DNA from: a virus
DNA: 26,132 nt
Virus record (IMG/VR): IMGVR_UViG_3300024320_000036
Span: 1 to 26,132 of that record
Reading direction: 5' to 3' (one strand)
This document shows positions 1 to 26,132 of this stretch, in pieces. Position numbers and translations under genes: made by a program. Each line of letters begins with the position of its first letter. Position 1 is the first letter of the stretch. The notes below the pieces were generated by a model. It was given only the letters and a program-made list of their open reading frames with translations, did not search any database and had not been told where the DNA came from.

Positions 1-6
1 CCCATA

Positions 7-77
7 TTAGTGTATGCTTACGTCTTGATTGTAGTAAGTCCGAAAGCGTTGTGCTATCGTCTTGTAAAAAATTGTTA
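7..77 (-). pseudogene. Displaced 3'-end remnant of the head-tail adaptor gene
   Basis: Read on the minus strand, this stretch encodes TIAQRFRTYYNQDVSIH and a stop, nearly the same as the C-terminus of the adaptor encoded at 702-1619 (SIAKRFRTYYNQDVSIH). Bases 1-36 are identical to 696-731, and farther upstream the two copies diverge in DNA while staying similar in protein. The remnant abuts the stop codon of the HNH endonuclease (78-617). It has no start of its own. The simplest reading is that the endonuclease insertion left, or brought with it, a second copy of the gene end. The left window edge cuts the repeat, so its full extent is unknown. Confidence 0.75.
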
Positions 78-617
78 TCATACCGCTTCCCTTTCAAGAA
101 CGTTCAGTCCTTCTATTGGCCATCCTCTTCTCAGGCGCTCGCAGTTATAATAATAAGCGGCATCGAGTTCAGTTTTTGCTCGACGAGACCATTGTTTTGC
201 GCCAGAAGAAATAGCCGCAACCCAAGGATACTCCGTGTGCGCTCTATCTTTTCTAAAGCATACGCCTTTATACTTTGAAGACTTTCCCGCAGACTTCTTT
301 CTGCTTGCGCGTGTGTTTCCCTTTTGGTCAGTTAACCTTAAATTGCAAAGCCTATTATCACTAGGATCGCCGTTAATGTGATCAACAATCTCCCCCCTTT
401 TAAGCTCTCTGCCTAGTTTCATTTGCATTATTACTCGATGGCAATACAATAACTTAGAGTTTAGTCCAACCATTCGGTATCCATGAGCATTAAGGGTGTT
501 GCCTACGCGACGACCCGCGGTTCGTTGCCGTGGCTTTCCTTCTAATTTCTTTCTGGTCAATATCCCGGTATCGGGATCATAATTGAAAGTTTTATTTAGT
601 TGTTCGATTAGTTCCAT
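78..617 (-). CDS. HNH homing endonuclease with AP2 DNA-binding domain
   Basis: A 179-residue protein. Residues 59-95 carry an HNH fold of the HNH_3 type: CHR at 59-61, the core VDHINGD at 78-84, and Asn88/Asn92 before LR. Residues 115-165 resemble an AP2 domain (SKYKGVCFRK, then YPWVAAI, then AAYYYN), a DNA-binding module common in phage-borne homing endonucleases. The N-terminal FNYDPDTGILTRKK is typical of the same family. It probably nicks or cuts a recognition site at the end of the adaptor gene in phages lacking the insertion, and spreads by repair of the break. It is free-standing: no intron core or intein motif is visible around it. Its flanks are a direct duplication of the adaptor 3' end (1-36 and 696-731), which supports recent insertion. 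Confidence 0.85.
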   Translation of the reverse strand: MELIEQLNKTFNYDPDTGILTRKKLEGKPRQRTAGRRVGNTLNAHGYRMVGLNSKLLYCHRVIMQMKLGRELKRGEIVDHINGDPSDNRLCNLRLTDQKGNTRASRKKSAGKSSKYKGVCFRKDRAHTEYPWVAAISSGAKQWSRRAKTELDAAYYYNCERLRRGWPIEGLNVLEREAV

Positions 618-701
618 GTCCTGTAGGCTATGCTAATTTTAATTTTATGTCAATAGCTGTCTCATAGACACGCCCTGATCTTCATGTGTCCAAAGCCCAT
701 A

Positions 702-1619
702 TTAGTGTATGCTTACGTCTTGATTGTAGTATGTGCGAAACCTTTTGGCAATGCTGGCGTAAATTCCTTGTCTGTTGATCTTGAGCAATGCTTGCTCCCT
801 CACACGCTCAACCTCGCTAATAGCAATTGGTTGGTAACTGTCACTTTGTCTTTGTGACTGCATAAAACTACGTGCTGCGCTATACGCCATAAACTCAAAC
901 CACTCGGCAGGGACATCTGATGTTGTGCCACTTGTGCCATCACCGTATGTAGTGTTGAAAGACTTCTTGAATGCCATATACACAATGTCCTGACTTGAGT
1001 CAGTTACACGTATGCCATTCTGATCTGGGTAGGCTGTTCCCATCGTTGGGTTAGCACCAGACCATTTCTTGCCGTTCCAGTGTCCAATGTATTCCCCTAT
1101 CTCTGATAGGGCTTGCACTCTTGGTGCTGGGTCTTCGCCGACAATCGCAGTCCATCCACTTAATGGTGGTGTTGTTGCGCTAGGGTTTGTAGTATTAATA
1201 TATACGGTGGTTTGACCAGACGTTACGTCAATTCCAGTAGATGAAATGTAAAAAACGTTAGTCCCAATCGTCCTGCTCCATAAGTTGTAAAGCTCAGTGG
1301 TTCCATCTGCATCGTAAAGCGTATAAGCTGGAAGTCCATTTGCACTAGAACCATTGCGAACATACAGCCCATTAACTTCACTTGTTCCAGCACCATACAC
1401 ATTAAAGCTATCTTCTGAATAGCTTACATAACCACGCTCTACTGTCCTTGGCTCTAAGACTAGAAACCGTTCCCACCAGGGATTCTCAAGATACAGTTGC
1501 CGAGCCGCTGAGTTAAGAAGGAAGCCAACCTGTGTTGCGTCATCACCAGATAAAGCACAACCACAGCGGGCTGCGGTTAAACCAGTTAGTTCAGTCCATG
1601 TGCGTGTGCCTTGTGCCAT
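702..1619 (-). CDS. Head-tail adaptor / tail tubular protein A-like
   Basis: A 305-residue protein downstream of the capsid gene. The N-terminal part (NSAARQLYLENPWWERFLVLEPRTV) and the C-terminal helices (EWFEFMAYSAARSFMQSQRQ, then INRQGIYASIAKRF) resemble connector proteins of the T7 gp11 / gatekeeper kind, which close the portal and attach the tail. A Gly/Ser/Thr-rich middle segment (about residues 70-150, with VNGLYVRNGSS, DADGTTELYNLW and IGTNVFYISSTG) looks like an inserted beta domain. The start follows directly after the small gene at 1621-1908, with one base between them. Its last codons recur beyond the HNH endonuclease at 7-77. The adaptor role is inferred from position and general sequence character. 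Confidence 0.6.
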   Translation of the reverse strand: MAQGTRTWTELTGLTAARCGCALSGDDATQVGFLLNSAARQLYLENPWWERFLVLEPRTVERGYVSYSEDSFNVYGAGTSEVNGLYVRNGSSANGLPAYTLYDADGTTELYNLWSRTIGTNVFYISSTGIDVTSGQTTVYINTTNPSATTPPLSGWTAIVGEDPAPRVQALSEIGEYIGHWNGKKWSGANPTMGTAYPDQNGIRVTDSSQDIVYMAFKKSFNTTYGDGTSGTTSDVPAEWFEFMAYSAARSFMQSQRQSDSYQPIAISEVERVREQALLKINRQGIYASIAKRFRTYYNQDVSIH

Positions 1620-1620
1620 A

Positions 1621-1908
1621 TTATGCTAATGATGCTTGTTGAAAAGATTTATCAAAGATGTATTTATCAAAGTCTGAATTACCACCCATACCATCCACTG
1701 CCTCGCACTCCTTGCGCGCCAGCATATAGTGGAATTGATCCATAGACTTACCCTTGCGGAGAGTTGCGGGGTCTACGAAGTTGCGGTAATAGTATTGTAA
1801 TGTTCGCTCGTCATTGGCCTGTATGCCTCGGATGAGAGCGAGCTTCTCCATTGGAGGAAGAGCATCGAGCTTTTCCTTCGGGGTCAGGGGTTTCTTTTTA
1901 ATTGCCAT
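1621..1908 (-). CDS. Small conserved-looking protein between capsid and adaptor genes
   Basis: A 95-residue, mostly helical, basic-to-neutral protein beginning MAIKKKPLTPKEKLDALP. No family is recognised. It sits one base upstream of the adaptor gene and just downstream of the capsid terminator. In phages with this gene order a small protein here is often a connector or accessory head protein, which is inference only. Confidence 0.65.
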   Translation of the reverse strand: MAIKKKPLTPKEKLDALPPMEKLALIRGIQANDERTLQYYYRNFVDPATLRKGKSMDQFHYMLARKECEAVDGMGGNSDFDKYIFDKSFQQASLA

Positions 1909-1925
1909 TACTTAGGTAGTGGACT

Positions 1926-1969
1926 AAAAAGAGGGCGATGTCAAGTCAGTGCTGCTTAACACCGCCCTC
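1926..1969 (-). terminator. Intrinsic terminator after the major capsid gene
   Basis: On the minus strand a perfect 7-bp stem (GAGGGCG at 1963-1969 pairing with CGCCCTC at 1931-1937) is followed by a T tract (plus-strand AAAAA at 1926-1930). It lies between the capsid gene and the next late gene. It probably releases part of the transcripts after the highly expressed capsid gene, giving capsid-biased mRNA levels. Confidence 0.85.
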
Positions 1970-1993
1970 GCAGATAGTCGCTAATCTAAACGA

Positions 1994-2950
1994 TTAGGCT
2001 TCGTCAGAGAACTTGATCTTACCAAGACCATTGGGGCCTTGAGAGAGAGTAGTTCCGTATAGGTCACAAGCACCCTTGGAGCCTACGCCACGACCTTCAT
2101 ACTCCTCGGAGCCTTCACCATACAGTTCGCCCCACTCAAGATAGCGAGGATCGATTACGTAGCCACGGTCAACCGAAGGCATACATGCAGGGTTACCGTT
2201 GATGATCTTGACCGTTCCGAAGTCGGAGTCATACATTTCAACAGTGTAAGGAATGACAGCAGTGCCATTCATGTTGTAGTCGATTTGGCTAGCTGCACCA
2301 GCAGTGCGTGTGAACTGCTCAACGATGTGAGAGCGTAGTCCTGTGCCAGCAACCAAGTGTAGGTCGAGGAACTCACCACCTTGACCGAACATTGAAGCAA
2401 GAACTGCATTGAATGCAGCATCGTCAAAGTCAGCTTTAGTGCCACCATAAATAGAAGCGGCAGGTGTGCGGTAAGCAGCGGCGAAGTCAGTGTTAGCAGA
2501 ATCGGTGATGTCACCAAGACCAGCAGTTACACCAGCAGTTGCACCAGGAACGTCGGCAGTCTTGCCTTGGTCACCACAAACAACTGTTTCTTTGTCGCGC
2601 ATAAGCTCTTTAAGAGCCTTCTCGGAAGCACCAGCTTTGTCTGCAACAACAGCAGAGTTGTGGGCTTCTTGTTCTTTAGTTACTTGCCACTCACGAACGA
2701 GACGTTGTGCTTGACCTGTGTATTCACCAACAGCGGCGAACTTGTCAACACCAGTGTCTGTTGCAGTGCCTTCGATGTGACCAGTAGCCACAGGAGCTGC
2801 AAGAGAGTCCATCAATACGACGGGACGCTTGTTGCTGACTTGACGGGTAGGAAGCAATCCGCAAACGGGAGCTTGAGTTGCAGCGATGACTGTAGCAAGT
2901 TGCTTGAGGTCTTCGCGATTACCAGTTACGTTTGTATCTGTATATGCCAT
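1994..2950 (-). CDS. Major capsid protein (DUF5309-like)
   Basis: A 318-residue protein following the scaffold gene. The N-terminal region (MAYTDTNVTGNREDLKQLATVIAA and onward), the segment EWQVTKEQEAHNSAVVADKAGA, and the C-terminal part with HIVEQFTRTAG, VIPYTVEMYDSDFGTVKIING and VIDPRYLEWGELYGEG resemble HK97-fold capsid proteins of the DUF5309 group. Family membership is from memory of sequence character. The position after portal and scaffold and the private terminator at 1926-1969 support the call. The leader has only a weak AAAGAAAG-type ribosome site. Long plus-strand open frames opposite this gene are shadows. Confidence 0.8.
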   Translation of the reverse strand: MAYTDTNVTGNREDLKQLATVIAATQAPVCGLLPTRQVSNKRPVVLMDSLAAPVATGHIEGTATDTGVDKFAAVGEYTGQAQRLVREWQVTKEQEAHNSAVVADKAGASEKALKELMRDKETVVCGDQGKTADVPGATAGVTAGLGDITDSANTDFAAAYRTPAASIYGGTKADFDDAAFNAVLASMFGQGGEFLDLHLVAGTGLRSHIVEQFTRTAGAASQIDYNMNGTAVIPYTVEMYDSDFGTVKIINGNPACMPSVDRGYVIDPRYLEWGELYGEGSEEYEGRGVGSKGACDLYGTTLSQGPNGLGKIKFSDEA

Positions 2951-2977
2951 AATTTATATCTTTCTTTGAATTGTTAG

Positions 2978-4033
2978 TTATCGGTTATTAAGGGTTCTTA
3001 GTTCACGCATAGCATTTAGCTTTTCTTGAGGTGAGTAACCACCTCCGCTAACTATCTTACTGAGTTCACTGGCTCTGCCGCTCTTGGCATTGCCGCGCCC
3101 ATTGGGAGAAGATGGGACTGCATTTGGTGTTGACTTAGGAGCCTTACGCTTGAGTATGACTTTCTTCTTCTTACTCTTACCATCGTATAGACTTGCCTGT
3201 GCCAACAACTCTGCTAGTTCCACCCCGTATTCAGGAATGAGTGACTTGACTAACTTGAACTTAGGAGACTTGATTAACGCATCGTAGCGTTCTTCAGCCT
3301 CCCCTTCGATTCCTAGCTCTGCCTTAAAGGTGTCAATCTTAGCTTCGACATCACCGGCACTTGCCGACTCCTTCTCTGCTTCTGATCGTTTTTGACGTAG
3401 ATCAGTAACCTTCTTACGCTCTGCTTTCACGAAGTTTAATACTTCTTGCGCAGGGTAGAACTTACCGCTCTCGTCTCTGACTCCTTTAATGTCTTTACCA
3501 GAAGCCTCGTCATACTCAGTGTCTTGGTTCAGAATTAACTGATCGTTCCAATACTCTGCGTTTGTCTCGGCTTGCTGTATGCTAGTATCTAGTTCCTCGA
3601 CGCTTGGGGTTAGTTGACGAAGCTTTAGGGCTTCCTCTTTCTCTAACCGTTCGGCATCAACTTGAGCTTTTAGTTCCTTAATTTCTAGTCGTTGTTTGGC
3701 AAATGCCTTGCGGCTACCAATCTCCAACTTTTCGGTTAAGGCTTCCATCTGCTCTTCGCTTAGGTCGTCTAGGTCAAACTCATCTTCCAACTTAGAAAGA
3801 ACATTGTCTGGTGACTCTTCTTCGTCTTCAACCTCTTCTACTTCTGGACTGTCTTCAGCAGTCTCTTCGACTACCTCTTCTGACTCGTCCTCGGCTTCTG
3901 GGGCTTCTGGCTCTGTTGCTTCACCTGCTTTAGCCTTCTCTCGATTAGCTCGCGCTTCTTCGATTGTAAGGGGCTTTAGCGTCTCTTGATCTTGTTCGGA
4001 CTCAAGGTTATCCGTTTCTGCTATTTGTGTCAT
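2978..4033 (-). CDS. Capsid assembly scaffolding protein
   Basis: A 351-residue protein between portal and capsid genes. The first 110 residues are extremely acidic (long Glu/Asp runs such as EEVVEETAEDSPEVEEVEDEEE). The middle is predicted coiled coil (about residues 110-240, rich in Lys/Glu/Ala/Leu). The C-terminal third is basic, with KSKKKKVILKRKAPK near residues 288-302 and a Gly/Ser/Asn/Arg linker before a short helix. An acidic helical body with a basic C-terminal segment and this gene position are the hallmarks of phage scaffolds, whose basic tail binds the capsid protein. No protease domain is visible. Confidence 0.8.
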   Translation of the reverse strand: MTQIAETDNLESEQDQETLKPLTIEEARANREKAKAGEATEPEAPEAEDESEEVVEETAEDSPEVEEVEDEEESPDNVLSKLEDEFDLDDLSEEQMEALTEKLEIGSRKAFAKQRLEIKELKAQVDAERLEKEEALKLRQLTPSVEELDTSIQQAETNAEYWNDQLILNQDTEYDEASGKDIKGVRDESGKFYPAQEVLNFVKAERKKVTDLRQKRSEAEKESASAGDVEAKIDTFKAELGIEGEAEERYDALIKSPKFKLVKSLIPEYGVELAELLAQASLYDGKSKKKKVILKRKAPKSTPNAVPSSPNGRGNAKSGRASELSKIVSGGGYSPQEKLNAMRELRTLNNR

Positions 4034-4112
4034 ATATCTACCTAATGATTAACCGACCAAGGTGGGGGTCGTAATCGTAGTATAGCACACTACCTTGCGC
4101 TCATGATAAATC

Positions 4113-4346
4113 CTAATCCCTACGGCTCAAACTCTTTAGTTGAAACTCGTCAAGTATTTGATTCTGAACGAACTGCGCAGATATGTGACACTTCTTATCG
4201 AAGCCTGGATCAGTTCTAGTGAACTGTGCAGAGATTAACTCGTCTCGCTTATCCTCAAAGTATTCGTAGAACGCACGACCATACTCTGGGTTGTCCCGAA
4301 GTAGTTTAATTACGTCTGCTATTGTCTTCTTAGTTTCCTTACTCAT
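4113..4346 (-). CDS. Small protein downstream of portal, unknown
   Basis: A 77-residue helical protein (MSKETKKTIADVIKLLRDNPEYGRAFYEYFEDKRDELISAQF and onward). It overlaps the portal stop by 8 bases, so it is translationally coupled to portal. No family is recognised. The 79-base gap after it contains a 13-bp sequence (4091-4103) that recurs at 6464-6476. Confidence 0.6.
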   Translation of the reverse strand: MSKETKKTIADVIKLLRDNPEYGRAFYEYFEDKRDELISAQFTRTDPGFDKKCHISAQFVQNQILDEFQLKSLSRRD

Positions 4347-6453
4347 TCATGCCTTGTGTTACTGTGCCACCCATCTGGGCGGGTTGCGCTCCAACCTTGC
4401 CGATCTCAGCGTTCTGTAGTTGCTGTAGTTGGAAGGTCAGTTGTTTCTCATACTCGGCAAGTAGGAATTGGAATTGTGGCTTAGACTGTAACTCCATAGC
4501 ACCCGTCTGTGACTGCTTGTAGTCTTGGACAATCTGAAGTCTAGCTTGACCTGCATTCTGTGGTGCGCCAACAGGTATGCCAGCAGCCATCTTAGCAATG
4601 TCGTTAGTTGTCTCATTGACAATCTTAGCAGAACCCTGCTCGGTTGGCATAAGAACTAGGTCGGCTAGTGTGGGATCAAGGGCAGATAGTGCCATATCCG
4701 TAATAGCCTCAGAGTTAACACGACCACCTTGGTCGTTTTGTAGGACTTGGTATAAACCTGCTAACATCTTCTCAACCTTTTCTGGGTCATCGTAAGTGGA
4801 GTTAAAGCTCACAGTAATGTCCATCTCGCCCTCGTCTTCCTTCTTGGTGAACTGGACTGGCTCTGGATTACCTGTGACACGTAGGAATAGTTCCTCTGGG
4901 CCATCTAGTTTCCATGTCTCGTAGGTCATCTTCAACACGTTCTGGACGTGCGATAGGTATTGACCGATGTTGTGCTGTTGTAGCTGGACACTTAGAGGGT
5001 CGTTAGGGTCTTGCCCTGCAATCTGATTAGCCTCATCTACTAGTAACTTCTCTAGGTTGAGGTTAGGTGCAAAGCTAGATGGTCGATCAATATACTCTGG
5101 CTTACGTCCTGTAGGCCCACTGATCACGGCACCAGGCCCCATACCAGAAGCATCTACACCTGCTGGTGCCCAGATAGTTGGGCTAATGCTCCAACCAGAC
5201 TCGTCCATGTAACTGTCACGTAGGGTCTTTTGGTTCTTCTGTGGCGCACGTAGTAGCTCTGGAAGTGTAATACCATCGTATAGTGTCTTACCTAGTGAGG
5301 TCTTGGTAATGACGACAGGGTAGTTCTTACGACCACTCAGTAGCACACGTTTGGCTACATTGGGTGTTCCTACTTGTTCTGTCATCTCTGGACACCACAC
5401 GGTTAGGTAGATGCCTTCAGCGTTGTCAGAGTCGTCTATGAGACGTTCAAATGTTAGGGCAACCTCGATTGTATCCCTAGCTCGCTCGTTAGTAATACGA
5501 GCAATACGACCAATGCGGCGGTAGCTCTGGACGCTGTTGGGGTTGTAGAACTTGCTTTGGTCAATACCACGATGGTTTTCAATGACGTAGTTAGCCCACT
5601 CCTCGTCCCAGCCTTCAGAGCTAACACGATTTAATAGTTCTTGCGCTGACATCAGCATCCGAATGTGGATACGTGGTGCGTCTTGGTAGTTTACCGTATA
5701 AGCAGGTAGGATAACGTCAGCATCTGGCATAAGCGTCCGAACGTCTGCCTCGGAGTTTTCCTTAACCGTGACAGGTATCTCTGCTACACCAGACTTACGC
5801 AGTTGTCGTAGAGCCTTCTTGACTCGTGCTTCGTTAAGTTCCCAACCTTCTACGCTATTGAAAAGCTCCATGGCTTCATCAACTCGGTCTTCGTCCATCC
5901 AAATCTCTGCTAGCTCCGGTAGGGTCTCAGCAATCTGGTCAATGTCAAATAGCTTGAGGTAGCTTTGCTTCTTAGCCCTCCAGCCGCAGTAGGTAACCAT
6001 CAGCCCCGTCTCGTCACCGTAGTAACCAGATAGCTCCATCTCTTGTTGAAAGTTAGGGATACCATTGTCTCGTAGCCAACGTAAGAACACAGATACCTCT
6101 GTTGAACGATCTACGTCAGAAGACTCACGTGGGTATGCCCGGATGGTGGACTTACGTAGGGCGTTGGTGCGTAGAGCATCGTTATTACGAATCTTCTGCT
6201 TTACCAAGAACACCTCAGTGTCACTTGCCCCTTCATGTGGGAATGCGCCCTCACCTTTCTTGAGGTCAGAGGACTTGCCTTCCCATGCGCAGTTAATGAC
6301 GTCTCGGTTCTTTTCGCATCGGTCTACGTATGCACGTAGGTCATCGACGTCGTCATTATACGTCTGCTTGAAATTGTCAAAATCGAAGTCCTCCGAGAAA
6401 TAGATTTCGGGTTCATCCGAACGGTCGGAGTATGATTGTGCCATTGTCGTCAT
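4339..6453 (-). CDS. Portal protein
   Basis: A 704-residue protein in the expected place between terminase and scaffold. Its length matches large portals of short-tailed phages of the P22 kind. Features include an acidic N-terminus, a central alpha/beta region (FLRWLRDNGIPNFQQEMELSG and onward, with YYGDETGLMVTYCGW), LLSGRKNYPVVI, and a C-terminal helical, Gln-rich end (FLLAEYEKQLTFQLQQLQ) typical of the portal barrel and wing. Twelve copies would form the DNA entry channel and dock terminase. It is followed by a coupled small gene and the scaffold. The identification rests on size, order and general sequence character. Confidence 0.8.
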   Translation of the reverse strand: MTTMAQSYSDRSDEPEIYFSEDFDFDNFKQTYNDDVDDLRAYVDRCEKNRDVINCAWEGKSSDLKKGEGAFPHEGASDTEVFLVKQKIRNNDALRTNALRKSTIRAYPRESSDVDRSTEVSVFLRWLRDNGIPNFQQEMELSGYYGDETGLMVTYCGWRAKKQSYLKLFDIDQIAETLPELAEIWMDEDRVDEAMELFNSVEGWELNEARVKKALRQLRKSGVAEIPVTVKENSEADVRTLMPDADVILPAYTVNYQDAPRIHIRMLMSAQELLNRVSSEGWDEEWANYVIENHRGIDQSKFYNPNSVQSYRRIGRIARITNERARDTIEVALTFERLIDDSDNAEGIYLTVWCPEMTEQVGTPNVAKRVLLSGRKNYPVVITKTSLGKTLYDGITLPELLRAPQKNQKTLRDSYMDESGWSISPTIWAPAGVDASGMGPGAVISGPTGRKPEYIDRPSSFAPNLNLEKLLVDEANQIAGQDPNDPLSVQLQQHNIGQYLSHVQNVLKMTYETWKLDGPEELFLRVTGNPEPVQFTKKEDEGEMDITVSFNSTYDDPEKVEKMLAGLYQVLQNDQGGRVNSEAITDMALSALDPTLADLVLMPTEQGSAKIVNETTNDIAKMAAGIPVGAPQNAGQARLQIVQDYKQSQTGAMELQSKPQFQFLLAEYEKQLTFQLQQLQNAEIGKVGAQPAQMGGTVTQGMNE

Positions 6454-6462
6454 TGTATCATA

Positions 6463-6669
6463 TTACCTTGCGCTCAAGCTTTTTCTCATTTTAGATAAAA
6501 TGGGATAGATGTGATTGTCGTTCACACCTAGAGCATCGCACAACTGATTTGATGTCATTGGTTCTACTGATCCTGATAGTTCTTTCTTTACGCATTCGAT
6601 CTTAGACCAATATGCGGAATGCCTAGATACAAACCCAGAATTTACGTCTTCCTGTCGTGTATCGACCAT
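6463..6669 (-). CDS. Small winged helix-turn-helix protein
   Basis: A 68-residue protein whose second half (PMTSNQLCDALGVNDNHIYPILSKMRK) reads as a helix-turn-helix: helix, turn at GVND, recognition helix NHIYPILSKM. It probably binds DNA. It lies between the terminase and portal genes, two bases after another small protein with a helix-turn-helix-like N-terminus. It could regulate late transcription or act in packaging; nothing decides between these. Confidence 0.6.
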   Translation of the reverse strand: MVDTRQEDVNSGFVSRHSAYWSKIECVKKELSGSVEPMTSNQLCDALGVNDNHIYPILSKMRKSLSAR

Positions 6670-6671
6670 AT

Positions 6672-7046
6672 CTACTTAATCCACTTGTAAAAGAACTCTC
6701 CGTCCTCTGAACCACGCTCTGCCTTGTGGATGGTGCGAGGATTGTCCAGAACGGGCTTGCGATTCTTGGGCACCCCTACCCTCACCTTAACCTTTCTCTC
6801 CAAATCCTTGGCAAATATGAAGCGTGGATTAGCTGTTTTAAGTGGTAGCACTTGCACCTTTACAATGTCCACCGTAGCCGTCTCAATAGCCTCCATCTCT
6901 TTCTCGAAGAAAGCTAGTATCTTCTTGACCCCAGAGGGCAGGATGTCTTTGCCATCCATGTCGGACTCATTACACACTTCCTTACGCACACGTCCAATGT
7001 GCATTGCGGTCTTACCTAGTTGTTCTGCTAGTTCTTTTGGTTTCAT
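6672..7046 (-). CDS. Small HTH-like protein downstream of TerL
   Basis: A 124-residue protein. The N-terminus KPKELAEQLGKTAMHIGRVRKEV fits a helix-turn-helix that reads DNA. The rest is basic and beta-rich (DIVKVQVLPLKTANPRFIFAKDLERKVKVRVGVPK). It begins behind a strong AGGAGG ribosome site on the minus strand (around 7059-7064), unusual here and suggesting high expression. It starts three bases after the TerL stop. Function is unknown; a DNA-binding accessory or decoration role is possible. Confidence 0.6.
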   Translation of the reverse strand: MKPKELAEQLGKTAMHIGRVRKEVCNESDMDGKDILPSGVKKILAFFEKEMEAIETATVDIVKVQVLPLKTANPRFIFAKDLERKVKVRVGVPKNRKPVLDNPRTIHKAERGSEDGEFFYKWIK

Positions 7047-7049
7047 AAT

Positions 7050-8690
7050 TTAGTATCCTCCTGTAGTTCGTCTGATAACTCCTATAGATTGAGAGTCGTA
7101 GTGTTCTGGCCCTTCTCCATGGTTCGCCATACGCAAGTAACGGAGGGCATCGATAAAGTCCTTGAGTGGTTCGTCCTTCTTGCCTTGCGCCCCGTAGTTT
7201 AAGATGGAGTATATGAGGTTGCCACAGGACTCGTGTATCTGTATGATTGGTCTGTTGGCTGCGTCTATCTCGGCATTTGGGTTATACTTGAACCACTCGT
7301 CTAGTGCGGCTAGCCCCATGTTCTCGTTCCTACCATCTGACGGCACAAAGTGCATATCGTGGTCTGCAAACTGGTCAAATAGGTCAATGTTGTCGTCATT
7401 CTCACTAGCAAAGAAGCGGGAGTCTCCAATGCGCTCAAAGACACCAACATCTAGTTCTTCCTCTACTTCGTCAAATAACTCTACATACCCCCTTACGTCA
7501 TGCCCAATCTTCTTAGAAGCAGGGCCAAACTTCCACTTGGGATCACCAAACTCTGCCCAGCGTCCATGTGTCTGCTCATCAGGCCACTCTCGTAGCACAG
7601 TCACATAGCCATGTTGGTCTACTGCTGCCCATATGGACACATAGTTCCTTGCACCAGCGGGGTCAACCACCTGGTATATGGTGTGTGTCTCTGGGCTTAG
7701 GTCGGGTAGCTCTGAGCAAACGTGGACATTTGTGCTAAATAGCGGGAACAAGGTGGTCATTGACTTGACCGGGATGCCGTATGCACGGGTAAGTATCTGC
7801 TCCCTAGGGCTATGTTGTAGCTCTTTCCTAATGCGCTCATAGCCACCGAAGGGGTTCAAGGCACTATGGAAGTAGACAATACCAGCGTCCTTCTTGTGAT
7901 TGACTTGGACAAAGGGAACGTCCTCGTTGTTTAGTAGCTCTGCCTTTCTCGTCTGCAATGTCTCCGCATCTTTTAGGTATGAGGCTACGAAGGGTGTGTG
8001 ACCATCAATAGGGGTAAAGCTAATGAGCAACTTAGAGTTACGTGTAGCCAAACGGAAGCGCATGGTTTCGACCAAGTCTCCGTCCTCTAGGTATTCATCA
8101 AGCCACAGACCAAGGTTGTGCCACTTTGGTGTCTTACTCCCTAGTTCCAAGCCCTCAAACTTACCACGGTTGGCTATGAACTGAGAGTAAGTGTGGAAGT
8201 AAACGGTTGAGCCATTCGGTAGAATGAAGGATGCACCAGTAAACCCGTTCTTGTGGGTGAAGTTTAAATACTCCATCTCCGACTTCGACTTCTTCTTGAA
8301 CTCTGGAGGTAGATAGCGGAATACGGCTCGTTGTTGTATACGCACAGATGCATCAGCATCCTGAGCAAAGCACACAATCTCAGAGTTAGGGTTAGACAAC
8401 GCTGCTTTGACCACAGCCCTAGAGCTAAATTCTGTCTTTGAACTACGATTGCCACCATAGATCATAGTAGTTGAGTAGTTACCTAGGCTATGCTCTGCGT
8501 GTTCCCAAGGCTCTAGGGTAAACCCAGAGTTCAAGGGGTCTTCCTCTGATGCCTCAATACGCTTGTGATACTGCTTGTGCCATTGCTTTAGTAGCTCCTT
8601 GTCCGCTTGAGACCCATTCGCAAGTAGGAGTATCTCTTCGTCTGTAGGACGTTCGACGATGGGGTGGTTAGACCATTCTAGCTCAGCCAT
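7050..8690 (-). CDS. terL: Terminase large subunit
   Basis: A 546-residue packaging motor. The N-terminal ATPase has a Walker A variant GGNRSSKT at residues 79-86 and a Walker B LGLWLDEY at 193-200 with catalytic Glu199. The signature TRAYGIP lies near 301-307. The C-terminal RNase H-like nuclease starts at VVDPAGARN with Asp343; further acidic residues are Asp423 (IGDSRFFA) and Asp514 (FIDALRYLR). It would translocate DNA into the prohead through the portal and cut concatemers. TerS lies immediately upstream (three-base gap). The GG-R-SSKT Walker A is typical of terminases of many phages and prophages of the Terminase_6 kind. Confidence 0.95.
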   Translation of the reverse strand: MAELEWSNHPIVERPTDEEILLLANGSQADKELLKQWHKQYHKRIEASEEDPLNSGFTLEPWEHAEHSLGNYSTTMIYGGNRSSKTEFSSRAVVKAALSNPNSEIVCFAQDADASVRIQQRAVFRYLPPEFKKKSKSEMEYLNFTHKNGFTGASFILPNGSTVYFHTYSQFIANRGKFEGLELGSKTPKWHNLGLWLDEYLEDGDLVETMRFRLATRNSKLLISFTPIDGHTPFVASYLKDAETLQTRKAELLNNEDVPFVQVNHKKDAGIVYFHSALNPFGGYERIRKELQHSPREQILTRAYGIPVKSMTTLFPLFSTNVHVCSELPDLSPETHTIYQVVDPAGARNYVSIWAAVDQHGYVTVLREWPDEQTHGRWAEFGDPKWKFGPASKKIGHDVRGYVELFDEVEEELDVGVFERIGDSRFFASENDDNIDLFDQFADHDMHFVPSDGRNENMGLAALDEWFKYNPNAEIDAANRPIIQIHESCGNLIYSILNYGAQGKKDEPLKDFIDALRYLRMANHGEGPEHYDSQSIGVIRRTTGGY

Positions 8691-8693
8691 ATT

Positions 8694-9278
8694 TTAAATA
8701 TCCTTAGCTACCTCCGCATCAATGGCCGTAGCCCTCATTTGCTTCAACCGTTCTCTAGCTGCTGAAGCTGTGTCTTCGATGTCAGCGTCAGTGATAACCT
8801 TCTCTTCCCTGGTGATCTGAGAAGCCTCACCACGTGCCGTCATGCTTTGCCTATGACTTACCTCAAGAATCTTGTTCTTCGCTTGTAGAGCCTTAGAGAG
8901 GGCTTCAACGGCCTTCCAGTCTTCCTCTGCCTCTGCCCTAGCGATACGTTCCATCGTGTCACTTAGACCCTCTGAGGTGTCCATATAGATGCCACCACTA
9001 ATCTTACCCCCCTCTTCCTTCCAGTCACCAATGTGGTCGCACCAGTCTGACTTCAACCTATACACCGTGCTAGTAGCACAACCAGTAAGTTCTAGTATCT
9101 TCTTACCACTTGTCCCAACCGCCAGCAGCATTAAGACCTCTTGAGCCTTAGCGGGGTTACAGACGGTCAACGGGGGTCTACCACTACCACTAGGCTCCCA
9201 AGCCTTTACAAAGGCATTGACGGACTCAGAGATGGAGTTTGATAGGTTAGCTAAAGTTTGTTGGTTTTCTTCACTCAT
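8694..9278 (-). CDS. terS: Terminase small subunit candidate
   Basis: A 194-residue protein directly upstream of TerL. Residues about 45-80 (AKAQEVLMLLAVGTSGKKILELTGCATSTVYRLKSDW) form a clear helix-turn-helix, and the C-terminal half is helical and charged (RIARAEAEEDWKAVEALSKALQAKNKILE), suited to oligomerisation. TerS would recognise the packaging site and hand DNA to TerL. It overlaps the methyltransferase stop by four bases, indicating translational coupling. The call rests on neighbourhood and the helix-turn-helix. Confidence 0.75.
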   Translation of the reverse strand: MSEENQQTLANLSNSISESVNAFVKAWEPSGSGRPPLTVCNPAKAQEVLMLLAVGTSGKKILELTGCATSTVYRLKSDWCDHIGDWKEEGGKISGGIYMDTSEGLSDTMERIARAEAEEDWKAVEALSKALQAKNKILEVSHRQSMTARGEASQITREEKVITDADIEDTASAARERLKQMRATAIDAEVAKDI

Positions 9279-10441
9279 CGTTGTATTCTGGCTTTTGCAA
9301 TTTTGTAGTATTCCTCGTCAAGTTCACAGCCTACAAAGCTGAAGCCTTCCTTGACTGCAGCCTTGCCCGTTGATCCGCTACCCATATAAGGGTCTAGGAC
9401 AACGCCACCCGTAGGGGTGATGAGGCGACATAGGTATTGCATAAGGGCTGTTGGTTTTACTGTGGGGTGGGTGTTCTTGCGCATAGGATGATTGGGGGGT
9501 CTATCCTCCCGATATTCCTTGCCCGTCATCGCGCCTGCTTGCTTCTCCTCAAACCCCTCAAGCCCCTCGTCGCGATCCTTCTTGCTTGCTTTGGGGCAGT
9601 AGAAGAAGCGGGCGGTGGAGTCCTTATTAGTCTCAGGGAACAACTCAAGAACCTGCTGGCTCCCGTCGTGGATTAGGTTGGCTGGGAAGCGTCCTGCTTT
9701 AACGTCCCACACTTCTTCCCTTGGCATATCTTGGTATTTGCCACTTGATTTTCCGCCGAGAGGAGGTTTTCCCTTATATCTATCACCTCTACTCGTATCA
9801 GTCCCCACCCGACACCCATCAATGTTAATCCCACCTGTTCCCCACTTGAGGACATTAGCGGCCACCGTCTTTTCCGAGAGAGGCTTACGGCATAGCGTGA
9901 AGAACTCACAGGCTGGCTTTAGGGCTGTTCCCCAGCCGTCCCATTGCTTTGCTTCTTCGGTGGCGGGTGTGGTGATGCTGACCTCAAAGCCTGCTGACGC
10001 TATTCTGTCTGGTGAGTTTATCCCGCCGTTGTCTGCGGCTAAAAACTGTGGTTTCCCTGGCCCTCGCTTGCTCCCCACCACCTCACGCTCTGCACCTGCC
10101 GCTCGGTCGATTGCCTTGCTGACATTCAAAGACTTCGGGAAGCCTGAGCCGTAAATCCATGACACCACGTCACGAATCTCAAACCCAGCGTCCTCAATGT
10201 TCACAACCATTCGGTGCTGTGTCCGTGTTCCGCAAGCAATCAAAGCGTGACCTCCGTGCTTCAGGACACGCATAGCTTCCTTCCACACATCCACCTTGGG
10301 AACGTCGTAGTCCCACTTCTTAGCCATGAAGCTAATGCCGTAGGGTGGGTCGGTCACAATGCTGTCCACGCTGTTGTCTGGTAGTTGCTTCATCTGCTCT
10401 AAGCAGTCTCCTTGTAGCAAGTTTATTGTAATATCACTCAT
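9275..10441 (-). CDS. DNA methyltransferase (N4/N6, beta-class order)
   Basis: A 388-residue enzyme. Catalytic motif IV DPPY is at residues 31-34, and the S-adenosylmethionine-binding motif I (LDPYMGSGSTG, about 349-359) is near the C-terminus, followed by FVGCELDEEYYKIAKAR. The order IV before I marks a beta-class amino-methyltransferase that modifies adenine N6 or cytosine N4. Between them lies a long variable stretch (about 110-320) likely holding the target recognition domain. No restriction partner is present, so it most likely protects phage DNA or marks it for packaging. It is coupled to TerS by a four-base overlap. Confidence 0.9.
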   Translation of the reverse strand: MSDITINLLQGDCLEQMKQLPDNSVDSIVTDPPYGISFMAKKWDYDVPKVDVWKEAMRVLKHGGHALIACGTRTQHRMVVNIEDAGFEIRDVVSWIYGSGFPKSLNVSKAIDRAAGAEREVVGSKRGPGKPQFLAADNGGINSPDRIASAGFEVSITTPATEEAKQWDGWGTALKPACEFFTLCRKPLSEKTVAANVLKWGTGGINIDGCRVGTDTSRGDRYKGKPPLGGKSSGKYQDMPREEVWDVKAGRFPANLIHDGSQQVLELFPETNKDSTARFFYCPKASKKDRDEGLEGFEEKQAGAMTGKEYREDRPPNHPMRKNTHPTVKPTALMQYLCRLITPTGGVVLDPYMGSGSTGKAAVKEGFSFVGCELDEEYYKIAKARIQR

Positions 10442-10625
10442 CGTGTGTTGTTATGTCCTTCGCCCACTCCCTCATACGTTCAGTGAACAAATCCTTGTTG
10501 TTAATCTTTCCAAATTTAGCTGGTAATGCCTCATTTGCATGGTGCATCATATACCACTCCATAAAGGAAGCATAGAACCTACGGGTTGTAGCCTCAGCAG
10601 GTTGCTCTGTCTTCTTAGCCTTCAT
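10434..10625 (-). CDS. Small hypothetical protein, start of late operon
   Basis: A 63-residue protein (MKAKKTEQPAEATTRRFYASFMEWYMMHHANE and onward). No family is recognised. It overlaps the methyltransferase start by eight bases and the upstream gene end by four, so it belongs to the leftward operon. Confidence 0.6.
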   Translation of the reverse strand: MKAKKTEQPAEATTRRFYASFMEWYMMHHANEALPAKFGKINNKDLFTERMREWAKDITTHDE

Positions 10626-10795
10626 TTACCAGTTCCTTCCCCATACACTATACGAGTTTTAACAAAACCCTTCTTACCCTCCGTCCCCTTGGTCTTACCA
10701 GACCATTTAATCTGAGACCAGTTCTTACCCAACCTCTCGTCGTCCCGATTCAGTTGCCTTGGTTGTGAGCCTTTAGTTGACATAGCACAATCCAT
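10622..10795 (-). CDS. Small basic hypothetical protein, first gene of leftward operon
   Basis: A 57-residue basic protein starting MDCAMSTKGSQPRQLNRDDE. The frame stays open upstream to 10879, but the longer N-terminus would be translated from the TGTGACA/TGTCACA repeats, giving a repetitive VTVGVTGCHSCVTVG sequence. The start at 10795 has a GGGGA ribosome site about nine bases ahead on the minus strand. A start at 10783 (MSTKG) is possible. It is rich in Lys/Arg/Gly and could bind nucleic acid; function unknown. Confidence 0.5.
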   Translation of the reverse strand: MDCAMSTKGSQPRQLNRDDERLGKNWSQIKWSGKTKGTEGKKGFVKTRIVYGEGTGK

Positions 10796-10828
10796 ATCAC
10801 ACTTTCCCCACTTTGTCAACCCCCCAAC

Positions 10829-10890
10829 TGTGACACAACTGTGACACCCTGTCACACCAACTGTGACACCCTGTCCCATATCCTGTCACA
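10829..10890. promoter_or_regulatory. Phased operator array of TGTGACA / TGTCACA sites
   Basis: A perfect inverted repeat TGTGACA-CCC-TGTCACA lies at 10840-10856, a near-perfect one (TGTGACA-CCC-TGTCCCA) at 10862-10878, and single half-sites at 10829-10835 and 10884-10890. The two palindromes are 22 bp apart and the first half-site is 11 bp from the first palindrome, so all fall on one DNA face. The array sits between the first leftward gene and a sigma54-like rightward promoter. TGTGA...TCACA recalls CRP, but the spacing is 7 rather than 6. It is probably a binding platform for a phage or host regulator. Confidence 0.75.
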
Positions 10891-10952
10891 CCTAATATAC
10901 CCCAAATCCCCTAAACCCTTCATTACCATACCATAACAAAGAGACGGTCAAA

Positions 10953-10970
10953 TTGGCACGATTCCTGCTA
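10953..10970 (+). promoter_or_regulatory. Near-consensus sigma54 (-24/-12) promoter
   Basis: The sequence TTGGCACGATTCCTGCTA fits the sigma54 consensus TTGGCACG-N4-TTGCW with one mismatch. The invariant GG (10955-10956) and GC (10967-10968) are separated by exactly 10 bases. Transcription would start near 10980 and run rightward into the gene-free region. The operator array ends about 90 bp upstream of the predicted start, the usual place for activator binding. No enhancer-binding ATPase is in the window, so a host activator would be needed. Confidence 0.5.
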
Positions 10971-11391
10971 GACTATATACGTAGACACAGAACAACCATC
11001 GGAGCAAGCGTATAAGCCCAAGTCCTATAGTCCCCCACTTTGAGTTGTAAAAATACGGGTAGGCATAGAGGAGTCCTAACGGACGTAAACGAACAGTGTT
11101 CTGACGAACGGTGTCCCTAATGCTTAGAGGTTGGATAGCCCTGATGACGCCATGCAAGCTAGCCATAAAATATTATCAACGATATAGTGTATATTGACTT
11201 AACTACCTCGCACTCCTAGTAATCTCTGATTGCTTCTTTCGTAACTCGTTGATATCAGCCCATGGGGCGAAGCTGTGTCTACGCATAAGCTCCTAACGTA
11301 TTAAGGGACTCACAGGAATATATTTTTTTAGAGGGCGTGGGATATATACAGTAACTAGAGCGTAGCTTGCTTAGCTGACCCCCTCCCCCTT

Positions 11392-11503
11392 GTTTGTCTC
11401 GCTGGTTTGTCTCGCTGGTCTGTCTGCCGGTCTGCCTGGCTGATCTGTCTTGCAGTTCAACAGCTTGTCAGTTCACCAGCTTGGCAGTTCACCGGCTTGG
11501 CAA
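11392..11503. repeat. Two families of short degenerate tandem repeats
   Basis: Five 12-13-bp units of the form GTTTGTCTCGCTG (11392-11455; the first two are identical) run directly into three 16-bp units of the form TTCACCAGCTTGGCAG (11456-11503), whose core CCAGCTTGG is nearly palindromic. The region is GC-rich within an AT-rich spacer. Iterons of a replication origin or a multi-site operator are the obvious options; no protein product is supported. Confidence 0.7.
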
Positions 11504-11547
11504 TCGCCGGCTCGCGTAGACCTCTTTTATTCTTTGTTGGGGGGATG

Positions 11548-11586
11548 CATCTTGCGACCTAATTATAGAGCCCACATCTTGCGACC
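11548..11586. repeat. 12-bp direct repeat in control region
   Basis: CATCTTGCGACC occurs exactly at 11548-11559 and 11575-11586, 27 bp apart, with a partial third copy (ATTCTTGC) near 11602. It is about 100 bp upstream of the promoter at 11686 and may be a regulator site. Confidence 0.5.
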
Positions 11587-11685
11587 AGTTTATGTGACTA
11601 GCATTCTTGCCCCTTGTATTGATAAGCTTATACCGTGGCCTATTCTATGGTAAAAAGAAAAAGCAAAGATTTATTAAAAAAGGTG

Positions 11686-11715
11686 TTGACATACTTTGAT
11701 CGTCTGTCTTATGGT
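11686..11715 (+). promoter_or_regulatory. Sigma70-like early promoter
   Basis: A perfect -35 TTGACA (11686-11691), an 18-bp spacer and a -10 TATGGT (11710-11715) precede the first rightward gene. Transcription would start near 11722 and read the small early genes. An AT-rich tract (11651-11680) lies just upstream, as an UP-like element would. Confidence 0.7.
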
Positions 11716-11772
11716 GTTTGTATCGCAAGCAAATCCGCAAAGCGAAAACTAAACTAAACCAAGGAAAACAAA

Positions 11773-11946
11773 ATGAAAGCCACACTGGAACAATGGAAAA
11801 ACGAAATGTTAGAAAAAGCCGCGCACATGGGTTGCAATAGGTATGAGCTAAAAACAGAAAGCAACGGCACTGTAAAAATTCACACACTGCGAATGCTTAA
11901 AAACAAAACCGAAAGGGATTCGTTTACAATGGTTGAGTTTTGCTAG
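11773..11946 (+). CDS. Small early protein, unknown
   Basis: A 57-residue protein (MKATLEQWKNEMLEKAAHMG and onward), first gene behind the 11686 promoter. An AAGGA ribosome site lies about eight bases ahead in the leader ACTAAACTAAACCAAGGAAA, which recurs before later genes. Charged and mixed alpha/beta in character, with no recognisable family. Early-expressed phage proteins of this size are often host-takeover factors, which is inference. Confidence 0.6.
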   Translation: MKATLEQWKNEMLEKAAHMGCNRYELKTESNGTVKIHTLRMLKNKTERDSFTMVEFC

Positions 11947-11953
11947 TAATAGA

Positions 11954-12023
11954 CAACCCTTCAACCCTTACCCGCCTTTGCCTTGTGCATCGTGCGGGTT
12001 TTGGGGTAGGCGAATGAATCGCC
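11954..12023 (+). ncRNA. Recurrent structured RNA element, copy 1
   Basis: An outer helix ACCC (11964-11967) with GGGT (12004-12007) encloses a stem CCCGC/GCGGG (11971-11975 with 11994-11998). A second hairpin GGCGA-ATGAA-TCGCC (12009-12023) follows directly. Copy 2 at 12254-12323 has the same layout with different paired bases in the inner stem, which argues for selected structure. It lies between two early genes and ends just before the shared leader ACTAAACTAAACC. Confidence 0.7.
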
Positions 12024-12063
12024 GAACTAAACTAAACCAAGGAAAAAATAACTAAACTAAATC

Positions 12064-12246
12064 ATGAATAAATACAATCCTTCCAACGCCTGGGCTTTTG
12101 AAGTTTACGGCCCTTTCTCTTACGTCATTGCATCTTTCGCTATAAATGATGAAGAAACGCATCACGCTGCAGCCGAAAAAGCGCGAAAGCTTTGTTTTCA
12201 ACTCAACAAAGAGGGCAAGCGCGCCTGGATTCGCCTTAAAAACTAA
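12064..12246 (+). CDS. Small early protein, unknown
   Basis: A 60-residue protein (MNKYNPSNAWAFEVYGPFSY and onward, ending KEGKRAWIRLKN). It probably forms a small beta-alpha-beta fold, but no family is recognised. The leader repeats the ACTAAACTAAA unit twice, and the nearest AAGGA lies about 20 bases upstream, farther than a normal ribosome site. It is flanked on both sides by copies of the structured RNA element. Confidence 0.6.
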   Translation: MNKYNPSNAWAFEVYGPFSYVIASFAINDEETHHAAAEKARKLCFQLNKEGKRAWIRLKN

Positions 12247-12253
12247 AAGCGCA

Positions 12254-12323
12254 AACCCTTCAACCCTTGTGGCCGCCTTCTCAATTGAGTCGCGCGGCCT
12301 TTGGGGTAGGCGAATGAATCGCC
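12254..12323 (+). ncRNA. Recurrent structured RNA element, copy 2
   Basis: Same architecture as copy 1: ACCC (12263-12266) with GGGT (12304-12307), inner stem GGCCGC/GCGGCC (12271-12276 with 12294-12299), then GGCGA-ATGAA-TCGCC (12309-12323). Bases 12301-12339 are identical to 12001-12039, exactly 300 bp away, whereas the inner stem has changed on both sides while keeping pairing. Confidence 0.7.
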
Positions 12324-12357
12324 GAACTAAACTAAACCATAAACAAAGGAAAACAAA

Positions 12358-12612
12358 ATGATCGATCTAACATACAAGACAGACGGCCTGAGTGCTACTT
12401 TCTATGTAAACAGCAACGCCGGCCTGAGTGCTTACAAAACGCTCGTTGAAACAATAGGAAGTGCAACGGTGCATCTGAGCCAATTAGACAGCACTTTATA
12501 TCAGCTTAAACAAGCGGGCTATAAGACAAGGCGCACGCCTAACAAGGCGCAATCAAGTGACGAATCATTCAATGCAAGTGACGCGGCTTTACTCGAAAAG
12601 CTTTTGGCGTAA
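12358..12612 (+). CDS. Small early protein, unknown
   Basis: An 84-residue protein (MIDLTYKTDGLSATFYVNSNAG and onward). The repeated segment AGLSAYKTLVETIGSATVHLSQLDSTLYQLKQAGYK looks like a helical domain; the tail is Ser/Asp/Ala-rich. It has a good ribosome site (AAAGGAAAACAAA before ATG). No family recognised. Confidence 0.6.
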   Translation: MIDLTYKTDGLSATFYVNSNAGLSAYKTLVETIGSATVHLSQLDSTLYQLKQAGYKTRRTPNKAQSSDESFNASDAALLEKLLA

Positions 12613-12699
12613 ACTTTACCCTTGCAATTGATAAAAGACAAAGAGAAAAGACAACCGGCGCAAATGCCAAAAACTAAAACCATAAACAAAATACTAAAC

Positions 12700-13089
12700 A
12701 TGAAAACAAAATTCGAAACAATACAAAGCAAAATTGAAACCATAGCAAGCGAACGATCGGCATGGGCGCGAGGCGTGAAAGATTACGCCCTTGAACTAAT
12801 GGAAAACCTAGAGAACAATCCTAGCCTTATTGATGAATTCAATGACGGTATGCCAATTAGAGAGAAAGACCTTTTAAGTGGGGCTTCCGACTGGGTTGCT
12901 TATAGCTACGGAGGCTGTTCTAGTATTTATAATCAAGACATTGCCGAAAGGCTTTGCACGCCTAGCGAGCTAAAGAAAGCGCGGCAAGGCGAGCGCAACC
13001 CAAACGCCAATGAGGATTGGCTGCAATGCCAGGCGCGTGCATTGGGGCAAGCTTGCCGCCTTGTATTGCTTGCGGCTAAGTTAGCATAA
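12700..13089 (+). CDS. Hypothetical early protein
   Basis: A 129-residue protein starting MKTKFETIQSKIETIASERS. The frame is open from 12622, but the start at 12700 fits the neighbours, being preceded by the same ACTAAAACCATAAACAAA type of leader. The N-terminus is a coiled-coil-like helix; the middle has DWVAYSYGGCSSIYNQDIAERLCTPSELKKA and the end an Ala/Leu-rich helix. It has no recognised family. Two of its Cys residues (in GGCSS and RLCT) are near one another but do not form a standard zinc motif. Confidence 0.65.
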   Translation: MKTKFETIQSKIETIASERSAWARGVKDYALELMENLENNPSLIDEFNDGMPIREKDLLSGASDWVAYSYGGCSSIYNQDIAERLCTPSELKKARQGERNPNANEDWLQCQARALGQACRLVLLAAKLA

Positions 13090-13112
13090 AACCTAGCAAA
13101 GCAAAGCAAATC

Positions 13113-13172
13113 ACCCTTGCGCCCTGCGTTCCCTATACGGGGCGCGGGGTTTCGAGGTAGGTGAAGACACCT
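13113..13172 (+). ncRNA. Recurrent structured RNA element, diverged copy 3
   Basis: ACCC (13113-13116) can pair with GGGT (13147-13150) around a stem GCGCCC/GGGCGC (13119-13124 with 13140-13145). A second hairpin AGGTG-AAGA-CACCT (13159-13172) follows, matching the layout of copies 1 and 2 with changed but still paired bases in both stems. The joint between the hairpins is eight bases longer. Downstream lie a GCC-rich hairpin and two copies of GGCATTCAAAC (13198-13230) before the next gene. Confidence 0.6.
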
Positions 13173-13242
13173 AAAAACAAACAAAACGCCCTCAGGGGGC
13201 ATTCAAACGCCATTAAACGGCATTCAAACCAATAAACAAACC

Positions 13243-13440
13243 ATGAAAATTCAAGACATAGTAAATCAAATCAATCAAGGCGATTCTGTCGACTTCGAAG
13301 CATCAAACGGCGATTCTGTCGAGGTATGGGAAAGCAAGTTCGGCTTCAACCTTATGCTCAATGGCAAAGTCATAAAGAGTTGCGAACGGTTCGCCCACAT
13401 AGCAAGGCACTTAAAGCTAAAGTCATTGATAGAAGCCTAA
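13243..13440 (+). CDS. Small early protein, unknown
   Basis: A 65-residue protein (MKIQDIVNQINQGDSVDFEASNGDSVEVWESKFG and onward) with an internal near-repeat GDSVDFEASNGDSVEVWE encoded by a duplicated GGCGATTCTGTCGA. A beta-hairpin followed by a helix is likely. The leader AATAAACAAACC has no Shine-Dalgarno sequence. Function unknown. Confidence 0.6.
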   Translation: MKIQDIVNQINQGDSVDFEASNGDSVEVWESKFGFNLMLNGKVIKSCERFAHIARHLKLKSLIEA

Positions 13441-13462
13441 ACCATCAAACCAATAAACAAAC

Positions 13463-13882
13463 ATGAAAACGAAACAATTGATATTAGCACTTGCACTTGG
13501 CCTAGTTTCAAACCTGTCCGGCAATGCCTCTGAAATCGTCGCAGCAACCCTTATCCTGGAAGCGGGCGGTGAGTATTCAACTGGCTCAATGGAAGCCGTC
13601 AATGAAGTTATAAGGAACCGTGCGGCCAAGCGCAAGCTTACGACCCGGCAAGTGTGCTTGCAACGTAAACAGTTCAGTTGCTGGAACAGCGGAAGGATTG
13701 AGCAGTTGCTAGCCAAAGCAAAGCGGCACCCACGATTCAATGAGGCCCTAGCCATTGTAAACGGGAAGCCTACGAATTATACTGGCGGGGCAGATCACTA
13801 CCACGCAGACTACTGCAATCCATATTGGGCAAGCTCGATGAAAAAGACTTGCATTATAGGCAAACATATCTTCTATAAGTAA
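13463..13882 (+). CDS. SleB-like cell-wall hydrolase (endolysin candidate) with signal peptide
   Basis: A 139-residue protein. Residues 1-23 form a signal peptide or signal anchor (basic start, then LILALALGLVSNLSGNAS). The rest matches the Hydrolase_2/SleB family of lytic enzymes: ATLILEAGGEYSTGSMEAVNEVIRNRA with likely catalytic Glu33, VCLQRKQFSCWN, and the C-terminal GADHYHADYCNPYWASSMKKT. The enzyme should cleave peptidoglycan glycan strands. Export by the host Sec system would put it in the periplasm, as with signal-arrest-release endolysins. Small membrane peptides follow immediately (13892 and 14011), which suggests a lysis cassette located among early-type genes. The leader lacks a Shine-Dalgarno sequence. 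Confidence 0.85.
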   Translation: MKTKQLILALALGLVSNLSGNASEIVAATLILEAGGEYSTGSMEAVNEVIRNRAAKRKLTTRQVCLQRKQFSCWNSGRIEQLLAKAKRHPRFNEALAIVNGKPTNYTGGADHYHADYCNPYWASSMKKTCIIGKHIFYK

Positions 13883-13891
13883 AAACAAACC

Positions 13892-13996
13892 ATGAAAAGA
13901 CTGACAGACAATCAAATCCTAGCAATCTGCACGGTTGCAAGCACGCTCACAGCAATCATATGCGCCATTTATGGCCTCTACAGGTTGCAACTCTAA
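13892..13996 (+). CDS. 34-residue single-span membrane peptide (holin-type candidate)
   Basis: MKRLTDNQILAICTVASTLT followed by AIICAIYGLYRLQL: a short charged N-terminus, one hydrophobic span (about residues 9-30) and a basic end. It begins nine bases after the hydrolase stop and is followed by another membrane protein. Pinholin-like or membrane accessory roles in lysis fit the position, but nothing in the sequence proves this. Confidence 0.55.
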   Translation: MKRLTDNQILAICTVASTLTAIICAIYGLYRLQL

Positions 13997-14010
13997 CCCA
14001 ACGACAAACA

Positions 14011-14202
14011 ATGAAAATCATTATTATATTATACATCGCAGCTTCGGCCCTTGCGCTGGGCTTTCTAAGTCACGACTTGAACCGGGCAGAAAGTAACATT
14101 GAGATACTGGCCAAAGTGATAAAGAATCACGAAGACAGCCTATCGGACCATCGAACCGTCATTTTAGGTCTTTTGGACAAGCGCAACAACTCATTCATGT
14201 AA
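14011..14202 (+). CDS. Membrane-anchored coiled-coil protein (spanin-like candidate)
   Basis: A 63-residue protein starting MKIIIILYIAASALALGFLS (one N-terminal membrane span), followed by a hydrophilic helix (HDLNRAESNIEILAKVIKNH and onward) of coiled-coil character. An open frame extends upstream to 13960, but the start at 14011 gives the clean membrane anchor. This design (short anchor plus periplasmic coiled coil) is seen in inner-membrane spanins and in holin partners. It lies in the putative lysis group. Confidence 0.6.
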   Translation: MKIIIILYIAASALALGFLSHDLNRAESNIEILAKVIKNHEDSLSDHRTVILGLLDKRNNSFM

Positions 14203-14209
14203 ACAGCAA

Positions 14210-14380
14210 ATGCAAGACATTACCGAACGTTTAAACCTAGCGAAAATCCTAATCAGAAACACGCTAGCATCTCACCAGGGAACACCGGAAACGGCTGTGA
14301 CATATGCAGTCAGGCAATTAGACTTGCCGCCGGACGTTTCACATTCTCTCATTCAATACGCCAACCAATTAAACAAATAA
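14210..14380 (+). CDS. Small helical protein, unknown
   Basis: A 56-residue protein (MQDITERLNLAKILIRNTLA and onward, ending QYANQLNK). Its stop overlaps the start of the next gene (TAATG), so the two are coupled. No family recognised. Confidence 0.5.
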   Translation: MQDITERLNLAKILIRNTLASHQGTPETAVTYAVRQLDLPPDVSHSLIQYANQLNK

Positions 14381-14847
14381 TGAACACACTAGACATAGCA
14401 GGAAATCAAAGCCAAGTATCAAGCTGCATGGGCTTCTTAGCCTCAGGGGCAGCCCGGGACGCATACCATAGGCTTCTAAAGGAAAGCACAGCAGGGCAGA
14501 GCAAGGGCGAGCAACGCAAGGCCGTTTTTGTTCGCCATACTAAAGCAGATCGCAAGCGCATGGCCAAAGCGGCGGCGGAAAGGGTAAACAATGGGGAGTC
14601 ATGGCAACACGTTGCCGCCGGCTATCCTTTGAGCGCAGACTCTATCAGGCGCAACGCAGTTGCCTTTGGATACTATAAGCCAAGGCAAAAGGCAAGTGAG
14701 ATGGAAGCGCAACGTGCAATCTACGACCAGCAAGCGCAAGAAGTGCTTGAGCTAGCTGTCGACGGCGTCACACAAGCGCAAGCAATGGCCAAGGTGGGCA
14801 TAAGCGAAAACGCATTTTACCAAGCAATAGAAAGGGCAAAGCGATAA
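14380..14847 (+). CDS. DNA-binding protein with two helix-turn-helix segments
   Basis: A 155-residue basic protein. Residues about 75-95 (SWQHVAAGYPLSADSIRRNAVAFGY) and 126-152 (VDGVTQAQAMAKVGISENAFYQAIERAK) each read as a helix-turn-helix of the transposase/resolvase kind. It overlaps its downstream neighbour (ATAATGACG), which carries a related motif. These two are the best transcription-regulator candidates in the rightward block, though a structural DNA-binding role is not excluded. Confidence 0.65.
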   Translation: MNTLDIAGNQSQVSSCMGFLASGAARDAYHRLLKESTAGQSKGEQRKAVFVRHTKADRKRMAKAAAERVNNGESWQHVAAGYPLSADSIRRNAVAFGYYKPRQKASEMEAQRAIYDQQAQEVLELAVDGVTQAQAMAKVGISENAFYQAIERAKR

Positions 14848-15107
14848 TGACGGGAAGCATGATAGCAAGCGCAGTTCGATATATGGAAAGCATCAAGGAT
14901 AAGGTGCCGCCAGCATACGAGGAGGCAATCACCGTCAAGCCCGGCACGACCCATCTGAAAACTTTAGGTCTCGACCCTCACAAAATGGTCAAGGATGTGA
15001 ATAAGCTGAAGGCAAAGGGGATGACGGTAAAGGATGCTTGCGAGCAAGTCGGCATGACTAGGGCGCAATACTACAAAACTAAGAAAGGAATCACAAACAA
15101 GAAATGA
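14847..15107 (+). CDS. Small helix-turn-helix protein
   Basis: An 86-residue basic protein; GMTVKDACEQVGMTRAQYYKTKKG near the C-terminus is a helix-turn-helix similar in pattern to the end of the preceding protein. A start at codon 5 (MIASAV) is possible. Its stop overlaps the next start by four bases (ATGA). It may act with the preceding protein in controlling phage genes. Confidence 0.65.
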   Translation: MTGSMIASAVRYMESIKDKVPPAYEEAITVKPGTTHLKTLGLDPHKMVKDVNKLKAKGMTVKDACEQVGMTRAQYYKTKKGITNKK

Positions 15108-15316
15108 AAACCATACAGCAATACCGAAAGGACAACCCGCACCTGTCAGAAGAGCAGATGCACTCTGCTTACCACGTGACAGAGATTGATGCGCCTGAGT
15201 TCGCCGTGAGCGGCTTCACGCTCATTGCGCCCGGTAGGTGTCTCGCTATCCATGGAAGCGGCAATATAGCCCCTTTACGGCTCAAGGGGAGCTATGGTGA
15301 CGCGAGCGCAAGGTAG
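15104..15316 (+). CDS. Hypothetical protein at end of small-gene operon
   Basis: A 70-residue protein (MKTIQQYRKDNPHLSEEQMHSAYHVTEIDAPEFAVSG and onward). No family recognised. It is the last gene of a coupled set; a promoter and an RNA-rich region follow directly. Confidence 0.55.
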   Translation: MKTIQQYRKDNPHLSEEQMHSAYHVTEIDAPEFAVSGFTLIAPGRCLAIHGSGNIAPLRLKGSYGDASAR

Positions 15317-15329
15317 TGTGTTATAATGC

Positions 15330-15358
15330 TTGACAAGTTTAAGAAACTTATTTAATAC
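15330..15358 (+). promoter_or_regulatory. Strong sigma70-like promoter
   Basis: -35 TTGACA (15330-15335), a 17-bp spacer, and -10 TAATAC (15353-15358); transcription would start near 15365. It is the best sigma70 match seen in the window and lies just ahead of a small RNA candidate and the GIY-YIG endonuclease. Confidence 0.75.
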
Positions 15359-15364
15359 ATTCAA

Positions 15365-15471
15365 TCATAGCAGCAATGCTACCGTGTCGCGACGGATCAG
15401 ACCAATTTGCCGCTTGTTTCTACAAGCATTTTAAGGCCTCTTCTAGCGCGACATGGAAGGGGTCTTTTTTT
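15365..15471 (+). ncRNA. Small RNA candidate (promoter to terminator, about 107 nt)
   Basis: Between the 15330 promoter and a terminator, the transcript holds TAGCA-GCAA-TGCTA (GNRA-capped, 15368-15381), a CCG/CGG hairpin around TGTCGCGA, and GCTTG-TTTCTA-CAAGC (15413-15428). It encodes no plausible peptide. If the terminator leaks, it would be the 5' leader of the endonuclease transcript instead. Confidence 0.5.
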
Positions 15472-15584
15472 ATGCCCATACAGTCAGGACATGCAACAAG
15501 GTTCACGTTTTCGGAGTAGCACGATAAACCGAAGTTAGCGAAAGCTAAAGCGATCCATAACCAAAAGACGTAGAGTTTAACCAT
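15420..15584 (-). CDS. Possible 54-residue secreted CxxC protein, antisense
   Basis: On the minus strand an ATG at 15584 opens a frame starting MVKLYVFWLWIALAFANFGL, then SCYSENVNLVACPDCMGIKK and a helix ending EEALKCL. The N-terminus resembles a signal peptide (possible lipobox GLSC) and CPDC a metal or disulfide pair. There is no ribosome site, every neighbour is on the plus strand, and it overlaps the small RNA candidate and structured leader, so it may be fortuitous. Confidence 0.25.
   Translation of the reverse strand: MVKLYVFWLWIALAFANFGLSCYSENVNLVACPDCMGIKKDPFHVALEEALKCL
15433..15471 (+). terminator. Intrinsic terminator
   Basis: Stem AAGGCCTCTTC (15433-15443) pairs with GGAAGGGGTCTT (15455-15466, two G-T pairs) around a 12-base loop, with a run of seven T (15465-15471). 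It closes the small RNA candidate. The same GGAAGGGG could act as a ribosome site for the 15-codon frame at 15472, so the two readings compete. Confidence 0.75.
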
Positions 15585-15810
15585 CCGAAAGGACAGGAAA
15601 AGCTATCCCGCTCTCTACGCAGGGGAAACCTAGACGAAGCTCTAACGGCCATCGACACTGGAGACTAGGATACGCTGATACCCTCTTAGTAACGTTTACC
15701 GAAACGAGGACTTTCCGGCAATGAGATTTAAGACCTCATCAAAGTGACCTCACCCTCGCTTATAGGGGAAACCGTATCTAAAGATAACAAGCCTCGAACT
15801 GGAGACGAAA
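15510..15810 (+). ncRNA. Highly structured leader of the GIY-YIG gene with a duplicated RNA motif; possible group I intron core
   Basis: Stems seen: TTCGG/CCGAA (15510-15533), TTAGC-GAAA-GCTAA (15535-15548), CGTAGAG/CTCTACG (15569-15575 with 15613-15619) around TCC-GAAA-GGA, CGTTT-ACCG-AAACG (15693-15706), and ATGAG/CTCAT. A motif AGGGGAAACC, hairpin, ACTGGAGAC occurs twice (15621-15665 and 15764-15806) with different but paired hairpins (TAGA/TCTA; TATC/GATA). GNRA loops, a GGAGACTAGGATACG stretch like the group I R element, and an adjacent homing endonuclease suggest a group I intron. I could not close a complete P3-P7 fold: the best P7 partner (TATGTCT, 16393-16398) competes with a local hairpin. 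Confidence 0.5.
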
Positions 15811-15814
15811 TCAA

Positions 15815-16372
15815 ATGCACGTATATATTATTGAATGTGGCGAATACCACAAAATAGGACTAGCCGACAGGCCGGAACGAAGGATAAAAGACCTACAAGT
15901 TGGAAACCCTACAAAGTTGAAGCTAGTCCATTCGGTTCGTTACAAAACAAGGCAGCACGCAAGGGGCGTAGAGCAACTAATGCACATTAAGTTAAAGGCC
16001 AACCAAAAACAAGGGGAGTGGTTTTCTGGATCATTAGAATCAATAATACAGGCACTAGGGGAAGTGGAAGATGAGTTCCACATGAAGGGCAGCAAGCAAA
16101 ACTTAGGACGCAAAAAGTTTGCTTGCAAGACCAAGAGAGATATTAAGCGCAGGGAGCTATATCGGAGCATATCAAAATCCACGGACAAGCACGTAACCAT
16201 CGACAGGCGCAACCTACTTCTTCTGCTAACCAAGGGCATAGGGCTTCCAAAATCAGTAGCCGATGTGCTGGAGATACCAATGAAAGGGAACAAGGGTTGG
16301 AAGAAAAGAGTCATAGGATTCAAGATGCCCAGAGAGGTGTTCTTGGCTAACTGCGACCCTTCAATTAAATAA
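15815..16372 (+). CDS. GIY-YIG homing endonuclease (T5orf172/MUG113-type)
   Basis: A 185-residue protein. The GIY-YIG nuclease domain covers about residues 1-90: VYI at 3-5 in the GIY strand, HKIG at 12-15 in the YIG strand, Arg22/Arg23 in the helix, KLKLVHSV, the metal-binding Glu53 in GVEQLMH, and GEWF at 67-70. The pattern is that of the T5orf172/MUG113 subgroup. The C-terminal half is basic (about 100-185, with KRDIKRRELYRS and GWKKRVIGFKMPRE) and probably binds DNA. It directly follows a strongly folded leader, the usual setting of an intron-encoded or intron-derived endonuclease; whether that leader splices is open. Confidence 0.8.
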   Translation: MHVYIIECGEYHKIGLADRPERRIKDLQVGNPTKLKLVHSVRYKTRQHARGVEQLMHIKLKANQKQGEWFSGSLESIIQALGEVEDEFHMKGSKQNLGRKKFACKTKRDIKRRELYRSISKSTDKHVTIDRRNLLLLLTKGIGLPKSVADVLEIPMKGNKGWKKRVIGFKMPREVFLANCDPSIK

Positions 16373-16541
16373 GGATTCCAATGGGTGAAACTATGTCTGG
16401 ACAACAGGACTCACCGATTTGATTGAGACCAAGGGACCAAAGTTTCTTTAGAAACTAGGACGTTTCTTCTTGACCATACAAATAACTTGCCCTAAATCTT
16501 AATTCATCCACCATACAAGACCAATAAAACAAAGAAACACC
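16373..16541 (+). other. Non-coding stretch after the GIY-YIG gene with hairpins and a promoter-like site
   Basis: It holds a hairpin GGTGA/TCACC (16384-16388 with 16411-16415) with an inner GTCTG/CAGGAC, a hairpin AGTTTC-TTTA-GAAACT (16441-16456), and TTGACC (16470-16475) followed 17 bp later by TAAATC. A 13-codon frame at 16381 has an AAGGA ahead but no recognisable product. If an intron is present, its 3' end would lie here. Confidence 0.5.
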
Positions 16542-16928
16542 ATGAAAAAACTAAGTGAAACATATAAAGAACTAGAGATTGCATTTAGCTTTCCTATCAG
16601 GATTAAAGATGCCAATGGTAACTTGACTTACTTCGAGAACAGTGATGGCTTCTGGTGTAGGTATGAGCGTGATGCCGGCGGTTACGTGACTTACTTCGAG
16701 AACAGTGATGGCTTCTGGTGTAGGTATGAGCGTGATGCCGGCGGTTACGTGACTTACTTAGAGGACAGTAATGGCTTCTGGTGTAAGTATGAGTATGATG
16801 CCAAAGGTAACGAGACTTACTACGAGAACAGTGATGGCAAAAAGCAAGGAACTCCACGCTCAGCCAAGACCTGTGACGGTAAAGTCGTAGTAGTCGATGG
16901 AACTAAATACAAACTTCAAGCATTATGA
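16542..16928 (+). CDS. Tandem-repeat protein with YD-like repeats
   Basis: A 128-residue protein built from about 3.5 copies of a 21-residue unit (TYFENSDGFWCRYERDAGGY plus Val), resembling the Tyr/Asp/Gly-rich YD repeats of RHS-type and phage accessory proteins, which form beta-strand arrays. Units 1 and 2 are identical in DNA; unit 3 has diverged; unit 4 is partial. Each full unit holds one Cys and one Trp. A helical N-terminus (MKKLSETYKELEIAFSF) precedes and a short beta tail (GKVVVVDGTKYKLQAL) follows. There is no signal peptide. Function is unknown. Its stop overlaps the start of the next small gene (ATGA). Confidence 0.75.
   Translation: MKKLSETYKELEIAFSFPIRIKDANGNLTYFENSDGFWCRYERDAGGYVTYFENSDGFWCRYERDAGGYVTYLEDSNGFWCKYEYDAKGNETYYENSDGKKQGTPRSAKTCDGKVVVVDGTKYKLQAL
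16625..16836 (+). repeat. 63-bp tandem repeat inside the YD-like gene
   Basis: Units at 16625-16687 and 16688-16750 are identical over 63 bp; 16751-16813 is diverged and 16814-16836 partial. The period is a multiple of three, so copy number can change without frameshift. Confidence 0.95.
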
Positions 16929-17080
16929 AAACAATACCAACAAAAGTAAGCATCCAGTCCGCTAATCCTGACTGGAACCCAATTTTCAATAGCATTCAAG
17001 TTGGCCCCAATGACGAGGCCGCTGGATCTTTTCTGACCATCTACGGAAATGATACGCAAAACAACAAAGATTTTACTTGA
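16925..17080 (+). CDS. Small protein coupled to the repeat protein
   Basis: A 51-residue protein (MKTIPTKVSIQSANPDWNPI and onward, ending NNKDFT). Start and upstream stop overlap as ATGA. A TTGACC promoter-like site overlaps its stop. No family recognised. Confidence 0.5.
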   Translation: MKTIPTKVSIQSANPDWNPIFNSIQVGPNDEAAGSFLTIYGNDTQNNKDFT

Positions 17081-17103
17081 CCATACATAAATAACCCTAT
17101 GGA

Positions 17104-17132
17104 TTGACCATAGTTCTTTCAAATTTTCATTG
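17104..17132 (+). promoter_or_regulatory. Weak promoter candidate before the tRNA-like gene
   Basis: TTGACC at 17104-17109 precedes the tRNA-like gene by about 25 bp, but the -10 region (TCATTG) is poor. The same TTGACCATA start occurs at 16470 and 17077, suggesting a repeated -35-type or regulator motif. Confidence 0.35.
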
Positions 17133-17133
17133 T

Positions 17134-17252
17134 GCCCCATTAGTTTAACGGGTAAAACACCAGCGCAAATCGATATAAGCCGACTAGTAGGCCACTAGTT
17201 GGGATCGATGAGCTTAATGTTGGAGATGCGGGTTCAAATCCCGTATGGGACT
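17134..17252 (+). tRNA. tRNA-like gene with a ~47-nt insertion in the anticodon loop
   Basis: Acceptor GCCCCAT (17134-17140) pairs with ATGGGAC (17245-17251; one C-A mismatch). The D arm is GTTT/AAAC with loop AACGGGTA; the T arm is GCGGG-TTCAAAT-CCCGT (17228-17244). Anticodon-stem halves CCAGC (17160-17164) and GTTGG (17219-17223) are separated by 54 nt instead of 7. The excess folds into ATCGAT/ATCGAT around a 9-bp stem CCGACTAGT-AGGCC-ACTAGTTGG. No simple excision restores U33, so identity is unclear; joining the shared GC would give anticodon UUA. CCA is not encoded. It may be a split or degenerate tRNA, or a tRNA mimic. Confidence 0.55.
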
Positions 17253-17329
17253 GCTCTTTCTGTAGATGCGAAAGCATTGAACAACGAGGCGACAGAACGC
17301 GCCTACAACCTTCGGGAGAGAGAAAGAGG
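17253..17329 (+). promoter_or_regulatory. Folded leader able to hide a ribosome-binding site
   Basis: Directly after the tRNA-like 3' end, CTCTTTCT (17254-17261) pairs perfectly with AGAAAGAG (17321-17328). Inside are ATGC-GAAA-GCAT (17266-17277), GGCG/CGCC (17288-17303) and a UUCG-capped hairpin (17309-17316). The closing strand contains the GAGG of the ribosome site for the 10-codon frame at 17341, so opening of the fold could gate exonuclease translation. Confidence 0.5.
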
Positions 17330-17340
17330 TAAGCACAATA

Positions 17341-17373
17341 ATGAAACTAACTAATCCTAAAACAAAACTATGA
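17341..17373 (+). CDS. 10-codon leader peptide coupled to the exonuclease
   Basis: The frame encodes MKLTNPKTKL with GAGG 11 bases ahead. Its TGA overlaps the exonuclease ATG (ATGA at 17370-17373). The exonuclease has no ribosome site of its own, so translation by coupling is likely. Expression of the peptide itself is unproven. Confidence 0.4.
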   Translation: MKLTNPKTKL

Positions 17374-18131
17374 ACTTAAAAACAAATACCAAAACCGCCC
17401 TCATTGATCTTGAACTTATCTCTTACTCCCATGCGGCTAAGGCTGAGTCAACCGGCACGGGTCTCAAAAGCCTTGTCGAGATGGTAGAGTTTACCATACA
17501 AAGTGTGGTCTCTGCTTGCCGCGCACAGAAGCATTACCTGGTGGTGTCGGGACGCAACAACTTCCGCAAGGTTTTATATCCAGACTACAAAGCCGGGAGA
17601 CGTGAGAAGCCACCTCTCTATGCCCCATTGATGGACAAGCTCAAGGAGTTGAATGCTTCTCGCTGGTGCAAGCACGACCAACTGGAGGCGGATGATCTGC
17701 TTGGTATCATGCTCACCAACGGACGGGTTGAAAACCCAATCCTTTGCAGCATAGATAAAGATTTACTTGGTGTTCCCGGATGGCACTACAACTGGAACAA
17801 GGACGACTGGCCTCGTGAGGTTACGAAGGGTGAGGCAGACCACCATTGGTTGGTTCAGTTGCTCATGGGAGATTCAACCGACAACATTGAGGGGATGAAG
17901 GGTATTGGTATTGCTAAGGCTGAGAAGTTGGTTGCCGCCTACTATGAGAAGACGGGGGTCATGGACGCACCCGTTGCATCAGCAAAAGAAATTTACGAAT
18001 CCGAAGGTTTTAGTCTTGACGCATATACGAAGTGCCTCATGCTCGCCTCTATCTGGAGGTCACCAATGCCACCAGAGCTTTTAGAAAACGAACTTATCTC
18101 GGAGGTGGTGAAGACCATTCCGAGCCTATAA
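17370..18131 (+). CDS. 5'-3' exonuclease / flap endonuclease
   Basis: A 253-residue FEN-family nuclease. Metal-binding residues are in TALIDLEL (Asp13), QLEADDLLG (Glu106, Asp108, Asp109), CSIDKDLLG (Asp129, Asp131) and GDSTDNIEG (Asp168, Asp171). NNFRKVLYPDYKAGR at 63-77 is the conserved substrate-binding region. KGIGIAKAEKL near 177-187 is the helix-3-turn-helix that grips duplex DNA. Like T7 gp6 or T5 D15, it would remove RNA primers and resect ends for recombination. There is no polymerase domain, so it is stand-alone. It heads the replication gene group behind the folded leader and leader peptide. Confidence 0.9.
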   Translation: MNLKTNTKTALIDLELISYSHAAKAESTGTGLKSLVEMVEFTIQSVVSACRAQKHYLVVSGRNNFRKVLYPDYKAGRREKPPLYAPLMDKLKELNASRWCKHDQLEADDLLGIMLTNGRVENPILCSIDKDLLGVPGWHYNWNKDDWPREVTKGEADHHWLVQLLMGDSTDNIEGMKGIGIAKAEKLVAAYYEKTGVMDAPVASAKEIYESEGFSLDAYTKCLMLASIWRSPMPPELLENELISEVVKTIPSL

Positions 18132-18149
18132 ACCAAACCAAACATAAAC

Positions 18150-18467
18150 ATGAACAAACAAGACACACACAGAACACCAAGGCGCGAACGCACACAGCTG
18201 GAGCAAGACTTCAGGGACAAAGCTGCAAACAACTTCTACACTTCTAGGAAGTGTGACAACACTTACTCCGAAGCCCTATACCGTGGTCAGTATATAGCCA
18301 ACAAGTGGGCAGCAGTTAGCGTTCGCACCGCCCACCGCTATGGTTATATGCAAGACATGACCGAAGAGCCTTGCCCATTGACAGCTGAAGCAAAGGATGA
18401 AAGCTACGCCAAGAAACTTATGAGAGGCTATGATGCCCTTGAGGAACTCAACAAAGTTTCACTATAA
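18150..18467 (+). CDS. Hypothetical protein in replication operon
   Basis: A 105-residue, largely helical, charged protein (MNKQDTHRTPRRERTQLEQD and onward). No family recognised. Leader CCAAACCAAACATAAAC has no Shine-Dalgarno sequence and is nearly shared with the next gene. Confidence 0.6.
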   Translation: MNKQDTHRTPRRERTQLEQDFRDKAANNFYTSRKCDNTYSEALYRGQYIANKWAAVSVRTAHRYGYMQDMTEEPCPLTAEAKDESYAKKLMRGYDALEELNKVSL

Positions 18468-18493
18468 ACCAAAACATAAAACAAAACATAAAC

Positions 18494-18871
18494 ATGATTA
18501 TCAGAACAGCAACCTACCCTTACGGCCCCGCCAACAAGATGGACGGAGACACCCTTGTCCAACGTCTACAAGTTGTCGCAGGACGACCACGCTTCGTAGA
18601 TGACTACGTCGGCTCACTATGTGACGGAGATGAATACTGGATTCCGGGTGTCCACATGAAGCCTGGAAGACGCACGGGGGATCAGCTCCTTTCGTGGATG
18701 ACAGACAATGGCATAGACTCTGAGTTTGAGTATGACACAGACATGATGCCAGAGTCTGTTGTCCTATACAACAAGCACGGCCAGACGCTCGTGACCTACC
18801 CATACGGCGAAGCTTGTGTGCGTGAAGCTTGCGAGTTCGTAATGGATCAAGAAGAACGCGACAACAGCTAG
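18494..18871 (+). CDS. Hypothetical protein in replication operon
   Basis: A 125-residue protein (MIIRTATYPYGPANKMDGDTL and onward), with two YPYG motifs and an acidic end. No family is recognised. The leader AAAACATAAAC again lacks a ribosome site. It ends one base before the helicase start. Confidence 0.6.
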   Translation: MIIRTATYPYGPANKMDGDTLVQRLQVVAGRPRFVDDYVGSLCDGDEYWIPGVHMKPGRRTGDQLLSWMTDNGIDSEFEYDTDMMPESVVLYNKHGQTLVTYPYGEACVREACEFVMDQEERDNS

Positions 18872-18872
18872 T

Positions 18873-20210
18873 ATGCCCAGCTCTAAGAACACTCAGCCGC
18901 ACTCACTTGAGTCGGAGACTGTTGTCCTTGCGTCTTGTCTTCTATCTGAAGATGGATCCGTCTATGACGAAGTGTCGCAGGTCATTCAGCCCTCTGATTT
19001 TTACGTCACCCGCAACTCTACAATCTTCTCGACCATAGGGGAGATTGTGGGGAAGGGGTTGGAGTTGTCCGACATCACACTACTAGAGCAGTTGCGCTCC
19101 AATGGTGATGAAAAGGAAGTTGGTGGTATCAGCACCATCTATACAATCCAGGAAGCCTGTGAGACCTCAACCCACGCCACGTATGCCGCCAAAATAGTGA
19201 AGGAGAAGTCCAAGCTTCGCCAGACCATCCGTCATTGCCGCCTCGCCATTGAGGAAGCAGAGGAAGGGGAGGAAGAGGCAGACTCTGTGACATCTAAGCT
19301 AGAAGCCGCCCTGCAGTCCCTACAAGACGTTGATGACGGCAAGGGGGACGGGAGTATCAGAAGTGCCGCAGAAGCCCTCAGAGAGGACTACAAGGCCATG
19401 GTGAGTGGAACCTATGAGGTCTCTGCCATGCCCACTCGTATAGCACAGGTAGACGAGAAACTTAGCTGTGGTGGTGTCGCCAACGGAGAGGTGATGGTCA
19501 TTGCCGCACCCACCTCCTGTGGTAAGACTGCCCTCGCCCTCAACATTGTCTTGCAGAATGCTGTCACACATAACACGCCCGGTCTATACTTCTCATTTGA
19601 GATGCAAGCAAAGTCCTTGGCTAATCGTATGATTCAAACCTGTGCCGCCGTCCCTCTCAAGCGATTGCACGATGGGATGATGAAACCAGAACACCAGAAG
19701 CGCGTCTGGGAAGCAACGGACAAGATGGCCGAGGCTCCCATCTTCACCAATCACTATGTGAAAAGTGTGGATGAACTTCGTGCTAAAGCTCGGATGTATA
19801 AGCGTAAGCACAAGATTGAGTGGATTGTCATAGACTACCTCCAGCTTGTGCCTTGGGATCGTAAGATGAAAAAGAACGACGGCATTGCTGAGGTCTCACA
19901 CCAAGTGAAACTGATGGCGATGGAGTTGGACGTTCCTGTGTTCCTGCTAGCACAAGTTAATCGTGAGGGAGCCAAGCGTGAGTCTGGTCTCACCTTGTAT
20001 GACCTCAAGGATTCTGGTGACATTGAGAATGACTCCGACATCATCTTACTTCTATGGCCTGATGGCAAGGATGTGGATGAGGCTAGGAGATCAGACGCAG
20101 AGCATGGGTCTTACGTTTCATTGAAGTATAACATAGCCAAGCAGAGGGAGGGAGCACGAGACGTGAAAGGTAAGTTCATCTTTAAGAACCACATAGGACG
20201 TTTTCATTAA
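18873..20210 (+). CDS. Replicative DNA helicase (DnaB family)
   Basis: A 445-residue RecA-fold helicase. An N-terminal helical domain (about 1-130, beginning HSLESETVVLASCLLSEDG) corresponds to the DnaB primase/loader-interaction domain. The motor has Walker A APTSCGKT at 212-219, catalytic Glu243 in FSFEM, Walker B IVIDYLQL at 318-325, the sensor region LLAQVNREG and DLKDSGDIENDSDIILLL. It should form a hexamer that unwinds DNA 5'-3' at the fork. No primase (TOPRIM or zinc) domain is fused, unlike T7 gp4. The acidic linker EEAEEGEEEADS is notable. Its last base is shared with the next start. Confidence 0.95.
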   Translation: MPSSKNTQPHSLESETVVLASCLLSEDGSVYDEVSQVIQPSDFYVTRNSTIFSTIGEIVGKGLELSDITLLEQLRSNGDEKEVGGISTIYTIQEACETSTHATYAAKIVKEKSKLRQTIRHCRLAIEEAEEGEEEADSVTSKLEAALQSLQDVDDGKGDGSIRSAAEALREDYKAMVSGTYEVSAMPTRIAQVDEKLSCGGVANGEVMVIAAPTSCGKTALALNIVLQNAVTHNTPGLYFSFEMQAKSLANRMIQTCAAVPLKRLHDGMMKPEHQKRVWEATDKMAEAPIFTNHYVKSVDELRAKARMYKRKHKIEWIVIDYLQLVPWDRKMKKNDGIAEVSHQVKLMAMELDVPVFLLAQVNREGAKRESGLTLYDLKDSGDIENDSDIILLLWPDGKDVDEARRSDAEHGSYVSLKYNIAKQREGARDVKGKFIFKNHIGRFH

Positions 20211-20389
20211 TGCCCTGCTACAAGATTACATACACCCGAATGGATATGCCCTCACCTTGCTCTGCACTTAAAACAGCACACACCCAGGAGGAAGCAATTA
20301 AATGCTTGACTACTGGTAGCAAGACTAAAGGATACAAGTTGAAGAAGACGAACGTCCCAATCACCATTACCAACATAACAGAACTATGA
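20210..20389 (+). CDS. Small protein downstream of helicase
   Basis: A 59-residue basic protein (MPCYKITYTRMDMPSPCSAL and onward), coupled at both ends: its start overlaps the helicase stop (TAATG) and its stop overlaps the next start (ATGA). Likely a small alpha/beta fold; no family recognised. Confidence 0.5.
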   Translation: MPCYKITYTRMDMPSPCSALKTAHTQEEAIKCLTTGSKTKGYKLKKTNVPITITNITEL

Positions 20390-20631
20390 CAACAGACCTA
20401 GACGAAGCACGACAATACGCAGACACAATGCTTGAAGCCCTGGACGTAATGGGGCGAGCAATGTATTTTTGCTTAAACCATCCCAACTCTCCAGAGTTCA
20501 AGGAACACCGCAAGCTCCTCATCGGAGCGCACGAACGTATGGGTAAAGATACTACCGATATGCTAGCGCAACTTGACATTCCAGAACCTCCGTATGAGCC
20601 AACCAAGGAAGAGTTAGCACAACATGGCTAG
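20386..20631 (+). CDS. Small helical protein, unknown
   Basis: An 81-residue acidic helical protein (MTTDLDEARQYADTMLEALD and onward). It overlaps the HNH gene by eight bases. No family recognised. Confidence 0.55.
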   Translation: MTTDLDEARQYADTMLEALDVMGRAMYFCLNHPNSPEFKEHRKLLIGAHERMGKDTTDMLAQLDIPEPPYEPTKEELAQHG

Positions 20632-21052
20632 GGGTGAAATCAATCCAGTCTTGGGTATGACGGAGGGTAGGTTCCGGACTATGGTTAAGTCTGCCCTTCG
20701 TCCTTGCTGGCGTAACTCTTCTCGCAAGACCTTCATCCAATCCGTTCGCACACGTGGCATCAACCCAGCTACAGGTAGAGAACGCTTTGTCGTGGTCTGC
20801 GTAGACTGCGGCAAGGAGATGGGGATCACAGAGAAGGAGAGGCGCAAGAAGTTAGATGGAACTCTGGAGAAGCGGGCTAAGATCGTCTATGAGATTGACC
20901 ACGTCGATGGTATCACACCACTTACCAATGTTCAAACCCTAGAGTCCTTAACCCCACACTTCAGGGACATGATCTACGGCAAACAAGAAGTGGTATGTGT
21001 AGCCTGTCACAAAGTTCGCACAGCAAATCAAAGGAAAAATAAATCAAAATAA
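20624..21052 (+). CDS. HNH nuclease, possible Holliday-junction/recombination endonuclease
   Basis: A 142-residue basic protein. A zinc site is formed by CVDC (Cys59, Cys62) and CVACH (Cys125, Cys128), bracketing the HNH centre YEIDHVDG with Asp92-His93. Its placement between helicase and the ssDNA-binding candidate, coupled to them, suits a role in resolving branched replication intermediates like endonuclease VII or T7 endonuclease I rather than homing. A homing role is less likely since there is no flanking duplication or AP2/NUMOD module. Confidence 0.7.
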   Translation: MARGEINPVLGMTEGRFRTMVKSALRPCWRNSSRKTFIQSVRTRGINPATGRERFVVVCVDCGKEMGITEKERRKKLDGTLEKRAKIVYEIDHVDGITPLTNVQTLESLTPHFRDMIYGKQEVVCVACHKVRTANQRKNKSK

Positions 21053-21055
21053 CCA

Positions 21056-21084
21056 TTGACATACCTAAGCCAAGTCCATAGAAC
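21056..21084 (+). promoter_or_regulatory. Promoter before the ssDNA-binding gene
   Basis: TTGACA (21056-21061), 17-bp spacer, TAGAAC (21079-21084; weak -10). The TTGACATAC start matches the promoter at 11686. It lies in the only sizeable gap of the replication operon and would boost an abundant ssDNA-binding protein. Confidence 0.45.
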
Positions 21085-21115
21085 CTTAACTAACATCATC
21101 AACCAATACAATAAT

Positions 21116-21841
21116 ATGAGTAGAACAAGAAATACATCAACCGGGGGTGGTTCATCCAACCCTGCCGCTAAATACCTAGAGTGGGACACGCAGTCTGGTG
21201 ACTGGAAATACTGGGACAAAGAAGCAAGCACAGAGAAGCACCTGCCCATCTCGACAGCTTTCATCGTCCTGGATCAACTCAACACAGTGAAAGGCTTCCT
21301 AGAAGCCAAGCAGACTGGCATCTGGTCTAACGAAGTTCGTGCCGTAGGTGACAAGCTTATTGTTCGCAACAAGGACGGCATCGTAGCTACTGGTGCATGG
21401 TCAGACGTTAAGGCTACCCAAGGAGCCAAGTTTACTAAGTCTATCTATGCCATGGCTAAGACAGGCTCAGACGACTACGAGCTAATCAACTTTCAAGTTA
21501 AGGGTGCTGCCCTCACCGCTTGGATTGAGTTCGTCGATAGCCTCGGTGGTGACAGCGGTCTATACAGCGACACAGTTGTTGCCATCAAGGAAGCAACAGA
21601 CGAGAAGAAGGGTGCCGTGAAGTTCAAGAAACCTCTATTCTCTGTAGTTAGCAACACCTTGTCCGACGAAGCTGCCGCCCGCGCAGATTACTACGACAAC
21701 CTCCTGCAAGACTACCTCGACGGATACCTAGGAGTAGCGTCCAAGGAGCCAGACACCGAGGATTCTGGTAATAGTGGTTCGGAAGACTTTGGCACATCTG
21801 AGCCAACCCCAGAGCCAGAGCTAGTTGAAGCCCCGTTTTAA
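21116..21841 (+). CDS. Single-stranded DNA-binding protein candidate
   Basis: A 241-residue protein. The body (about 20-200) is rich in beta-strand (KYLEWDTQSGDWKYWDK, then TAFIVLDQLNTVKGF) and aromatic residues. The C-terminus is a disordered acidic tail (EPDTEDSGNSGSEDFG and onward) ending in Phe, the layout of T7 gp2.5 and bacterial SSB tails that recruit partner proteins. The start at 21116 is chosen over a TTG at 21056 that lies within the -35 element. Position after helicase and nuclease fits. The OB fold itself cannot be proven by eye. Confidence 0.55.
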   Translation: MSRTRNTSTGGGSSNPAAKYLEWDTQSGDWKYWDKEASTEKHLPISTAFIVLDQLNTVKGFLEAKQTGIWSNEVRAVGDKLIVRNKDGIVATGAWSDVKATQGAKFTKSIYAMAKTGSDDYELINFQVKGAALTAWIEFVDSLGGDSGLYSDTVVAIKEATDEKKGAVKFKKPLFSVVSNTLSDEAAARADYYDNLLQDYLDGYLGVASKEPDTEDSGNSGSEDFGTSEPTPEPELVEAPF

Positions 21842-21880
21842 CTGCCAACCCTTGTCCTAACTAAGAACCCCAAAACGCAA

Positions 21881-21913
21881 GGCGGGGGAGCCGCAAGTAA
21901 ACGCTCCCTCGCC
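21881..21913 (+). promoter_or_regulatory. Strong intergenic hairpin
   Basis: GGCGGGGGAGC (21881-21891) pairs with GCTCCCTCGCC (21903-21913) in an 11-bp stem (one G-T) with an 11-base loop. No T run follows, so it is not a typical terminator; it may stabilise or space the mRNA before the next gene. An ACCCTTG just upstream (21848) recalls the start of the recurrent RNA elements. Confidence 0.6.
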
Positions 21914-21925
21914 CACCACAATGAT

Positions 21926-22318
21926 ATGACAGAAATCAAAGACACTAATCCGAAGGACAGAGTTGGCATACGCAAGGCTCCAATGTCTGGTCTACCAGCA
22001 CCAGTTCTTATGGAATGTGGCTTGGTTAAATTACACGGAGACTTAAAGTATGGTGCTTACAACTGGCGTGAAGTTGGCGTTAGGGCATCAGTTTATTACG
22101 ATGCCTTCTTTCGGCACATCGAGGCTTGGTATGAGGGCGAAGACTTAGACCCAGACTCTGGGGAGCATCACATAGCTCACGCTATTACGGGGCTAATGGT
22201 TCTTCGTGACTCTCAAATTTTTGGTAACTGGGTTGATGACAGACCAATCTCACACAAACCAGGGTGGATACAAGACATGAACGAACGTGCCTCCGCAATG
22301 ATTGATAAATCTAAATAA
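21926..22318 (+). CDS. dATP/dGTP pyrophosphohydrolase-like protein (DUF5664 / MazZ-like)
   Basis: A 130-residue helical protein. NPKDRVGIRKAPM at 8-20, KYGAYNWREVGV at 41-52, YYDAFFRHIEAWYEGEDLDPDSGEHHIAHA at 57-86 match the phage family annotated as dATP/dGTP diphosphohydrolase N-terminal domain (DUF5664), related in fold to MazG. The Glu/Asp/His cluster would bind Mg2+ and hydrolyse purine deoxynucleotides to monophosphates. In phages with 2,6-diaminopurine DNA, such an enzyme makes dGMP for PurZ; no PurZ is in this window. General pool cleaning is the cautious reading. Confidence 0.7.
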   Translation: MTEIKDTNPKDRVGIRKAPMSGLPAPVLMECGLVKLHGDLKYGAYNWREVGVRASVYYDAFFRHIEAWYEGEDLDPDSGEHHIAHAITGLMVLRDSQIFGNWVDDRPISHKPGWIQDMNERASAMIDKSK

Positions 22319-22320
22319 AT

Positions 22321-22578
22321 ATGAACGATAAAGCATTAACTAAATACCGCCAGGTGACAGGTGCTTGCGCCCGGTTCATCGAACGCCAACAACGCAACGA
22401 ACTAACAGAGGACGAGGCTCAAACCTTAATCAACGACAGCAAGGCCAACAGATCAGAGAGTGACTGGCAAGCCATCAAAGACTTTCAAGATGAGTGCCGC
22501 AGAACTGTTTACAAGTGCATCAAGAAGGGCTTGATCCAACCAGCAACTGACTACGTCACTAGCCACCCAACCCTATGA
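22321..22578 (+). CDS. Hypothetical protein
   Basis: An 85-residue helical charged protein (MNDKALTKYRQVTGACARFI and onward). Starts two bases after the previous stop and overlaps the next start (ATGA). No family recognised. Confidence 0.6.
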   Translation: MNDKALTKYRQVTGACARFIERQQRNELTEDEAQTLINDSKANRSESDWQAIKDFQDECRRTVYKCIKKGLIQPATDYVTSHPTL

Positions 22579-22775
22579 AATATAGATACACGTTAGAGAT
22601 GGACAACGAGAAGGGCGATTCATGCAACGTGACCGTGTGGTTCAACGCAGACAGCCTCAAGAAGTTTGAGGGTCTAACCGCCATCCTATCGGACAACGCT
22701 CTTTACTCTGATGATCTGGCTCACCTAGAAGAGTGGGTGGTCATGGGAAAAAATAATTGGCATAAACTACAATAA
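22575..22775 (+). CDS. Hypothetical protein
   Basis: A 66-residue acidic alpha/beta protein (MKYRYTLEMDNEKGDSCNVTVWF and onward), coupled to the gene upstream. No family recognised. Confidence 0.55.
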   Translation: MKYRYTLEMDNEKGDSCNVTVWFNADSLKKFEGLTAILSDNALYSDDLAHLEEWVVMGKNNWHKLQ

Positions 22776-22785
22776 CACACGAACT

Positions 22786-22977
22786 ATGGAAAATATAAAT
22801 ACAAAAAAACTAATTGAATACATTAACGACTGGGCGGATCAATCCGAGAAGCAAGCCGACAAGTGGGGTGCTGATGGCTATTTGTTTGAAGCGCACAAGG
22901 ATCAAGTGATTGCTGAGTTCTTAAGGGAAGACCTTGTGCGGGGTATCGAGATGGACTTTATAGGCGCAGAGAAATAG
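22786..22977 (+). CDS. Hypothetical protein
   Basis: A 63-residue acidic helical protein (MENINTKKLIEYINDWADQSEK and onward). No family recognised. Confidence 0.55.
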   Translation: MENINTKKLIEYINDWADQSEKQADKWGADGYLFEAHKDQVIAEFLREDLVRGIEMDFIGAEK

Positions 22978-22981
22978 CACT

Positions 22982-23314
22982 ATGAAAAACCTAAGCGACA
23001 CGCCAAGGACAGATGAGGTTCGACACAACACAGCAGAACTAGCAATGCACGCTAGAAAACTTGAGCGAGAGCTAGCTGAACTTAAAGCCATACATAAGAC
23101 AGCCATTACTGACTGCCAGCAATACACTCCCGCACGTTGGAAAGAAATCTGCAACCTGCAGGAGCCTGCGGCTGTATGGATTGACGGCAAGCAGATGACT
23201 GAGCTTATGAAGAACCAAACATACATCAGGGGAGCAGCGTGCCACGAGGAAGGCGGGGAAATTTTCGTCACCGACCAAAGCGGCAACGGCAAACACGCCA
23301 AGCTTAAACAATAA
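22982..23314 (+). CDS. Phage protein with SDTPRTDE N-terminus
   Basis: A 110-residue protein. SDTPRTDE followed by a helix ELAMHARKLERELAELK is a start seen in many phage proteins of unknown role. The middle has ITDCQQYTPARWKEICNLQ and the C-terminus is beta-rich (GGEIFVTDQSGNGKH). Likely DNA- or partner-binding through the N-terminal helix; unproven. Confidence 0.6.
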   Translation: MKNLSDTPRTDEVRHNTAELAMHARKLERELAELKAIHKTAITDCQQYTPARWKEICNLQEPAAVWIDGKQMTELMKNQTYIRGAACHEEGGEIFVTDQSGNGKHAKLKQ

Positions 23315-23385
23315 CTCATATATACCCAATTGCGAGTATAACTCTATATAATTAGCAAAATGACGGGAGTTGTGTATTTTATACG

Positions 23386-23432
23386 ACATTAAACTTAACA
23401 CAATAACCGTTTAATTACATTAAACTTAACAC
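23386..23432. repeat. 16-bp direct repeat, operator or promoter element
   Basis: ACATTAAACTTAACAC is exact at 23386-23401 and 23417-23432 (31 bp apart, about three helical turns), with a weaker copy ATCAAACTCAAC near 23459. It sits in an AT-rich 184-bp gap before the phosphoesterase gene. Confidence 0.65.
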
Positions 23433-23498
23433 GTAACAATAACACCTACGTTTAATCCCATCAAACTCAACGAGGTAAAATACAAACCCATACGCCAT

Positions 23499-24182
23499 AT
23501 GCCCAAGAAAAATACAGTTCTAATTATCGGTGACACGCACTGCCCCGCCATGCACCCAGACTACATCAAGTTCCTCAAGAAGATTGAGAGGAAGCACAAG
23601 TGCAACCGGGTTGTCCACATCGGCGACCTAGTAGACTGGAACTCCATCTCTTACCACGAGAAAGACCCGTCCATGCCCAGCGCAGAAGACGAGTTTGCTG
23701 AGGCATTTAAGCAGGTTCGGAAGCTTCATAAAGCCTTCCCCCAGGTAGACTACCTCAAGGGTAACCATAGTGACCTCCCCTCCCGTAAGGCAAAGACCAT
23801 TGGTATACCAGAGCATCTAATGAAAGACTTCAAGTCTCTGTGGCAACTGGACGGGTGGACAATACACCCTCGCTACCACGACCTAGTAATTGATGATGTC
23901 ATCTACCGGCACGGAGACAAGGGTAAGGGTGGACAACAGGCGGCATATAAGAATGCTGTGGCTGAGTTTAACTCTCTAGTCCAAGGACACCTTCACGCCC
24001 AAGCTGGTCTAGTCTACCACGCCAACCAACACGATTGTGTGTTTGGTATGCAGGTAGGTTGTGGCGTAGAACACGATCACCCCTCTATGAACTACGGACG
24101 AGTATATGCTGCCAAACCAATCGTAGGGTGTGGCGTTGTCTACAGCTCCAAGGTTGCCTTCTTTGAACCAATGTTCCTATAA
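23499..24182 (+). CDS. Calcineurin-like metallophosphoesterase
   Basis: A 227-residue phosphoesterase with the full motif set: GDTH at 11-14, GDLVDWN at 42-48, GNH at 88-90, YRHGD at 136-140 and GHLH at 163-166, which bind two metals. Such phage enzymes may act on nucleotides, RNA 2',3' ends or protein phosphates; the substrate is not readable here. It is separated from upstream genes by a repeat-bearing gap and so may have its own promoter. Confidence 0.9.
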   Translation: MPKKNTVLIIGDTHCPAMHPDYIKFLKKIERKHKCNRVVHIGDLVDWNSISYHEKDPSMPSAEDEFAEAFKQVRKLHKAFPQVDYLKGNHSDLPSRKAKTIGIPEHLMKDFKSLWQLDGWTIHPRYHDLVIDDVIYRHGDKGKGGQQAAYKNAVAEFNSLVQGHLHAQAGLVYHANQHDCVFGMQVGCGVEHDHPSMNYGRVYAAKPIVGCGVVYSSKVAFFEPMFL

Positions 24183-24186
24183 TACT

Positions 24187-24390
24187 ATGAATAAACTAAC
24201 ATATACAGACACCGAGCCTACCCAATACACAACCATCGAGAACGCAGAGATTGAGTTTGAGGAAAGCGACATGGCAAACTTCACCGAGGCTTGTCGTAGC
24301 TTGGCCTATTGTGCCGGGTTCCATCCAGATACAATTGATCGCTACATGATTAACCCACATGATAACTCGTATATTGAGGAGGGAGATTGA
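24187..24390 (+). CDS. Small acidic hypothetical protein
   Basis: A 67-residue acidic protein (MNKLTYTDTEPTQYTTIENA and onward). The start at 24187 follows the phosphoesterase stop; an earlier in-frame start lies inside that gene. Its stop overlaps the next start (TGATG). Confidence 0.55.
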   Translation: MNKLTYTDTEPTQYTTIENAEIEFEESDMANFTEACRSLAYCAGFHPDTIDRYMINPHDNSYIEEGD

Positions 24391-24479
24391 TGTCCTTCTT
24401 ACTTGAACCCCACGTGGTAATAATCTTCATCATGGCTGTTGCCTTGTTCTTTATAGCCTCAGAGCCACCAGCACCCTAG
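24390..24479 (+). CDS. 29-residue membrane peptide
   Basis: MSFLLEPHVVIIFIMAVALF and FIASEPPAP: one hydrophobic span with a short polar tail. A strong GAGGAGGGA ribosome site precedes it, unlike most genes on this strand, so translation is likely. Function unknown; holin-like or membrane-modifying peptide. Confidence 0.55.
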   Translation: MSFLLEPHVVIIFIMAVALFFIASEPPAP

Positions 24480-24561
24480 CAAGGTATGTGTGCCTTTTGC
24501 TTGACCAAACAATCCAACTGTGCTCAATTATGACTTCCACAAATCAAAGAACTCTTTGGAA

Positions 24562-24594
24562 GGTCGGGGCTAATGCTTCGGCCTTTTTCTTTTT
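24562..24594 (+). terminator. Intrinsic terminator of the rightward block
   Basis: GGTCG (24562-24566) pairs with CGGCC (24579-24583) with an inner GC/GC pair, followed by TTTTTCTTTTT (24584-24594). It ends the rightward transcripts after the membrane peptide. Confidence 0.85.
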
Positions 24595-24687
24595 AATGCC
24601 TAACAGCAGATTTCCAAAGCCTTATGGCTGCGGGCTGGCTTTTCCCTCTTTCGCCCGATAAGTAAAGGGGATCAGTTTTTACTACAT

Positions 24688-24725
24688 AGAAAGCCCCTCA
24701 GACGCTGCTGAAGGGCTTTTCTTTT
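24688..24725. terminator. Bidirectional terminator between convergent genes
   Basis: AAAGCCCCTCA (24690-24700) and TGAAGGGCTTT (24709-24719) form a hairpin with a T-rich tail rightward (TTTTCTTTT) and, on the other strand, a short T-rich sequence after the stem. It separates the rightward block from the convergent gene at 24752. Confidence 0.75.
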
Positions 24726-24751
24726 GTTACGAGGGGTAGGAGTAGGGTCTA

Positions 24752-26132
24752 CTACCTCAAGGCTCTCGGGACGCTCTCATTGAGCAAACCTTTACGCCTG
24801 TATTCTATAACTAGATTGGGTCTTTTCTTGAGGTAAGAGACCTTATCCTCTGTCCCAAGTTTGCTAAATACTAGCTCACGTTCGCTCAACCCTCTACGTT
24901 GTTGCTTCTGCTCTCGCTTCCACATACTTAGCAAACGCTTGCCCATCTCTGGTTTGGTGCGGATGATGCCTAGGATTGCCTTGCGCTTCTCGCTCTTACC
25001 CTCTGGTAGTTCCTCGTAAATGTCGGTAGAAGTCTGAGCCAAGACTGGCGACAAGTCCTTGTATTCATTGTCCAAGATTTGTAAGATAGTCTTGCCACTT
25101 ACCTTGGCTTCCTTCATAGTCTTAACCCTTTCTTCGTCCGAGAAGCCAAGTGTTTTCATTGCACGATCCTTGCGGACAAAGTTGTTGAAAACTTCACGGC
25201 TGATTCGATTAGCCTTCTGGTATGCCGCTTGACGCTCGCCCTCCGTTGCCTCGTCTCTACGCAACAGGCTTCTGTATTCACCAGTCGCACCCTTCGACAA
25301 CTCGTTCAAGTCCATGAACTTATTCTTGAAGTCTTTGTTCAAGTCCATAGGGTTAAGCCTAGCACCCAACTGTCTAGCCCCTACCTCTCGCAAGGTTAAG
25401 TCACCTTTACCTCGTGCGGCTTTGGTCGCTTTTTGTAACTCACGACTGAACCCCGGCTTGAACAGTTCGGTGATGAAGAACTTCATCTTATCTGCGGCTG
25501 CTTTAAGATCATCAGGCTCATTGGTAATCGGACGACCATATCTGTCTTGGTTGGATATAGCACGATACGCTTCTTGCATAACAAAGCTACCCTCACCAAT
25601 CATTTCATCGGCAAGTAGTCCCACCAATGATGCTTGGTCTTGACCGCTCATACCAGCCTTTAATGCAGACAAACCCAACGAGTGGGGAATGACGTAGCTG
25701 GGGTTAGCAGTCCAACCAGTCCTACCATTCTTGTCCAACTTAACCATTAGGTTACGGTTCTTGTTCCAATCTGGATATGCCTCGCGTATTGCCTCTTCTT
25801 TTTCTTGGTCTACACCACTAGCCGCCTTAACACCTTCAATGGCTCCGTAGGTTCCACCATACACGGCAAGCAATGACGCAGTTCTTTTAGCCGCCTCCTT
25901 GCGCATAGCCCTTACGCCAGCATCAGATGCCTCTAGTCCAAACTCTTGACCATACTTACCCGCCGCCATTTGAGCAATGATCTTACCCTGGTTGTATTGG
26001 TTGCGCATAAACTCGGCGGTGAAGGATGCGAACTGTGGCATCACACCCCAGCGAGAAAGGGTTCGGACAGTATTGGACAGTTTGTCGTAGTTCTGATACG
26101 TGTCGTTAATCATTATAGCCGCTTTACGCTTA
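24752..26132 (-). CDS. C-terminal part of a large, probably virion-associated protein (runs off window)
   Basis: At least 459 residues. An ATG at 26113 has no ribosome site, and the frame stays open to the window edge (KRKAAI before MINDTYQNYDKL), so I treat the gene as truncated by the window. The sequence is helical and charged; FASFTAEFMRNQYNQGKIIAQM and a Gly/Ala-rich hydrophobic segment (TASLLAVYGGTYGAIEGVKAA, about 80-100 from the Met) recall membrane-interacting internal virion proteins of short-tailed phages. The C-terminal half is highly basic (KREQKQQRRGLSERE). It may be ejected with DNA; this is inference from size, strand and composition. Confidence 0.65.
   Translation of the reverse strand, partial: KRKAAIMINDTYQNYDKLSNTVRTLSRWGVMPQFASFTAEFMRNQYNQGKIIAQMAAGKYGQEFGLEASDAGVRAMRKEAAKRTASLLAVYGGTYGAIEGVKAASGVDQEKEEAIREAYPDWNKNRNLMVKLDKNGRTGWTANPSYVIPHSLGLSALKAGMSGQDQASLVGLLADEMIGEGSFVMQEAYRAISNQDRYGRPITNEPDDLKAAADKMKFFITELFKPGFSRELQKATKAARGKGDLTLREVGARQLGARLNPMDLNKDFKNKFMDLNELSKGATGEYRSLLRRDEATEGERQAAYQKANRISREVFNNFVRKDRAMKTLGFSDEERVKTMKEAKVSGKTILQILDNEYKDLSPVLAQTSTDIYEELPEGKSEKRKAILGIIRTKPEMGKRLLSMWKREQKQQRRGLSERELVFSKLGTEDKVSYLKKRPNLVIEYRRKGLLNESVPRALR

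Follow-up and report, generated by a model that had tools for sequence, protein, structure and literature searches.

Background

C-terminal gene replacement by mobile open reading frames (ORFs) is described for mitochondrial genes of fungi, i.e., atp6, atp9, cox2 and nad3 in Glomus sp. and atp6 in Allomyces macrogynus (PMC3630166). The order of elements in these cases is gene core, foreign C-terminal end, endonuclease ORF and, downstream of it, the native C-terminal end, and the atp6 copies are 63.5% identical in DNA and 91% in protein. The phage locus described here resembles these elements. A core, an alternative end, an endonuclease gene and the native end follow each other in the window (the whole stretch of DNA analyzed, an entire virus record of 26,132 bases), in a second contig with the same locus (L002) and, at a different gene, in contig L118. 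As in fungi, the inserted end in the window is diverged and the native end matches close relatives. Unlike the fungal elements, which encode LAGLIDADG or GIY-YIG enzymes in mitochondria, the phage cases carry HNH_3 enzymes in tailed phages, their inserts are compact (695 and 540 bp in the two that were measured), and there are versions at 5' gene ends as well.

Free-standing HNH genes of phages, such as T4 mob, the I-HmuI-like genes of Skunavirus and those of mycobacteriophage Cluster J, encode the same kind of protein and likewise occupy precise sites that are filled or empty among close relatives. Phage T4 MobA is encoded in a split gene, and a separate element, the gene 60 bypass element, blocks self-cleavage. 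Protection in that case is by a translational bypass insert; at the window locus it would be by a recoded gene end. The known phage HNH genes are intergenic, or part of the target has been lost, whereas the window locus keeps both the old and the new gene end. In mycobacteriophage Omega, lysin A acquired a different 3' end together with an HNH gene, and 35 bp of the target were lost (PMC3706429). One-sided homing is described for T4 introns, with homology on one side and a microhomology junction on the other (PMC2988022). It is an experimental intron system and, unlike the window locus, has no gene-end rescue. In T4 itself, none of five endonuclease genes from the first 50 kb is flanked by a gene-end duplication. 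In the literature searched, which comprised few subscription papers and included PMC3653736, PMC11620839 and PMC12724721 besides the sources cited in this text, no duplicated gene end is described for a phage endonuclease, and the arrangement is claimed as new for phages on this basis. New within these sources are the phage setting, the HNH enzymes and the involvement of both gene ends; end replacement of the fungal type and one-sided homing in T4 are already known.

The interrupted gene and its insert

The window is probably a fragment of a tailed-phage genome with an SU10-like capsid gene and a terminase gene. At positions 17134–17252 (plus strand) there is an Rfam tRNA match of 45.3 bits, with 119 nt for 71 model positions (about 48 nt inserted); with ARAGORN the window gave no tRNA. 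Inside an ORF at positions 16542–16928 (plus strand), a stretch like GGYVTYFENSDGFWCRYERDA is repeated almost perfectly.

The interrupted gene is an ORF of 305 aa on the minus strand (positions 702–1619) and is the second gene after the SU10-like major capsid gene. It consists of a body (1619–759), which is common to relatives, and a replacement tail (758–702). The product has no Pfam, PHROG or PDB-profile match and its AlphaFold model, with a mean pLDDT of 51, is too poor for use; the name head-tail adaptor, given to it in an earlier note that was made from the letters of the sequence and presumed the gene to be essential, finds no backing there. The middle of the protein is hypervariable in sequence and length among the window and relatives L003–L006, and both ends are very similar.

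The insert is 695 bp (positions 64–758, minus strand), with limits set by relatives that have an empty site. It contains the replacement tail, a short remnant of the next gene, a spacer, the HNH gene and a terminal segment, AACAATTTTTTAC. The replacement tail (702–758, minus strand) reads ASIAKRFRTYYNQDVSIH followed by a stop codon and gives the upstream gene an alternative ending of 18 codons plus stop. The remnant (689–700, minus strand) is a copy of MGFG, the four codons with which the next gene opens; the next gene itself is seen in L002 to begin MGFGRYRFRRSFGQ, and in the window the remnant continues as a 12-codon ORF (700–662, minus strand). The HNH gene encodes 179 aa (78–617, minus strand). 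Beyond the insert is the old tail, KTIAQRFRTYYNQDVSIH with its stop codon, and the start of the next gene (1–63, minus strand). This segment runs past the window edge; the end of the record falls inside the repeat, and the left tail copy is truncated at base 1.

The earlier note had the left copy ending at the endonuclease stop codon. An ATG does overlap that stop: a 24-codon ORF, MITIFYKTIAQRFRTYYNQDVSIH (7–81, minus strand), starts within it in an ATGA overlap and ends at the next gene in TAAT-ATG. The boundary of the old tail itself is at position 63, behind the pentamer TTTAC at 64–68. This putative ORF with the ATGA overlap may keep translational coupling intact.

TTTAC precedes both junctions. 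At the right junction (759–763, minus strand) it represents the final bases of the native gene body, and at the left junction (64–68, minus strand) the final bases of the insert, where it is either a microhomology or a 5-bp target repeat. The insertion point is between TTTAC and AAGACG. It is set by the empty relatives, as body plus old tail correspond to their single tail.

Replacement tail and native tail

Bases 1–36 are repeated exactly at 696–731, as had been noted from the letters, and the similarity extends at 82% identity to 1–68 and 696–763. The two tails are alike in protein and diverged in DNA, and the divergence is unevenly placed. Compared with the old tail, the new one has 12 mismatches in its first 27 nt (758–732) and none in the next 36 nt, which include the remainder of the tail (731–702). 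Among the first nine codons there are three nonsynonymous changes, five synonymous changes and one unchanged codon. The next ten codons, stop included, are unchanged; these are followed by six further equal bases, one C/T difference and TTTGGA, after which similarity is lost. Under an even spread, the probability of finding at least 12 of the 13 differences in the first 27 of 70 nt is 1.6e-5.

The G+C content over the 27 nt is 0.519 in the new tail and 0.481 in the old tail. The whole insert has 0.426 compared with 0.460 for its gene, i.e., only slightly lower. Base composition thus gives no foreign mark to the recoded tail, in the window or in L118, the two cases that concern a 3' gene end. 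Searches for a donor of the tail gave none. An exact 18-mer from the recoded part is present, beyond the window, only in the L002 contig; the degenerate pattern IA[KQ]RFRTYY matched only the six known contigs; and a search with the A1 profile in viral and genome contigs found no donor, the genome contigs giving no relative whatever. The proposal of the earlier note that the tail is donor-derived fits the front of the tail. It is weakened by the 36 identical bases behind that front and by the failure of these searches. The identical stretch requires that a donor be a close relative or a mosaic, or that there was later conversion between the copies.

A second contig and uninterrupted relatives

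L002 (IMGVR_UViG_3300028008_000272) has the same locus and continues beyond the edge of the window. Its old tail ends with TAATATGGG and then enters the next gene. This next gene (L002 positions 6615–8936) encodes a protein of modular build in which the motifs AAAYSLR and WYDQSGNxNxA recur, and its downstream part varies strongly among relatives. The insert is identical in the two contigs (0 of 695 positions differ; L002 positions 5862–6556), while 98 of 5861 bases differ in the upstream flank. At the average flank rate, 11.6 differences would be expected in the insert. The nearest 700 bases to the insert are also rather similar, with 5 differences. The absence of differences in the insert fits a recent spread of the insert, short of proof.

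Five relatives (L003–L007) have an empty site. In each, the body, ending in GAATTTAC, passes without a break into the old tail, which reads AAGACGATAGC or is a slight variant of it, and the next gene follows. The alignment with endonuclease-free relatives that the earlier note had called for thus yields an intact gene made of body and old tail, and bears out its view that the endonuclease gene lies beside the old tail with a fresh tail restoring the gene. The old tail, as read in L002, differs from L003, L004, L005, L006 and L007 at 0, 2, 13, 3 and 1 of 64 nt, and the new tail differs from them at 13, 13, 21, 14 and 14 of 64 nt. It is the copy joined to the body that is unlike the native tails, and a simple duplication of the target site is rejected for this reason, in agreement with the earlier note. 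One copy of the tail motif is present per locus in all five, and no endonuclease match was found in their five parent records, which may be fragments. The same insert in a second contig with 98/5861 flank differences, and the single tail motif in the five relatives, exclude chance as an explanation of the two tails. The L007 relative of the gene (positions 5001–5889) has a frameshift in its first half, which is either a contig error or real.

The endonuclease

The protein encoded in the insert matches Pfam HNH_3 (PF13392) with an E value of 1.4e-12 and 47.5 bits (cut-off 24.8) and phrog_99 with an E value of 1.3e-36. The HNH residues are intact. In an alignment of 30 members, D79, H80, N82, N88 and N92 are invariant and H60 is nearly so; 29 of the 30 were picked by a DHIN..NLR pattern, and the conservation of those columns is partly due to the selection of the set. 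An AlphaFold2 model has a mean pLDDT of 83. Its best PDB match is I-HmuI (1u3e), with an E value of 2e-3, probability 1.0, TM score 0.43 and rmsd 16.6, and no match reaches E 0.001 or better. An AP2 domain is the second-ranked structure match (E 0.8). The earlier note had described an HNH/AP2 enzyme. The HNH part is supported by HNH_3; for AP2, Pfam gives no match in the window protein up to E 10, and the enzyme of L118 has an AP2 match of 1.3e-5, under the curated cut-off. The domain, the residues, the empty sites and the lack of an intron match together predict a free-standing HNH homing endonuclease of the HNH_3, I-HmuI-like kind.

Further cases in other phage genes

In L118 the terminase large-subunit gene ends in HREYV followed by ATAPKRGYTAGGIATSWMGA and a stop codon. 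An HNH gene, an old tail (VDRAPRRAYAPGGISNSWMGA with stop codon) and the next gene follow. The insert is 540 bp and TGTTG is present at both junctions. The old tail agrees at 60 of 60 bases with that of L164, a relative with an empty site. The new tail has 20 differences from the old one over 62 nt; they are confined to the first 44, and the last 18 are identical. A second tail within 1200 nt downstream of the terminase gene is absent in 78 of 79 relatives, 9 of which have less than 600 nt of downstream sequence; the exception, L161, is the L118 contig itself. The 79 come from 80 loci among at least 599, with L240 excluded as its match stops short of the tail. In L213 an HNH motif lies farther downstream of the terminase gene, away from the tail. 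The gene after the terminase varies among relatives of L118, which would favor homology repair on one side only. A comparison of the new tail with 26 native tails (of the 78) found no donor, and the nearest two differ at 20 of 66 positions. The G+C content is 0.456 in the insert against 0.634 in the surroundings, and 0.581 in the new tail against 0.613 in the old.

Two other contigs, L068 and L051, are mirror images of these 3' cases at the 5' end of a gene. In L068 a 5' end, MSRLFISLIALLLAWPAQAGTRVWLMYGE followed by a stop codon, is upstream of an HNH gene, and behind the HNH gene the interrupted gene restarts as MIKIVTIIFTLLTCTPVLAGTRVWLLYGW. The G+C content is 0.598 in the upstream end, 0.407 in the downstream end, 0.42 in the HNH gene and 0.55–0.56 in the surroundings. 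The downstream end probably came with the enzyme gene, the native end being assigned by base composition only. Searches of phages and genome contigs found no relative of this gene, nor an empty site for comparison.

In L051 an HNH frame (positions 2158–2664, minus strand) starts with an apparent native start of a terminase small subunit (VPVLKNPRHD). The gene, which has a Terminase_2 match, restarts behind the HNH frame as MGVLKNPRHEKFCQ. VLKNPRH is shared by both starts, and six of its seven codons differ between them. The end joined to the body has a G+C content of 0.424 compared with 0.586 for the orphan end. From this arrangement it looks like the enzyme gene has also taken over the native start codon of the terminase gene. 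No close empty relative was found; the terminase small-subunit relatives are too distant for an empty-site comparison.

Over 98–110 aligned positions, the enzymes of L118 and L068 agree with the window enzyme at only about one residue in three. With so few residues shared, the insertions in the window, L118 and L068 are probably independent events.

Survey of HNH sites

A DNA pattern for DHINxDxxDNRxxNLR found at least 120 viral stretches with 121 sites within them. Of the 121 sites listed, 109 had 300-nt flanks, and 107 were kept after removal of duplicates. The score was the translated similarity between upstream and downstream flanks, on the sense strand only and with low-entropy matches excluded. 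L118 scores 78 and L068 scores 70, and none of 4000 shuffled pairings reaches 60 or more. L051 scores 51 and was accepted on anatomy; 3 of the 4000 controls score at least 50. Gene-end replacement is thus seen at 3 of 107 other HNH-motif sites among the matches listed (2 of 107 by score alone): at the 3' end of a terminase large-subunit gene, the 5' end of a terminase small-subunit gene and the 5' end of a gene with no assigned name. A scan of the 121 distinct HNH-like sites among the loci listed gave no further accepted case. L081 reached a score of 50 through a G+C-rich similarity that is out of frame, and was rejected.

A first-pass survey covered 73 of 81 sites with 160 control pairs and a control maximum of 56, which the score of L110 equals. 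In that pass L094, L083, L086 and L081 scored above 56, but through low-complexity or repeat matches, and were discarded. Isolate phages contributed 28 endonuclease sites (10 in 8 records, 13 in 12 records and 5 in T4), with no accepted case and a best score of 40; several of these records are near relatives, L039 has almost no upstream sequence, and one site in L034 is of a different HNH kind. The survey covered HNH enzymes only, with one locus per target gene apart from the pair formed by the window and L002.

Alternative explanations

We consider one-sided homing the likely explanation, in which a free-standing HNH enzyme enters a coding sequence and supplies a substitute for the end of the gene that it severs. 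Its main rival has no foreign donor: the native tail would have been copied at insertion, and the copy would later have been recoded under selection for escape from cutting by the carrier's own enzyme. The ordinary composition of the recoded part in both 3' cases, where new and old tails are close in G+C, gives this explanation its standing. The position of the differences suits it too, as they are only cut-proximal and the rest is identical (12/27 then 0/36 in the window, 20/44 then 0/18 in L118), and so does the outcome of the donor searches for the recoded tails. The 12 to 20 changes, many of them synonymous, would seem far beyond the needs of escape. The body-joined ends of L068 and L051 are also A+T-richer than the orphan ends (G+C 0.407 versus 0.598 and 0.424 versus 0.586), as expected of DNA that arrived with an A+T-richer enzyme gene, although in L068 this point is partly circular, composition having also been used to assign the native end. 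On balance, recoding of a native copy is rather unlikely. The lower G+C of the L118 insert and of the L068 HNH gene relative to their surroundings was counted in favor of homing; the missing donor genome, the 36 identical nt after the diverged 27 nt, the ordinary composition of the recoded tail in the 3' cases, the single locus per gene (the L002 pair apart) and the outcome for isolate phages were counted against it.

The presence of two tail copies could also stem from an older partial duplication of the gene, with the endonuclease gene arriving later between the tails. The loci of all five uninterrupted relatives have a single tail motif, and none has both copies without the endonuclease gene, the finding that the earlier note had named as evidence for such a duplication. 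Nor is the left copy longer than a gene tail: it is the native tail, equals that of L003 over all 64 nt and leads on into the next gene. The insertion point coincides exactly with the place where the body ends and the old tail begins, as it does in L118 compared with L164. An older duplication is accordingly improbable. That the insert sits at one precise point, and that HNH genes are known in phage introns, e.g., in the spliced tape-measure gene of ICP1 (PMC10448857), would agree with a mobile intron, the whole insert being spliced from the RNA and the alternative tail being incidental. No group I or group II match at the gathering level is present in the window, L002, L118, L068 or L051, and none with an E value up to 10 (Rfam) around the L118 insert or the window-type insert as analyzed in L002. 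An intron would have no use for a homologous gene end that is in frame and brings a stop or start of its own, and we regard splicing as very improbable. The claim of the earlier note that the gene was entered without intron or intein agrees with these searches and with the interrupted gene being predicted to stop before the enzyme gene. An assembly chimera formed at the repeat is suggested by the start of the window record inside it; against this, the separate L002 contig, with its 98/5861 flank differences, crosses both junctions into unique sequence, and the same kind of anatomy is present at three other loci. A chimera is, of all these explanations, the least probable.

Proposed route of insertion and its significance

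One-sided homing is based on the exact insertion point, the new tail beside the old, the uninterrupted relatives, the junction repeat and the recurrence of the arrangement, including at 5' ends, all of which are observed. The cleavage site, the immunity given by a recoded tail and the order of events are inferred from sequence. In the donor, the enzyme gene would lie directly after the gene, and the front of the tail, as one half of the recognition site, would be recoded and so immune. During a mixed infection the enzyme would cut an uninterrupted allele at or near the boundary between TTTAC and AAGACG. The upstream broken end would then be repaired by homology into the donor gene body, and the recoded tail and enzyme gene would be copied. 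The downstream end would be joined illegitimately at the 5-nt microhomology, so that the old tail would stay in place and still lead into the next gene (TAAT-ATG). A diverged front with an identical back, as seen in both 3' cases, fits a donor that was close to the recipient except in the recognition half-site of the enzyme.

It is about an even chance that these loci represent a recurrent class of 'end-replacing' homing endonucleases in phages, i.e., compact HNH genes with no intron or intein, whose recoded 3' or 5' end restores the target gene and immunizes the carrier. Such a class would be a counterpart of synthetic home-and-rescue gene drives. The locus suggests how a coding sequence may be invaded by an endonuclease gene that has neither intron nor intein, with a working gene left in place. 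A by-product is the formation of new ends for phage genes, and this gives mosaicism within genes a concrete source. Should the recoded end confer immunity, the insert would be a natural version of the rescue cassette that is added by hand in gene-drive design.
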